Source: Caldilineales bacterium (lineage in GTDB: Bacteria; Chloroflexota; Anaerolineae; JAAEKA01). Taken from it: a stretch of 48,081 nucleotides of DNA. This document shows positions 1-48,081 of this stretch, in pieces. The stretch spans positions 1 through 48,081 of the forward strand of contig JANWYQ010000175.1 in the NCBI GenBank assembly GCA_025055015.1. The letters run 5' to 3'. Position numbers and translations under genes: made by a program. The notes under the pieces are model-generated. The model was not told where the DNA came from and made no database searches. It saw only the letters and a list, made by a program, of their open reading frames with translations. Numbering within the stretch: the first letter of the stretch is position 1; each line of letters opens with the position of its first letter.

Positions 1-1
1 T

Positions 2-103
2 GCGCTGGTCTTCGGCGAGGTGCCGAGCCTGCTTCAGGTCGTCGGCGGCGCGCTGGTGCTGGCGGGGATCTACGCCGTGCTGCGCACGACACAAAACAAG
101 TAG
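2..103 (+). CDS. EamA-type (DMT superfamily) transporter, C-terminal end only
   Basis: Only the last 33 codons are inside the window, reading FGEVPSLLQVVGGALVLAGIY and on to TAG at 101-103. A GE-P followed by a hydrophobic helix with a small-residue core (GGALVLAGIY) is typical of the last transmembrane helix of EamA/DMT-family permeases, which export metabolites or amino acids across the inner membrane. The substrate cannot be told. The stop codon lies inside a perfect inverted repeat, and the tail of the gene plus this hairpin is duplicated just downstream (see the repeat entry). Confidence 0.55.
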   Translation, partial: ALVFGEVPSLLQVVGGALVLAGIYAVLRTTQNK

Positions 104-128
104 CGCAACTCCTGTGGAGTTGCGCTAC
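100..128. terminator. Perfect 13-bp hairpin at the stop codon (copy 1)
   Basis: GTAGCGCAACTCC (100-112) pairs with GGAGTTGCGCTAC (116-128) around a 3-base loop, TGT. It sits between convergent genes, so it could stop transcription from both sides, but there is no T-tract on either strand. Intrinsic termination is therefore inferred only from position and stem strength. Confidence 0.5.
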
Positions 129-188
129 AACGCCCGGCGGCGCGCTGGCGCTGGCGGGGATCTGCGCCGTGCTGCGCACGACACAGAA

Positions 189-217
189 GTAGCGCAACTC
201 CAGTGGAGTTGCGCTAC
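189..217. terminator. Perfect 13-bp hairpin (copy 2)
   Basis: This has the same stem as the hairpin at 100-128, with arms at 189-201 and 205-217, but the loop is AGT instead of TGT. The stem is unchanged while flanking bases differ. It lies 15 bases past the acs stop codon on the minus strand and may serve as the acs terminator. Confidence 0.5.
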
Positions 218-232
218 AGGTTTAGCTGCTTC

Positions 233-2167
233 TCACGCCTCTAGGGTGGACAGGTCGCCCTCCGGCTGGCCCAGGGCGCGGGCGCGCAGCACGCGGCGCA
301 TGATCTTGCCGGAGCGGGTCTTGGGCAGCACCGACACGAACTCGATGCGGGCCGGCACCGCGATGGGCCCCATCTCCTTGCGCACGTGTTGCTTCAGCTC
401 TTCCTCGGTGGGCAGGGGGACGCCGGCCCGCGGGATGCAGAAGGCGTGGATGGCGTGGCCCTTGATCTCGTCGGGCACGCCGATCACCGCCGCCTCGGCC
501 ACGGCCGGGTGGCTCACCAGCGCGCTCTCGATCTCCGCAGTGCCCAAGCGGTACCCGGCCACCTTGATCACGTCGTCAATGCGGCCGATCACCCAGATGT
601 AGCCGTCCTCGTCCCGCCGGGCGCTGTCGCCGGCCAGGTACCACCCCTTGTGGCCGAACTTGGACCAGTACTGCTGCACGTAGCGGTCGGGGTCGCCGTA
701 GACGGTGCGCAACATGCCGGGCCACGGGCGCTTGATCACCAGGTAGCCGTCCTCGTTGGGCTTGCACGAGTTGCCCTCCTCGTCCACCACGTCGGCCACG
801 ATGCCGGGGAGAGGGCGGGTGGCCGAGCCCGGCTTGAGCGGCGTAATAGGCAACGGGGAGATCATGAACCCGCCGGTCTCGGTCTGCCACCAGGTGTCCA
901 TGATGGGGCAGCGTTCTTTGCCGATGACCCGGTAGTACCAGCGCCATGCCTCAGGGTTGATCGGCTCGCCCACGGAGCCCAACAGGCGCAGGCTGCTCAA
1001 GTCGTAGCGGTTGGGCCACGACTCGCCGTAGCGCATCAGCCCGCGGATCGCGGTGGGCGCGGTGTAGAGGACGGTGATGCCGTACTTCTCGATCATCTGC
1101 CACCAGCGGTTGGGGAAGGGGTAGTCGGGGCCGCCCTCGTACATGAAGCTGGTGGCGCCTAGGATCAGCGGGCCGTAGACGATGTAGGAGTGGCCGGTGA
1201 TCCAGCCGGGGTCCGCCGCGCACCAGTAGCGGTCCTCGTCCTTGATGTCGAACACCCACTTGAGGGTGGTGGAGACGTAGACCTGATAGCCGCCGTGGGT
1301 GTGGAGCACGCCCTTGGGCCGGCCCGTGGTGCCGGAGGTGTAAAGGATGAACAGGGGGTCCTCGGCGTCCATTACCTCGGTGTCGCACTTCTGGCTGGCG
1401 ATGGGCAGCGCCAGCAGGTCGTGCAGCCAGAAGTCGCGACTGGTCTGCATGTTCACGGGCTGGCCGGTGCGCTTCACCACCAACACGTGCTCAACGTAAC
1501 CGGAGCGCCGCACCGCCTCGTCCGCGATGTCCTTCAAGTTCACCGTCTTGCCTCGCAGCCAGCCACCGTCTGCGGTCACCAGCACCTTGGAGCGCGCGTC
1601 CTCGATGCGATCGGCCAAGGCCTCGGTGGAGAAGCCGCCGTAGACCACGCTGTGGATGGCGCCGATCTTGGCGGTGGCCAGCATGGCGATGATCAGCTCC
1701 GGGATGCGGCCCATATAGATGGTGACCCGGTCGCCCTTGCGCACGCCCATGGACTTGAGCACGTTGGCGAACTTGTTCACCTCTCGCCCCAGGGCGAAGT
1801 ACGACAAGGTGCGATGCTCGCCGTTCTCACCCTCCCAGATCAGGGCTAGCTTGTTGCGCCGCCAGGTCTTCAGGTGGCGATCCAGCGCGTTGTGGACGAT
1901 GTTAGTCTTGGCGCCCACGAACCACTGGTAGAAGGGGGCCTTGCTCTCGTCCAGCACCTTTTCCCAGGGCGCATACCACTCCAGCTCCTGGGCTCGCTCG
2001 GCCCAGAAGCCCTCCAGGTCGTTGACCGCTTGCTCGTACAGGGACTGGTAGTCCTTGACGTGGGCGGCGGCGACGACCTCGGCCGGGGGATAGTACACCT
2101 CTCGCTCGGCGGCTAGGATCTCCGCCTCGCGCTCCTTGGTCAGTTCGTCGTGCAGATGGTCGCTCAT
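233..2167 (-). CDS. acs: Acetyl-coenzyme A synthetase (AMP-forming)
   Basis: Makes acetyl-CoA from acetate, ATP and CoA through acetyl-AMP in the cytoplasm. The 644 residues match the usual acs length. The ATP/AMP signature [12 protein letters not shown] is present. WWQTETGG includes the tryptophan that limits the acyl pocket to acetate, which favours acetyl- over propionyl- or butyryl-CoA synthetase. The C-terminal RSGKIMRR carries the catalytic lysine (about K621), the residue acetylated to switch off Acs in other bacteria; no acetyltransferase or deacetylase gene is nearby. The ATG at 2167 has GGAGG ten bases upstream. The gene is divergent from HMG-CoA reductase and shares a short promoter region with it, so acetyl-CoA supply and its use for isoprenoids may be co-ordinated (inference). 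Confidence 0.96.
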
Positions 2168-2252
2168 AGCCGGTGCGCCTCCGATGGGGTGGTGAGCGCG
2201 GCAGCTCAGGTGGCCGCCGCTTGACTACGACGCGGGGAAGGATGTGGCGCAA

Positions 2253-2281
2253 ATTATAGCCAAGGCCGGAACATTCGTCAA
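2253..2281 (-). promoter_or_regulatory. acs promoter
   Basis: On the minus strand, -35 TTGACG (2281-2276) and -10 TATAAT (2258-2253) are separated by exactly 17 bases, a strong sigma-70-type match. The -35 lies inside an 11-bp direct repeat that is also found at the HMGR transcription start. Confidence 0.75.
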
Positions 2282-2335
2282 CCAAACGAGCGATTTGACA
2301 ATCGGCTCTATCCCTGGTAAAACCTTCGTCAACCA
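2274..2335. repeat. 11-bp direct repeat TTCGTCAACCA flanking the HMGR promoter
   Basis: Identical copies at 2274-2284 and 2325-2335, 51 bases apart (about five helical turns). The first covers the acs -35 hexamer and the second the HMGR transcription start. The placement suits an operator bound at two sites on the same face; the regulator is unknown. Confidence 0.6.
2295..2323 (+). promoter_or_regulatory. HMG-CoA reductase promoter
   Basis: -35 TTGACA (2295-2300), a 17-base spacer ending in TGG (extended -10), and -10 TAAAAC (2318-2323). The predicted start near 2330 gives a leader of about 34 bases before the ATG at 2364. It is back to back with the acs promoter. Confidence 0.7.
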
Positions 2336-2363
2336 TTGGGCCTTACCAGGAAGGAGGATCATC

Positions 2364-3908
2364 ATGGCGCTGCCCATCCCCAGCTTGCTGCTCAAACAGC
2401 TCTACACCTTCGACAGCCTGAAGAACACCCCCCAGGGCGTGCAGTTCTCTCTGAAGAACCGCCTGAGCGACGCCACCGTCACGGCGGTGCACCACGTGAA
2501 GTTGGACGACCAGGTCGTGCCGCGGCATGCGGTGACCCTAGTGCTGGCGGATGGCACCACCCTGTCCCTGGACGATGTGGCAAAACAGCCAATAGAGTTT
2601 CCGCTGCGTCGCACCTTGGACGTGGTTTGCCGCATTCCGCCGTTGCCGGAGGGCAAGCACAAGATCGAGGTCAAGTTCGACGCAGCGCCCTTCGGCACCC
2701 TGACTCTGAAGGTGGAGGGCGCCATCGCAGCCCAGACGGAGCGCCGGGTGACCATCCCGCGCGACAAGGTGGACGACTACGCGCCGGAGATTGTTCGTCA
2801 GCGCCAGCAGTTCGTGGAGGAGTTCACCGGCAAGAAGCTGGAGCACATCATCCACTACTCCTTCGATCCCCACATCACCAAAGGGAACATCGAGCACTTC
2901 ACCGGCGTGGCGCAGGTGCCGTTGGGCTTTGCCGGTCCCATCACAGTCAACGGGGAATACGCGCAGGGGGACTTCATCATCCCCCTGGCCACGGCTGAGG
3001 GCACCTTGGTGGCCTCCTACAACCGCGGCATGAAGGTGCTCAACCTGTCGGGCGGGGTCAAGACCAGCGTGATCGGCGACGCCATGCAGCGCGCGCCGGT
3101 GTTTGTGTTCGACGACGCGCGGGCGGCGCGCGACTTTGTGGCCTGGGTGCAGCAGAATTTCGCCAAGATCGCCGAGGAGGCCGAGGCGACCTCCAGCGTG
3201 GCCAAGCTGCAGTACATTGACCCCTACCTGGCCAGCAAGTTTGCGTTCCTGCGCTTCAACTTCACCACCGGCGACGCGGCGGGACAGAACATGGTGGGCC
3301 GCGCCACCTTCGCCGCCTGCAGCTGGATCCTGGACAACTACCCGGGCATCCGCCACTTCTACCTGGAGTCCAACCTGGCCACCGACAAGAAGGCCTCCCA
3401 GGTGAACGTGATGCACACGCGCGGCAAGCGGGTGGTGGCCGAGGCCACGGTGAAGCGGGACGTGCTGATCCAGCACATGCGGGTGGAGCCGGAGCAGCTG
3501 TTCTACCACTACAACGTGGCCAACATCGGCGCCATCCTGTCCGGCGCCAACAACAACGGCCTCCACTCCGCCAACGGCATCACCGCCATGTTCATCGCCA
3601 CCGGCCAGGACGTGGCCAACGTATCCGAGTCGTCCGCCGGCATCCTCTACACTGAGCTGACGCCGGAGAACGACCTGTACATGGCGCTGACCATCCCGTC
3701 GCTGATCGTGGCTACCTATGGCGGCGGCACCGGGCTGGCCACGCAGCGGGAGTGCCTGGAGCTGCTGGGCTGCTACGGCCGGGGCAAGGTGAAGAAGCTG
3801 GCCGAGATCGTCGCCGCCGTGGCGCTGGCCGGCGAGATCTCCCTGGCCTCCGCCATCTCCTCTGCGGACTGGGTGTCCAGCCACGAGAAGTACGGCCGGA
3901 ACCGGTAG
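2364..3908 (+). CDS. Hydroxymethylglutaryl-CoA reductase, class I-like, with extra N-terminal domain
   Basis: Reduces HMG-CoA to mevalonate, the committed step of the mevalonate isoprenoid pathway. I start at ATG 2364 because AGGAGG lies just upstream; an in-frame ATG at 2244 lies upstream of the promoter. The 514 residues fall into two parts. Residues 1-120 form a predicted beta-rich domain not found in ordinary HMGRs. Residues about 130-514 are the reductase: TAEGT with catalytic Glu212, GDAAGQNM with Asp304, DKK with the catalytic lysine at 342-343, GQDVANVSESS at 414-424, and the terminal SSHEKYGRNR with His507. The order and the C-terminal His-containing tail fit class I enzymes, but family motifs are altered (GDAAGQN for the usual GDAMGMN). 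There is no membrane anchor, so it should be soluble. Other mevalonate genes are not in the window. Confidence 0.9.
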   Translation: MALPIPSLLLKQLYTFDSLKNTPQGVQFSLKNRLSDATVTAVHHVKLDDQVVPRHAVTLVLADGTTLSLDDVAKQPIEFPLRRTLDVVCRIPPLPEGKHKIEVKFDAAPFGTLTLKVEGAIAAQTERRVTIPRDKVDDYAPEIVRQRQQFVEEFTGKKLEHIIHYSFDPHITKGNIEHFTGVAQVPLGFAGPITVNGEYAQGDFIIPLATAEGTLVASYNRGMKVLNLSGGVKTSVIGDAMQRAPVFVFDDARAARDFVAWVQQNFAKIAEEAEATSSVAKLQYIDPYLASKFAFLRFNFTTGDAAGQNMVGRATFAACSWILDNYPGIRHFYLESNLATDKKASQVNVMHTRGKRVVAEATVKRDVLIQHMRVEPEQLFYHYNVANIGAILSGANNNGLHSANGITAMFIATGQDVANVSESSAGILYTELTPENDLYMALTIPSLIVATYGGGTGLATQRECLELLGCYGRGKVKKLAEIVAAVALAGEISLASAISSADWVSSHEKYGRNR

Positions 3909-4263
3909 AGGTGGAGCTACCGGCCGAGGCTTTCGCCCTCTGCCCCGCCGAAAGGCTTCGCTCCTCGAGCTCCTCCCTCCTCCGGGTCGAGGCTTTAGCC
4001 CAATGGTGCTAAGTTTCGATCCCCTTACCCATCGGCTAAAGCCTCGACGCCGCCCATAGCCGAAACCACCGGCCAAGGCCTCGCCCTTAGCTCACTCCTC
4101 CTCCCGACACGGACTGTCCTCCCGACACGGACTCGAGGCTTTAGCCGGTCATTCGAGAGCACCCCGCCTAAAGGCTCCACTCCTCGAGCTATCCCTTTTC
4201 TCGGAGGCGAGGCATCAGCCAGCCGACCCTCTCGCCGAGCAACTCGCTTAAAGGCTCGACCCG
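3909..4263. repeat. Dispersed intergenic repeat, copy 1 (gene-free spacer)
   Basis: This 355-base spacer between two convergent genes holds no convincing gene. It is built of short direct and inverted motifs such as GAGGCTTTAGCC and its complement GGCTAAAGCCTC, so it can fold extensively. A 26-base block at 4058-4083 is identical to 19110-19135. A 17-base unit starting TCCTCCCGACACGG occurs in tandem at 4099-4115 and 4117-4133 and again at 19155-19171. TTCGATC-CCTTACC at 4015-4029 matches 19086-19100 with one change. The two loci are therefore copies of one repeat family. No transposase is visible. Confidence 0.8.
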
Positions 4264-4264
4264 A

Positions 4265-6718
4265 TTAGGTTCGCCGCACCGGCAGCGGCTGCACCCGCCA
4301 GATGTCCGCGCAGTACTGGCGGATGGTGCGATCAGAGGAGAAGAAGCCGCAGCGCGCCACGTTGAGGATGGACATGCGCGTCCAGGCCTCGGGGTCGGCG
4401 TAGTAGGCCCGCGCCGCCTGCTCGCTCACCGCCACGTAGTCCGCGTAGTCCGCCAGCAGCATGAACTCGTCTCGCGTCAGCAGCGACTGCACGATGGGCT
4501 GGAAACGGCTGCGGTCGTCGGGCGAGAAGGCGCCGCCGCCGATGGCATCTATGGCTGCCTTGAGCTCTGCGTTTTGGCGGTAGTAGGCCAAGGGGTCGTA
4601 GCCTCTCGCCTTCAGGTCGAAGACCTGGTCGGCGGTGAGGCCGAAGAGGAAGAAGTTCTCCGGCCCCACCAGCTCGCGGATCTCAATGTTGGCGCCGTCC
4701 AGGGTGCCCACGGTGACTGCGCCGTTGAGCGCGAACTTCATGTTGCCCGTGCCCGAGGCCTCCTTGCCCGCCAGGCTGATCTGCTCTGAGATGTCGGCCG
4801 CCGGATAGATGCGCTCACCCAGCGTCACGTTGAAGTTGGGGAGGAACGCCACCTTCAGCCGGCCGGCCACGTCGGGGTCGCTGTTCACCACCCGGCCCAC
4901 GTCGTTGATCAGCTTGATGATCAGCTTGGCCATGCGGTAGCCGGGCGCGGCCTTGGCGCCGAAAATGAAGGTGCGCGGGGGCACGTCCGCCTGTGGGTCG
5001 GCCTTGAGACGGTGGTAGAGGGTGATGATGTGCAGCGCCTTGAGCAGCTGCCGCTTGTACTCGTGCAAGCGCTTCACCATCACGTCGAACAGGGTGGCGG
5101 GGTCCACCTCGACGCCGGTGCGGCGGCGACAGAGGGCGGCCAGGTCCTCCTTGTTCTGCTGCTTCACCTGGCGCCAGGCGGCGCGGAAGGCCGGGTCGTC
5201 GGCGTGGGCCTCCAGGCCGGCCAGCAGCTCCAGGTTGGTCAGCCAGGCCTCGCTGCCCAGGGTCTGGGTGATCAGTGCGCTCAGCCGGGGGTTGGCCAGG
5301 CGCATGAAACGCCGGGGAGTGACGCCGTTGGTCTTGTTGTTGAACTTCTGTGGCCAGAAGTCCGCCAGGTCCCGCAGGGTGTGCTCGCGCAACAACCGCG
5401 ACTGGAGCTCAGCCACCCCGTTCACCGAAAAGCTGCCCACCGTGGCCAGGTAGGCCATGCGCACGTTGCCGTGGGCCACGATAGACATCCGCTCGGCGCG
5501 GTCAAGGTCGTTGGGATAGCGCTGTCGAACCTCCTGCAAGAAGCGGCGGTTGATCTCATTGATGATCTCCAGATGGCGGGGCAACAGCCGGCCGTACATG
5601 GACACCGGCCACTCCTCCAGGGCCTCCGGCATCAGGGTGTGGCAGGTGTAGGCGAAGGTGCGGCGGGTGATGTCCCAGGCCTCGTCCCAGCCCAGCTTCT
5701 CCTCGTCCATCAGGATGCGCATCAGCTCCGGGATGGCCACCACCGGGTGCGTGTCGTTCAGCTGGATGGCCACCTTGTCAGGGAAGGCGGCCCAGTCGCT
5801 GTTGCGGAAGCGGAAACGGCGGATGATGTCCTTCAAGGAGCATGCCACGAAGAAGTACTGCTGGCGCAGCCGCAGCTCCTTGCCCTGAGGGGTGGTGTCG
5901 TTGGGGTAGAGCACCTTGGTGATGTTCTCGGAGCGCACCTTCTGCTCCACCGCGCGCTCGTAGTCCCCCATGTCGAAGAGCTGAAAGTCGAACTCGCGGG
6001 TGGCCCGCGCCCGCCAGAGGCGGATGATGTTCACCGTCTCGGTGTTGTAGCCGGGCACCAGCATGTGATACGGCTCGCCCATGATGGTCTCGGCGGGGAT
6101 CCAGCGCACCCCTTCGAAGCCGTTGGGCCCCATCAGGTACTCGGTGTAGCCGCCGAAGCCCACCTGCACCATGTCGTCAGGCTGGGGGAACTCCCACGGG
6201 TTGCCGTAATATAGCCACTCGTCCGGACCCTCCACCTGCCAGCCGTCCTGGAAGGACTGGCGGAAGATGCCGTACTCGTAGCGGATGCCGTAGCCGACGC
6301 AGGGGATGTCCAGCGTGGCCATGGAGTCGAGGAAGCACGCGGCCAGCCGGCCCAGGCCCCCGTTGCCGAGCCCCGGCTCCACGTCCAGACCGATGAAGTC
6401 TCGCAGCTTCAGGCCGAAGCGCGCCGCGGCCTCCTCGGCCAGCTGCCAGGTGCCGCTGTAGAGCAAGTTCTGGGTGAGCTGTCGGCCCAGCAGGTACTCA
6501 GCCGAGAGGTAGTAGACGAACTTGGGATTGGCCTCGAACTGCGCCTGCGTGGTCCTGCGCCAGCGGTCAATCAGATAGTTGCGCACCGTGAGGCACAGGG
6601 TCATGTACGCGTCCCGGACGCTGGCCGACTGCGGGGTCGTGCCCTGGGTGAAGTAGAGGTTGTCCAACAGCGCCTGGGCAAAGTCTTCCACTGTGTGCTG
6701 GATAGGGGTGACGGACAT
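4265..6718 (-). CDS. glgP: Glycogen/maltodextrin phosphorylase
   Basis: Releases glucose-1-phosphate from glycogen or maltodextrins using phosphate and pyridoxal phosphate; cytoplasmic. The 817 residues equal the usual length of the classical family (GT35). Conserved blocks are [19 protein letters not shown] (114-132), NDTHP (321-325), KRLHEYKRQ (549-557), FGAKAAPGY (586-594) and [14 protein letters not shown] with the PLP lysine K661. The ATG at 6718 has GGAGGT eight bases upstream. No glycogen synthase, branching or debranching gene is adjacent, so the substrate cannot be narrowed. Confidence 0.96.
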
Positions 6719-7119
6719 GGAGCACCTCCGAAGGGCGGCGAGAGATTACCGCGCATACACCATCCCGGGGATCGCCAAGGGGGGCCTAGATGGCCGGGAC
6801 AGACCGACCCGCCCCAGGCCCGAGGACGCTGCTCGGGGCCGGCCGCTTGCCAGTAGCCATTGTACGCTTCAGCGCCGACCTTGGGCAGTCGGAAATCTCC
6901 GGTTTCGGGTAACCGGTCAAGGGCCGGGGGAACGCGATCGGTCTACGAAACGATAACCAATTTGTCAATTTTTGTGGGTTGTAGTAAAATCGTAGAGCCT
7001 CTCGTCGTTTGTGGTCTCGGCGATAGGCCGGTTGCAGGCTTTGCACCGCATCGCTGCCACCATCGCTCCCAACGTGCAACACCAGGCTCGGCCTGGACGC
7101 AACCCATCGGACGTAGACC
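6719..7119. other. Divergent spacer between glgP and the STAND/TPR gene
   Basis: 401 bases with no supported gene. It holds an AT-rich patch at about 6945-6995 with a good plus-strand promoter. For glgP on the minus strand there is only a weak candidate: -10 TACAAT at 6864-6859 without a convincing -35. Confidence 0.6.
6962..6990 (+). promoter_or_regulatory. Promoter of the 981-residue STAND/TPR gene
   Basis: -35 TTGTCA (6962-6967), a 17-base spacer, and -10 TAAAAT (6985-6990) in the only AT-rich patch of the spacer. The predicted start near 6997 leaves a leader of about 120 bases before ATG 7120, which has no clear Shine-Dalgarno. Confidence 0.7.
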
Positions 7120-10065
7120 ATGGCTTCACAACCTATCTTTGCCGGTCGTGGCCAGGAGCTTCGACGCCTGGCTGCATGTCTGGATCGCAGCCTCAGCGGT
7201 CGCGGCCACGTGTGTGTGCTGACGGGGGAGCCGGGCGCCGGCAAGACCGCCCTGGCCGCCGAGTTTGCCCGCCTCGCTCAGGCAGCGCGGCCCGACCTGA
7301 TCTTCGTCGCCTCCGCCTGTCTGCCCTTCTACGGCCCACGCGTTCCCTTCCATCCCTTTCGCTCCCTGTTGCAGCGCTTGACCGGCGTCGGCCCGCAGCG
7401 CACGGCGGCTGAGGTCAACTCGGCGCGGTTGCGCCGCCTGGTGGAGCACGCCACGGCCATCGTGTTGGACTGGGGCCGGGACCTGTTCGAGGTCTTTCTG
7501 GCGCCGATGCCTGCAGCGGCGGCCGGCGACCCGCTGTGGCAGCCGCTGCCCGCCGTGTTGCTCTTTCAGCAGTACGCCAACGTGCTGCACCGCCTGTCCC
7601 AGAAGACGCCGTTGGTAGTGCTGGTGGACGACCTGCAGTGGGCCGATCGTTCCTCCGTGGCGCTGTTGGAGCATCTGCTGCCGCGGCTGGCCTCCAGCCG
7701 CATCCTGTTGCTCCTGGCCCACACGCAGGGCGCGCAGCCGGAGGCCGGCGAGGCCTATGAGACGTTGAACGCGCTTCTGGCGCAGAGCAGCGACGAGGTG
7801 ATAGACCTGGCGCGCAGCGATGGACGGGCCTGGATAGACGCCTACCTGGAACAGATCCCTAGCCGTTTGGACGCCGACTTCCGAAAGGGATTATACCGGC
7901 AGACGGCCGGCAATCCGCTGGCCGTAGGTGAGCTCATCCGCCTCATGGAGGACGCCGGCGCCTTGGCTCCGGACGACTACGGTGTTCGGGCGCCGCGCAG
8001 GCCCATCTTCTGGCGAGAATGGCCGGGCCGGGCGACAGGGGTGGCCCAAGCGGTGCTGGACCGGCTGCCGGCGCCGGTGTTGGAGACCCTCCAGGCGGCC
8101 GCCGCGCAGGGGCTGACCTTCGTCGCCGAGGCCGTAGCCCAGGCCCAGGGGGCGGATCTCCCGGCCGTCCTGGCGCATCTAAGCCATCCGCTGGTGCAGC
8201 GCCACGGCCTCGTGAGGTCGGTGGTCCGCGGGCGGGTCAACGGCCGCAAGCTGCACCACTGGGCGTTTGCGCACCCTCTGTATCTTCACCTCCTCTACCA
8301 TCAGGCGCCGATCGCTCATCGCAACGGGCTCCACGCCCGGACGGCCGCAGCGTTGGAGGCCATCCTCGGCCCAGAGGCCGATGCGGTGGAGCACGGGGCC
8401 GTCCTGGCGTGGCACTGGGAGCGCGCCGGGCAGCCCGAGGCAGCTCGACCGCTGTGGGAGCGCCTCGGCGCCCAGGCAGCCGCGTGGAGTGCCTGGCCTG
8501 AGGCCGAAGCCAGCCTGAGCCAGGCGTTGGCCTGCGCGTCGGACAGCCGTCAGCGTTTTTCGATCCTCCTGGCCCGAGAGGCGGTCCGACGCTGCGCCGG
8601 GGACGACCGGGGCCGCCAGGCCGACCTGGCGGCGTTGACGGCTCTGGCTGCCGACGCCGACCATGCAGGGCCCCAGGTAGCCGTCCACCTGCGGCGGGCC
8701 CAGGCAGCCGTCGAGGCGGACGATCACGCCCAAGGGATGGCCGAGGCTGCGGCAGCCCTGGAATGCCTGGAGGCAGTCCCTGAGGCGGGCAGCGCACTCC
8801 GGCGCGGCGCCGCGCAGCGGTGGCTGGGGGAAGCCCTCCTCGGCCAAGGGGACCTGGCTGCGGCGGACGAGGCCCTGTCTGCCGCCCTGGCAACGGCTCA
8901 AGAAGCCGGCCACCAGCGGTTGCAGGCCGACACCTTGCGCAGCCTGGCCGTGTGCCGCCTGCGGCAGGGGCGCCTGGAGGAGAGCCGAGGCTGCTACGAG
9001 CAGGCGGTTTGGCTGTGCCACGCCGCCGGCGACCGAGTGGGCGAGGCCGCCGCCCGGCACGGTCGGGCGCTGGCGCTGCTGCACCAGGGACGGATTGACG
9101 CCGCCTGCGACGCTCACGCCAAGGCGCTCGCCTTTGCCCGGCGCAGCGGCAACCAGCGGGCGGAGCTCTTCGCTCTGCTCAGCCTGGCGTCGCTGAACCT
9201 GGCCCTAGGTCGGTGGGCCCAAGCCGCCGACGAGAGCGAGGCCGCTCAGGCCGTCGCCGAGCAGATCGGCGAGGACCGGCTGACAGCCCATGCCCTGGCG
9301 CTGCAGAGCGTCGCCCGACGCCATCTCCAGGGCAACGCGGCTGCAGCGGTGGCCGCTGCGCAGCGAGCCCTGGACCTGGCGGGCCAGCTGGGGGATTGGA
9401 GCGCGCAGCGCGCGGCGCAGCTGGCCCTGGCCGATGCCCTGGCCGCAGGCGGCCAGCACCTTGAGGCCCTGGCTGCCTACTGGCAGGCGCTCGACACCGC
9501 CCACGCCATGCAGGACGAGGAGCTGGCCCTGTTTGCCCTGAGCGGCCTGGCCGAGCTGGCGCTGGCAGCCGGCGCCGACCACCTGGCGGCCGCCCGCGCC
9601 CAGGAGATCCACCGGCGACTGGCGGCGAAGCCGGCGGTGAGCCTGGACACCATCGCGCGGCCGGCGTTGGCGGCCTTCCGAGGGCTCCGGGCCAGCGACC
9701 CGGCGGCCGCCGCGGCCCTGCTGCAGGATGCCCATCGTCGCCTGCAGGCGGTCGCCGAGCGCATCGTGGACGAGGACCTGCGTAGGTCGTATCTGACGGC
9801 GCTGCCGGCCCACCGCGAGCTACTCGCCCTGGTGGCCAGCACAGCCCCGGCAACGATTGCGGTGGCCGACCTGCCGCAGCTCGAGCAGACGGTGAGAGGG
9901 ATCAGCGCCGCCGAGCCTGGGGCCCCACGGTCGGCGCCGGCGCCGCTCCGCCGCAGGGGGCCTCTGCCCTGGTGGCGCCGCCATGGGCTGTTCCCCCGCC
10001 GGGCGGCGGAAGCCGCCGCAGCCGCGGCAGCCCTGGCCTTCTGGCTGTCTAGGGCCTCGCAGTGA
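7120..10065 (+). CDS. STAND-type AAA ATPase with TPR repeats and C-terminal membrane helix
   Basis: A 981-residue signalling-type NTPase of unknown input and output. It opens with FAGRGQELRRL, the start typical of MalT/AfsR-like and cyclase-associated ATPases, then Walker A GEPGAGKT (36-43) and Walker B LVVLVDDLQWAD (165-176). A helical middle part follows, then TPR-like repeats from about 440 to 860 (many A-L-G/A-Y/L repeats). The last 30 residues contain a basic stretch (WWRRHGLFPRRAAEA) and one hydrophobic helix (AAAAAALAFWLS), a possible tail anchor. No DNA-binding, cyclase or kinase domain is present, so the effector must be elsewhere or be the TPR surface itself. It is convergent with comEC. 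The function is a family-level guess. Confidence 0.8.
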   Translation: MASQPIFAGRGQELRRLAACLDRSLSGRGHVCVLTGEPGAGKTALAAEFARLAQAARPDLIFVASACLPFYGPRVPFHPFRSLLQRLTGVGPQRTAAEVNSARLRRLVEHATAIVLDWGRDLFEVFLAPMPAAAAGDPLWQPLPAVLLFQQYANVLHRLSQKTPLVVLVDDLQWADRSSVALLEHLLPRLASSRILLLLAHTQGAQPEAGEAYETLNALLAQSSDEVIDLARSDGRAWIDAYLEQIPSRLDADFRKGLYRQTAGNPLAVGELIRLMEDAGALAPDDYGVRAPRRPIFWREWPGRATGVAQAVLDRLPAPVLETLQAAAAQGLTFVAEAVAQAQGADLPAVLAHLSHPLVQRHGLVRSVVRGRVNGRKLHHWAFAHPLYLHLLYHQAPIAHRNGLHARTAAALEAILGPEADAVEHGAVLAWHWERAGQPEAARPLWERLGAQAAAWSAWPEAEASLSQALACASDSRQRFSILLAREAVRRCAGDDRGRQADLAALTALAADADHAGPQVAVHLRRAQAAVEADDHAQGMAEAAAALECLEAVPEAGSALRRGAAQRWLGEALLGQGDLAAADEALSAALATAQEAGHQRLQADTLRSLAVCRLRQGRLEESRGCYEQAVWLCHAAGDRVGEAAARHGRALALLHQGRIDAACDAHAKALAFARRSGNQRAELFALLSLASLNLALGRWAQAADESEAAQAVAEQIGEDRLTAHALALQSVARRHLQGNAAAAVAAAQRALDLAGQLGDWSAQRAAQLALADALAAGGQHLEALAAYWQALDTAHAMQDEELALFALSGLAELALAAGADHLAAARAQEIHRRLAAKPAVSLDTIARPALAAFRGLRASDPAAAAALLQDAHRRLQAVAERIVDEDLRRSYLTALPAHRELLALVASTAPATIAVADLPQLEQTVRGISAAEPGAPRSAPAPLRRRGPLPWWRRHGLFPRRAAEAAAAAAALAFWLSRASQ

Positions 10066-10098
10066 TCGGCCAACAGCGGCCGGGGATGATCGCCCTGG

Positions 10099-12618
10099 TC
10101 ACCGTTCATGGCGACACACCACGCTGCGACCGTCGCTGGCGCAGCTCACCGTGCCGGCCAGGTCGGTGCGGTGAAAGCGCTCCGGCCCGGTGACGGCGGT
10201 CCATGCGTCCTCCACGGGCGCGTCCAACGTGCGAAAGCGATCCTCCCGGGGCGTGAACACCACCGCGTGCTGCGGCCGGCTGGCTTCCAGCAGCGTCGGG
10301 CTGAAGCGGGCCTGCCGGCCGCCCGCCGGCACCTTGACCACGGTGGCCGGCCCCACCAGCCCCAACGTGACCAGCTCCTCCTGCACTGCGGTCGAGGCGT
10401 CCCCGGTCAACAGGAAGCTGGTGTCGCCGTAGCTGAGGCGCAGCACCGTCGAGTTGGCGGCCAAGTCCGGCTCCCCGCTGCGGGTCACGGCCGGCTCCGG
10501 ACCTGGGTGGAGCACGTCCAGCGCGATGCCGTAGCCCAGCAGCACCCGCGTGCCCCGCTCAGCCGCCGCCGTCGGCACTCGCTCGGCCTGCAGGCGGCGC
10601 AGCCACTGGCCGTAGGCCGCCGATGGGTAGGGAAAGGGAGGCTGCAGCACCTGGCCCACGCGGTAGCGCGTGGGGAGCTCAGTCAGGCCGCCCAGGCGCT
10701 CGTCGCCCGGATGGGTCAGGACCACCAGCTCGATCTCCCGGTCGTAGAAGGGGAGGTGCTCGCCTAGAGCGCCGAGCAGGGCTGAGGGGCTGTAGCCGCC
10801 GTCCACCAACACCTGTTGGCCGTCGGGGGTGACGATCAAGATCGCCTCCCCGCGGCCCACGTCCAGGAAGTGGACGTGCAGGCGACCGTCGGGCAGGCTG
10901 CGCAGAGCGAAGAACAACAGGCCGGACAGCACCAGCACGCCGCCTCCGGCCAGGGCTAGGATGGGCGCGCTGCGCAAGGCAGCTTGGCCGCGCGCCGTTG
11001 CCGTAGCCAGCCAGCCGACGCGCGACCGAAGGCGAGGACCCCAGGCCGCCAGCGCCAGCGCGCCGTAGAAGCCCCACAGCCCGAGGGCGCCGACCCGCAG
11101 CTCCACGGCGGCGAAGGGCAGCGCGGCCAGGGTCTGCACCACCAGCACCGTCCAGTGCAGAGCCAGCCAGGGGATGAAGGCCACCCCCTGCGCCAGGGGC
11201 TCCAGCACGACCCCCAGGGGCGGCCACCAGGCTGCCGGCAGCGCCAGCAACATCGTCACCCCGCCCCAGATCAACACGTACGGCTGCACCGGCAAGATCA
11301 ACAGGTTGGCCAGCGGGGACACCAGCGACACCCGCCCGAAGTGGTAGGCGATCAGGGGCAGGGTGAGGACCTGCGCTGCCAGGGTTACGAACAGCGCGTC
11401 GTTGAGCAGCCCCAGCAGCCGCTGCCGCACGGCTGCCGTCCCGGTGTCTGTCGCCCCTGGAGCGGAGCCGCCCAGCCGCCGCTCGGCCCAGCGCGTCAGC
11501 GGCGTGGCGAAGAGCACCAGGCTGAGGGTGGCGGTGAAGCTGAGCTGAAAGCCCACGTCCCAGAGGGTGAGGGGGTTCAGGGCGGTCATGGCAAAGCCGG
11601 CTAGAAAGAGGGACACAAGGGCCAGCCCCTGGCGCCCAAGGTAGGCGGCCAAGGCCATGAGGATGCCCATGATGGCCGCACGGGTCACGGCCGCGTCGGC
11701 GCCCACCAGCACCGTGTAGAAGAGGATGCCTGCCACCACGGGGTAGAAGGCCCGGCGCTTTCCCAGCAGTCGGCCCAACAGGGCCGTGAGGAGACCGGCG
11801 ACGATAGCGATGTTGAAGCCGCTGATGACGATGATGTGGCTGGTGCCGGTGCGGTTGAACTGGTCGTACAGGTCTCGGTCAATGCCCGTCTCCACGCCCA
11901 ACAGGATGCCGGTGAGCAGCGCCGCCTCAGGCTCCGGCAGCAGGCGGCCGATGATCTCCTGTCCCTGGCTGCGCAGGCCGTACACCGCCCGCCAAAAGAG
12001 CAGGGACGGCTGCTCGGCGGGCCGCACGCTGCCCAGCCGCTGCACTGTCGCCTGCTCGAGCTGCGTGTGGATGCCGCGGCGAGCCAGATACTCTCGGTAG
12101 TTGAAGTCCACAAGGTTCGGCGGCGCCGCCAGCCACCCCTCGACCGCCAGCCGGTCGCCGACCCGCAGAAGCTGGGAGCGATCGGCCCTGAACAGCGCGT
12201 CCCCGCGCACAGGCCGCGAGGTCGTCTCGCCCTCCAGGGTGAGGCGCTCAGCGCGGAGGCGCACCGCCACCTGCCCATTGCGCTCCTCCGGCGGTCGGAT
12301 CACTGCGCCGACCACCGTGGCCCGCACAGGCGCGTCCTCGGTCCCCCGGTAAAAGGCTAGGTCGAGCGGGGTGAAACAGGGCTCAAAGGGGTGCAGCTGA
12401 TAGCGCAGGGCCCCCAACAGCGCAGCCAGCAGCAGGGCCATCGGCAGCCGCCAGCCCGGCCGACGCTGCGCAGCCGCTAGCCCGGCCGCCGGCGCCGCCA
12501 GTAGGCCGGCCCACGCCAGTGGGCCTGGCGATGTGCACTCCATCAGCCCGGCCGACCACGCTGCGCGGCCCAGCCAAATGCCCAAGCCCCAGGCAGCGAT
12601 CAGGTAGACCAGGGCCAT
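10099..12618 (-). CDS. comEC: ComEC/Rec2-type DNA uptake channel with degenerate beta-lactamase-like domain
   Basis: ComEC is the inner-membrane channel for incoming single-stranded DNA in natural transformation. Visible parts are N-terminal membrane helices and an OB-like region; the core competence domain (LTGILLGVETGID, then TSHIIVISGFNIAIVAGLL) with many membrane helices; and a C-terminal metallo-beta-lactamase-like domain from HFLDVGRGEAILI to LLTGD. In that domain the expected HxHxDH is replaced by THPGDERLGG, so only the first His remains and nuclease activity is doubtful. The longest reading frame starts at GTG 12636, but I choose ATG 12618, preceded by GGAGGAGG at five-base spacing; this gives 839 residues. 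Other competence genes are not in the window. The methyltransferase lies 57 bases upstream on the same strand. Confidence 0.9.
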   Translation of the reverse strand: MALVYLIAAWGLGIWLGRAAWSAGLMECTSPGPLAWAGLLAAPAAGLAAAQRRPGWRLPMALLLAALLGALRYQLHPFEPCFTPLDLAFYRGTEDAPVRATVVGAVIRPPEERNGQVAVRLRAERLTLEGETTSRPVRGDALFRADRSQLLRVGDRLAVEGWLAAPPNLVDFNYREYLARRGIHTQLEQATVQRLGSVRPAEQPSLLFWRAVYGLRSQGQEIIGRLLPEPEAALLTGILLGVETGIDRDLYDQFNRTGTSHIIVISGFNIAIVAGLLTALLGRLLGKRRAFYPVVAGILFYTVLVGADAAVTRAAIMGILMALAAYLGRQGLALVSLFLAGFAMTALNPLTLWDVGFQLSFTATLSLVLFATPLTRWAERRLGGSAPGATDTGTAAVRQRLLGLLNDALFVTLAAQVLTLPLIAYHFGRVSLVSPLANLLILPVQPYVLIWGGVTMLLALPAAWWPPLGVVLEPLAQGVAFIPWLALHWTVLVVQTLAALPFAAVELRVGALGLWGFYGALALAAWGPRLRSRVGWLATATARGQAALRSAPILALAGGGVLVLSGLLFFALRSLPDGRLHVHFLDVGRGEAILIVTPDGQQVLVDGGYSPSALLGALGEHLPFYDREIELVVLTHPGDERLGGLTELPTRYRVGQVLQPPFPYPSAAYGQWLRRLQAERVPTAAAERGTRVLLGYGIALDVLHPGPEPAVTRSGEPDLAANSTVLRLSYGDTSFLLTGDASTAVQEELVTLGLVGPATVVKVPAGGRQARFSPTLLEASRPQHAVVFTPREDRFRTLDAPVEDAWTAVTGPERFHRTDLAGTVSCASDGRSVVCRHER

Positions 12619-12675
12619 GCCGGCCTCCTCCATCACCGGGTTGCCCCCTTTCCCAGCGTGGGCAACCCGGGGCGC

Positions 12676-13740
12676 TCACGGGAACGGCACCACGCGGCGG
12701 GACGGCGCGGAAGCGGCGCCTTTCCACGCCACCACGTCGTAGTTGAAGACGAAGTACTTCAGGATGCGGTTGAGCCACGGCGCCAGCCAAGGGATCCGCC
12801 GCAGCAGGCGGCCCGGCGCCGAGTGGGCGGGGCGGCGCAGGTCCACAGGCTGTCGGTAGAGCACAAGGTGGCCGCCGCCTTGGCGGCTCGTCGCCACCAG
12901 CCGATCCAGCTCCCGCAGGGAGAGCAGGCGGATGTCGTGATAGTGGGTGCGGCGCCGCAGCCACACATAGGCCGGCTGGAGCGGCCGCGGCAGGAACCCC
13001 ACCCAGCGCAGGTTGACGTGGGGCTCAGGCGTCCACAGCGAGAAACGGTTGGGCGTGTCCAGGGCCAGACAACCGTCGTCGGCCAGGGCGCGCAGGGCCT
13101 CGCGCACCATGGCGGCCTGGCCGCGCACGTGCTCGATGGTGTCGTTGGAGTTGATCAGGCGGAAGGCGCCGTCGGGGAAGGGTAGGTGCTCGGCGCAGCA
13201 GCACACCAGCTCTGCCTCCAGGCCATGGTCGGCCAGCAGCCGGCGGGCCAGAACCAGGTCGGTGAGGAAGATGTCGGCGCCGGCCACCGGCCGGTTGTGC
13301 TCGGCCAGGGCCACCACCATGCCGCCGGTGCCGCAGCCCAGGTCCAAGGCGGGGCCGGTGGGCCAGGCGCGGCCGGCGGCCGCCAACGCCTCCTGGATCA
13401 CGGCCACGCGACGGCGGCCGCGCTGCACGTTCTCCAGGCGAAAGCGCAGGTACTTCTCCAGCAGGTCGGGGGGCAGGTCGCTGGCCACGTACTTCCAGCG
13501 CACCAGCCCGGCGAAGTCAGTCTCGTGGAAGCGGCCGGCCAGGCGCTGCGCCTCGGCCACGTCCTCGGCTATGGTGAGGTAGGGCGGGTCGAAGACGCGA
13601 AAGTCCGGGATGCCGACGTGGATGGGAAAAGCGCGGCCACAGGCAGCACAGCGATAGACGCCCTCCCCCGGCGTCACCGGCTGGCGACAGAGGGGGCAGA
13701 TGTAGCCTGAGACGGCGGGGGGATGGATCGCAGCGCACAT
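12676..13740 (-). CDS. SAM-dependent methyltransferase with N-terminal zinc ribbon
   Basis: 354 residues. The N-terminal CPLC...CAAC (Cys 15, 18, 31, 34) is a Trm112-like zinc ribbon followed by FPIHVGIPDF, a pattern common in class I methyltransferases such as RlmA-like and polyketide/lipid methyltransferases. The SAM-binding motif ALDLGCGTGG lies at 131-140, followed by GADIFLTDL and a motif IV-like NSNDTIEHV. The C-terminal third has a basic amphipathic region (RRIPWLAPWLNRILKYFVFNYDVV) that may touch membrane. The substrate is unknown. It is co-directional with comEC, 57 bases away. Its own promoter is strong, but the start codon lacks a clear ribosome site. Confidence 0.8.
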   Translation of the reverse strand: MCAAIHPPAVSGYICPLCRQPVTPGEGVYRCAACGRAFPIHVGIPDFRVFDPPYLTIAEDVAEAQRLAGRFHETDFAGLVRWKYVASDLPPDLLEKYLRFRLENVQRGRRRVAVIQEALAAAGRAWPTGPALDLGCGTGGMVVALAEHNRPVAGADIFLTDLVLARRLLADHGLEAELVCCCAEHLPFPDGAFRLINSNDTIEHVRGQAAMVREALRALADDGCLALDTPNRFSLWTPEPHVNLRWVGFLPRPLQPAYVWLRRRTHYHDIRLLSLRELDRLVATSRQGGGHLVLYRQPVDLRRPAHSAPGRLLRRIPWLAPWLNRILKYFVFNYDVVAWKGAASAPSRRVVPFP

Positions 13741-13807
13741 GAGGGTGGAAGGGGGCCGGCCTGGGAGGCCGGTATGAGCGGCGGGCCCCTGCGCTGGCCC
13801 GGCCGCT

Positions 13808-13837
13808 AGTATAACCCGGCCGGCGATGGGCTGTCAA
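13808..13837 (-). promoter_or_regulatory. Promoter of the zinc-ribbon methyltransferase gene
   Basis: On the minus strand, -35 TTGACA (13837-13832), an 18-base spacer, and -10 TATACT (13813-13808). The predicted start near 13801 gives a leader of about 60 bases that contains a GC-rich hairpin. Confidence 0.75.
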
Positions 13838-13910
13838 CCCTTGCCTGGTGGAACCGAGCGGCCATCGCTGCCTCCGATAGCAGCCCGATCTGACCGTTCG
13901 CTCCCGTGTC

Positions 13911-13960
13911 GGAGAGAGTCGGTGGAGGCCGTGGAGTCGCGCGAGAGTCTTTGGAGAGAG
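13911..13960 (+). repeat. Phased GGAG/GAGAG motif cluster
   Basis: GGAG or CGAG starts at 13911, 13924, 13933, 13942 and 13953, spacings of 9-13 bases. It contains GGAGAGAGTC and AGAGTCTTT, both also present upstream of the split STAND operon (17629-17638, and the complement of 17611-17619). This may be a shared regulator-binding region. Confidence 0.35.
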
Positions 13961-14068
13961 AAAGGATAGCTCACGGCGGCCGAAGTTGGCTATACTTTGG
14001 CTAGCGACCGACAAGTGGGCGACGTTCAACGACTGGCACCTTGAATATGTAGACGGAACCGAGCTACC

Positions 14069-14623
14069 ATGCGTGCTACGCACCCCGAGGTGTTGGTGCT
14101 CTGGGCGGAGCGCTTCGACGAGGCCGCAACCGTGCGTTTCGTCACGGCCTTTCGCAAGGCCGGCCTGCGCACCAAGCTGGTCAGCCTGGGCAGCCGCCCC
14201 TCCGCCGGCGCTCATGGCCTGGTCCTCTTGCCCGATTGGACGCTGGAGGAGGCGCTGTCAAAAGCCCGTGGGGTGCGGTGTGTGGTGGTGCCGGCGCCCG
14301 CGGCGGGCTTTCAGCGGGTGACCAACGATCCCCGCGTCGAGGCGCTGTTGGGATGGCTCTCGACCCAGGACCCGCTGTTGATCGTCGGACCGTTGGAGGC
14401 GAGGCCGATGGCGCAGCGCATGGGGCTGTCGTTTGTGGACTGGGGCGAGGACGAGGAAAGGGACCAGATCATCCAGCGCGTGATCAGCTACATGGCGACC
14501 ACTTCGTCGGCGCCGAGCGAGCAGCAAGGACATCCGGAGGAAACTCAGCCGGGTTTGGCCGAGGAGGCAGAGACGTCTGTCCCGTGGGACGGTGCACAGC
14601 CCTCGCAGGTAGACCCCAGTTGA
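14069..14623 (+). CDS. Degenerate DJ-1/PfpI-like protein of unknown function
   Basis: 184 residues. The first ~115 can be laid along the DJ-1/PfpI fold: VLVLWAERFDEAATVRFVTAFRKAG, then KLVSLGS, a GAHGLVLLPDWTLEEAL stretch, VVVPAPAAGFQRVTNDPRVEALLGWL, then DPLLIVGP. The nucleophile elbow that should read AICxGP is shortened to LIVGP, so the catalytic cysteine is absent. The partner glutamate also appears to be replaced by alanine. The usual second half of the fold is missing, and the last 60 residues are Glu/Pro/Ser-rich and probably disordered. Enzyme activity is therefore unlikely; a binding or regulatory role is possible. It ends 116 bases before the small secreted peptide gene on the same strand, so the two could be co-transcribed. 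Confidence 0.55.
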   Translation: MRATHPEVLVLWAERFDEAATVRFVTAFRKAGLRTKLVSLGSRPSAGAHGLVLLPDWTLEEALSKARGVRCVVVPAPAAGFQRVTNDPRVEALLGWLSTQDPLLIVGPLEARPMAQRMGLSFVDWGEDEERDQIIQRVISYMATTSSAPSEQQGHPEETQPGLAEEAETSVPWDGAQPSQVDPS

Positions 14624-14670
14624 CCCGTGGGCGCGTGAAGCGATGATTTCATCCAGGGCGCTCTGATCAG

Positions 14671-14693
14671 ACGAGCCGACACAACAGGCTCGT
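14671..14693 (+). terminator. Hairpin between the DJ-1-like gene and the small peptide gene
   Basis: ACGAGCC (14671-14677) pairs with GGCTCGT (14687-14693) around a 9-base loop, followed by a GC-rich run rather than a T-tract. It could be a weak terminator or a leader structure of the peptide mRNA. Confidence 0.35.
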
Positions 14694-14739
14694 GGGGCCC
14701 CGGCGCTCAGTACCTCGTTGCAGCGCGGAGGACTGAGCC

Positions 14740-14901
14740 ATGAAGGAGCGCCTCGTCCAGATACTTGTCAACCTACTTCTAGTCGCGGCCGTGTTGGCCG
14801 GACCGGGGGGCGTTGTCGTTCGCCAGGCGGCGACGGGAGCTGCATCAGCGCCGATCGCCGTAGACGGCCAATGCTCTACGGGTGGCCACTGCGGCGACTG
14901 A
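14740..14901 (+). CDS. 53-residue secreted/leader peptide with CX5C tail (unrecognised family)
   Basis: A short gene with a good ribosome site, GGAGGA (14727-14732), seven bases before ATG. The product has a basic start (MKER), a hydrophobic stretch LVQILVNLLLVAAVLAG (5-21) that looks like a signal peptide, a small-residue linker, an AASA site at 34-37 resembling a signal peptidase cleavage site, and the tail PIAVDGQCSTGGHCGD (38-53) with Cys45 and Cys51. If cut there, the mature product would be 16 residues and could close a CSTGGHC disulfide ring. I do not recognise the family. It lies tail-to-tail with the TPR gene, ten bases between stop codons. A signal peptide-derived autoinducer, a modified peptide precursor or a small membrane protein are all possible. 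Confidence 0.6.
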   Translation: MKERLVQILVNLLLVAAVLAGPGGVVVRQAATGAASAPIAVDGQCSTGGHCGD

Positions 14902-14911
14902 GCGCCATCGC

Positions 14912-16174
14912 CTAGGGACCGCCTTGGGGCTCTAGCGTCTGCCCATCGGCCGCGGGGTCGAGACGCGCGGCCAGGGCGGCGAACTGCGTCGTCACCCACC
15001 TCGGCGGGTGGTCAACGCCGTCGAGGAGCGTCCTTGCGCGCACCAGGGAGGCTGCAGCCTCGCTTTGGTGTCCCAGGTCCAGGAGCACCTCGGCCAGGTT
15101 GGCCAGCGCGCCAGCTGCGCTGGTTCGGTCGTCCAGCTCCAGGTACAGCTGCGCGGCCTGCTGGTAGGCTTCCCTGGCCTCCTCGCGGCGGCCCAGGTCG
15201 GCCAGGAAGACGCCGATGTTGTTCTTGGTGTGGGCCTGGTAGAGACGATCGCCCAGACGGCGGAACACCGGCTCTACGGCCTGGTGCAGCTGGAGCGCGT
15301 GCTCGGTGCGCCCAAGGATGTCGTGGTAGAAGGCCCCCAGGTTGACCTGGGTGCGCGCGGCGTGGGGATCGTCTCCCAGCCGGCGGTAGAGCTCCAGCGC
15401 TCTGAGAAAGTATGCCTCGGCCTCGGGGCGGCCCATCTCGTAGTAGAGCTGGCCCAGGTTGTTGAGAACCTTGGCCTGGCCCCGCACGTTGCCTAGGCGA
15501 GCGAACAGCGCCTCGGCCTGTCGGTAGTGCGCCTGCGCCTCCTCCGTCCGCCGCAACCGGCTGGTCACAAGGCCCCAGTTGTTGTAAAGCAGCGCCAGCT
15601 CGGCCAGGTCATCCTCGGCCAGCACGGACGCCGCCTCCGCACAACATCGGTCGGCCGCCAGCACGTCTCCGGTGTGGAGGTACACCTGGCTGAGGTGGGC
15701 CAGAACCCGGCCGACGCCCGCCGGACGGCCGATGGCCCGGTATCGCTCTAGGGCCGCTTCGAAGTAGCGCTTGGCTGCGCCGGTCTCCCCCAAGGTGCGG
15801 GCTATCTCGCCCAGGTTGTCCAGCAGCGCCCCCTCGTGCTCCGCTGCCTCGGCGAGCCCCGCCGCAGCCAGGCGCCGGCACACGGCTAGCGCCTGTTCTG
15901 TCAAGGCGCGCCATAGGCCCAGGTGGCCGCGCAGCTCTGCCAATCTCTGCCCGCTCTCCACCAGGGCGATGCCGCTCTGCCAGGCGCCCTCCTCGCTGAG
16001 CGCCAGCTCGGCTGCCTTGACGATGTTGGCCATCTCCCGCGCCAGAAGTTGGGGGTCGTAGCGATGGGCCTCGACGAACCGAAGATAGTGGTCCGCGTTG
16101 AGGGCGATCTTGCGCCGGAAGCGCTCGCGCAGGTCGGACGTCGCCGGCGCAAGGCTGGCGGCGGCGTCTACCAT
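14912..16174 (-). CDS. Tetratricopeptide-repeat protein, probable sensor half of a split STAND system
   Basis: 420 residues. After an N-terminal helical region (1-80) the protein is almost wholly TPR-like helix pairs, including LLDNLGEIARTLGE, VLAHLSQVYLHTGD, LYNNWGLVTSRL, VLNNLGQLYYEMG, TQVNLGAFYHDI, TKNNIGVFLADLG and ALANLAEVLLDLG. The N-x-G spacing resembles the TPR sensors of Rap/NprR-type and NB-ARC-TPR regulators, which bind peptides or proteins. Its ATG (16174) overlaps the stop of the upstream ATPase gene in ATGGTAG, so the two should be translationally coupled. In most STAND proteins this sensor is fused to the ATPase; here it is a separate chain. It is cytoplasmic, with no signal or membrane segment. 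Confidence 0.85.
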   Translation of the reverse strand: MVDAAASLAPATSDLRERFRRKIALNADHYLRFVEAHRYDPQLLAREMANIVKAAELALSEEGAWQSGIALVESGQRLAELRGHLGLWRALTEQALAVCRRLAAAGLAEAAEHEGALLDNLGEIARTLGETGAAKRYFEAALERYRAIGRPAGVGRVLAHLSQVYLHTGDVLAADRCCAEAASVLAEDDLAELALLYNNWGLVTSRLRRTEEAQAHYRQAEALFARLGNVRGQAKVLNNLGQLYYEMGRPEAEAYFLRALELYRRLGDDPHAARTQVNLGAFYHDILGRTEHALQLHQAVEPVFRRLGDRLYQAHTKNNIGVFLADLGRREEAREAYQQAAQLYLELDDRTSAAGALANLAEVLLDLGHQSEAAASLVRARTLLDGVDHPPRWVTTQFAALAARLDPAADGQTLEPQGGP

Positions 16175-17586
16175 CGCAGCACCTCCTCCCGCAGGAACGT
16201 CTCGGTCAGGCGGTGCACGCTGTAGCGACGATGGAACAGATCGCCGCTGACGTTGACCAAGGAGAGGCGAACCAACTGGGCCAGCGCCTGTTCCAGGTCG
16301 GGGCCTTGGACCTCGCAGCGCTGGCTGATGGTGTCCAGGTCAGCCCCCTCTTGGCTGAAGAGGACCAGGGTGGTCAGCACCTCACGTTCCGCCTCGTTCA
16401 GCTGCTCCCACGAGCCCAGGTAGATGTAGCGGTACAGCGCCTCGGCGGCTGCGCCGGAGGCCCTGCGCAGGTTGCCTAGCACCCGGTCCAGGGGAAGCAG
16501 GGCCACCTGGCCGACTACCAGCTTCAGCGCCAGCGGGTTGCCCCCCACGGTGTCGTAGATGGCGCGCAGGTCGCCGTCGGCTGCGGCCGCCATAGATGGC
16601 ACGTTGCACAGCAGCGCCTCGCGGCGCAACAGGCGCAGGGCGTCCTCCTGGCCGAGCTCAGGCACCGTGAAGGGGTAGACGTCGGGCTCGCCGGGGAGGC
16701 TACGCCGCGAGGTCAGGACAAAGCAGGCTGGGTGGGCCAGCCTTCGCAAGGCAGGCAACAGGGCGCCCACGTCCTCGAGGGTCTCCAGGTTGTCCACCAC
16801 CACCAGCGTGCGCGTCCGGCTGAAGTGCTGGCGCAGCAGGGGGAGCGCCCGCTTGACCGAGAACGGCGCAGGCAGCTCCGACAGCGGAATAAGCTGGTGC
16901 GCCAACTCCTCGACGAGATCCTCGGAGGTCAGGGCGGGGGTGGCAAGGCTCTCAACGAAGCCGGCGGTGTGGAACGCACAGCGCCGCGCGCTCACCCACA
17001 CGGCGGCGGCGAAGGCCGACTGCTCGGCGGTCAGTCGCACGGCCAGGCGATGGGCCAAGCTGCTCTTGCCGATGCCACCGATGCCGAACACCCCGATGAT
17101 GGCGGGAGCCATCTCCTTCACCACTCGCTCCAGGTGATCGAGGTGAGGCTCTACGCCCACGAGATAGCTGTAAGGGGGCGGGGGCAGGCAGGACTTCGTG
17201 AGGACGGTCGCTGCCTCGACAGCGCCGTACTCCATGCCCTGGACGATCTCGGCCAGCCGTTCCAGCGCACGGCCTTGGCGCTTGAACAGGGTTGCCGGCG
17301 CCAGGTTAATCTCGTTGCCGACCACATGAGCAGGTTTGTTGTCCAGGAAGCGCTTGCGCAGCAGGAGGGCGTGGTCGGGCAGCTCTTGCTCCAGCACCTC
17401 CAACGCCTCCAACAGCACCTGGTTGGTGGCCAGGCGCACGTTGACACGACCGCCGGAGAGCGCGCTTCGTACCACGCGCAGGTGCGCCAGAGGGCTGCCG
17501 TGGCTAGCGTCTTTGTGCCAGAGCTTCAACGCCTGGTGGATCTGTTCGACCAGGCGGGGGTCTACCCGCCGCTGCTGAGAGCTCAT
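16168..17586 (-). CDS. HTH-NB-ARC (STAND) signal-transduction ATPase
   Basis: 472 residues. The N-terminal part (about 55-115) contains LLLRKRFLDNKPAHVVGNE followed by LAPATLFKRQGRALERL, which looks like a helix-turn-helix of sigma-70 region 4 type and would be the DNA-binding output. The NB-ARC core follows: P-loop GIGGIGKS (168-175), Walker B LVVVDN (261-266), TSRR (292-295), GGNPLAL (348-354), a winged-helix region, and VHRL (457-460) at the place of the MHD motif. The protein ends there, and the sensor TPRs are in the overlapping next gene. Such proteins act as ATP-driven oligomerising switches. The ATG at 17586 has no clear ribosome site. Likely a transcription regulator; target unknown. 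Confidence 0.82.
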   Translation of the reverse strand: MSSQQRRVDPRLVEQIHQALKLWHKDASHGSPLAHLRVVRSALSGGRVNVRLATNQVLLEALEVLEQELPDHALLLRKRFLDNKPAHVVGNEINLAPATLFKRQGRALERLAEIVQGMEYGAVEAATVLTKSCLPPPPYSYLVGVEPHLDHLERVVKEMAPAIIGVFGIGGIGKSSLAHRLAVRLTAEQSAFAAAVWVSARRCAFHTAGFVESLATPALTSEDLVEELAHQLIPLSELPAPFSVKRALPLLRQHFSRTRTLVVVDNLETLEDVGALLPALRRLAHPACFVLTSRRSLPGEPDVYPFTVPELGQEDALRLLRREALLCNVPSMAAAADGDLRAIYDTVGGNPLALKLVVGQVALLPLDRVLGNLRRASGAAAEALYRYIYLGSWEQLNEAEREVLTTLVLFSQEGADLDTISQRCEVQGPDLEQALAQLVRLSLVNVSGDLFHRRYSVHRLTETFLREEVLRW

Positions 17587-17606
17587 GGACGGCCCGGGGC
17601 GGTCGG

Positions 17607-17660
17607 CAGTAAAGACTCTACGCTAAAAGGAGAGAGTCTGTAGAGTTACTGGAGAGATCA
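17607..17660 (-). promoter_or_regulatory. Inverted-repeat region upstream of the split STAND operon
   Basis: AGACTCT (17613-17619) and AGAGTCT (17633-17639) are a perfect inverted pair, 13 bases apart. GTAGAGTTACTG (17640-17651) is close to the complement of 17607-17621. With GGAGAGA at 17651-17657 this makes a compact cluster 25-75 bases before the ATPase start, a candidate binding site for autoregulation. I see no strong promoter hexamers. Confidence 0.4.
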
Positions 17661-18260
17661 CCCAACGCAAGTTGTGCTAGAGTGTACCGTAGAGAGAGCC
17701 ACTAGCTATGATCGCTCCAAGCGCTGCGGCGAGACGGGGGTTATCGCCGACCAACGGCGCTGGAGACCGCGTCAGCGAGGGCCGGGCCCAGGGTCTTGCC
17801 CTCGCTGTTTATTTCCTCCGGTTTGTCCTGGCTGCCCTCGCACGGCGCCGCTAGCCGGCCTAACCGTCGGAGGCTGCCTTCACGAATCCGCCTTTGAGAG
17901 CGGCCGCCGTCAGGCGGCGGCGTCGCTGTTGCCCAACCAGCTCGTCGTGCTGCCCCCTGGGTGATCTCCTGCCGACCGCTACAAACACATCTACGACGCC
18001 CACCGGGCGCACAAGGGCCGCCCTTCGCACAAGGGTCTCGGCCTCGTTCCGGTCCACACCCACAGGCATCTCCGCAGCCGGCGAGAGGATCTCCCTGGCA
18101 ACTCGCATTATATCCGGGTTGGGGTAAAGGAAAAAAACTCCGTTGGCGGCCGGGCGGTTCAGAAAGGACGTAGGCCAACGAGAGCCGCCGGCGCCCCTGC
18201 GAGGGGCTCCTTGGCAGCCTGGGACGACGGCATCGGCCGCTGGCTGTTTGTGGGCAGCGA

Positions 18261-18269
18261 TGCTATACT
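18261..18269 (+). promoter_or_regulatory. Extended -10 promoter giving a leaderless lutA-like transcript
   Basis: TGC-TATACT is an extended -10 element with no recognisable -35. Seven bases after it comes the ATG at 18277, where transcription would be expected to begin, so the mRNA would have essentially no leader. Confidence 0.55.
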
Positions 18270-18276
18270 TCTGCCC

Positions 18277-19026
18277 ATGCACGAACCGCCGCGTTTCTCG
18301 TCTGTCGCCCTCTTCGTCACCTGTCTGGTGGACCTGTTTCGCCCGGAGGTGGGCGAGGCTACCGTGGCCTTGCTGGAACGCCAAGGGTTGACGGTGGAGT
18401 TCCCCACCGCACAGACCTGTTGCGGCCTGCCGGCGCTCCAGGCCGGCCTCCCCCACGAGGCGACCGAGCTGGCCCGGCGCTGGGTGGAGATCTTCGAGCC
18501 CTATCCTGCCATCGTGTCCCCCTCCCCGGCCTGCGTGGCCGCAGTGCGACAGGAGTATCCTCGCCTGTTGGCCGACGACGAGGGATGGCGACGGCGGGCC
18601 GAGGCCGTGGCCGCGCGCACCTACGAGCTCAGCGAGTTCCTCGTGAAGGCGCTGGGTGTGGCCGACCTCGGCGTCCAGGCCGGCAGGGCCGGCGGCAAGG
18701 TCGCCTACCAGCCGGCGTGCCAGGCGCTGCGCAGCCTGGGCGGCGATGGCCCGGCGCGGGCTCTATTGGCCGCAGCGCACGGGATCGAACAGGTATCCCT
18801 GCCCGACGAGGAGGTGTGCTGCGGCTTTGGCGGCCTGTTGGGGGCCAGCCTGCCCGGCCTGGCGGAGGCCATGGGCGACCGCAAGGCCAGAGACATCGAG
18901 AACAGCGGCGCCGAGGTGGTGGTGACCACGGAGACCGGCTGTCTGTTGCAGGTGGCAGCGGCGCTGGCCCGTCGCAAGAGCCCTTGCCGCGCCCTGCACC
19001 TGGCCGAGCTGTTGGCCGGCGAGTAA
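18277..19026 (+). CDS. LutA/YkgE-like (Fe-S)-binding CCG-domain protein
   Basis: 249 residues, near the ~240 usual for LutA/YkgE, a subunit of the iron-sulfur lactate oxidation complex. It has two cysteine-rich modules: C16 with CCGLPA at 48-53, and C148 with CCGFGG at 181-186. The usual His in YHxxCH before the second module is Gln in YQPACQ, so cluster binding may differ. The open frame extends upstream to 18211, but MHEPPRFSSVALFVTC at 18277 is the family-like start and a TATACT box sits just before it. The partners LutB and LutC are not adjacent, so lactate oxidation is not assured; it may serve another CCG-dependent dehydrogenase. Confidence 0.82.
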   Translation: MHEPPRFSSVALFVTCLVDLFRPEVGEATVALLERQGLTVEFPTAQTCCGLPALQAGLPHEATELARRWVEIFEPYPAIVSPSPACVAAVRQEYPRLLADDEGWRRRAEAVAARTYELSEFLVKALGVADLGVQAGRAGGKVAYQPACQALRSLGGDGPARALLAAAHGIEQVSLPDEEVCCGFGGLLGASLPGLAEAMGDRKARDIENSGAEVVVTTETGCLLQVAAALARRKSPCRALHLAELLAGE

Positions 19027-19296
19027 GGGGAACCCCGGGGAATGGAGTTTTAGGCGGGGTGCTCGGCGAATGCCTCATTGGCTGTTTCGATCACCTTACC
19101 TACCGGCGCAGCCGAAACCACCGGCCAAGGCCTCGACCCTGCGGTCCATCGTCATCCTCCCGACACGGACTGGAGGCTTCAGCCAGTCGTCCGTGCACAC
19201 CCACCCTCCTAAATCCACCGGCTGAAGAGGAGGCAAGATCTTCGTGCTCTTGGCCTGAAGCCTCGACTCCGAGGGGGTGTAGCCCTTGGCGTCGTC
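19027..19296. repeat. Dispersed intergenic repeat, copy 2
   Basis: This spacer, like 3909-4263, separates convergent genes. It shares the 26-base block (19110-19135), the TCCTCCCGACACGG unit (19155-19171), the preceding TTCGATCACCTTACC (19086-19100) and GAGGCTTCAGCC (19173-19184). Relative to copy 1 it lacks about 20 bases between the first two blocks and the second copy of the 17-base unit. No gene seen. Confidence 0.8.
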
Positions 19297-20274
19297 CTAG
19301 AGCGGCAGCCAGGTGCCGATCCCGCGCTCGAGAGCCCGGCGGTAGACCAGGGGGGCGGTGGCCATGTCGTCCAAGGCCAGGCCCAGGTTGGCGGTGGCGG
19401 TGCGCTCGGTGCGGCTCTCGCGGCCCGGCTTCTGGCCGGTCACCAGCTCGCCCAGGCTGGCGTAGATGGGGGGAATGTCCTGGAAGTAGCCCACCTCCTG
19501 GTAGTGGCGGAGCTGCGGGATGTCGTCGGTGCAGAACTTGTCCAGCTCGTGCAGCGCCGCGCGGTCCCAGTACGAGTCGAAGTCCACCAGCGAGGCGAAG
19601 GCGCCGGGGTCCAGCCAGCCCGCCTTGATGGTTGCGTGGGGCGTGCGCAAGATGGGACCGGCGGTCACCACGATGTCGCAGCCGCTGACCGCCTGCCGTG
19701 GCTCTGACACCACCTCTACCTCGATGCCCCACTTCTCCTCCACCTCGGACGCATAGCGCAGTGCGTTCTGCAGCTTGTGGTCGTAGGCTCTGACGCGGCG
19801 GAGGGGGAAGAGCACCCGCAGCGCCTCGACGTTGCTGCGCCCTTGCACGCCGCAGCCCAGCACGCCCACGATCTGGCTGTCGGGGCGGGCCAGGTACTTG
19901 GCGGCCAACGCCGTGGCCGCGCCCGTCCGCTTGGCGGTGATCCAGGTGCAGTCCATCACCGCCAGGGGCAGGCCGGTGTCGGCGTCGTTGAGGATGATCA
20001 GGCCGGTGATGTAGGGCAGCCCGCGCTCGGGATTGGCCGGGTAGCCGGACACCCACTTCATGCCGATGGCCTCCAACCCCGGGATGTAGCACGGCATGGC
20101 GTGGATGAAGGAGTCGGGGCGAGAGTGGACCCCCGGCTTGGGCGGCATCTCCACCCGACCCTGGCCGTGCTGAACGAAGGCCTCCTCCAGGGCCTGGATG
20201 ATCTCCGGCATCTCCACGCCCACCGCCTCAACGTCGGCGCGGGACAGATAGAGCAGCTGATGCTTTGTCGTCAT
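19297..20274 (-). CDS. Ornithine cyclodeaminase/mu-crystallin family protein
   Basis: 325 residues, the usual length. This NAD(P)-dependent family includes ornithine cyclodeaminase (ornithine to proline plus ammonia), archaeal alanine dehydrogenase and imine reductases. Family features are MKWVSGYPANPERGLP near the substrate site, the TAKRTGAATALAAKYLARP helix, the nucleotide fold VGVLGCGVQGRSNVEAL, and LVDFDSYWD near the catalytic aspartate. The exact substrate cannot be assigned from sequence alone. Its ATG overlaps the recN stop in ATGA (20271-20274), so it is translated from the recN message. Confidence 0.85.
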   Translation of the reverse strand: MTTKHQLLYLSRADVEAVGVEMPEIIQALEEAFVQHGQGRVEMPPKPGVHSRPDSFIHAMPCYIPGLEAIGMKWVSGYPANPERGLPYITGLIILNDADTGLPLAVMDCTWITAKRTGAATALAAKYLARPDSQIVGVLGCGVQGRSNVEALRVLFPLRRVRAYDHKLQNALRYASEVEEKWGIEVEVVSEPRQAVSGCDIVVTAGPILRTPHATIKAGWLDPGAFASLVDFDSYWDRAALHELDKFCTDDIPQLRHYQEVGYFQDIPPIYASLGELVTGQKPGRESRTERTATANLGLALDDMATAPLVYRRALERGIGTWLPL

Positions 20275-22103
20275 GGGACTTCCATCTCCGCGGGGTTCAA
20301 GCTGCGCTTCACGGCAGCCACTTCCTTGAGCATCTCCTCCACCGACTCGCGGCCGGCGTCGCTGGTGCTGCCCAGCATGGCCGCCAGCTCTTGCACGCGC
20401 AGCGGCCCTTCAAGGCGCACCACCTCGGTCACCGTGCGATCTCCCACCACCTGCTTGCGCACGGCAAAGTGCGCGTCGCCGTACGCGGCCAGCTGCGGCA
20501 GGTGGGTAATGCACAGCACCTGGTGGCGGCCGTTCCAAGCAGAGCCATGGCCGGCCGCCTGCGGCTCGCCGGCCGACATGGCCGTCAGCTCCCACAGCTT
20601 GCGGCCCACCGTAGCGCCCACCCGGCCGCCGATGCCTACGTCAATCTCGTCGAAGATCAGGGTGGGGGTCTCGTCGGCGCGGCCGAGAACGGTCTTCAGG
20701 GCCAGCATGAGCCGCGAGGTCTCGCCACCCGAGGCCACCTTCACCAACGGCTTCAGCGGCTCCCCGGGGTTGGCCGACACCAGGAACTCCACTGCGTCCA
20801 GGCCGGTGGCGTCGAAGGCGTAGCGGCCGGGCGGCTGGTCGGGCGGCGCGTCCTTGGCCGTGACCACGGCGCCGTCGGCCGCCGGCTCCCAGCGGAAGTC
20901 CACGGCGAAGCGGGCGCGCGCCATGCGCAGATCGGCCAGCTCTCGCTCCACGGCCTCGGCCATACGGCGAGCTGCCTCCCGCCGCGCGGTCGAGAGGGCG
21001 GCAGCCACGCGGCCGATCTCCCGCAGCAGCCGCGCCTCCTCCTCCTCCAGCTCGGCGGTGCGCACCTCGGCGTTCTCCAGCAGGGCCAGCTCCTCCCGCG
21101 CCCGGCGACCGAAGGCAATGACCTCCTCGATGGTGTCGCCGTACTTGCGCTTGAGGGTGTGGATCAGGCTCAGCCGCTCCTCCACCTCGTTCAGCCGCTC
21201 CGGGTTGAACTCGATCTCGCCGGCGTAGCTCTCCAGCGCGTAGATCAGCTCGCTCAGCTGGTCGGCCAGGGCCTCGGCGGCCTCCAGGAGGGGGGCTGCG
21301 TCAGGGTCTACGCCGGCCAGCCGCGCCAAGTAGCCCGATGCCTCGCTCACCAGATCGGACGCGGCCGGCTGCTCGCCGTCGCCCTCGGCCAGGCGCACGC
21401 GCGCGGCCTCCGTCAGCCGCAGGAGCTGCTCGGCGTTGGCCAGGCGGCGGCGCTCGCTCTCCAGCTCCTTGTCCTCGCCGGGGGTCAGGTGCGCGGCCTC
21501 GATCTCCTCCGCCTGGAAGCTGAGCAGGTCCAGCCGCCGGGCCAGCTCCCGCTGGTCGCGGCGCAGGCTGGCCAGCTCCTTGCGCACGGCCGCCAGGCGG
21601 CGCACCAGGCCGGCCACCTGCTCCCGCTGGGGCAGCAGGCTGGCGTAGCGGTCCAGCAGGTGGATGTGCTCGCGTGGGCGCATCAGGCTCAGGTGGTCGC
21701 TCTGGCCGTGGATGTCCACCAGCCGGTTGCCGATCTCCTTGAGCACGGCCAGGGCCACGGCGCGGCCGTTGACCCGCGCCACGGTGCGGCCCCCACGGCG
21801 CAGCTCCCGCGCCAGCACCAGGGTAGCCGGGTCGTCCCCCTCCAGCCCCTCCGCCTCCAGCACAGGGGCCAGCGCAGCCTGGCTGGCCGGCGACAGGTGG
21901 AAGGTCCCCTCCACCAGGGTGGCCTCGGCGCCGCTGCGGATCACCTCCTGGCCCGCCTTGCCGCCCAGCAGCATGTCCACGGCGTCAATGATGATGGACT
22001 TGCCGGCGCCCGTCTCGCCGGTGAGCACGTTGAACCCGGGGCAGAAGCGCAGGGTCAACGTGTCTATGATGGCGAAGTTAGCGATCCGCAGCTCAGCCAA
22101 CAT
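20271..22103 (-). CDS. recN: DNA repair protein RecN
   Basis: SMC-like ATPase that gathers ends at DNA double-strand breaks. 610 residues, close to the bacterial norm of ~550-570 with a few insertions. N-terminal MLAELRIANFAIID and P-loop GETGAGKS; a central coiled coil (about 160-370) rich in Leu/Glu/Arg; C-terminal signature VASGGETSRLMLALK, Walker B TLIFDEIDVGIGG, and the VLCITHLPQLAAYGD switch. An insertion of about 15 residues (AMSAGEPQAAGHGSAWNGR) lies between Walker B and the His switch. The gene is upstream of the coupled cyclodeaminase-like gene and downstream of nadK and hisS, an nadK-recN pairing common in bacteria. No LexA-like box was recognised. Confidence 0.95.
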   Translation of the reverse strand: MLAELRIANFAIIDTLTLRFCPGFNVLTGETGAGKSIIIDAVDMLLGGKAGQEVIRSGAEATLVEGTFHLSPASQAALAPVLEAEGLEGDDPATLVLARELRRGGRTVARVNGRAVALAVLKEIGNRLVDIHGQSDHLSLMRPREHIHLLDRYASLLPQREQVAGLVRRLAAVRKELASLRRDQRELARRLDLLSFQAEEIEAAHLTPGEDKELESERRRLANAEQLLRLTEAARVRLAEGDGEQPAASDLVSEASGYLARLAGVDPDAAPLLEAAEALADQLSELIYALESYAGEIEFNPERLNEVEERLSLIHTLKRKYGDTIEEVIAFGRRAREELALLENAEVRTAELEEEEARLLREIGRVAAALSTARREAARRMAEAVERELADLRMARARFAVDFRWEPAADGAVVTAKDAPPDQPPGRYAFDATGLDAVEFLVSANPGEPLKPLVKVASGGETSRLMLALKTVLGRADETPTLIFDEIDVGIGGRVGATVGRKLWELTAMSAGEPQAAGHGSAWNGRHQVLCITHLPQLAAYGDAHFAVRKQVVGDRTVTEVVRLEGPLRVQELAAMLGSTSDAGRESVEEMLKEVAAVKRSLNPAEMEVP

Positions 22104-22142
22104 AGGATTGCGGGTGAGGAGTTACGCATGGCTGGTCACGGC

Positions 22143-23042
22143 TCATCTCAGCGTCGCGTAGATCGTGCTCAAGGCCGTGAACACAAACACTGCCAGCGGG
22201 ATCAGGTTGATGCGCAGGCCGAAGGAAAGGGCAGCCAGCACGCCCAGAGCGACGCCCAACAGGATGGCCACCACGGCCACGGCGCCCATGTACCGGCCTC
22301 GTCGGCGACCTACAGAGCGGCGGATGACGGTGGCGGCCGAGCCTCCGACGGCCGGACCCAGGAAGATGGCCAGGATAATGCCGAAGAAGAGGCCCAGTAG
22401 GCCCAACAGGAGCTCGATGACGGGAGTGGCGATCAGCGCCAGCCCAAAGCTGACCAGGGCCACCACGACGTAGTCTCGGACATCGGCGGTGAAGAAGACG
22501 CTTTGTTGGGCACGGATGCACTCCTTGCACCGGTAGCCCACCTCGGTGAGCTCCACGCAGCGCACGCACATGGGCCGGCCGCAGCGGTTGCAGCGCAGGG
22601 TGGTCTCGGTGTCCGGGTGGTTGACGCAGACCAACGCCTGGCCGGCAGCGGCCGAGGGGGCTGCGCCCGAGGCTCCGTCGCCCTGGGGTTGAGCCGCGGC
22701 TGGGGGCGGCTCCGGCGGCAACGCGGCGCTGCGGGCCTTTGCCTCGGCCAGCGTGGCCTGAATGGCGCGGGCCTCCTCCGGGCTGCCTGCGGCGGCCAGC
22801 CGCTCCAGCGCTGCTCGCGCCTCGCCGTTAGCCGGGTTGATGGCCAGCACGCGCTCGAAGCACGCCCGCTTGACCTCCAAGGAGTCGACAGCCGCGGCCA
22901 GCCCTAGCCACGCCTGGGTGTTGCCGGGGGAGCGCTCGGTGGCGCGGCGGTACAGCCGCTCCGCCTCGGCGCGGTCCCCCAGGCTGAGGGCCGCCGCGGC
23001 CTGGTTCAACAGCTCGGGCAGGGTGATCAATGGCTCGTCCAC
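22143..23042 (-). CDS. TPR - B-box-like zinc finger - membrane protein, unknown function
   Basis: 299 residues with three parts. Residues 5-85 are a pair of TPR-like repeats (AERLYRRATERSPGNTQAWLGLA). After a Pro/Ala linker, 138-176 is a zinc-binding module CVNHP...CNRCGRPMCVRCVE...YRCKECI, with Cys/His spacing like a B-box zinc finger. Residues 190-299 are hydrophobic with about four membrane helices and a basic cytoplasmic loop (RRSVGRRRGRY). Similar zinc-finger-plus-membrane proteins occur in Chloroflexota and other bacteria, often as rhomboid-less relatives of B-box rhomboids; the function is unknown. It sits 25 bases after nadK and 39 before recN, so it is likely in the same operon. Confidence 0.8.
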   Translation of the reverse strand: MDEPLITLPELLNQAAAALSLGDRAEAERLYRRATERSPGNTQAWLGLAAAVDSLEVKRACFERVLAINPANGEARAALERLAAAGSPEEARAIQATLAEAKARSAALPPEPPPAAAQPQGDGASGAAPSAAAGQALVCVNHPDTETTLRCNRCGRPMCVRCVELTEVGYRCKECIRAQQSVFFTADVRDYVVVALVSFGLALIATPVIELLLGLLGLFFGIILAIFLGPAVGGSAATVIRRSVGRRRGRYMGAVAVVAILLGVALGVLAALSFGLRINLIPLAVFVFTALSTIYATLR

Positions 23043-23067
23043 GGAAGAACCGTCCTCATTCGGGCGA

Positions 23068-23955
23068 CTACATGTTCCACTTCAGGCGCTGCAACAGCGT
23101 GCGGTAGAAATAGGCCGGCGACCGCAAGCGCACGAAGTCGGCGGAGGCCGCGCTGGCGGTCACCTCCACCACGTCGCCGCTGAAGATCTCGATCTCGAAC
23201 TGGCCGTCCACCGTCAGGATCACCTGGTGGTCGGACCACACCTGCAGCGCCACGGTGGCGCCCTCGGAGAGGACGATGGAGCGGTCCAGGCTGAGGTGAG
23301 GCGCGATGGGCACCAGCACGATGTTGCGCAGCTCGGGCGGCAGGATGGGGCCGCCCGCGGCCAGGGCATAGCCGGTGGAGCCGGTGGGCGTGGACACGAT
23401 GACCCCGTCGGCCGCGTAGGTGGTGAGGGGGTCGCCGTCAATGGAGGCCGCCACCCGGATGATGCGGGCCAGGCTGCCGCGGCTGACCACCACCTCGTTG
23501 AGAGCCTGGTAGTGCAGCCCTCGGCCGCGGCCCTCCAGGCTCATGCTGTTGCGGGCCACGTGGGCGTCCAGCATCATGCGCCGCTCCAGCCAGTAGTTTC
23601 CGGCCAGCACCTCGGCCAGCGGCTCGCGCCAGTGGTCGGGCTGGATCTCGGCCAGGAAGCCCAGCCGGCCCAGCTTGACGCCCAGGATGGGCACCGCATA
23701 GCGCGCGGCCAGCCGCGCCGCGCGCAGGATCGTCCCGTCGCCGCCCAGGGTGACCAGCAGGTCCAGGCCGACGGTCTCGGCCAGCCGGCTGTTGATGGCC
23801 GGCTCGTCCCAGGCCGACCCCATCCACACGGAGCAGCGATGGTCGGCCAGCATCTCGGCCATCTCCATGGCCAGGTGCTCCGACTCCGGCTTGCGCGGAT
23901 GGTGCAGGATGCCGACGCAGTGGATCGGCCGCGGTTGGGGTTGCGTGGAGGGCAT
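23068..23955 (-). CDS. nadK: NAD kinase
   Basis: Phosphorylates NAD to NADP, the only route to NADP. 295 residues. Family motifs are LVTLGGDGTILRAAR (GGDG at 71-74, nucleotide binding), LNEVVVSRG (NE/D motif) and PTGSTGYALAAGGPIL (Gly-rich loop). The start MPSTQPQPRPIHCVGILHHPRK is compatible with the family's short N-terminus. Downstream of hisS by 34 bases, and co-directional with the B-box protein and recN. Confidence 0.95.
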   Translation of the reverse strand: MPSTQPQPRPIHCVGILHHPRKPESEHLAMEMAEMLADHRCSVWMGSAWDEPAINSRLAETVGLDLLVTLGGDGTILRAARLAARYAVPILGVKLGRLGFLAEIQPDHWREPLAEVLAGNYWLERRMMLDAHVARNSMSLEGRGRGLHYQALNEVVVSRGSLARIIRVAASIDGDPLTTYAADGVIVSTPTGSTGYALAAGGPILPPELRNIVLVPIAPHLSLDRSIVLSEGATVALQVWSDHQVILTVDGQFEIEIFSGDVVEVTASAASADFVRLRSPAYFYRTLLQRLKWNM

Positions 23956-23989
23956 AGCGAATTGCCGATCGGCTGCCGGAGACGGGGGC

Positions 23990-25273
23990 TCAGGCCTGAT
24001 CCAGACGGCGGCGCAGCCAAGGGATAAGGTCGTCGCGGGCCACGGCCTGCTGCGTGGCCTCGGCCAGATCGCGCAGGGTCAGCTGGCCTGCCGCCAGCTC
24101 CCCTTCGCCTAGGATCACCACGTAGCGCACGCCTTGGCGGTCGGCGGCCTTCAGCTGGGCCTTCAGGCTGCGGTCGCCGAAGGGCAGCAGCGCGCCGATG
24201 CCCGCCCGTCGCAGCTCCCGGGCCAGGTGCACGGCAGCCTGCTTGACGGCCCGGCCGGCCTCGCCCTGGGCCACATAGGAGACCTGCACCAAGGGCCGCG
24301 GCAGGGGCGGTGGGACGACGCCCTGGGCCTTGAGGGTGAGGATGAGCCGCTCGATGCCGCTGCCGAAGCCGATGCCGGGGGTCGGCGGCCCGCCCAAGAG
24401 CTCGATCAGGCCGTCGTAGCGGCCGCCGCCGCACACGGCCGCCTGGGCGCCGATCCCCTCCGCCCACACCTCGAAGACCGTCTTGGTGTAGTAGTCGAAC
24501 CCGCGCACCAGGCGGGGGTTGACGGTGTAGGGCAGGCCGGCGCCGTCCAGGTAGCTGCGCAGGGTCGCAAAGTGTTCCCGACACTCGTCGCACAGGAAGT
24601 CGACGCTGCGGGGCGCGCGGTCCAGCAGCGGCTGGGCCGCCGGCTCCTTGGAGTCCAGCAGGCGCAGGGGGTTCAGCTCGAGCCGGCGCTTGTCCACGTC
24701 GCTTAGCTTCTCTCGGTGGGCGGAGAAGTGCTCCACCAGGGCTTGGATGTGGGCCGGCCGGCAGCGGGGGCAGCCGATGGAGTTGAGCTGGAAGGAGAGG
24801 CCACGGAAGCCGATGTCCTCGAAGAGCTGCCAGGCGATGGACATCACCTCGAAGTCCACGGCCGGGTCCATCTCGCCCAGCACCTCCAGGTTCCACTGGG
24901 TGTGCTGGCGGAAGCGGCCGGCCTGGGGCCGCTCCTGGCGAAAGATGGGGCCGATGGAGTAGAGCTTGACCGGGGAGGGGCGCACGCGCATGCCGTGCTC
25001 CAGGTAGGCGCGCATGACGCCGGCGGTGAACTCCGGCCGCAAAGTCAGGCTGACGCCGCCCTTGTCGGTGAAGGTGTACATCTCCTTTTCCACCATCACC
25101 GAGGCGGCCTCGCCCACGCCTCGTTCGAACAGCTCGGTGACCTCGAAGATGGGCGTGTCTATGCGCTCGAAGCCGTAGAGGCTGGCCAGGCGCTCGATCT
25201 GGTCGCGCAGGTAGCGCCAATAGGGCCAGTCCTCGGGCAGGATGTCGTTGGTGCCGCGCGGTGCTTGGTACAC
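23990..25273 (-). CDS. hisS: Histidyl-tRNA synthetase
   Basis: Class II aminoacyl-tRNA synthetase charging tRNA-His. I start at GTG 25273: the product then begins MYQAPRGTNDILPEDW, the standard HisRS start, and GAGGAG lies just upstream. The longer frame from 25327 would translate through a leader stem-loop and is rejected. 427 residues. Motif 2 FRQERPQAGRFRQHTQWNLE, the histidine-specific LVRGFDYYTKTVFEV and motif 3 GFGSGIERL are all present, followed by the C-terminal anticodon-binding domain. The upstream region carries a strong promoter and a perfect inverted repeat in the leader, which suggests regulated expression. Confidence 0.95.
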   Translation of the reverse strand: MYQAPRGTNDILPEDWPYWRYLRDQIERLASLYGFERIDTPIFEVTELFERGVGEAASVMVEKEMYTFTDKGGVSLTLRPEFTAGVMRAYLEHGMRVRPSPVKLYSIGPIFRQERPQAGRFRQHTQWNLEVLGEMDPAVDFEVMSIAWQLFEDIGFRGLSFQLNSIGCPRCRPAHIQALVEHFSAHREKLSDVDKRRLELNPLRLLDSKEPAAQPLLDRAPRSVDFLCDECREHFATLRSYLDGAGLPYTVNPRLVRGFDYYTKTVFEVWAEGIGAQAAVCGGGRYDGLIELLGGPPTPGIGFGSGIERLILTLKAQGVVPPPLPRPLVQVSYVAQGEAGRAVKQAAVHLARELRRAGIGALLPFGDRSLKAQLKAADRQGVRYVVILGEGELAAGQLTLRDLAEATQQAVARDDLIPWLRRRLDQA

Positions 25274-25286
25274 AGGCTCCTCATAA

Positions 25287-25317
25287 GTTTCCCGGAAACG
25301 CGGAGTTTCCGGGAAAC
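25287..25317 (-). promoter_or_regulatory. Perfect 13-bp inverted repeat in the hisS leader
   Basis: GTTTCCCGGAAAC (25287-25299) and GTTTCCGGGAAAC (25305-25317) are exact complements around a 5-base loop. Each arm is itself nearly palindromic (TTTCC-GGAAA). It begins about 15 bases after the predicted hisS start point and ends 13 bases before the GTG. It could be an RNA stem-loop masking the ribosome site or a DNA operator. Confidence 0.8.
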
Positions 25318-25338
25318 GGCCAGGCAAAGTCGCCCGGC

Positions 25339-25368
25339 ATTATAGCCCATTTTAAGGGCCGTGTCCAA
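25339..25368 (-). promoter_or_regulatory. hisS promoter
   Basis: On the minus strand, -35 TTGGAC (25368-25363), an 18-base spacer, and a perfect -10 TATAAT (25344-25339). Predicted start near 25332. Confidence 0.8.
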
Positions 25369-25373
25369 GAAAC

Positions 25374-25410
25374 AAAAAAGCTCCTGATGTCTGGCTGCAC
25401 CATCAGGAGC
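25374..25410 (-). terminator. Intrinsic terminator on the minus strand, upstream of hisS
   Basis: GCTCCTGATG and CATCAGGAGC (arms 25401-25410 and 25380-25389) form a perfect 10-bp stem with an 11-base loop, followed on the minus strand by six Ts (25379-25374). It would end transcripts from the 26674-25566 gene pair and insulate the hisS promoter just beyond it. Confidence 0.85.
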
Positions 25411-25565
25411 CTGGCCGCTGCGCACACCGCCCCCAGCGTGTTCTATGCCCCCTACCTCTACGTGTGCTCACAGCACGGGGTGGAGGGAAGGGCCCCCACG
25501 GCATAAACTCGACCGACAGCGGTGTGAGCAGTTGCCTTTTGCTCTTGTCTTTTACCACAGCGATG
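25411..25565 (-). other. Transcribed 3' region of unknown content before the terminator
   Basis: These 155 bases lie between the stop of the caspase-like gene and the terminator. They contain a small hairpin (GTGCTCACAGCAC at about 25467-25479) but no frame with a ribosome site and no match that I recognise to SRP, 6S, tmRNA or T-box RNA. It is either a long 3' untranslated region or an unrecognised small RNA. Confidence 0.35.
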
Positions 25566-26249
25566 CTACGAAAATGCTACCTGCGACCCCTGGCCGGCGC
25601 ACAGTTTTCGATCGCCGAACACCTGCATGCGGCTGGAGGCGATCTTGGGGTGGGGGCGGTCGCCCTGGCCGCGCCACACCAGGCCCAACAGCCGGCTGGC
25701 GACGCGATAGCTGTCGGCGATTGCCTCGCCGAAGGGCCGGCCGGCCAGCCAGCGGCGCAGGAACACGCTGAGGCTGGGCTCGGGCAGCCAGTTGATGCCC
25801 TCCGCGCCGTTGACGGCCTGGGCGCCCAGGGAGAGCCACGCCGGCGCCAGCGATGCGCCGTAGCAGTTCATCTGGTAGACGGCGCGCAGGCGGAAACGGG
25901 CCGCGCCGGCCGCGCGCAGCAGGCGCAGGCCCTCGAAGAAGTCCGCGCCGACGGCGCTTCGGCCATGGCCGCACGCGTAGCCCTCCTGGCCGTGCACCAG
26001 CATCAGCAGGTCCACCACGGCGTCTTCGGCCGCCACCAGCGCCTCCCACAGGGCTGCGGCCGTGGCCCGCCGGTCCTCCAGCACCACGATGGCCGCGTAG
26101 TGGCGGCGGGCGTGGAGCCAGATGACCGCCTTGGCATACTCCTCCACGGCCCAGTCCATCAGCCGGCTGGCCCAAGGCGGCAGGGCCAGGCCCTCCACGT
26201 GCCCGCCGTTCTCCAGGAAGACGATGAGCTGGGGAGAAGGGGCCGTCAT
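25566..26249 (-). CDS. Putative caspase-fold (clan CD/CHAT-like) protein coupled to bactofilin
   Basis: 227 residues, no close family recognised. Two segments look like the active-site strands of caspase-fold cysteine peptidases: VVDLLMLVHGQEG with His86 followed by Gly, and LRAVYQMNCYGASLAPAWLSLGAQAVNGAEG with Cys129 after a hydrophobic strand, then a helix and a GA-x-V-x-G strand as in CHAT and C14 domains. The N-terminus starts as a simple fold (PQLIVFLENGGHVEGLALPPW), with no signal peptide. The C-terminal 60 residues carry SVFLRRWLAGRPFGEAIADSYR. Its ATG overlaps the bactofilin stop in ATGA, so the two are coupled. Peptidase activity is inferred from motif layout only. Confidence 0.55.
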   Translation of the reverse strand: MTAPSPQLIVFLENGGHVEGLALPPWASRLMDWAVEEYAKAVIWLHARRHYAAIVVLEDRRATAAALWEALVAAEDAVVDLLMLVHGQEGYACGHGRSAVGADFFEGLRLLRAAGAARFRLRAVYQMNCYGASLAPAWLSLGAQAVNGAEGINWLPEPSLSVFLRRWLAGRPFGEAIADSYRVASRLLGLVWRGQGDRPHPKIASSRMQVFGDRKLCAGQGSQVAFS

Positions 26250-26674
26250 CCGCGCTGTCCCTCGGCCTCCGACACCACGGGGATGGGCTCCTTGCCGCGG
26301 GGCAACACGAAGGGCTCCGGCGGCGTCTCCTCCTGCATCACCAGCTCCCCGCGCAGATAGGCGCCCTCGTCCAGCAGGAAGGAGGCCACCTTGATGCGGC
26401 CCCAGGCGCGGCCGCCCTCCAACAGCTCCACGCGGTGGGCGTCAATCTCGCCCTTGTAGGCGCCGGAGATGGAGACGGTGCGCGCCTTGATGTCGGCCAT
26501 CACCTTGGCGCTGGCGGTGATGACCACGTTGCCCAAGGTCTCGATGCTGCCCCCCTCCATGACGCCCTCGATGCGGATGCTGCCGTCGCAGCGCAGGTGG
26601 CCGTCGAAGGTGGCGCGGGGGCCGATGGTGACCTCGATGACGTCGGGATCGGGTTTCCTCTCGCGACCGAACAT
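26246..26674 (-). CDS. Bactofilin (polymer-forming cytoskeletal protein)
   Basis: 142 residues. Bactofilins form filaments on the membrane through a right-handed beta-helix and scaffold cell-shape or polarity factors. The core about 12-110 shows the family pattern of short hydrophobic/Gly strands: IGPRATFDGHLRCDGSIRIEGVMEGG, then ANVVITASAKVMADI-like repeats and VSISGAYKGEIDAHRVELLEGGRAWGRI. Short disordered ends flank it (C-terminal Pro/Glu-rich). It is followed by the coupled caspase-like gene, which may be its processing enzyme or partner (inference). Confidence 0.9.
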   Translation of the reverse strand: MFGRERKPDPDVIEVTIGPRATFDGHLRCDGSIRIEGVMEGGSIETLGNVVITASAKVMADIKARTVSISGAYKGEIDAHRVELLEGGRAWGRIKVASFLLDEGAYLRGELVMQEETPPEPFVLPRGKEPIPVVSEAEGQRG

Positions 26675-26782
26675 GGGATGCTCCTTCTAATTCGCCCTCG
26701 AGCGAACGGGGCGACGACTAGGTCATCGTCGTGGGCGTCAGGGATGGTGATGCGCCGCGCCGGGGGCGACCTCTCGAAAGGG

Positions 26783-27283
26783 TCATCGGTCGTCCCCCTG
26801 TCCCCGCGCGCGAGCGATAGCGCTCTCCTCCTCCTCGGTCAGGGCGTAGGGGGAGGTCCAGCCGGCCAGGGGCTTGGCGTAGATGCGGGTGCCCTCGCGC
26901 GCGTGCAGGCTGGTGACGATTGCGCCGCGACCCTCGGCGTCCGCCAGCACCAGGACGAAGGACTGGTCGCCGCCGGTGTGGCTGAACGGGTTGTAGCGCA
27001 CCACCGCTACGTGCTGCAGGTGGCGACGGCTCGCGCGCTCCACCCGCACGGCGGTCTCTGAGGCCTGGCTGGCCCGCTCCAGGGCGCCGCGCACGTTGTC
27101 CAGGTGTTGGTGGAGCACGGCCTCCAGGTTGCCCGCGTCCACCCCCGCGGTCAGCAGATGGTACCGGCGCTGAGCCATCCTCGCCTGGCGCCAGCCCAGG
27201 ATGCCCCACACCAGGGCGATCGCCGCCAGCGCCAAAGCGGCCACGGCCAGGTAGGGTGCGTAGAGATCGAGCCAGAGGTACAA
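26783..27283 (-). CDS. DUF4446 family membrane-anchored protein
   Basis: 166 residues. An N-terminal membrane helix (about 8-32, YLAVAALALAAIALVWGILGW) is followed by a helical linker (40-85) and the conserved DUF4446 core: VVRYNPFSHTGGDQSFVLVL, IVTSLHAREGTRIYAKPLAGW and LTEEEESAIARA. The family is common in Gram-positive and Chloroflexota genomes and its function is unknown. The core should lie in the cytoplasm. It lies between prs and the bactofilin pair, 108 bases from the latter. Confidence 0.88.
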   Translation of the reverse strand: MYLWLDLYAPYLAVAALALAAIALVWGILGWRQARMAQRRYHLLTAGVDAGNLEAVLHQHLDNVRGALERASQASETAVRVERASRRHLQHVAVVRYNPFSHTGGDQSFVLVLADAEGRGAIVTSLHAREGTRIYAKPLAGWTSPYALTEEEESAIARARGQGDDR

Positions 27284-27364
27284 GAGTTCGTTCCTCGGTG
27301 CAGAGTTAGAAGGCGGAGGCCACCCTCCGCAGGCGCGGCCAGCCCTGAGCCGAGCTGGTTGCCC

Positions 27365-28381
27365 TCACTGCGACTCGCCGGGCGGCAGCGGTACCGGCCG
27401 CAACAGGGGGGGGATGTCCTCGTCCTGGGGCCGCTGGAGCAGCGGGCTGATGGAGCGGCGCATCCAGATGCGCTCGATGCAGTCCGCCAGCAGCGGCGCA
27501 ATGGACTTGATCACCAGCTTCGGGTGGCGCTTCTCCGGCGGCACGTAGATGGTGTTGGTGACCACCAGCTGCTTGACGTAGGGGTTCTTGTCCAGACGCT
27601 CCAGGGCCGAGGGCAAGAGCACGGGGTGGGTAATGGCCAGGTAGACCTCCGGCCGAGCGCCATTCTCCACCAGGTCGTACACCTGGTCCAGGATGCTGCC
27701 GCCGGCGATCAGGTCGTCAATGATGATGGGGATCTTGTCCTTGATGTCGCCTACCACGTGGGTGGTGCGCACGTCGGAGAAGCTCTCGCGGCGCTTGTGC
27801 ATCAACACCAGGGGCAGCTTGAGCTCCTCGGCGAAGCGGCCGGCCAGCTTGGCGCGGCCCACGTCCGGCGAGACGACCACCGCGTCGCGGAACTTAGGGT
27901 CGTCCACGAAGTGGGAGGCCAACACCTTGCGGGCCGACAAGGGGTCCACCGGGATGTCGAAGAAGCCCTGGGTAGCCTCGGCGTGGATGTCCACGTAGAC
28001 CACGCGGCTAGCGCCCAGGCACTGCATCATGCGCGCCACCACGCGGGCGCTGATGGCCTCCCGGCCGATGGCCATGCGCTCCTGCCGGCCGTAGGGGAAG
28101 TAGGGCACCACGGCGGTCACGCTGTGCACCGACGCGCGGCGGAACGCGTCCAGGTAGAGCAGCAGCTCCATCAGGTGGTCGTTGACCGGCGCCGAGCAGG
28201 GCTGGATGAAGAAGACGTCGTCCCCCCGCACCAGCTCCTTGATCTGCACGTGGATCTCGGTGTCGGGCAGCCTGGTGGTGGTGCAGGCGCCCAGGCTCGG
28301 CTGGCCCAGAATCGCCGCGATCTCCTCGGCCAGAGGACGGTTGGCAGTGCCGCTGAAGAGCCGCAACGGATAGTTAGGCAC
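27365..28381 (-). CDS. prs: Ribose-phosphate pyrophosphokinase (PRPP synthetase)
   Basis: Makes PRPP from ribose-5-phosphate and ATP for nucleotides, His, Trp and NAD. I start at GTG 28381 (product [21 protein letters not shown]) because GGAGGT lies five bases before it; another GTG 21 bases upstream is less likely. 338 residues. Seen are [11 protein letters not shown] in the ATP-binding loop, [34 protein letters not shown], and the PRPP loop [12 protein letters not shown]. That loop differs from the usual DDxIDTAGT, having AGGS in place of TAGT. The C-terminal 30 residues are an added Pro/Arg-rich tail. It is divergent from rdgB with overlapping promoters. Confidence 0.93.
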
Positions 28382-28410
28382 AGGACACCTCCGTAGACGC
28401 ACGCAACAGC

Positions 28411-28439
28411 TTCCGGCTGGCCGGATTATATGTTATCAT
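28411..28439 (+). promoter_or_regulatory. rdgB promoter, overlapping the prs promoter
   Basis: -35-like TTCCGG (28411-28416), a 17-base spacer ending in TGT (extended -10), and -10 TATCAT (28434-28439). Both -10 elements lie within 15 bases of each other, so polymerase can occupy only one at a time. Confidence 0.55.
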
Positions 28440-28453
28440 CGGTGCCAGGTCAA
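28425..28453 (-). promoter_or_regulatory. prs promoter
   Basis: On the minus strand, -35 TTGACC (28453-28448), a 17-base spacer, and a perfect -10 TATAAT (28430-28425). Confidence 0.8.
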
Positions 28454-28470
28454 TTCCCTCGGAGCAAGCC

Positions 28471-29133
28471 ATGTCGAGACAAAAGCTGCTGGTAGCTACT
28501 CACAATCCCGGCAAGGTGCGCGAGTATCGCGAGCTGTTGGCCGACCTGCCCCTGGACCTCACCTACCTGGACGCCGAAGGGATCGCCTTTGAGGTCGAGG
28601 AGACGGGCGATACCTTCGAGGAGAACGCCATGCTAAAGGCAAGGGGCTATGCGGCAGCTACCGGCCTGCTCACCTGGGCCGACGACTCGGGCCTAGAGGT
28701 GGACGCGCTGGGGGGCGAGCCGGGAGTGCGCTCGGCGCGCTACGGCGCGCCGGAGGTGACGGGAGACGAGGGGCGGTATCGGCTGCTGTTGAGCCGGTTG
28801 GAGGGGGTGCCGGAGGCGGAGCGAACGGCACGGTTTCGCTGTGTGGTGGCCCTGGCCTGGCCGGACGGCCGGGTGCTGACGGCCCAGGGCACGTGCGAGG
28901 GGCGGATCGCCTTCGCCCCGCGCGGGCACCATGGCTTCGGCTACGATCCCATCTTCCTGGTGGCGGACTTCGGCTACCGGCGAACGATGGCGGAGCTGGA
29001 GCCTGCGGCCAAGAACGCCGTCAGCCACCGCGGGCGGGCGGCGCGCGCCGCCAAGGCGCTGCTGGAACAGGCCCTGCAGCGGGAAGCGCAGGCGGCCGCA
29101 ACCCCGGATCAGGACCCGACGGCAGGAGATTGA
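28471..29133 (+). CDS. rdgB: XTP/dITP pyrophosphatase (RdgB/HAM1 family)
   Basis: Hydrolyses dITP, XTP and other deaminated purine nucleotides to monophosphates, keeping them out of DNA and RNA. 220 residues (family ~200). Motifs are LLVATHNPGKVREYRELL, the EETGDTFEENAMLKAR helix with metal-binding acidic residues, TWADDSGLEVDALGGEPGVRSARY, GHHGFGYDPIF, and the C-terminal SHRGRAARA. GGAG lies six bases before ATG. The last ~20 residues (QREAQAAATPDQDPTAGD) are an unconserved tail whose codons overlap the end of the convergent hydrolase gene by 25 bases. Confidence 0.95.
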   Translation: MSRQKLLVATHNPGKVREYRELLADLPLDLTYLDAEGIAFEVEETGDTFEENAMLKARGYAAATGLLTWADDSGLEVDALGGEPGVRSARYGAPEVTGDEGRYRLLLSRLEGVPEAERTARFRCVVALAWPDGRVLTAQGTCEGRIAFAPRGHHGFGYDPIFLVADFGYRRTMAELEPAAKNAVSHRGRAARAAKALLEQALQREAQAAATPDQDPTAGD

Positions 29134-29897
29134 AGGGCGCCCAGGAACTCCACCACGGCGTCGGTCAGCGCCTCCGGCGCCTCCAGCCCGACCATGTGGC
29201 CAGCGTCGGGCACCAGCACCAGGCGGGCGCTGGGCAGGTTGGCCGCCAGGTACTCGCTGTAGCGGGGCGGGGTCATGATGTCCGCCGTGCCGCAGATCAC
29301 CAGGGCCGGGGTGGCGATGCGCGGGAGGTCGCTGCGGATGTCGAAGTGGTCGCAGGCGTAGAAGTCGCCGTACACCACCTCGGGGACGGCCTCCAGCAGG
29401 CGCTGGAGGTACAGACGCTTGGTCTGCGCCGACACCCGGGGGCCGTGGACCCAGTCGGCGATGGTGCGCGCGGTGGCGGCGAAGTCGGCCCGCAGGCCGT
29501 CCAGGATGGTGGGCGCAACCCGCAGGCGGGCGCCGGTGCCCACCAACACCATGCCGGCCAGCCGCTGGGGGTAGTGCAGGGCGAAGTCCAGGGTGATGGC
29601 GCCGCCCATGGAGTGGCCAACCAACACGGCCTGCTCCAGCCCCAAGGCCTGGAGGAAGCCGTAGACCGCGTCGCGATAGCCGGCGATGGCGGTGCAGCCG
29701 GCTCCGGCCGACTTGCCGTGGCCGGGCAGGTCCAGGGCGTAGACGTTCCGGTCGGGCAGGCGGCGCAGGTGGGCCGGCCAGTGCATGTGGGTGCCGCCGG
29801 CTCCGTGCACCAGCACCAGGGGTGGCTGGCGGCCACTCAGGTCGTTGGCGCTAAGCCGGTAGTAGAGCCGTTGGCTGTCGAAGGCTGCGTAGGGCAT
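29109..29897 (-). CDS. Alpha/beta-fold hydrolase
   Basis: 262 residues. Oxyanion motif VLVHGAGGTHMHW (28-40), nucleophile GHSMGGA with Ser96, a likely acid in VICGTADIM, and catalytic His in PDAGHMVGLE. It starts MPYAAFDSQRLYYRLSAND, as in esterase/haloperoxidase-like members. No signal peptide, so cytoplasmic. The substrate is unknown; many such genes have been labelled esterase, lactonase or haloperoxidase without proof. It overlaps the end of rdgB tail-to-tail. Confidence 0.88.
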   Translation of the reverse strand: MPYAAFDSQRLYYRLSANDLSGRQPPLVLVHGAGGTHMHWPAHLRRLPDRNVYALDLPGHGKSAGAGCTAIAGYRDAVYGFLQALGLEQAVLVGHSMGGAITLDFALHYPQRLAGMVLVGTGARLRVAPTILDGLRADFAATARTIADWVHGPRVSAQTKRLYLQRLLEAVPEVVYGDFYACDHFDIRSDLPRIATPALVICGTADIMTPPRYSEYLAANLPSARLVLVPDAGHMVGLEAPEALTDAVVEFLGALQSPAVGS

Positions 29898-29975
29898 GGT
29901 CTCTTCTCTCCTCTCTCGATGCCACGGCTAGGCCAAGGCAGCAGAATTCTAGCACGCTGCGCCTGCGCGCGCAAT

Positions 29976-30024
29976 CGGCGATCGGCGATGGGTGATAGGT
30001 GTGCGGTGAACGGCCGCGGGTGAA
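29976..30024. repeat. Degenerate heptamer tandem repeat, locus 1
   Basis: Seven consecutive 7-base units (CGGCGAT, CGGCGAT, GGGTGAT, AGGTGTG, CGGTGAA, CGGCCGC, GGGTGAA) on the plus strand. The complement, TTCACC(C/G)-like, matches the repeat at 32253-32304. It ends where the trxB terminator begins. Confidence 0.7.
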
Positions 30025-30059
30025 AAGAAAACGCCCCGGGCACGCAGCCCTGGGGCGTT
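30022..30059 (-). terminator. trxB intrinsic terminator
   Basis: On the minus strand, AACGCCCC (30059-30052) pairs with GGGGCGTT (30037-30030), extended inward by GGC/GCC with a mismatch, and is followed by TTTCTTTTCA (30030-30021). It lies 43 bases after the trxB stop codon. Confidence 0.85.
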
Positions 30060-30101
30060 GAGGGGGCTCTGTGCGGCGCAGCGGCCGCGGCGTTGGCCAG
30101 C

Positions 30102-31115
30102 TCAGGCGGCCACCGGTTCGGCCAGGCCGTGCTCGGCCAGGATCTCGGCGTAGCTCTTGTTCTCCAGCTCAGCTAGGAACTTCTCCGCCTGCATGGCTGC
30201 GGCCGCGCCCTGGCCGGCCGAGGTCACCACCTGGCGGAAGACCTTGTCCTGGATCTCGCCCGCAGCGAAGACGCCCGGCACGCTGGTGTGGAACTTGCGG
30301 TCGGTGACCACGTAGCCCTCGGCGTCGATCTCCAGCTGCCCGCGGAACAGGTCGGAGTTGGGGATGTGGCCGATGTAGACGAAGACGCCGTCGGTGGGGA
30401 AGTCGTACACCTCGTTGGTTTTCAGGTTGCGCAGGGTGACCGACACCACCTTAGGCGGCGTGCCGTTGCCCTCGCCGCCGGCCGCGTTGATGCGCTCCAC
30501 CACGTGGCTCCACTTCCAGTGGATCTTGGGGTTCTTGAAGGCCCGGTCCTGCAGGATCTTGCTGGCGCGGAGCTGGTCGCGGCGGTGCACTACGGTCACC
30601 TTGCGGGCGAACTTGGTGAGGAAGAGGCCCTCCTCCAGCGCGCTGTCGCCGCCGCCCACCACCACGATCTCCTTGTCGCGGAAGAAGAAGCCGTCGCAGG
30701 TGGCGCAGTAGCTGACGCCGAAGCCGGTGTACTCCTTCTCGCCGGGAACGCCCAGCCGGCGCGGGGTGGCGCCGGTGGCCACGATGATGGCCAGCGCGCG
30801 GAACTCCTCGCCGCCGGCGGTACGCACCACGAAGGGATGCTGCTTCAGGTCTACCTCAGTCACCCAGTCAATCAAGATGCGAGTGCCAAACTTCTCTGCC
30901 TGCTGTTGAAACTTCTCCACCAGCTCGGGCCCGGTCAAGCCCTCCGGAAAGCCGGGATAGTTCTCCACCTCGGTGGTGATGGCCACCTGGCCGCCGATCT
31001 CGTTGCCCGTGATCAGCAGGGGGCTCAGGTTGGCGCGGGCAGCGTAGAGCCCCGCGGTGTAGCCGGCCGGCCCGCTGCCGATGATGATAACCTTCTCGAC
31101 GTTCTGCTCTGTCAT
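30102..31115 (-). CDS. trxB: Thioredoxin reductase
   Basis: FAD-dependent NADPH:thioredoxin disulfide reductase, cytoplasmic. 337 residues. FAD-binding [19 protein letters not shown] at the N-terminus, redox-active CATC at 137-140 followed by DG, NADPH-binding [12 protein letters not shown], and the C-terminal FAD site [33 protein letters not shown] lies seven bases before ATG. GEIQDK in place of GDVxDK is a mild variation. No thioredoxin gene is adjacent. Confidence 0.95.
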
Positions 31116-31128
31116 AGGAATGCTCCTT

Positions 31129-31142
31129 CACGTAACGCGTAG
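31129..31142. repeat. Two heptamer units, CACGTAA and CGCGTAG
   Basis: These two 7-base units in the trxB-prmA spacer resemble the heptamers at 32151-32192. The spacer (84 bases) holds nothing else that I recognise. Confidence 0.35.
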
Positions 31143-31199
31143 GCGGGTTCAGCGTGTGCGCCGTCCACCAAGCCATAGATGCCGGCCGGCCGGCCGACG

Positions 31200-32114
31200 T
31201 TACAGGCGGGCCACCAGACAGACCCATTCCCCTTCTGCGGTGCGCTCCACCACCCGCAGCGCGTAGCGGTCCAGCGCCGCCAGCACCAGGTCTTCCCGCA
31301 GGCCGATGATGCCGCTGAGGATCAGCCGACCGCCGACGGCCATCAGCCGCCACAGGCCCTGGTCCAGCAGCTCGACGATGGTCTCGGCCAGGATGTTGGC
31401 CACGATCACCTGCCAGCGCTCCGGCCGCTCCTGGGGGTCGGGCAGCGAGCCCTGGCGCACCTGCACGATGTGGCCCACGCCGTTCAGCTCGCTGTTGGAC
31501 CGTGTGGCGGCCACCGCGTTGGGGTCGAGGTCGGTGGCGAGCACGGTGGAGGCGCCGAGCCGAGCGGCGGCGATGGAGAGCACGCCGGAGCCGCTGCCGA
31601 TGTCCAACACCGCGTCGCCGGGCTGCACGTAGCGCTCCAGCGCGGCCATGCACAGCCGGGTGGTGGGGTGCAGGCCGGTGCCGAAGGCCAGGCCGGGGTC
31701 CAGGATCACCGGCAGCCGGCCCGCCTCCGGCTGCACGCTGTCGGCCTGCCAGGCGGGCACGATCAGCAGCCGCCGGCCGACGGGGATGGGTCGGTAGTGG
31801 CTGCGCCAGGCGTGCGCCCAGTCGTCGAAGTCCAGCTCCCGATAGGTGGGCTCCGGGAGGGGATAGAGGCGGCTGAGGAACCACAGCCCCTCCTCGATCT
31901 TGCGCCGGCGCTCGTCGGGCAGGTCGCCCAGGGGGAGGTAGGTGCGCACCGTCAGGACGGGCTGGGTGAGCTCGCCGCGGGCGTCGTAGCCGGTGAGCTC
32001 CACCACGGCGCCGCCTTGGGCCTCGCCGGGCGCGCTGTTGAAGCGGTTGAAGAGCTCGCTCACCGCCTCGGCCGCCTCGCCGTCGCACTGGACGCTGATC
32101 TCAAGCCATTTCAT
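31200..32114 (-). CDS. prmA: Ribosomal protein L11 methyltransferase
   Basis: Methylates ribosomal protein L11 using SAM. I begin at ATG 32114 (MKWLEISV, the standard PrmA start) rather than an in-frame ATG 15 bases upstream; neither has a clear ribosome site. 304 residues. The N-terminal substrate-recognition domain is followed by PGLAFGTGLHPTTRLCM, SAM motif LDIGSGSGVLSIAAARLGA, TDLDPNAVAAT, and VANILAETIVEL. It follows dnaJ on the same strand, the order seen in many dnaK-dnaJ-prmA operons, although dnaK is absent here. Confidence 0.92.
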   Translation of the reverse strand: MKWLEISVQCDGEAAEAVSELFNRFNSAPGEAQGGAVVELTGYDARGELTQPVLTVRTYLPLGDLPDERRRKIEEGLWFLSRLYPLPEPTYRELDFDDWAHAWRSHYRPIPVGRRLLIVPAWQADSVQPEAGRLPVILDPGLAFGTGLHPTTRLCMAALERYVQPGDAVLDIGSGSGVLSIAAARLGASTVLATDLDPNAVAATRSNSELNGVGHIVQVRQGSLPDPQERPERWQVIVANILAETIVELLDQGLWRLMAVGGRLILSGIIGLREDLVLAALDRYALRVVERTAEGEWVCLVARL

Positions 32115-32150
32115 GGGAACCCAGGGCATACGCGTTGCGAGTAGACGGGG

Positions 32151-32192
32151 TGCGTAACTCGTAATGCGTAGTGCGTAACTCGTCCTCCGTAT
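32151..32192. repeat. Heptamer tandem repeat, NNCGTAA type
   Basis: Six consecutive 7-base units: TGCGTAA, CTCGTAA, TGCGTAG, TGCGTAA, CTCGTCC, TCCGTAT. It lies in the dnaJ-prmA spacer, 60 bases before the second repeat block. Confidence 0.75.
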
Positions 32193-32252
32193 CGCCGTCG
32201 GCGACCGGTGAGGGGCGGCGCCCGCAGTGGGCGGCTCGTCCCTTGCGGCCCT

Positions 32253-32304
32253 CCGTTCACCGTTTACCGTTTACCGTTTACCGCCCACCGTTCGCCGTCC
32301 GCCG
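32253..32304. repeat. Heptamer tandem repeat, CCGTTTA type, locus 2
   Basis: Consecutive 7-base units: CCGTTCA, three perfect CCGTTTA, then CCGCCCA, CCGTTCG, CCGTCCG, CCG. It abuts the dnaJ stop codon. It is the same register and sequence family as the complement of 29976-30024. Confidence 0.85.
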
Positions 32305-32305
32305 C

Positions 32306-33448
<1,143 letters not shown>

Positions 33449-33643
33449 TCAATCTTCCCAGCTGATGATCCACACGCACAGGCCCGCCAGGCCGACGGTG
33501 GCGACGATAAGCGCTGCCCACTGCGGCGCGGTGAAACCCACCGAGCGCGCCGCGATCGCCAGGATCACGACCATGCCAACGGCTAACACGGCCCACAGGG
33601 TCAGGTTTGGATGCTTTTGGTAGAACTCACGCACGGCGTTCAT
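33449..33643 (-). CDS. Small two-helix membrane protein, unknown
   Basis: 64 residues: a short charged N-terminus (MNAVREFYQKHPN), membrane helix LTLWAVLAVGMVVILAIAA, a short loop, and membrane helix WAALIVATVGLAGLCVWII, ending SWED. Its ATG overlaps the coaE stop in ATGA (33640-33643), and dnaJ follows 9 bases later, so it is part of the operon and likely real. No function recognised. Confidence 0.75.
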   Translation of the reverse strand: MNAVREFYQKHPNLTLWAVLAVGMVVILAIAARSVGFTAPQWAALIVATVGLAGLCVWIISWED

Positions 33644-34296
33644 GCCCTCTCCGGCTGCGCTTCCCTGTTGACCTGCTCCAGCAGGCGGGCCCAGGCTTGC
33701 TCCACCTGTCGGCGGGTCTCAGCCACGTCGCCGCTGTTGTTGATCACCACATCGGCCTGGGCCACCTTCTCCTCCTGAGGCGGCTGAGCGTCAACGCGCA
33801 GCACAGCCTGTTCGTAGGTTAGGCCACGGCTGGCCATCAAGCGCCGAATCTGCTGCTCCCGGGGGGCGGTGACCACCCACACCTGGTGGCAAAGCCGCAG
33901 GCTGAGCCCTGCCTCCAGCAGCTTGATGGCCTCGATCACTACCACCGGCGCGCGGGCCGTCGCCAGCAGCTCCTGAATGCGAACGAAGACGGCCGGATGC
34001 ACGATACTCTCTAGGCGGGCCAGGGCCTCCGGATCGCTGAAGACGATCTGGCCCAGGCGCATCCGGTCAATCGGGCCGCCCTGGGGCGCGACCTCCGGGC
34101 CGAAAAGGGCGACGATCTGGGCGTAGGCAGGCTGGCCCGGCGCCATCACCTCGTGGGCGACCCGGTCGGCGTCAATCACGAAGGCGCCCAGCTCGGCCAA
34201 CATGGCCGCCACGGTGCTCTTGCCGACACCGATGTTGCCGGTGAGGCCGATCACCAGGGGGCCGTTGCGGAGCGGACTGCGCAGGGGTTTGCTCAT
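33640..34296 (-). CDS. coaE: Dephospho-CoA kinase
   Basis: Last step of CoA synthesis: phosphorylates the 3' hydroxyl of dephospho-CoA. 218 residues from ATG 34296, the typical length. P-loop GLTGNIGVGKST (17-28), FVIDADRVAHEVM, IVHPAVFVRI, VVVIEAIKLLEAGL (the usual DxPLLFE is changed to EAIKLLE), and RLMASRGLTYEQAVLRVDAQ. The reading frame stays open further upstream but only as antisense of the ABC-F gene. ATGA overlap with the ABC-F stop. Confidence 0.93.
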   Translation of the reverse strand: MSKPLRSPLRNGPLVIGLTGNIGVGKSTVAAMLAELGAFVIDADRVAHEVMAPGQPAYAQIVALFGPEVAPQGGPIDRMRLGQIVFSDPEALARLESIVHPAVFVRIQELLATARAPVVVIEAIKLLEAGLSLRLCHQVWVVTAPREQQIRRLMASRGLTYEQAVLRVDAQPPQEEKVAQADVVINNSGDVAETRRQVEQAWARLLEQVNREAQPERA

Positions 34297-36299
34297 ACGG
34301 CCAGCTGGCTCCACTCCTCGATGAGCTCCTGCAGCCGCTGGTCTACAGCCTGATATTCTAGACCCAACCGATGCACCTGGTCTGTAGCCTGGGCTGCGCT
34401 GGCCTGCTCCAGCTCCCTGCCCAGGGCGGCCAGGCGCTGCTCCAGCGCCTGGATCAGGTCCTCCAGCCGGCTGAGCTGTTCGGCGCGTCGGGCGTCGGCC
34501 TTGCGCTGGCGGCGCTCGGCTCGGGCGCGCTCGCGCGCCTCCTGGGCTGAGGGGGGCGGCGTCGAGGCCGGGCGGGCCTGCTCGGCCTCGCGCTCGACGG
34601 CCAGGGCCGCCAGGTACTGGGTGTAGTTGCCGGGGTAGGCCCGCAGCGCCCTGCGCTCCGGATCCACCGCCCACACCTGGGTGGCCAACGCGTCCACCAG
34701 GTAGCGGTCGTGGGTGACCAGCAACACGGTGCCGTTGAAGTGGCGCAGCGCCTCCTCCAGCACCTCCTGGGAGGGGATGTCCAGGTGGTTGGTGGGCTCG
34801 TCCAACACCAGGAAGTTGGCGTCCTCTAGGGCCAGCCGAGCCAGAGCCACCCGGCTGCGCTGGCCGCCGCTGAGGGCGGAGATCGGCTTGAACACGTCGT
34901 CGCCCAGGAAGAGGAACCGCGCCAAGTAGCTGCGGGCTTGGCCGATCTCCATGCGTGGGGCCTTCTGGAGGATGGCGTCCAGCACCGTCTGGTCGGGGTC
35001 GAGGTCGGCCTGCACCTGAGCCAGGTAGCCGATGCGCACGCTGGCGCCGACCCGCAGCCGGCCGGCCAGGGGCGGCACCTGGCCCAACAGCGTCTTGACG
35101 AAGGTGGTCTTGCCGGCGCCGTTAGGGCCGATGAGGGCCACCCGCTCCCCGCGCTTCAGCTCGAGGTCCTCGCAGCGGAAGAGGAGGAGGTCCTCCGGCC
35201 CAACCTCGGCGGTCGGCCGGCCGCTGAAGACATAGCCGCCGGACACCTCCTCTCGCCGCGGCTGGTGGCCGTTGCCGCCGGCGGACTGCCGGTAGCCGAT
35301 GGCCAGGCCTTGAGTGCTGAGCACCAGGTTGCCGCTGCGCAGCCGGGCGTCCATGTGCAGCCGAATGGTGTGGCGCTCGTGGGGCCGCTCCACCAGGCCG
35401 CCCTCGGCCCGCAGCCGCTCCAGCCGGGTGCGCCGGCCTTGGGCCTGGCGGGTGTTCTGGCCGGCGATGTTGCGGCGGATGAACTCCTCCTCCTTGGCCA
35501 CGAACTCCTGCTGGCGCTCCCACTCGCGGCGCAAGCGCTCCAGGCGGGCCGCCCGTTGCTGGGTGTAGTGGGTGTAGTTGCCGCGGTAGACCTCCAGCCG
35601 ACCATCGGCCAGCTCCCAGATGCGGGTGGCGACCCGGTCCAGGAAGTAGCGGTCGTGCGACACCACCACCATGCTGCCCGGCCAGGCCAGCAGCTGCCCC
35701 TCTAGCCACTCCACGGCCTGCAGGTCGAGGTGGTTGGTGGGCTCGTCCAGCAGCAACAGGTCGGGCCGGGCCAACAGCAGCCGCGCCAACAGCCCGCGCG
35801 TCCGCTGGCCGCCGCTGAGGTGGGCCAGCGGGAGGTGATGCTCGGCGGGCAGGAAGCCCAGCCCGGTGAGCACCTGGCGGGCGGTGACCTCCCACGTGTA
35901 GCCGCCGGCCGCCTCAAAGGCCGCCTGCTTGGGGCCATACTCGGCCAGGGCTCGCTCGTAGGTGGCGGGGTTGGCCATCAGCTCTTCCAGGCGGTGCAGC
36001 TCTGCGGCCTGGCGCAGCAAAGGGGCGAACACCTCGGCCACGTCCTCCCAGAGCGTCTTCTGGCCGGGCGGCGGCGGCTCCTGGGGCAGGTAGCCGATGG
36101 TCAGCCCGCGCATGCGCTGCACAGAGCCGGCGCTGGGCGCGTCCAAGCCGGCCAGCAGGCGCAACAGCGTGGTCTTGCCCTCGCCGTTGGGCCCCACCAG
36201 CCCGATGCGATCGCCCTTCTCGATGCGCAGGTTGACCCCCTGGAACACGTCCAGGGGGCCGTAGCTCTTGGCCAGGTCGGTGGCTATCAGGACGCTCAT
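34293..36299 (-). CDS. ABC-F family ATPase (Uup-like)
   Basis: 668 residues from ATG 36299 (MSVLIATDLAKSYGPLDVF); the frame extends upstream into non-coding sequence. Two ABC domains without membrane parts: P-loops GPNGEGKTT and GPNGAGKTT, signatures LSGGQRTRGLLARLLLA and LSGGQRSRVALARLAL, and Walker B LLLLDEPTNHLDL and FLVLDEPTNHLDI. A charged linker between them and a C-terminal coiled coil (about 570-665, Arg/Glu/Ala-rich) resemble Uup/EttA-type ribosome-associated factors. These act on translating ribosomes; antibiotic resistance is possible but not indicated. First gene of the ABC-F-coaE-small membrane protein-dnaJ run. Confidence 0.92.
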   Translation of the reverse strand: MSVLIATDLAKSYGPLDVFQGVNLRIEKGDRIGLVGPNGEGKTTLLRLLAGLDAPSAGSVQRMRGLTIGYLPQEPPPPGQKTLWEDVAEVFAPLLRQAAELHRLEELMANPATYERALAEYGPKQAAFEAAGGYTWEVTARQVLTGLGFLPAEHHLPLAHLSGGQRTRGLLARLLLARPDLLLLDEPTNHLDLQAVEWLEGQLLAWPGSMVVVSHDRYFLDRVATRIWELADGRLEVYRGNYTHYTQQRAARLERLRREWERQQEFVAKEEEFIRRNIAGQNTRQAQGRRTRLERLRAEGGLVERPHERHTIRLHMDARLRSGNLVLSTQGLAIGYRQSAGGNGHQPRREEVSGGYVFSGRPTAEVGPEDLLLFRCEDLELKRGERVALIGPNGAGKTTFVKTLLGQVPPLAGRLRVGASVRIGYLAQVQADLDPDQTVLDAILQKAPRMEIGQARSYLARFLFLGDDVFKPISALSGGQRSRVALARLALEDANFLVLDEPTNHLDIPSQEVLEEALRHFNGTVLLVTHDRYLVDALATQVWAVDPERRALRAYPGNYTQYLAALAVEREAEQARPASTPPPSAQEARERARAERRQRKADARRAEQLSRLEDLIQALEQRLAALGRELEQASAAQATDQVHRLGLEYQAVDQRLQELIEEWSQLAV

Positions 36300-36525
36300 G
36301 TCGGTACTCTCGGTTGCTCGCCGTCTTGCGATTATACCACAGCGCCGTCGGCCAACCAACCCGCTTCGCGGGGCCGCAGGAAGCGACGGCCAAAAGATGA
36401 CTTGCATCATAGCACAGCCGGGCGCGCCGAAGTAGAATTGGGCGAGCCTGTTGACCACGGGCTGTCTGGTGCTTATCCCCGGCTTCGCCGGAGCCGGGGC
36501 TGGCGACGAGCTGAGGAGAACGACC
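36300..36525. other. Divergent spacer between the ABC-F gene and the corrinoid-like gene
   Basis: Contains AT-rich stretches near 36330-36345 and 36408-36418 that may hold divergent promoters, though I see no pair of hexamers at correct spacing. A GC hairpin at about 36477-36499 (CCCCGGCT/AGCCGGGG, 7-base loop) precedes the ribosome site of the next gene. Confidence 0.45.
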
Positions 36526-36975
36526 ATGTGGGACCCTCTCCTGGATGAGATCTTCGACGGCACCCTGGACGGGGACGCCGAGTACGTGGTCGAGAAGGTG
36601 CAAGAGGCGCTGAACGCCGGCCTGGACCCGTTGACCATCCTGAGCAGGAGCCTGATCGCTGCCATGGTGGAGGTGGGCGACCTTTATAAAGAGGGGGAGT
36701 ACCGAGAGGAGGAACTGTACGTGGCGGCCCAGGCGATGCAGGCCGGCCTGGCGGCGCTGAAGCCGGCTCTGGTGGGCATCGCGCCGCAGGTTCTCGAGGC
36801 TCTGTTCACCTGCTGCGGAGAGACGGCCGACCGCTCCCTGGGGAGGGAGCTGGCTCTGGCCGTGGCGCGACGGGCCGGCGTCGGCGCACGGCATCGCTCG
36901 GTGGCGCCCGTTCCGCCGGTGGTGTCGGACGTGGTGCACTGGTTGGACGTGGACGCAATTCCCTCGCGGCATTAG
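36526..36975 (+). CDS. Truncated corrinoid-protein cap domain, B12-binding domain missing
   Basis: 149 residues from ATG 36526, with GAGGAG just upstream. Residues 1-84 match the four-helix cap of methyltransferase-associated corrinoid proteins (MtbC/MtaC/MetH cap): LLDEIFDGTLDGDAEYVVEKV, ALNAGLDPLTILSRSLIAAM, VGDLYKEGEYREEELYVAAQAM, GLAALKPALVG. The normal continuation, a Rossmann B12 domain with GDxHxxG, is absent. Residues 85-149 are instead an unrelated, Arg/Val-rich tail with two Cys (TCCGE). It could be a truncated pseudogene or a stand-alone cap. The radical SAM gene follows after 16 bases on the same strand. Confidence 0.65.
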   Translation: MWDPLLDEIFDGTLDGDAEYVVEKVQEALNAGLDPLTILSRSLIAAMVEVGDLYKEGEYREEELYVAAQAMQAGLAALKPALVGIAPQVLEALFTCCGETADRSLGRELALAVARRAGVGARHRSVAPVPPVVSDVVHWLDVDAIPSRH

Positions 36976-36991
36976 CCCTGGTGCATCTTGC

Positions 36992-38302
36992 ATGGGCCTG
37001 ACGGTGCAGGTCTGGCGGACCGCGCTGCCCCACGGCAACGATGTGCAGGTGGCCGTTCGGCCGTGGGCCATTAATCTCTTGCTTAACGGGGAGGCTCCCT
37101 CCTTCACCTTTGACCCGCTGGGTCGGCTCCATGCGGCTTTTGTGGGTGGGGTCAATTACCGTCGCAGCCTGGACAACCGGGTGCTGAGCAAGTGGGCGGA
37201 GATGACGCGCGGCGGCCGACGCCGACAGCGGCGATGGCTCGACCCCGGCGAAGCCAAGGCCCTGGTGGACGCCGCCTACAGCCTGGCGCGGCAGACGGCA
37301 GCGCAGGCTGGGCTGGCGCCGCCTGCGGTGCGCGCGGCGCTGCACCGCCTCGGCCAGTGGGACTGGGAGGCGCTGGAGGCCAACGCCCGTCGCTTCGCCC
37401 AGATCTACACGCCGGTGGGCATCTTGCCGCCCGACCAGTACCTGGCGCTGGTGCTGCAGGCCACCCACGGCTGTTCCCACAACGCCTGTACCTTCTGCAC
37501 CTTCTACCGCGGTATCCCGTTTCGCATCAAGACGCCGGAGGAGTTCCGCCAGCACACGAGGGACGTGGTGGATTTCTTCGGGCCGGCCCTGGCCATGCGC
37601 CGCTCCATCTTCCTGGGCGACGCCAACGCGCTGGTGATCCCGATGCCGCGGCTGTCGGCCCTGTGGGACGTGCTCGCCGAGGCGCTGGGAGGCGATGAGC
37701 AGGGGACGTTGACGGGGGTGGAGCGGGGGAGCACCGGAGGCCCTCCGGTCGCCCACGGGGGGGAGATCCTCGGTGCAGCCGGCGGCCGGGGGCTCGGCCT
37801 GCCGGTGTTCGCGTTTGTTGATGCCTTCCACGTGGAGCGCAAGTCGGCGGCCGACTGGCAAGCGCTGGCGGCCCGCGGGCTGCGACGGGTCTACATCGGC
37901 ATGGAGAGCGGCCACGATCCGCTGCTGCGCTGGCTCAACAAGCCCGGCGACGCCCAGGACGTGCTGGACGCGGTTCGTCAGCTCAAGGCCGCCGGGCTGC
38001 AAGTGAGCGTGATCGTCATGCTGGGAGTAGGGGGAGAGCGCTACGCCGCCGGCCACGTGGAGGACACCGTCCGCCTGCTGAACGCCATGCCCCTGGGCCG
38101 GGGGGACATCGTCTACTTCTCCGACTTCGTGCAGCATCCCGAGGCTCCGTATGCACAGCTGGCGGCGGAGGCCGGCGTGCAGCCGTTGGACGAGGCGGCC
38201 GTGCGGCGCCAGGAGCTGGCCATCCGCCGCGGCTTTGTGCCCCGCGATCCCCGCATCCCTCCCCAGTTCTCCCGCTACGCCATCGAAGAGTTCATCTACT
38301 GA
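36992..38302 (+). CDS. Radical SAM protein with CX4CX2C cluster motif
   Basis: 436 residues. The iron-sulfur site is CSHNACTFC (Cys 161, 166, 169), spaced CX4CX2C rather than the classical CX3CX2C; some B12- or porphyrin-related radical SAM families share this spacing. Around it lie LQATHGCSHN, FLGDANALVIP, the barrel segment VFAFVDAFHVERK, and VYIGMESGHDPLLRWLNKPG with a typical SAM-binding GMESG, plus VSVIVMLGVGGE. An N-terminal ~140-residue helical region precedes it. Residues about 233-269 are a Gly-rich insertion that carries a palindromic DNA element. The substrate is unknown. It is co-directional with the cap-domain gene; the ATG lacks a clear ribosome site. Confidence 0.85.
   Translation: MGLTVQVWRTALPHGNDVQVAVRPWAINLLLNGEAPSFTFDPLGRLHAAFVGGVNYRRSLDNRVLSKWAEMTRGGRRRQRRWLDPGEAKALVDAAYSLARQTAAQAGLAPPAVRAALHRLGQWDWEALEANARRFAQIYTPVGILPPDQYLALVLQATHGCSHNACTFCTFYRGIPFRIKTPEEFRQHTRDVVDFFGPALAMRRSIFLGDANALVIPMPRLSALWDVLAEALGGDEQGTLTGVERGSTGGPPVAHGGEILGAAGGRGLGLPVFAFVDAFHVERKSAADWQALAARGLRRVYIGMESGHDPLLRWLNKPGDAQDVLDAVRQLKAAGLQVSVIVMLGVGGERYAAGHVEDTVRLLNAMPLGRGDIVYFSDFVQHPEAPYAQLAAEAGVQPLDEAAVRRQELAIRRGFVPRDPRIPPQFSRYAIEEFIY
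37733..37749. repeat. Palindrome ACCGGAGG-C-CCTCCGGT within the radical SAM gene
   Basis: A perfect 8-bp inverted repeat around a single base, inside the Gly-rich insertion. It encodes STGGPPV and keeps the frame open. It looks like a small REP-type palindrome that inserted in frame. Confidence 0.55.
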
Positions 38303-38716
38303 CTCGGCCGTTGCCGACTGTCGCCTCGCAGCGCTTTGGGGCTCCCGTAAGCGACGTTTTCACGGATTGGCGCCTGCTGCGTCCAAAGGGTTTTGACAAA
38401 TCGCTGCAGTTTAGTCTATAATCGCAGCCACCTAGGCTGCTTGGCTAGTCCAGGCCTAGCGTTTCGTAATCAGGCAACCGGTTACTTCCCCGCCGATGCT
38501 CTTGTCCTCCCAGGCTTCCCCGTTCGTCCTGGGCCTGGCCAACCTAAGTGGTTGCCGACAGCGCCGATCGCTCTTGAGTGCACCCAGACAAGGAGGTGGT
38601 TGGTTCATCCAAACGACGACCGATTTGCGCCTCAGGGCCAGGAACCTGCGTTTGCCTGGCAGCACGTTCGTTCGACCGTTCGACCGTACGTCTAGTCACC
38701 AAGGAGGAGATGCTCT
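38303..38716. other. livK upstream region with a long leader
   Basis: 414 bases without a supported gene. The livK promoter lies at 38393-38422. The ~290-base leader contains an inverted repeat CTAGGC/GCCTAG near 38433-38460, a strong orphan ribosome site AAGGAGG at about 38591, tandem TTCGACCG units at about 38673-38690, and the real ribosome site AAGGAGGAG before ATG 38717. No known riboswitch class was recognised. Confidence 0.6.
38393..38422 (+). promoter_or_regulatory. liv operon promoter
   Basis: Consensus hexamers: -35 TTGACA (38393-38398), an 18-base spacer, and -10 TATAAT (38417-38422). The predicted start near 38429 leaves a leader of about 290 bases. Confidence 0.88.
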
Positions 38717-40000
38717 ATGAAGAAGTCCATCGTTCTGCTGTCGCTGTTGCTGGTCATGGCCGTCATCCTGACGGCATGCCCTGCCGCACCTCAGCAGCCG
38801 CAGCAGCAAGCTCAGCAGCCTGCTGCCGGCCAGTGTCCTGCCTGTACCGACCCCAAGGGGTGCGTGACCATCGGCAAGGACGAGCCCATCCGCATCGCCT
38901 GGATGTTCGTGGTCGAGGGTCCCGACGCCTCCCTGGGCACCGACACCAAGCGCGGCGTGGAGATCGCGAAGGATGATCGTCCCACCATCGCCGGCCACCC
39001 CGTGGAGCTGATCGGCGAGAACGAGGGCTGCAACGCCGAGGGCGGCCAGGCGGCCGGCACCAAGATCTCGTCCGACCCGAAGGTCGTGGCAGCCGTGGGC
39101 ACCAACTGCTCCTCGGCGGCGCGCGCAGCGATCCCGCTGATGTGCGGCGCCGGCATCCCCATGGTCTCGCCCTCCAACACCGCGCCTGACCTGACCGCCG
39201 AGGACCGGCCGGCCGAGTACTGGTGCTACATGCGCACGGCCCACAACGACCGGGTGCAGGGCGCGGCCATGGCCAAGTACGCCTACGAGAAGGGCTTCCG
39301 CAACGCGGCCACCATCCACGACGGCAGCCTCTACGCCGACAAGCTGCAGCAGGTGTTCGCCGAGGAGTTCAAGAAGTTGGGCGGCAACATCGTGGCTCAG
39401 GAGGCCACCGATCCCAACGAGACCAACATGGGCCCGATGCTGACCCGCATCGCGGCGGCCAAGCCCGACTTCATCTACCTGCCCATCTTCATCGCGGCGG
39501 GCGGCCAGGTGACCTCCCAGGCCAAGCAGAACCCCGACCTGGCCAACGTGCAGCTGGCGGGCGCCGACGGTATCTTCTCCCCCGACTTCCTGAAGGCGGC
39601 CGGCGACGCGGCCAAGGGCTTCCTCTGGTCCAGCCCTGACTTCACCGCCTTCGGCAGCGGCTACGCCGACTTCCTGAAGAAGCACGAGGCGAAGTACGGC
39701 GAGAAGGTGCTGGCCCCGTTCCACGCCCATGCCTACGACGCCTACAACCTGATCGCCAACGCCATCGAGAAGGTGGCGGTGGACTGCGGCGGCGGCGTCA
39801 TCCAGATCCCGCGCCAGGCGCTGCGCGACGCCATGATCAGCACCAAGGACATGAAGGGCCTGACCGGCAACCTCACCTGCACCCCCACCGGCGACTGCGC
39901 CGATCCGAAGATCGCCGTGTACGAGGGCGTGAGCGCCGATCCGGCCACCTGGAATCCGGGCGCTGACGCCAACAGCAACCCGCGCAAGATCTGGCCGTAA
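38717..40000 (+). CDS. livK: Branched-chain amino-acid-type ABC transporter substrate-binding lipoprotein
   Basis: 427 residues. Signal MKKSIVLLSLLLVMAVILTAC with lipobox LTAC (Cys21), so it is a membrane-anchored lipoprotein. A Gln/Pro/Ala-rich linker (22-38) is followed by a periplasmic-binding type I fold: IRIAWMFVVEGPDASLGTDTKRGVEIA, VELIGENEGCNAEGGQAAGTKI, VGTNCSSAARAAIPLMCGAGIPMVSPSNTAP, and AYDAYNLIANAIEKVA. Extra cysteines (Cys40, Cys43, Cys49 and later ones) suggest disulfides. The family binds Leu/Ile/Val, amides or urea, so the true ligand is unknown. First gene of livKHMGF, with a terminator straight after it. Confidence 0.92.
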   Translation: MKKSIVLLSLLLVMAVILTACPAAPQQPQQQAQQPAAGQCPACTDPKGCVTIGKDEPIRIAWMFVVEGPDASLGTDTKRGVEIAKDDRPTIAGHPVELIGENEGCNAEGGQAAGTKISSDPKVVAAVGTNCSSAARAAIPLMCGAGIPMVSPSNTAPDLTAEDRPAEYWCYMRTAHNDRVQGAAMAKYAYEKGFRNAATIHDGSLYADKLQQVFAEEFKKLGGNIVAQEATDPNETNMGPMLTRIAAAKPDFIYLPIFIAAGGQVTSQAKQNPDLANVQLAGADGIFSPDFLKAAGDAAKGFLWSSPDFTAFGSGYADFLKKHEAKYGEKVLAPFHAHAYDAYNLIANAIEKVAVDCGGGVIQIPRQALRDAMISTKDMKGLTGNLTCTPTGDCADPKIAVYEGVSADPATWNPGADANSNPRKIWP

Positions 40001-40012
40001 TCGGTCTGCGTG

Positions 40013-40048
40013 AGCGGCCCCGCGCGCCTGCGCGGGGCCGCTTTTTTT
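40013..40048 (+). terminator. Intrinsic terminator between livK and livH
   Basis: AGCGGCCCCGCGC (40013-40025) pairs perfectly with GCGCGGGGCCGCT (40030-40042) around a 4-base loop, then seven Ts (40042-40048). It lies 13 bases after the livK stop and inside the operon, so it should cut transcription of the permease genes relative to the binding protein. Confidence 0.9.
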
Positions 40049-40102
40049 CGGCGGTCGCCACAGCCGGCGACCAGACCGCTACGGGCTTTCTGGAGCCTCG
40101 CT

Positions 40103-41164
40103 ATGCTGCAAAACCTTCGTAGGCGCCTTTCTGCCACCACTGTTGTCATGTGGATTATCGGCCTGCTGCTGCTGGCCATGGTGTTCTGGGGATCGTTCCA
40201 GACCCTGGTCTCCGGCAAGTACAGCGGCCGCGTGTGGCTCGATCTGATCGTCTTCGGCATTGCCCAGGGCTCGGTCTATGCCCTCATCGCGCTAGGCTAC
40301 ACCATGGTGTACGGCATCCTGCGCATGATCAACTTCGCCCACGGCGAGGTGTTCATGTCAGGCGCTTACATGGGGTACTTCGTGGCCACCGCTTTGGAGA
40401 ACCGGGGGACCCTGGACAGCAACCTGCTTCTCTCCCTGGTCTTGATCGTGCTGGGAGCCGTAGTGACCAGCGTGACCATCGCCGTGCTGCTGGAGCGGAT
40501 CGCCTACCGGCCGTTGCGGCGAGCGCCCCGGTTGGTGCCCCTGATCACCGCCATTGGCGCCTCGTTCTTCCTGCAGTACACCTTCCGCGGCTTCTTTGGC
40601 TCCGGCGTCAAGGGGTACCCGGAGGCGGAGGGGCTGAAGGGCACCATCACCCTCTTCGGCTTGCAACTGCTTAAGACGCAGGTGCTGGTGATTGTGGCAG
40701 CTATCATCCTGTTGATTGCCCTCTATACCTTCGTCCAGCGGACCAAGACGGGCAAGGCGATGCGGGCGGTTTCGGAGGACAAAGACGCCGCGGCGCTGAT
40801 GGGGATCAACGTGGACCGCATCATCGTGACGACTTTCATCGTGGGCGGATCCCTGGCAGGCGCAGCAGGTGTGCTCTACTCCATGCTGTTTCGGCAGGTC
40901 TACTTCCTGACCGGCTTCATCCCCGGGCTCAAAGCCTTCACCGCCGCGGTCTTGGGCGGCATCGGCAACATCGCCGGCGCCACGATGGGTGGTCTCTTCC
41001 TGGGCGTGGCCGAGTCCCTCTTCCCCAACCTGGTGCTGGACGGCTTAGGTATCCCGGCGCCCTATCAGCTGAAGGACGCTCTGGCCTTCCTGCTGCTGGT
41101 GCTGGTGCTGATCTTCCGGCCCACCGGCATCTTGGGCGAGCGCCTGGCAACCAAGAAAGCGTGA
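40103..41164 (+). CDS. livH: Branched-chain amino-acid-type ABC transporter permease LivH
   Basis: 353 residues from ATG 40103 with GGAG nine bases upstream; the frame stays open upstream only through the livK terminator. Several membrane helices; family segments GIAQGSVYALIALGYTMVYGILRMINFAHGEVFM, ERIAYRPLRRAPRLVPLITAIGASFFLQ, the cytoplasmic loop RTKTGKAMRAVSEDKDAAALMGINVDRII (contact with the ATPases) and FIPGLKAFTAAVLGGIGNIAGATMGG. Forms the inner-membrane channel with LivM. Confidence 0.95.
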   Translation: MLQNLRRRLSATTVVMWIIGLLLLAMVFWGSFQTLVSGKYSGRVWLDLIVFGIAQGSVYALIALGYTMVYGILRMINFAHGEVFMSGAYMGYFVATALENRGTLDSNLLLSLVLIVLGAVVTSVTIAVLLERIAYRPLRRAPRLVPLITAIGASFFLQYTFRGFFGSGVKGYPEAEGLKGTITLFGLQLLKTQVLVIVAAIILLIALYTFVQRTKTGKAMRAVSEDKDAAALMGINVDRIIVTTFIVGGSLAGAAGVLYSMLFRQVYFLTGFIPGLKAFTAAVLGGIGNIAGATMGGLFLGVAESLFPNLVLDGLGIPAPYQLKDALAFLLLVLVLIFRPTGILGERLATKKA

Positions 41165-41173
41165 GGTGCGCGC

Positions 41174-42820
41174 ATGACGGCAACCACCCTAAGCCGAACC
41201 GCTGAGAAGGAAACCACCCTGCACTGGTCTAGAGTGGTCGGGACCGGCCTGATCGGTGGCGTGGTGGCCATCTACGTGGGGCTGGTGGGCATGATCGAGG
41301 CCCTCGCCGGCCGTGTGGTGATCACCGGCCTGTTGACCACCGGCCAGGTCATCCTGCTGGGCGTCTACCTGCTGATGAGCTACCAGGCGGCGCAGAAGCT
41401 CACCGGCGCAGACGCCAAGGCAGGTCCGCTGTCCGTGGTGGCCGGCGCGCTGGCGGGTCTCATCATCAGCATCATGTTGGCCCTGTTGGTGGTGATCGGC
41501 CAACAGATCAACCTGCGGGCCATGTTCATCAATGCCTCCCCGCGGCTGTGGGAGCTGCTGACCCTAGGGCGCGGGGTGCCGACCGGGTTAGTGCTGTTGA
41601 TGGCCTTGGGCGCGGTACTGGGCGCGCTGGCCGGCGGGCTGGCCCTGCTGCCTTCCCGCCTTCGCCGCGCCGTGAGCCTGGGCCTGGTGGCTGTGCCGAT
41701 CGTTTCGATCCTGAACACCGCCCTGTTTGCGGGCCGCGGGGTGTCGGCCCTGGGTGCGCTGTTGATCTTCGCCTTTTTCACGGCCATCAGCTACGGCTGG
41801 AGCTCCGTGGGCGGCCAGGCTCGCGAGCGCGTGGCCGCCTTGCCCTCCGGCCAGCAACGCCTGCTCAAGATGATCGGGTGGTCGGCCGTGGCCCTGGGGG
41901 CGCTGGCCTTGCCCCTCCTGGGCCCCTATCCCTCCGAGATCATTGACACGGTGGGCATCTACGTGCTGATGGGCCTGGGCTTGAACATCGTGGTGGGCTT
42001 CGCCGGCCTGCTGGACCTGGGGTACGTAGCCTTCTTCGCCCTGGGCGCCTACACCATCGGCATCCTCACGTCGCCGGAGATCACCTGGCTCCCTCTCCAT
42101 CTCACGTGGTGGGAGGCGTTGCCCATTGCCATCCTGGTGGGCGTGATCTCGGGCACTCTGCTGGGCATCCCCGTGCTGCAGATGCGCGGGGACTACCTGG
42201 CCATCGTCACCCTGGGCTTCGGCGAGATCATCCGCCTGATCTTCCTCTCCGACTGGCTGAAGCCGCTGGTGGGCGGCTCCAACGGCATCACCCGCATCCC
42301 GCGCGCGGTGCCTCCCCCGCAAGGCTTCTCCGACCAGCAGGTGCTCTGGTACATCGTTCTGGCGGGCATCGTGGTGGCAGCCTACATCGCCACGCGGCTC
42401 AAGTACTCTCGCATCGGCCGCAACTGGATGGCCATGCGCGAGGACGAGGACGTGGCCCAGGCCATGGGCATTGACCTGGTGAAGACCAAGCTGCTGGCCT
42501 TTGCCACCGGCGCGGCCCTGTCCGCTGTGGGCGGCGCCATCTTCGCTACCAAGCTGACGTCCATCTACCCCCACAGCTTCAACCTGCTGGTGTCCATCAA
42601 CGTGCTGGCGGTGATCATCGTGGGCGGCATGGGCAGCATCCCCGGCGTGCTGGTAGGCGCGCTGGCCTTGGTCGGCCTGCCGGAGCTGCTGCGCGAGTTC
42701 GCCGAGTACCGCCTGCTGGTCTATGGCGCGGTGCTGGTGTTCATGATGCTCAAGCGGCCGGAGGGCTTGCTGCCTGAGGCGCGGCGCAAGCTGGAGCTGC
42801 ACGAGGGCGAGGAGGTTTAG
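41174..42820 (+). CDS. livM: Branched-chain amino-acid-type ABC transporter permease LivM, N-terminally extended
   Basis: 548 residues, well above the ~300-420 usual for LivM. The C-terminal ~300 residues are the standard permease: YVLMGLGLNIVVGFAGLLDLGYVAFFALGAYT, LRGDYLAI-type MRGDYLAIVTLGFGEIIRLI, the coupling loop KYSRIGRNWMAMREDEDVAQAMGIDLVKTKLLAFA and VIIVGGMGSIPGVLVGA. The first ~240 residues add about six membrane helices in Ala/Gly/Leu-rich segments with no recognised motif. It starts ten bases after livH, with GAGGTG before ATG. Confidence 0.93.
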   Translation: MTATTLSRTAEKETTLHWSRVVGTGLIGGVVAIYVGLVGMIEALAGRVVITGLLTTGQVILLGVYLLMSYQAAQKLTGADAKAGPLSVVAGALAGLIISIMLALLVVIGQQINLRAMFINASPRLWELLTLGRGVPTGLVLLMALGAVLGALAGGLALLPSRLRRAVSLGLVAVPIVSILNTALFAGRGVSALGALLIFAFFTAISYGWSSVGGQARERVAALPSGQQRLLKMIGWSAVALGALALPLLGPYPSEIIDTVGIYVLMGLGLNIVVGFAGLLDLGYVAFFALGAYTIGILTSPEITWLPLHLTWWEALPIAILVGVISGTLLGIPVLQMRGDYLAIVTLGFGEIIRLIFLSDWLKPLVGGSNGITRIPRAVPPPQGFSDQQVLWYIVLAGIVVAAYIATRLKYSRIGRNWMAMREDEDVAQAMGIDLVKTKLLAFATGAALSAVGGAIFATKLTSIYPHSFNLLVSINVLAVIIVGGMGSIPGVLVGALALVGLPELLREFAEYRLLVYGAVLVFMMLKRPEGLLPEARRKLELHEGEEV

Positions 42821-42826
42821 CGACCT

Positions 42827-43618
42827 ATGGCGCCAATCCTGGAAGCTCACCGCGTCACCAAGCGCTTCGGCGGCCTGACCGCGGTCAGCAAGTTCGATGT
42901 GACCATCGAGGAGCAGTCCATCCACAGCATCATCGGCCCCAACGGCGCGGGCAAGACCACCTTCTTCAACTGCGTGACCGGCTTCTACCGCCCCGAGGAG
43001 GGGAGCATCCTCTTCCAGGGAAAGCGCATTGACGGCATGGCGCCGGACCGCATCACCCGCAGCGGCATCGCCCGCACCTACCAGAACATCCGCCTGTTCT
43101 CCAACATGACGGTGATCGAGAACGTCATGGTGGGATACCAAGGCCACCTGAAGTCGGGGTGGTTCGGCGCAGTGGCGCGCACCAAGCGGCAGCGGGAGGA
43201 GGAGAAGCGCGCCGTCGAGGAGGGCCGCCGGCTGTTGAGCTTCGTGGGCTTGGCCGGCCGCGGGGACCTGCTGGCCAAGAACCTGCCCTACGGCGACCAG
43301 CGCCGCTTGGAGATCGCGCGCGCCCTGGCCATCGGGCCGCGGCTGTTGCTGTTGGACGAGCCGGCAGCCGGCATGAACCCGGTGGAGACGCAAGACCTCA
43401 TGAACTTCATCCGCCGGCTGCGGGACGAGCTCAAGATCACCATCCTGCTCATCGAGCACCACATGCAGGTGGTGATGGGCATCTCCGACATCGTCACCGT
43501 CATGGACTTCGGCGAGAAGATCGCCGAGGGCACGCCCAGGGAGGTGCAAACCAACCCGCGGGTGATCGAGGCCTACCTGGGCCGAGGGGCAGTGGAACAT
43601 GGCGTTGTTGCAAGTTGA
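42827..43618 (+). CDS. livG: Branched-chain amino-acid-type ABC transporter ATPase LivG
   Basis: 263 residues. P-loop GPNGAGKTTFFN, Q-loop RTYQNIRLF, the LivG-typical insertion between them and the signature, Walker B RLLLLDEPAAGMNPVE, and switch His in LIEHHMQVVMGISD. The signature motif is written LPYGDQRRLEIARAL, with YGDQ in place of SGGQ; YGxQ is common in LivG. It starts six bases after livM, whose last codons contain the GGAGG ribosome site. Pairs with LivF. Confidence 0.95.
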   Translation: MAPILEAHRVTKRFGGLTAVSKFDVTIEEQSIHSIIGPNGAGKTTFFNCVTGFYRPEEGSILFQGKRIDGMAPDRITRSGIARTYQNIRLFSNMTVIENVMVGYQGHLKSGWFGAVARTKRQREEEKRAVEEGRRLLSFVGLAGRGDLLAKNLPYGDQRRLEIARALAIGPRLLLLDEPAAGMNPVETQDLMNFIRRLRDELKITILLIEHHMQVVMGISDIVTVMDFGEKIAEGTPREVQTNPRVIEAYLGRGAVEHGVVAS

Positions 43619-44312
43619 CGATATCCACACCTACTACGGCGCCATCCACGCGCTGAAGGGGATCTCGATCCACGTGGACAAGGGCGAGATCGTCACCCTG
43701 ATCGGCGCCAACGGCGCGGGCAAGAGCACCACCCTGAACACCATCTGCGGCGTGGTGCACCCCCGCCACGGCACCATCACCCTGGAGGGCGAGGAGATCC
43801 ACCGCCTGCCCGCGCACGAGATCGTGATGCGCGGGGTGGCCCAGGCGCCGGAGGGGCGCCGCGTCTTCGGCCGCCTCACCGTGGCCGAGAACTTGGAGAT
43901 GGGCGCGTTCACCCGCAAGGACAAGGAAGGCATCAAGCGGGACCTGGAGCGGGTATACGCCCTCTTCCCTCGCCTGAAGGAACGTCAGAAGCAGTTGGCC
44001 GGCACCCTCTCCGGCGGCGAGCAGCAGATGTTGGCCATTGGCCGCGCGCTGATGGCCAACCCGCGGCTCCTGTTGCTGGACGAGCCCTCCATGGGCCTGG
44101 CGCCTATCCTGGTGGACCTGATCTTCGACACCATCAAGGAGATCAACGCCCAGGGCACCACGGTGTTGCTGGTGGAGCAGAACGCGCTGATGGCCCTCTC
44201 CATCGCCCATCGCGCCTACGTGCTGGAGACGGGCAACATCGTCCTCAGCGGCACCGGCAAGGAGCTGTTGAACAACCCCGAGGTGATGAAGGCATACCTG
44301 GGCGTGGAATGA
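43599..44312 (+). CDS. livF: Branched-chain amino-acid-type ABC transporter ATPase LivF
   Basis: 237 residues, the normal size. P-loop GANGAGKSTT, VAQAPEGRRVFGRLTVAENLEMG, signature LSGGEQQMLAIGRALMA, Walker B LLLLDEPSMGLAP, and LLVEQNALMALSIAHRAYVLETG. Its ATG (43599) lies within the last codons of livG, a 20-base overlap that suggests coupled translation of the two ATPases. Confidence 0.96.
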   Translation: MALLQVDDIHTYYGAIHALKGISIHVDKGEIVTLIGANGAGKSTTLNTICGVVHPRHGTITLEGEEIHRLPAHEIVMRGVAQAPEGRRVFGRLTVAENLEMGAFTRKDKEGIKRDLERVYALFPRLKERQKQLAGTLSGGEQQMLAIGRALMANPRLLLLDEPSMGLAPILVDLIFDTIKEINAQGTTVLLVEQNALMALSIAHRAYVLETGNIVLSGTGKELLNNPEVMKAYLGVE

Positions 44313-44358
44313 AGGAACAGAGGGAGAGGACGGCGATGAGGGAAGAGAGGCGAGGGGC

Positions 44359-45261
44359 ATGGAGCTGGTGGCTCTGACAGCCCACGCGTACCACCTGCGG
44401 GCCGGCGCCAACGCCGGCCTTTTGGTGCAGGGCGGCCGTGGCCTGCTGGTGGACACGGGGCTGGACCGGGACGCAGCGCGGCGCATCCTGAAGCACACGG
44501 CCGGCCTGGGGGTGGAGCTGGCCGCAGTGATCGTCACCCACGCCCACGCGGACCACTTCGGCGGCGCCGGCGAGATCCATCGCCGCACCGGCGCGGTGGT
44601 CTGGGCGCCGCCCCTGGAGGCAGCCATCGTCGAGAACCCCTTGCTGGAGCCCCTCTACCTCTTCGCCGGCGCCCAGCCGACGGCCGAGCTGCGGGGCAAG
44701 TTCATCCTGGCCCAGCCCTGCCCGGTGGGCGGACTACTAGACCCGGGGCCGATGGCCATCGCCGGCTTCGAGCTGGAGATCATCCCCATGCCCGGCCACG
44801 CCCACAACCAGATGATCGTGGGCTGGCCGGCCGAAGGGGTTTGCTTCGCCGCCGACGCGTTCTTCCCGCCCGAGGTGCTGGACAAGCACGGCATCCCCTT
44901 CTACGTGGACGTGGACCAGGCGCTGGCCAGCCTAGAGGCGCTGGCGCGGCTGCCCTATCGCCTCTTTGCCCAGGGTCACGGCGACGCCTACACCGCCGAG
45001 GCCCTGCCGGAGGCCGTGGCCGTCAACGCCCAGCGCATCCGACGCGTCCGCGAGCTAACCCTGGCCGCCCTGGAACGGCCGTGCACCGACGCCGAGGCGC
45101 TGGCGTACGTAGCCGACGCGCTGGGGCTCGCCATCGTCCAACCGGCCATCTACTACCTGGCCCGCACCACCGTCCACGCCTGCCTCAACTCCCTGCGCCA
45201 GGCCGGCCAGGCGGAGCTGGCGCTGGAAGGCAACCGGCTGCTGTGGCGCAGCCTCGCCTGA
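44359..45261 (+). CDS. Metallo-beta-lactamase-fold hydrolase
   Basis: 300 residues. The metal site THAHADHFGG (His61, His63, Asp65, His66) is intact, with further ligands in PMPGHAHNQ, ADAFF and AQGHGDA. A C-terminal ~80-residue helical region (RVRELTLAALERPCTDAEALAYVADAL) resembles the winged-helix-like tail of glyoxalase II/LACTB2 relatives. It starts 46 bases after livF across a purine-rich stretch with no terminator, so it may be read from the liv operon. The substrate is unknown. No signal peptide. Confidence 0.88.
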   Translation: MELVALTAHAYHLRAGANAGLLVQGGRGLLVDTGLDRDAARRILKHTAGLGVELAAVIVTHAHADHFGGAGEIHRRTGAVVWAPPLEAAIVENPLLEPLYLFAGAQPTAELRGKFILAQPCPVGGLLDPGPMAIAGFELEIIPMPGHAHNQMIVGWPAEGVCFAADAFFPPEVLDKHGIPFYVDVDQALASLEALARLPYRLFAQGHGDAYTAEALPEAVAVNAQRIRRVRELTLAALERPCTDAEALAYVADALGLAIVQPAIYYLARTTVHACLNSLRQAGQAELALEGNRLLWRSLA

Positions 45262-45348
45262 GCCTTGCCGAAAGCGGGCTTCCTCTGCGCCGACCCCCGC
45301 GCGACGAGCGCACCGAGCAACCGCCGAACCCCATCCACGCCCCAACCC

Positions 45349-45861
45349 ATGAACGTCAAGATCGTCCGCAGCGCCCGCCGCACCAAAACGGTGCAGGCCC
45401 GAGTGGTCAACGGCGAGCTGGTAGTGCAAGCGCCGGCCGCCCTTAGCGACGCGGAGCTGGCGCCCATCGTCGAGCAGCTGCAGCGTCGGCTGGAGCGCCG
45501 ACAAGCTCGCCAGGACCTCTCCTTGAGCGACGAGGACTTGGAACGCCTGGCCCAGGACCTGAACCGCCGCTACTTCAACGGCCAGCTGCGCTGGCAGTCC
45601 ATCCGCTGGGTGACCAACCAGACCAGGCGCTTCGGCAGCTGCACCCCCGGCGACGGCACCATCCGCATCTCCCACCGGGTGGCCTCCTTGCCCGCCTTCG
45701 TGCGCGCCTACGTCGTCATGCACGAGCTGGCCCACCTAAGGGAGCCGAACCACGGCCTGCGCTTCTGGAAGCTGGTGAACCGCTACCCGTTGACCGAGCG
45801 GGCGCGGGGCTACCTCATGGCCATCGGGCTCGAGGACGTGGAGGACGCGGAGGAGCCGTGA
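45349..45861 (+). CDS. YgjP/DUF45-like zinc metallopeptidase-fold protein
   Basis: 170 residues from ATG 45349 (MNVKIVRSARRTKTVQARV); the frame opens at 45265, but the added residues are a low-complexity Pro/Ser/Thr stretch. The C-terminal half has RRFGSC, ISHRVASLPAFVRAYVVMHELAHL, and REPNHGLRFW, i.e. HELAH (125-129) plus a third His at 135, the zinc site of the YgjP/WLM/SprT group. No clear ribosome site. The biological substrate is unknown. Its stop overlaps the GTG start of the next gene. Confidence 0.85.
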   Translation: MNVKIVRSARRTKTVQARVVNGELVVQAPAALSDAELAPIVEQLQRRLERRQARQDLSLSDEDLERLAQDLNRRYFNGQLRWQSIRWVTNQTRRFGSCTPGDGTIRISHRVASLPAFVRAYVVMHELAHLREPNHGLRFWKLVNRYPLTERARGYLMAIGLEDVEDAEEP

Positions 45862-46778
45862 CCGAGGCGGCCATCTACCGCTTCACGGTGGAGGGGGCTA
45901 CCGCGCCGCTGCGGCTGGACCGGGCTCTGCAGCGCCACCGGCCGACCTGGGGGCGCCGCGCGGTGCGCAGCCTGGTGGAGGGCGGCCAAGTGCGCGTCAA
46001 CGGCCGCCGCGTGACCCTGTGCTCGTGGCAGGTGCGCAACGGCGACCGCATCGAGCTGCTCAGCCTGCCGCCGGACCTGCCCCAGGGGCCCACAGCCTTC
46101 GACGACGGGTGGCTCATCGCCGAGACGCCGGAGCTGGTCGCGGTCAACAAGCCGGCCGGCCTGCTGTCGGAGCCGCCCCCGCGCCGCAAAGCCGGCAACC
46201 TGCTGGACCTAGCCGCGGCGCGCTTCGGCCCCGTCCACCTCTTCCACCGCCTGGACCGGGACACCTCAGGGGTCGTCTTGCTCACCCGCCACCCCGCTGT
46301 CAACCGCTACCTGGACGCCGCCTTCAAGGCGGGGACGGTGGCGAAGGAGTACCTGGCCGTGGTGGAGGCTGCCCAGGACCTGCCGCCGGAGGGCGTGATC
46401 CGCCTGCCCATCGGTCCCCACCCCACCCGCCGCGACATGATGGCCGTGGTCCCCTCCGGCGGCCGCCGCGCGGTCACCCGCTTTCAGGTGGTCCACGGGG
46501 AGGGGGAGCGCCGGTGGGTGCGGCTGTGGCCGGAGACCGGGCGAACCCACCAGCTCAGGGTGCACCTGGCCCATCTGGCGGCACCCATCGCCGGAGATCG
46601 GCTGTACAACCCGGACTGGAGGCGCTTTCCGCGCCTGATGCTCCACGCGCTGCGCCTCACCTTGCCGGCCGACGCCCCCTTTTCGCCCCGCGCCTTCACG
46701 GCCCCGCTGCCGGCGGACTTCGCCATGCCGGCCGATCGCGCGGCGGCCGCCGAATTGGCCAAGGCTCTGCTGCTCTGA
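45858..46778 (+). CDS. RluA-family pseudouridine synthase
   Basis: 306 residues from GTG 45858 (GTGA overlap with the previous stop at 45859-45861). An N-terminal S4 RNA-binding domain (about 17-66: LRLDRALQRHRPTWGRRAVRSLVEGGQVRVNGR) precedes the synthase core: VAVNKPAGLL, catalytic Asp133 in HRLDRDTSGVVLLTRHP, KEYLAVV, TRFQVV and GRTHQLRVHLAHLAAPIAGDRLY. The rRNA or tRNA target cannot be told (RluA, RluC or RluD-like). Confidence 0.92.
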   Translation: MTEAAIYRFTVEGATAPLRLDRALQRHRPTWGRRAVRSLVEGGQVRVNGRRVTLCSWQVRNGDRIELLSLPPDLPQGPTAFDDGWLIAETPELVAVNKPAGLLSEPPPRRKAGNLLDLAAARFGPVHLFHRLDRDTSGVVLLTRHPAVNRYLDAAFKAGTVAKEYLAVVEAAQDLPPEGVIRLPIGPHPTRRDMMAVVPSGGRRAVTRFQVVHGEGERRWVRLWPETGRTHQLRVHLAHLAAPIAGDRLYNPDWRRFPRLMLHALRLTLPADAPFSPRAFTAPLPADFAMPADRAAAAELAKALLL

Positions 46779-46840
46779 TACAATCGGGCGCGGCGTGCGC
46801 GGAGCGCCGCCGACCAATCCGCTCCCAGGTAAGACCCGAC

Positions 46841-47854
46841 ATGCTGGATCGCAACCAGACCGCCTTCGACGACCCCTCCTCGGTCGGCAACCCCACCTCG
46901 CTGCGCGACTACGCGCTCCTGGCCGGCCGGGGGTTTCTGATGGGCTCGGCCGACGTGGTGCCCGGCGTCTCCGGCGGCACCATCGCCTTCATCACCGGCA
47001 TCTACCAGGCGCTGATCGAGGCCATCAGCGCGTTCAACGTGGCCTTCGTCCAGCGCCTGCTCCGCCTGCAGCTGCGCGAGGCCTTCGCCGGGGTGCCGTG
47101 GCGCTTCCTGTTGGCCCTGGGCACAGGCATCGCCGCGGCCATCCTCACGGTGAGCCATGGCCTCAGCTGGGCGCTGGAGCACTATCCCACCCTGGTGTGG
47201 GGCTTCTTCTTCGGCCTGGTGTCGGCCTCCATCCTGGTGGTGCGCCGCCAGGTGAAGCGGTGGACCCCGGCGCTGATCGCCACGGCCGTGCTCTTCACCG
47301 TGGGCATGTACCTGCTGGCCGGCCTCATCCCGGCCGAGCTGCCCCACACGCCGCTGATCCTCTTCCTCAGCGGCGCGCTGGCCTCCTGCGCCATGATCCT
47401 GCCCGGCATCTCCGGCGCGTTCATCCTGGTGCTGGTGGGGCAGTACCCGTATGTGCTGCAGGCCGTGGTGGATCGCCGCATCGGCGTGTTGTTTCTGGTG
47501 GCCGCCGGCGCAGCCCTGGGCCTGGCGCTGGCCTCCCGCGCGCTGAAGTGGCTCTTTCACCATTACCACGACGTGACGGTGGCCGCGCTGACCGGGCTGA
47601 TGCTGGGCTCGCTGCGCAAGGTGTGGCCCTGGAAGGTGACTACGGCGACCCAGGTGACCTCCACCGGCGAAGTGATCCCCCTGGTGCAGGCCAACGTGTT
47701 GCCCGCCGGCTGGTCGGCGGAGGTGGCGGCTACCATCGGGCTGGCTCTGCTGGGCTTTGCGCTGGTGTTGGCCGTGGAGGGCCTGGCGCAGCGGGTGCGG
47801 TCTGACCGTCGCACGGCCGTCGGCCCCGAGACCCCCCAGGTGGAGCGAGCCTAG
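46841..47854 (+). CDS. DUF368 family membrane protein (PopT-like polyprenyl-phosphate translocase)
   Basis: 337 residues from ATG 46841; the frame is open much further upstream only as a shadow of the synthase gene. Family signature DVVPGVSGGTIAFITGIYQALI near the N-terminus, and its repeat MILPGISGAFILVLVGQYPYVLQAV in the middle, with about eight to nine membrane helices. DUF368 proteins have been linked to recycling of undecaprenyl phosphate across the membrane, alongside DedA proteins, for cell-envelope synthesis. Residues LRLQLREAFAGVPWRFLLALGTGI and the tail VRSDRRTAVGPETPQ face the cytoplasm. The end overlaps the convergent ECF ATPase gene. Confidence 0.88.
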   Translation: MLDRNQTAFDDPSSVGNPTSLRDYALLAGRGFLMGSADVVPGVSGGTIAFITGIYQALIEAISAFNVAFVQRLLRLQLREAFAGVPWRFLLALGTGIAAAILTVSHGLSWALEHYPTLVWGFFFGLVSASILVVRRQVKRWTPALIATAVLFTVGMYLLAGLIPAELPHTPLILFLSGALASCAMILPGISGAFILVLVGQYPYVLQAVVDRRIGVLFLVAAGAALGLALASRALKWLFHHYHDVTVAALTGLMLGSLRKVWPWKVTTATQVTSTGEVIPLVQANVLPAGWSAEVAATIGLALLGFALVLAVEGLAQRVRSDRRTAVGPETPQVERA

Positions 47855-48081
47855 CCCCGGTTAGCGCCCGCCGCGCCGCCCGGCAGGGCGGCCAGCACGT
47901 CCTCCACCGTCAGACAGCGAGGGTCGCGGTACAGCTTGTTGATCTGGCTGGCGAAAACCAAGGAGCCGGTCATCACCTGGCGGGTAGGGCCCTGGACGAC
48001 GACCTCTCCGCCCCCCATCAGGGCCACGCGGTCGGCGCAGCGGGCCGCCAGCTCCACGTCGTGGGTCGCCAGCAGGATGGC
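47851..48081 (-). CDS. ECF-type (CbiO/EcfA-like) ABC transporter ATPase, C-terminal end
   Basis: Only the last 76 codons are in the window. AILLATHDVELAARCADRVALMGGGEVVVQGP holds the switch His (THD) and the D-loop-following helix of an ABC ATPase. MTGSLVFASQINKLYRDPRCLTVEDVL is the C-terminal extension typical of energy-coupling-factor ATPases for cobalt, nickel or vitamins. The substrate is unknown. The stop codon overlaps the DUF368 stop by three bases. Confidence 0.8.
   Translation of the reverse strand, partial: AILLATHDVELAARCADRVALMGGGEVVVQGPTRQVMTGSLVFASQINKLYRDPRCLTVEDVLAALPGGAAGANRG

Follow-up and report, generated by a model that had tools for sequence, protein, structure and literature searches.

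Within the 48,081-nt stretch of Caldilineales DNA analysed here (the window), we identified a self-contained, four-gene Chloroflexota module in which a split STAND activator would drive a DJ-1/PfpI-like gene and a small peptide gene, and in which the exported peptide tail most likely feeds back on the TPR arm of the activator, an account that we regard as very nearly an even call. The locus looks like a real regulatory circuit and is apparently undescribed, since a literature search found no description of the module; it may serve peptide signalling. The original prediction of a peptide-sensing circuit at this locus was confirmed in its observations, which understate the locus, and partly supported in its interpretation.

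A conserved small peptide gene

The peptide gene (14740–14901, + strand) consists of 53 codons, is preceded by a Shine-Dalgarno GGAGG at 14727–14731, and encodes a product, MKERLVQILVNLLLVAAVLAGPGGVVVRQAATGAASAPIAVDGQCSTGGHCGD, with a predicted export-type N-terminus. Cleavage after AASA would leave a possible mature tail, PIAVDGQCSTGGHCGD. The ORF coordinates confirm that the gene lies tail to tail with the TPR gene, with 10 nt between their stop codons. A paralogue is found in the same genome (G000:C69), and relatives adjoin homologous regulators in dozens of genomes across Anaerolineae-type Chloroflexota. Querying relatives with the lone peptide gave two convincing matches plus noise, and profiles and anchoring on NB-ARC were required to recover the family; these genes are so short that gene callers may overlook them.

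A lack of conserved small frames beside homologous STAND/TPR pairs had been preset as a refutation of the original prediction, and such frames are clearly present. Under strict rules, 55 of the 72 short-TPR/NB-ARC modules with readable flanks have a small opposite-strand ORF that matches, and about 63 of the 72 do so under looser rules, while the long-TPR clade had none (0/9 loci). The rates beside control genes were 1/194 and 11/173, nearly all of these being the same module peptides, including the single match of the convergent control (1/194). Pooled substitutions in the peptide family (pS of 0.40 versus pN of 0.17) and a dN much lower than dS in the majority of close pairs establish that it is under purifying selection. 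A chance frame might be suspected, as the ORF is short and the genome is GC-rich with many overlapping ORFs, but this reading is refuted by the near-zero control rates, by dN below dS, and by the conservation of context, start, stop and tail in ~70 distinct sequences. Thus, the predicted 53-residue gene with its ribosome site is real.

The signal-peptide-like start that had been proposed is borne out by an N-region with net positive charge in 69 of 70 peptides, which is characteristic of an export-type N-terminus. The proposed disulfide-closed CX5C end is not general: most tails contain a Cys pair, but 15/70 lack it and are Gly-rich instead, and the ring sizes range from 3 to 8, so this feature was rejected as a universal signature of the family.

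A further element lies just before the peptide ATG, where a hairpin in the window fold (14705–14738, + strand; GCTCAGT(A)CCTC ... GGAGGACTGAGC) takes the Shine-Dalgarno GGAGG into its stem. Across modules of the convergent type, in which the peptide and TPR genes run toward each other, the Shine-Dalgarno is unpaired at 0.20, compared to 0.36 for shuffled sequences (Wilcoxon 1.5e-7). The hairpin, which had previously gone unnoticed, hides the ribosome site of the peptide in these modules.

The split STAND regulator and the DJ-1-like gene

The TPR protein (420 residues; 14912–16174, − strand) is a cytoplasmic superhelix and would be the arm by which the STAND switch senses its signal; its partner is an HTH and NB-ARC ATPase of 472 residues (16168–17586, − strand). 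Both identities were recovered as predicted (Pfam TPR_12, 3e-32; Pfam NB-ARC, 2.5e-10). The stop codon of the NB-ARC gene overlaps the start of the TPR gene by 7 nt (ATGGTAG), which supports the proposed translational coupling. The NB-ARC sequence of the window contains a Walker A motif (GIGGIGKS) and VVVDNLE; G-GG-GK and DNLE are invariant among homologues, the Pfam NB-ARC domain is found in all 27 of them, and the fold matches are APAF-1/CED-4/NLR. The pair thus combines the NB-ARC/NOD domain, Walker A motif and sensor arm of a STAND NTPase. Taken by itself, the window protein gives no significant match for the HTH that had been claimed; among the 27 homologues, however, 14 match Sigma70_r4 (best 6e-7), and the N-terminus of the protein model is all-helical (model pLDDT of 87.1). 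Judged from these homologues, the HTH is of the sigma-region-4 type.

The AlphaFold2 model of the TPR protein (mean pLDDT of 92.9) has the peptide-binding TPRs of LGN/Pins and kinesin light chain (KLC) as its nearest solved folds, and also matches OGT TPRs. No Rap, NprR, PlcR or other RRNPP chain is present among the 50 listed fold matches. The analogy with Rap, NprR and PlcR that had been drawn is, therefore, functional at most.

The fourth gene, also missed previously, is part of the module. It encodes a DJ-1/PfpI-like protein of 184 residues (14069–14623, + strand; Pfam DJ-1_PfpI, 5.7e-6), upstream of the peptide gene on the same strand, with a PF01965 score that is marginal (26.7 bits versus a cut-off of 26.6). 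Homologues identified by phmmer/HMM are present in 40+ module loci, on the strand opposite to NB-ARC and co-oriented with the peptide gene, each with one exception. By-eye inspection of 14 rows and the consensus of a 46-sequence alignment revealed no conserved elbow Cys, and the DJ-1-like protein apparently lacks the catalytic nucleophile.

Phased repeat arrays and candidate target genes

An 11-bp-phased array, CTATCC-N5-CTCTCC-N5-CTCTCG-N5-CTCCAC (13932–13969, − strand), is located ahead of the DJ-1 and peptide genes, with a −10-like hexamer (TATACT; 13991–13996, + strand) 18 bp past its GGATAGCTC; the same array-to-hexamer geometry is repeated at C97 and C69. A second phased array, with one mismatch (17630–17656, − strand), lies ahead of the NB-ARC gene, beside a −10-like TAGAGT (17678–17683) directed away from NB-ARC. 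Arrays with at most one mismatch occur at only five places in the 4.1 Mb genome, three of them within the two modules, and three were found in the window compared to 0.39 expected. Shuffling of the window served as the control here, as the reversed pattern is uninformative (CTMTC is its own reverse). Across loci, the lag-11 excess has a z of 25 upstream of NB-ARC and of 32 in the divergent region between peptide and NB-ARC genes, and a −10 hexamer directed away from NB-ARC occurs at preferred offsets of 16, 26 and 37. Of 106 individual loci, only 32 have arrays that surpass every one of 40 shuffles, and the region directly upstream of the peptide gene in the convergent type has no significant array (lag-11 z of 3.1). 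An excess at lags 7, 14 and 28 is also present and may be due to 7-bp tandem repeats at a few loci.

We infer that the arrays are candidate operator sites of the NB-ARC regulator. The original prediction had treated the peptide as input to the switch; the arrays point to it as a target, and not just an input.

Among bacterial regulators whose structure is known, AfsR (8k60, E of 2e-10) is closest to the NB-ARC protein, with sequence similarity across the NB-ARC part. SARP activators recognize 11-bp repeats, the 3′ repeat being 8 bp from the −10 (PMC10936776). The module shares with AfsR-afsS of Streptomyces the layout of an NB-ARC and TPR transcription activator with a very small target gene, and the 11-bp-phased direct repeats near a −10 hexamer, as seen from the lag-11 excess, the arrays at both modules and the −10 offsets. 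However, the OmpR-type winged helix and BTA of SARP/AfsR are replaced here by a probable sigma-4-type HTH, consistent with the all-helical N-terminus of the model and the Sigma70_r4 matches of the homologues. Furthermore, the TPR of the module is a separate, coupled gene, its small gene lies on the opposite strand and encodes a product that begins with an export-type N-terminus, and a DJ-1-like gene is added.

With this type of HTH, and with AfsR-afsS as the best working analogue, the split activator, its TPR arm co-translated, would bind the phased arrays beside −10 hexamers and turn on the DJ-1-like and peptide genes in a self-regulating circuit.

Possible peptide signalling and alternative readings

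Sec-dependent export of the peptide would then place a short tail, either a Cys ring or Gly-rich, on the outside, and the processed tail, after uptake, would most likely act back on the TPR arm. Such autoinduction would work like PlcR-PapR, within an activator-plus-small-gene layout like that of AfsR-afsS. Peptide tails correlate with the TPR protein when NB-ARC is controlled for (partial r of 0.25, p = 0.001), compared to a partial r of 0.06 (p = 0.07) with NB-ARC when TPR is controlled for, and the TPR protein plausibly senses the tail. The correlation may also reflect the adjacency of the TPR and peptide genes or faster evolution of the TPR protein. As the TPR protein is cytoplasmic and the tail is predicted to be outside, sensing would need an importer, which is not encoded in the module.

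A possible, if rather doubtful, alternative is that the peptide is output only: the STAND activator would sense something else, such as envelope or phage stress, and the peptide would be an exported effector (an antimicrobial, surface peptide or envelope modifier) that gives no feedback. In the window, as in modules of the divergent type, the arrays mark the DJ-1 and peptide genes as targets of the activator, the AfsR-afsS layout is likewise one-way, tails diverge strongly between clades, and no importer, processing or modification gene, protease or transporter recurs in module neighbourhoods, where only the DJ-1-like gene does. A ligand-receptor pair, however, fits better with the immediate linkage to the TPR gene (a median of 44 nt between stop codons in the convergent type), with the peptide genes that still accompany two NB-ARC-TPR fusion proteins, and with tails that co-vary with TPR rather than NB-ARC.

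It is unlikely that the small protein is instead never released but remains membrane-bound (N-in, C-out), a tiny anchor or sensor that regulates the STAND pair by contact. Divergent-type members such as L106 and L112 have long hydrophobic stretches, 56 of 70 tails are free of Lys and Arg, as expected of an outside segment, and signal-peptidase motifs are not enriched among the 70 peptides (58 versus 53.8 expected from their Ala-rich composition by shuffling). Yet the C-terminal tail, the most recognizable part of the family, would then point to the side opposite the cytoplasmic TPR protein, and in many convergent members a clear AxA-type site directly precedes a tail of 8–16 residues. Far less probable still is a RiPP-like precursor regulated by the TPR/NB-ARC pair. 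The C-terminal cores are short and Cys/Gly-rich, and FxSxx-COOH and HaaA loci likewise combine a short precursor peptide with an adjacent TPR/STAND protein, but the window pair matches those models only weakly, far under curated cut-offs (37 versus 300 and 66 versus 1125 bits). Radical-SAM enzymes define FxSxx-COOH and HaaA loci; none recurs at the modules, nor does any other modification enzyme.

Returning to feedback on the TPR arm, we tentatively propose, with the balance somewhat against so specific a version, a Chloroflexota form of peptide quorum sensing that is not RRNPP by descent: a split NLR-like STAND activator would be triggered by its own exported Cys-ring or Gly-rich peptide of 7–30 residues, with the DJ-1-like pseudo-enzyme as modulator and the hairpin as translational gate. 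RRNPP(A) systems (Rap/NprR/PlcR/AimR with Phr/NprX/PapR/arbitrium) likewise pair a cytoplasmic TPR protein with an adjacent small gene whose product has an export-type N-terminus and carries the presumed signal at its C-terminal end. In contrast, the module carries its HTH on a STAND ATPase, its peptide gene lies on the opposite strand in a convergent or divergent arrangement, the tails are Cys/Gly-rich, the hosts are Chloroflexota, and the TPR fold is nearer to LGN/KLC. Membership of RRNPP is, thus, not supported. Similarly, MalT/LAL activators combine STAND, DNA-binding and TPR-type sensor parts, but MalT is a single chain with a C-terminal LuxR-type HTH, a sugar inducer and no known peptide gene, whereas the module is split into two chains and is accompanied by one.

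Most known cases of peptide signalling via cytoplasmic TPR receptors come from Firmicutes, and, to our knowledge, most bacterial STAND proteins lack a known natural ligand. Chloroflexota are abundant and mostly uncultured in sludge and sediment communities, and very little is known of their signalling. The ~70 candidate receptor-peptide pairs, together with the candidate operator sites, make TPR peptide signalling beyond Firmicutes and STAND ligands directly testable.

Two other assignments were considered and rejected. For an anti-phage STAND (Avs/AVAST), the PADLOC matches were limited to generic TPR models and a marginal one to mad8, an HTH occupies the effector position, and no relatives were found in viral contigs. 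For a general link to competence, ComEC is a neighbour of the module in the window's own family alone (the window, L032/L094 and L089).

The small gene and its conservation

The 53-codon small gene is a real gene. In the window, the peptide ORF (14740–14901, + strand; 53 residues, with GGAGG at 14727–14731), the TPR ORF (14912–16174, − strand; Pfam TPR_12) and the NB-ARC ORF (16168–17586, − strand; Pfam NB-ARC) lie exactly where the original prediction had placed them, with 10 nt between the end of the peptide ORF and the TPR stop and a 7-nt overlap of the TPR start with the NB-ARC stop. A paralogue of the peptide, ending NPDCHVGGHCGD, is encoded in the same genome (contig C69, 30–197), where it converges on a TPR/NB-ARC pair of its own, and the layout recurs in other genomes, both within the family and outside it. 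Loci were collected with NB-ARC as the anchor (56 named loci, mostly from Anaerolineae- and Caldilineae-type Chloroflexota); a search over the class found it in 81 of 396 genomes at E ≤ 1e-40.

The original prediction turned on whether a small frame is conserved beside homologous pairs, and it is. When the flanks were read, most NB-ARC/TPR pairs were accompanied by an opposite-strand ORF of ∼45–70 codons with an ATG, a ribosome site and a hydrophobic N-terminus. Fixed rules detect it in 55 of the 72 short-TPR modules (NB-ARC plus a separate short TPR protein) with enough flank, a proportion valid for this sample only, since the loci were picked by score and are phylogenetically non-independent. 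Looser start or ribosome-site rules add 8 more modules, for a total of about 63/72 by our own count. The small ORF was found in 0/9 loci of a related clade whose TPR proteins are longer, and is kept beside two fused NB-ARC-TPR proteins (L117, L250). The same test applied to control genes of these loci scored 1/194 in the convergent and 11/173 in the divergent arrangement; the sole convergent case and nine of the divergent ones are module peptides, picked up from the neighbouring gene on the opposite side. Pooled over 22 alignable peptide pairs, the substitution proportion is 0.40 at synonymous and 0.17 at non-synonymous sites; the pair L233/L237, for example, has dS 0.36 and dN 0.02, and in one close pair, L090/L094, the two are nearly equal.

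Features of the peptide and its ribosome site

In 69 of 70 distinct peptides the N-region is net positively charged, and in 56 the last 20 residues lack Lys and Arg, consistent with an export signal of N-in, C-out topology. Disulfide closure, as originally proposed, suits part of the family, with a Cys pair (3–8 residues between) at the end of 54/70 peptides, but is not general: 15/70 have Gly-rich tails without the pair (e.g. ADHTGGSTGGG, EYESGGGG, EPPGGH), and one ends otherwise. Plausible signal-peptidase sites leave 8–16 residues in many peptides (THA↓CGNQGSGC, AHA↓CNASGSGGGC, VLA↓DEPPGGH, ASA↓PIAVDGQCSTGGHCGD). We take this cleavage as putative, since a crude motif test of the peptides gave no excess over the expectation from their Ala-rich composition. 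In one genome (L089, 1691–9909, and L174) three NB-ARC modules follow one another, and two or more of them carry a peptide of their own, which suggests tandem duplication and divergence of the peptide tails.

In the convergent type (peptide tail to tail with the TPR gene), a fold just before the ATG pairs the peptide ribosome site, whose mean unpaired probability is 0.20 versus 0.36 with the upstream part shuffled (n=51, Wilcoxon 1.5e-7). No such effect on ribosome-site pairing is seen in the divergent type, where peptide and NB-ARC share an upstream region (n=13, p 0.11). The outer arms vary in sequence but keep their complementarity (GCTCAGT/ACTGAGC, CTCAATG/CATTGAG, ACGAGTC/GACTCGT, CACGCCT/AGGCGTG, CAACGTG/CACGTTG), which favours a role as RNA pairing over one as a fixed DNA site.

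Repeat arrays and the proposed activator half

The activator half of the module is better supported than the sensing half. The NB-ARC protein matches AfsR by sequence (8k60, E 2e-10) and has an APAF-1/NLR-like fold; it would act as an AfsR-type STAND regulator in split form, and repeat arrays stand upstream of both its own gene and the DJ-1/peptide genes. The window protein alone gave no profile match for an HTH; a profile search found Sigma70_r4 in 14/27 NB-ARC homologues (best 6e-7), and a helical N-terminal domain precedes the ATPase in the structure model.

Regions upstream of NB-ARC genes are rich in similar 6-mers spaced 11 or 22 bp apart (z 25 and 19, respectively, versus shuffled sequence). 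The corresponding values are 32 and 27 in the shared region of the divergent type, and the 11-bp excess is just z 3.1 upstream of convergent peptides. The repeat unit resembles CTNTCC in relatives of the window and CTNCAAA in the divergent type, and arrays individually exceed all shuffles in 32 of 106 loci. A separate repeat excess upstream of NB-ARC occurs at lags 7, 14, 28 (and 36), besides the 11-bp series.

The window holds one array before the DJ-1/peptide genes (C79-DJ, 13932–13969) and one before the NB-ARC gene (C79-NB, 17630–17656). A genome-wide scan (4.14 Mb) for the three-unit pattern, allowing up to one mismatch, gives five sites: both window arrays, one at the second module (C69), and one each on contigs C97 and C28. 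The C28 match is isolated, at a gene's end. In C97 (L260, 5501–5538 and 5810–6793) a fourth strong array stands before a gene for an uncharacterised 140-residue protein, with a DUF5684 membrane protein gene next; this is a candidate target of the regulator away from the modules. From array position and near-exclusivity in the genome, we infer that the HTH binds the 11-bp repeats.

The last unit is GGATAGCTC at C79-DJ and GGATAGCTC at C97, GGATAGATC at C69 and GGAGAGATC at C79-NB, and 18 bp past it stand TATACT, TATACT, TATGAT and TAGAGT, respectively; the hexamers read away from NB-ARC wherever that gene is present. In the 25 loci whose arrays are clear, likeness to a -10 hexamer is highest at offset 16 and rises again one or two helical turns further, at 26 and 37 (a modest statistic); this pattern is seen on the flank facing away from NB-ARC and not on the one facing it. 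This arrangement matches the geometry of SARP activators, in which 11-bp repeats are placed so that 8 bp separate the 3′ repeat from the -10 (PMC10936776). The second module's array (L031, 3096–3133) points away from NB-ARC and toward a von Willebrand factor A-type domain gene (3648–4397, named from sequence alone) at a distance of ∼500 bp, which may be another target.

Possible sensing, known systems and neighbouring genes

The original interpretation is borne out in part: a peptide-regulator circuit is supported, and sensing of the peptide by the TPR protein is plausible. The peptide and TPR genes are closely linked, and the solved folds nearest to the TPR superhelix, LGN and KLC, both bind peptides. 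Peptide tails co-vary with TPR after removal of NB-ARC (0.25, p 0.001; 0.20 once the signal part is also removed), and hardly at all with NB-ARC after removal of TPR (0.06). However, such a correlation could also arise from the proximity of TPR or its faster evolution, and the module is without an importer. If the TPR protein does sense the peptide, the module would possibly resemble PlcR-PapR on this side; on the activation side it would work like AfsR-afsS. It belongs to neither, because its DNA-binding domain is not a SARP and a fold search with the TPR protein has no RRNPP receptor among the 50 hits listed. RRNPP surveys are described for Firmicutes (PMC9765709), and no description of the module was found among the open-licence papers searched.

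In the window, the peptide gene is directly preceded by a DJ-1/PfpI-like ORF (14069–14623, + strand; profile match of marginal score). In the divergent type this gene is downstream of the peptide, with DJ-1 and peptide on one strand and NB-ARC and TPR on the other. Homologues occur in 40+ module loci, on the strand opposite NB-ARC with one exception (L212), and are divergent from NB-ARC in most. The protein is probably non-catalytic, because the family alignment shows no conservation of DJ-1's nucleophile Cys. No other broadly recurring neighbour of the module loci was found. A ComEC-type DNA-uptake protein gene lies near the module in the window's own family and not elsewhere (window 10099–12636, − strand; L032, 2749–5400; L094, 6714–9365; L089, 10174–12657); a competence link would be attractive, by synteny only. 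Also near the module, the window encodes a STAND-like, 981-residue AAA_16 ATPase with TPR repeats (7120–10065, + strand), which has a weak likeness to TOMM-system kinase/cyclase fusions.

Follow-up and report, generated by a model that had tools for sequence, protein, structure and literature searches.

The window, i.e., the whole stretch of DNA that was analysed, comprises 48,081 nucleotides from a Caldilineales bacterium. It contains two overlapping genes on the reverse strand, here named A and B, a third gene, D, on the forward strand, and arrays of 11-bp direct repeats upstream of both A and D. The features are listed in Table 1.

Table 1. Coordinates of the genes, motifs, and repeat arrays in the window
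Feature	Position	Strand	Basis or remark
Second 11-bp array, about 100 bp upstream of gene D	13932..13969	-	row L189
TATACT after the D-upstream array	13991-13996	+	
Gene D, 184 aa, DJ-1/PfpI-like without catalytic Cys	14069..14623	+	
Gene B, 420 aa, N-terminal helices, then TPR superhelix	14912..16174	-	
N-terminal helices of gene B, residues 11-104	15863-16144	-	arm-like by position
Junction, Shine-Dalgarno and ATGGTAG overlap	16168..16187	-	sequence
Gene A, 472 aa, sigma-70-region-4-like HTH and NB-ARC (NBD-HD1-WHD), ending directly after the WHD	16168..17586	-	
VHRL, MHD-like, residues 457-460	16207..16218	-	H458 and L460 invariant, 29/29 in alignment
Presumed Walker B region, residues 261-268	16783..16806	-	D265, N266, and E268 invariant, 29/29 in alignment
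GIGGIGKS, presumed Walker A, residues 168-175	17062..17085	-	G168, G170, G171, G173, and K174 invariant, 29/29 in alignment
Part of the A N-terminal domain aligning with sigma-70 region 4, residues 50-117	17236..17439	-	hhalign
11-bp array CTCTC-N6-CTCTA-N6-CTCTC, about 44 bp upstream of gene A	17630..17656	-	
-10-like TAGAGT by the A-upstream array, pointing away from A	17678-17683	+	

Domain architecture of the two chains and their junction

The NB-ARC domain of gene A is recognised by Pfam (2.5e-10, 40.5 bits against a cut-off of 23.5), and the chain contains three conserved motifs, which we take to be Walker A, Walker B, and, by its position, the equivalent of MHD. With this domain and these motifs, A is a STAND/NB-ARC protein. 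Its structure is predicted with a pLDDT of 87.4, and the closest solved folds are those of NRC proteins, Apaf-1, and CED-4; NRC1 (VIA Z 23.1), Apaf-1 (21.8), and 8bob_C (19.1) all align through residue 472. The C-terminus, ...YSVHRLTETFLREEVLRW followed by the stop, lies 12 residues past VHRL. The first-pass annotation had described an HTH plus NB-ARC chain ending after this motif and a TPR protein in a separate frame, and both frames are present as described.

The N-terminal domain of A spans about residues 8-125. Its comparison with 13 Sigma70_r4_2 proteins of the same genome by hhalign gave probabilities of 95-96%, with E-values of 1.9e-8 and 3.8e-9 that refer to a single comparison, and TIGR02937 matched weakly (0.098). 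The same HTH domain was found again at the C-terminus of membrane proteins in seven loci. Neither an OmpR-type DNA-binding domain nor a BTA domain was detected in A by Pfam at E-values up to 1, and no specific family was obtained for the genes from PADLOC or NCBIfam.

Gene B matches the Pfam family TPR_12 (3.2e-32). Its predicted structure is all-helical (pLDDT 92.7), and its best Foldseek matches are TPR domains, such as that of LGN. The N-terminal helices sit where an arm would be located; MalT was absent among the 50 Foldseek matches listed for B, and the helices are designated arm-like from their position and helicity.

At the junction, the ATG of B starts 4 nt before the stop codon of A within ATGGTAG (16168-16174), giving a 7-nt overlap including the stop, and the Shine-Dalgarno sequence of B, AGGAGGT (16181-16187, reverse strand), lies 6 nt 5′ of this ATG. 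The start of B had been placed inside the stop of A in the earlier annotation; the overlap itself stands, and the wording is slightly loose with regard to the start codon.

Repeat arrays upstream of A genes and gene D

In the window, the repeat pattern was matched three times (twice exactly and once with one mismatch), against 0.04 matches expected from shuffles, and the array upstream of A taken alone was not significant in a generic period test (p 0.12). The 11-bp lag is a post hoc choice: the period was spotted by eye in k-mer output and then tested; no 6- to 8-mer was enriched above shuffles in the spacers between D and A. The lag test covered 73 A genes, 12 of 85 relatives being left out for a profile start beyond 60 or a short or N-rich upstream region. 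Lag-11 arrays were present in 26/73 A upstreams versus 10/376 control upstreams (Fisher 3e-15), and this enrichment at A genes is absent at other genes of the same loci. No lag-11 array was found at p<=0.02 in 47/73 A upstreams, and the control genes exceeded the expected 2% at other lags (23/376 for lag 9 and 21/376 for lag 12), though not at lag 11. Upstream of the membrane-protein genes with the A-type HTH domain, an array was found in 0/7. A genes with D divergent and near passed the lag-11 test no more often (6/21) than the rest (20/52).

A lag-22 harmonic, the control genes, and the phasing of -10-like boxes further support the 11-bp period. Computation shows that the arrays by A genes are phased to such a box: in 36 arrays, from which minisatellite-like arrays and arrays near locus ends were excluded, TANNNT occurs at offset 11 in 15 and at offsets 21-23 in 13. 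The similarity of the repeat units also tracks the relatedness of A (31 loci; Mantel r -0.38, 0/5000). Exact triple matches occur at four places in the 4.14-Mb genome, i.e., in the upstream regions of A, its paralogue, and D, and at one further place. In ten other genomes, a hand count gave 31 distinct array places, 10 adjoining A and 21 not, so that other binders are possible. The pattern read backwards was counted 3 times versus 6 for the pattern itself in G000, 4 versus 3 in G001, and 15 versus 22 in G099. It is considered no independent control, since CTATC and CTCTC are identical when reversed, and the significance of the arrays rests on shuffles and control genes. The arrays are putatively bound by A, and the presence of repeated DNA sites beside genes suggests that the switch turns neighbouring genes on.

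With regard to gene D, its match to PF01965 is just above the cut-off (5.7e-6), and the Cys that five canonical DJ-1 rows carry at the ICHG position is found in 0/25 D-family rows reaching the site (row L123 is too short to do so). A D-family gene lies within 3.5 kb of A in 27/85 relatives, and a set of 12 genomes was chosen for having a D gene near A. For neighbourhood work, 28 stretches (L032-L058, L069) were taken from the best 80 of 260 related stretches kept. Strict blastp (1e-10) in these 28 loci and the window yielded, besides A/B, only six clusters of 3-4 loci each; the DJ-1-like neighbour is general by profile only. In the window, D has its own 11-bp array, and it is probably a target or an associated component of A/B.

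Conservation of the split and pairing of A with B

STAND proteins are normally one long chain, and sensor repeats on the same polypeptide are a usual, although not strictly defining, trait of them; here, the repeats are encoded by a separate TPR gene. The gene is split at this point in 82/85 relatives, and a TPR gene is next in 73/85. Five duplicate loci (L034, L038, L041, L045, and L069) were removed before this count, near-identical pairs from different assemblies (L043/L044 and L047/L049) were kept, and L133, whose A gene is broken by an internal in-frame TAA, was counted once and excluded from the tree. The best 51 matches across 199 related genomes, with up to 8 candidates per genome scored (up to 4 in a second search), are all split-length open frames of 436-590 aa. 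The homologue comparison proposed in the first-pass annotation, i.e., whether the closest homologues are all fused, thus gave the opposite result. In the tree, the starred clade of 39 rows that surrounds the window gene contains split genes throughout, and the split/fused label needs 3 changes, compared with a shuffled mean of 16 to 17. The genome itself has another copy, located on contig C69, that shares 56% identity in A and 50% in B and is split likewise, with ATGA. Because this copy is also split and the split is kept in relatives, it is beyond chance.

Fused relatives do exist: L163, L164, and, in the tree, cyanobacterial proteins (772-874 aa). L163 lies inside a 9-row starred clade whose other 8 rows are split; in this protein, the A profile extends to residue 508 and that of B begins at 519, which makes the A-B pair colinear with a single-chain protein. 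A split of this kind was not found described in the open-access PMC literature.

A and B are co-inherited, as shown computationally. Their trees mirror each other (r 0.75; 51 of 73 pairs, those with full-length B), 0/3000 trials in which B was swapped among paralogues of one genome were as good as the real pairing, and in the window's genome, which has two A genes and two strong B ones, these are paired. Free exchange of sensors, which the earlier annotation had named among the things that a split sensor allows, is thus not supported. In 7/85 relatives, A has no B within 600 bases with the sequence there present, so that B may be shared or lost in some genomes. These seven genes, together with the 21 of 31 hand-counted array places away from A, would fit a rather unlikely scheme in which A and B are truly separate genes, B acts as a TPR adaptor in its own right, and a different regulator, one controlling A as well, occupies the arrays. 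The mirrored trees and the swap test argue against it, as do the colinearity with fused L163, the shift of the repeat unit with A relatedness, and the lag-11 enrichment, which distinguishes A genes from the others in their loci.

It is unlikely that A/B is an NLR-like immunity or cell-death switch whose N-terminal domain recruits an effector, not a transcription regulator. This idea draws on the closest solved folds of A, on the other N-terminal parts seen by reading in the distant split relatives L162 and L165, and on ECF-like HTH domains, which are known in conflict systems according to PMC8195603. However, the N-terminal domain of A is sigma-region-4-like and also sits C-terminally on membrane proteins, and repeat arrays lie beside A genes. 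In addition, PADLOC gave two weak matches for A (0.0096 and 0.058) and general TPR models for B, and besides A/B no neighbour cluster exceeds 4 of the 28 loci plus the window at the blastp threshold.

The junctions of 70 A-B pairs were also compared (3 of 73 left out). The chosen start of B is at or before the stop of A in 43/70, and one common phase relative to this stop is seen in 55/70. Such a single phase might indicate programmed -1 frameshifting that yields a fused A-B product besides the two chains, yet ATGA, ATGxxTGA, and TAATG overlaps give a shared phase anyway, and in some pairs the chosen start of B lies 100-300 nt beyond the stop of A. Since a slippery heptamer occurs within the final 60 nt of A at only 2/70 junctions, this mechanism is rejected as very improbable. 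A recent frameshift or sequencing error in a fused gene, as considered in the earlier annotation, has a negligible probability: the overlap is close enough for one indel and fused relatives exist, but the conserved cut at the same domain border in 82/85 relatives and the 39-row clade, the split second copy, the Shine-Dalgarno sequence of B, and the distance of fused L163 (31% identity) rule it out. The two-chain split is confirmed as natural and kept in many related Chloroflexota, and the impression that the junction looks designed is borne out by the overlap, the Shine-Dalgarno sequence, and the cut shared with relatives.

Comparison with known switches and a proposed mechanism

According to PMC10936776, AfsR has the order DNA-binding domain-NOD-arm-TPR within one chain, and in the target promoters of AfsR and large SARPs direct repeats are spaced by 11 or 22 bp, with a constant distance between the final repeat and the -10 element. 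A plus B has the same domain order as AfsR and the large SARPs of Streptomyces, and 11-bp repeats at fixed offsets from a -10-like box are likewise found at A genes, with A as the putative binder. On the other hand, AfsR is a single-chain protein whose DNA-binding domain is of the OmpR type and is accompanied by a BTA domain, whereas A/B consists of two chains with a sigma-region-4-like HTH. By analogy, A/B may work like a SARP without being one.

Residues 133-472 of A superpose on residues 7-335 of 8bob chain C (Z 19.1, rmsd 3.8, 304 aligned), presumably MalT of E. coli, as the structure title names the maltose system. The NOD fold is shared, and A ends at the counterpart of residue 335, where the NOD of MalT ends, so the cut corresponds to the border between the NOD and the arm-sensor piece, which starts at residue 336. 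MalT is one chain, with its DNA-binding domain at the C-terminus, whereas A/B is two. In PMC4381067, MalT 336-806 is described as an arm-sensor polypeptide that binds inducer alone.

The NB-ARC fold of A is also common to CED-4 and Apaf-1, and the CED-4/CED-9 complex is named among the structure matches to A. CED-4 carries a CARD and has no repeat sensor at its C-terminus; the protein that holds it, CED-9, is a separate one and not a TPR protein. Unlike A/B, these two are not encoded by overlapping genes. The NB-ARC part of 6mfv, a STAND protein with a TPR sensor, matches A as well (Z 18.6 over 274 residues), although its NOD and sensor form one 641-residue chain.

It is fairly probable that A and B constitute one two-chain STAND transcription regulator, an activator working like AfsR or MalT. 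Briefly, A would contribute the HTH that resembles sigma region 4 together with a complete ATPase switch (NBD-HD1-WHD), B the arm-like helices and the TPR sensor, and the overlap would couple the translation of B to that of A. At rest, B would act as an inhibitory sensor, or removable brake, docked in trans on ADP-bound A and keeping it closed, a role that the MalT arm plays in cis. Ligand binding by B would cause B to be released or re-docked, followed by nucleotide exchange and oligomerisation of A, whose aligned HTH domains could then recognise direct repeats at a spacing of one DNA turn (11 bp), immediately upstream of the -10 box. A on the array, the putative activator, would switch on the gene on that side, i.e., D in the window and D or other genes, some of them exported-looking, elsewhere. 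A more specific version, a natural two-component gene switch of the NLR type, is put forward tentatively: the dissociable arm-sensor shuts the ATPase chain in trans, its release leads to polymerisation along the repeats with the HTH replacing the -35 contact, and the proteins form a Chloroflexota regulator family that uses an operator code of its own and whose recurrent target or feedback partner is a dead DJ-1-like protein.

How the sensor half holds the ATPase half of a STAND/NLR protein shut is usually studied by cutting the single chain. In A/B, evolution has made this cut where MalT is divided into fragments and has retained it throughout a clade, so that two proteins suffice to measure directly the resting contact, how the ligand releases it, and the stoichiometry of the open state. 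The 11-bp arrays offer a readout that is already in place and, should A bind them, point to a set of candidate Chloroflexota targets.

Conservation of the split gene pair

The HTH plus NB-ARC chain (gene A) and the TPR chain (gene B) of a putative two-chain STAND regulator occupy separate minus-strand frames in the window, as the first-pass annotation had proposed, and overlap by seven bases, ATGGTAG. A perfect AGGAGGT, the Shine-Dalgarno sequence of B, lies within gene A, six bases 5′ of B's ATG. The VHRL motif reported at residues 457-460 of A is likewise found in the sequence, and H458 and L460 are invariant in 29/29 aligned relatives. The annotation had also considered a recent frameshift of a fused gene; a broken gene is ruled out by a second A/B copy in the same genome (contig C69; identity 56% in A, 50% in B), which is split likewise with ATGA as its junction, and by relatives that keep the split. 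A profile search (E<=1e-25) of this genome yielded only two B genes, each paired with an A.

Coordinates of the features (the offset is counted in bases from the last repeat unit to the -10-like box)
Feature	Position	Strand	Description
Gene A	16168-17586	-	472 aa; NB-ARC domain, Pfam 2.5e-10
Gene B	14912-16174	-	420 aa; composed of TPRs, Pfam 3.2e-32
Gene D	14069-14623	+	DJ-1/PfpI-like, lacking the catalytic Cys
Array	17630-17656		about 44 bp upstream of A
Array	13932-13969		about 100 bp upstream of D; TATACT at offset 21
Fourth array of the genome	L193:5501-5538 (contig C97)		TATACT at offset 21
Gene-poor stretch	17674-18274	+	about 600 bp
CCG-domain gene	18274-19026		follows the gene-poor stretch
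Fused relative	L163:7257-9947	+	HTH-NB-ARC-TPR, 896 aa
Distant split relative	L162:2688-5768	+	N-terminal part by reading: ATPase plus DUF4062-like
Distant split relative	L165:7718-9742	-	N-terminal part by reading: nucleoside-phosphorylase-like
Example from L166-L172	L170:3768-5702	-	ends in the sigma-region-4-like domain of A

The comparison of fused and split homologues, set beforehand, showed 82 of 85 A genes cut at this point, ending no more than 25 residues past the aligned profile; the other three comprise two fused genes (loci L163 and L164) and one running off its contig end (L057). In 73/85 cases a TPR gene of the same orientation lies no more than 600 bases away, and seven A genes have no adjoining B (L126, the third copy of L115, L124, L037, L130, L042, and the second copy of L046). 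In a search of 199 related genomes, the 51 matches with E<=1.8e-42 all had open frames of 436-590 aa (hand count), one of them with an in-frame TAA (genome G053); the next match (G078) reaches 1034 aa through an N-terminal extension, its C-terminal end still being cut. Among 400 genomes drawn evenly from the phylum, 13 matches reached at least 240 bits, all with open frames of 462-573 aa; below 240 bits the frames were mostly, not always, longer. On an A tree from a quick search, the split/fused label changes 3 times versus 16 to 17 in shuffles, and every row of the 39-row starred clade containing the window gene is split. The A/B split is almost certainly a genuine, conserved two-chain design.

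Eight split rows make up the rest of the starred clade in which the fused L163 protein is nested, and this protein is probably a secondary fusion; an 11-bp array (p 0.01) lies upstream of its gene. Since its A profile stops at residue 508 and its B profile starts at 519, A plus B is colinear with a one-chain protein. Two distant split relatives, L162 and L165, carry other N-terminal parts, so conflict systems may use the split NB-ARC/TPR design too.

Place of the cut and partnership of the chains

Modelled with AlphaFold (mean pLDDT 87.4), A aligns all the way to its C-terminus with NRC1 (to 494; Z 23.1), Apaf-1 (to 452; Z 21.8), and 8bob chain C (to 335; Z 19.1). By its title 8bob belongs to the maltose system, and we take chain C to be MalT. 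According to PMC4381067, MalT 336-806 is an arm-sensor polypeptide that binds inducer on its own, and the arm alternates between the NBD, which it keeps closed, and the liganded sensor. Because A ends where this arm-sensor piece begins, the predicted structure places the A/B cut at the border between the ATPase switch part (NOD) and the arm-sensor. The B model (pLDDT 92.7) has helices at 11-104 in place of the arm, followed by TPR helices; its best Foldseek matches are TPR domains, such as LGN, and MalT is absent among the 50 matches listed, so that the term arm for these helices is a reading by position.

Junctions were analysed in 70 pairs, with the B start picked by a custom score. B starts at or before the A stop in 43/70, within -30 to +15 of it in 49/70, and in one common phase in 55/70; a Shine-Dalgarno core of at least 4 bases occurs in 37/70 and a slippery heptamer in 2/70. 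Across 51 full-length pairs, the A tree mirrors the B tree with a correlation of 0.75, against a maximum of 0.27 in 2000 permutations. When B was swapped among same-genome paralogues, 0.75 was reached in 0/3000 trials (1/3000 in a subset of 27 rows from 13 genomes). From these mirrored trees and failed swaps, the partners look cognate, and the free exchange of sensors suggested earlier is not supported.

By hhalign (probability 95-96%), residues 50-117 of A align with region 4 of 13 Sigma70_r4_2 proteins encoded in the window's genome. The N-terminal domain as a whole spans about residues 8-125, and proteins of 627-763 aa at seven loci, L166-L172, carry it at their C-terminus (E 4.8e-15 to 3.9e-18); in the one protein scanned with Pfam, the N-terminus is HisKA_7TM and a Sigma70_r4 match fell below threshold. 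These proteins are possible membrane-anchored transcription regulators. Standing at one end of two sensor architectures, the sigma-region-4-like domain fits an output domain.

Repeat arrays and neighbouring genes

Direct repeats 11 bp apart lie upstream of A genes. This lag was first spotted by eye, the statistics being run afterwards (upstream stretches of at most 350 bp for 73 A genes, 200 dinucleotide shuffles each, p<=0.02). Lag 11 passes in 26/73 upstreams, lag 22 in 12, and lags 9, 10, 12, and 13 in 2-7, versus 10/376 other genes of the same loci at lag 11 (Fisher 3e-15). Changes in the repeat unit track the relatedness of A (31 loci; Mantel r -0.38, 0/5000). In the window's clade the unit is CTMTM-N6, which matches three times in the window, at two places (0.04 expected). 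By the generic lag test on single loci, the window's A array is not significant (p 0.12) and the paralogue's is (0.005). Exact triple matches occur at four places in the 4.14-Mb genome: upstream of A, of the paralogue, and of D, and on C97, between a CAP-domain gene ending just before the array and a small ORF (about 140 aa) for which no Pfam match passes its cut-off. Ten other genomes have 31 distinct array places, 10 of them adjoining A genes (hand count).

TANNNT lies exactly 11 bases past the last unit in 15 and at 21-23 bases in 13 of 36 distinct arrays, a set including near-copies from related genomes, and at every other offset scanned (8 to 33) in 0-2. Given these fixed offsets, the arrays resemble promoter elements whose reading direction is that of GATAG. 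The array before A, with TAGAGT at offset 21, faces a stretch without a convincing gene, where a small gene may have been missed, a long leader may lie, or a former D gene may have left a relic.

A short DJ-1/PfpI-like gene (D) lies within 3.5 kb of 27/85 A genes, two of which share it with a neighbouring A, and is upstream and divergent in 24 of the 27. In 12 genomes picked for having such a gene near A, 16/34 PF01965 matches have an A gene no more than 3.5 kb away (hand comparison) and one further match (G180) has one at 5.7 kb; the strongest, canonical matches lie away from A. The catalytic Cys of canonical DJ-1 is lacking in 25/25 D rows reaching the site, and its C-terminal stretch in most D proteins. 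The window's D converges with B and has its own array; at L130, where A has no adjoining B, D comes after A in the same orientation, and the array faces A-D with TATGCT at offset 11. Three different gene orders thus place a D gene downstream of an array. In the GATAG direction the arrays also face genes for, among others, an NlpC/P60 protein, a beta-helix protein, a vWA protein, and SpoVS; several of the proteins encoded there start with putative signal peptides (by reading). Away from A genes, arrays at L224-L242 (G099, G004, G003, G002, G067, G118), some minisatellite-like, precede several genes whose products look exported (one NlpC/P60) and one SpoVS gene; these are a possible regulon.

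Proposed mechanism

Both STAND transcription regulators and promoters with 11-bp repeats are already known; a search of the open-access literature turned up no clade-wide NOD/arm-sensor split combined with a sigma-region-4-like domain. Building on the computed split, its place, the A/B partnership, and the arrays, B would brake A in trans, binding of a putative ligand by B would release A, and A-ATP would oligomerise, its HTH domains reading the one-turn repeats at the promoter and activating transcription. We regard this whole scheme of a two-chain STAND activator as moderately probable. SARP promoters carry repeats 11 or 22 bp apart at a fixed distance to the -10 (PMC10936776), a layout like that of the arrays upstream of A. 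With its other DNA-binding domain, A/B falls outside the SARPs but may work like them.
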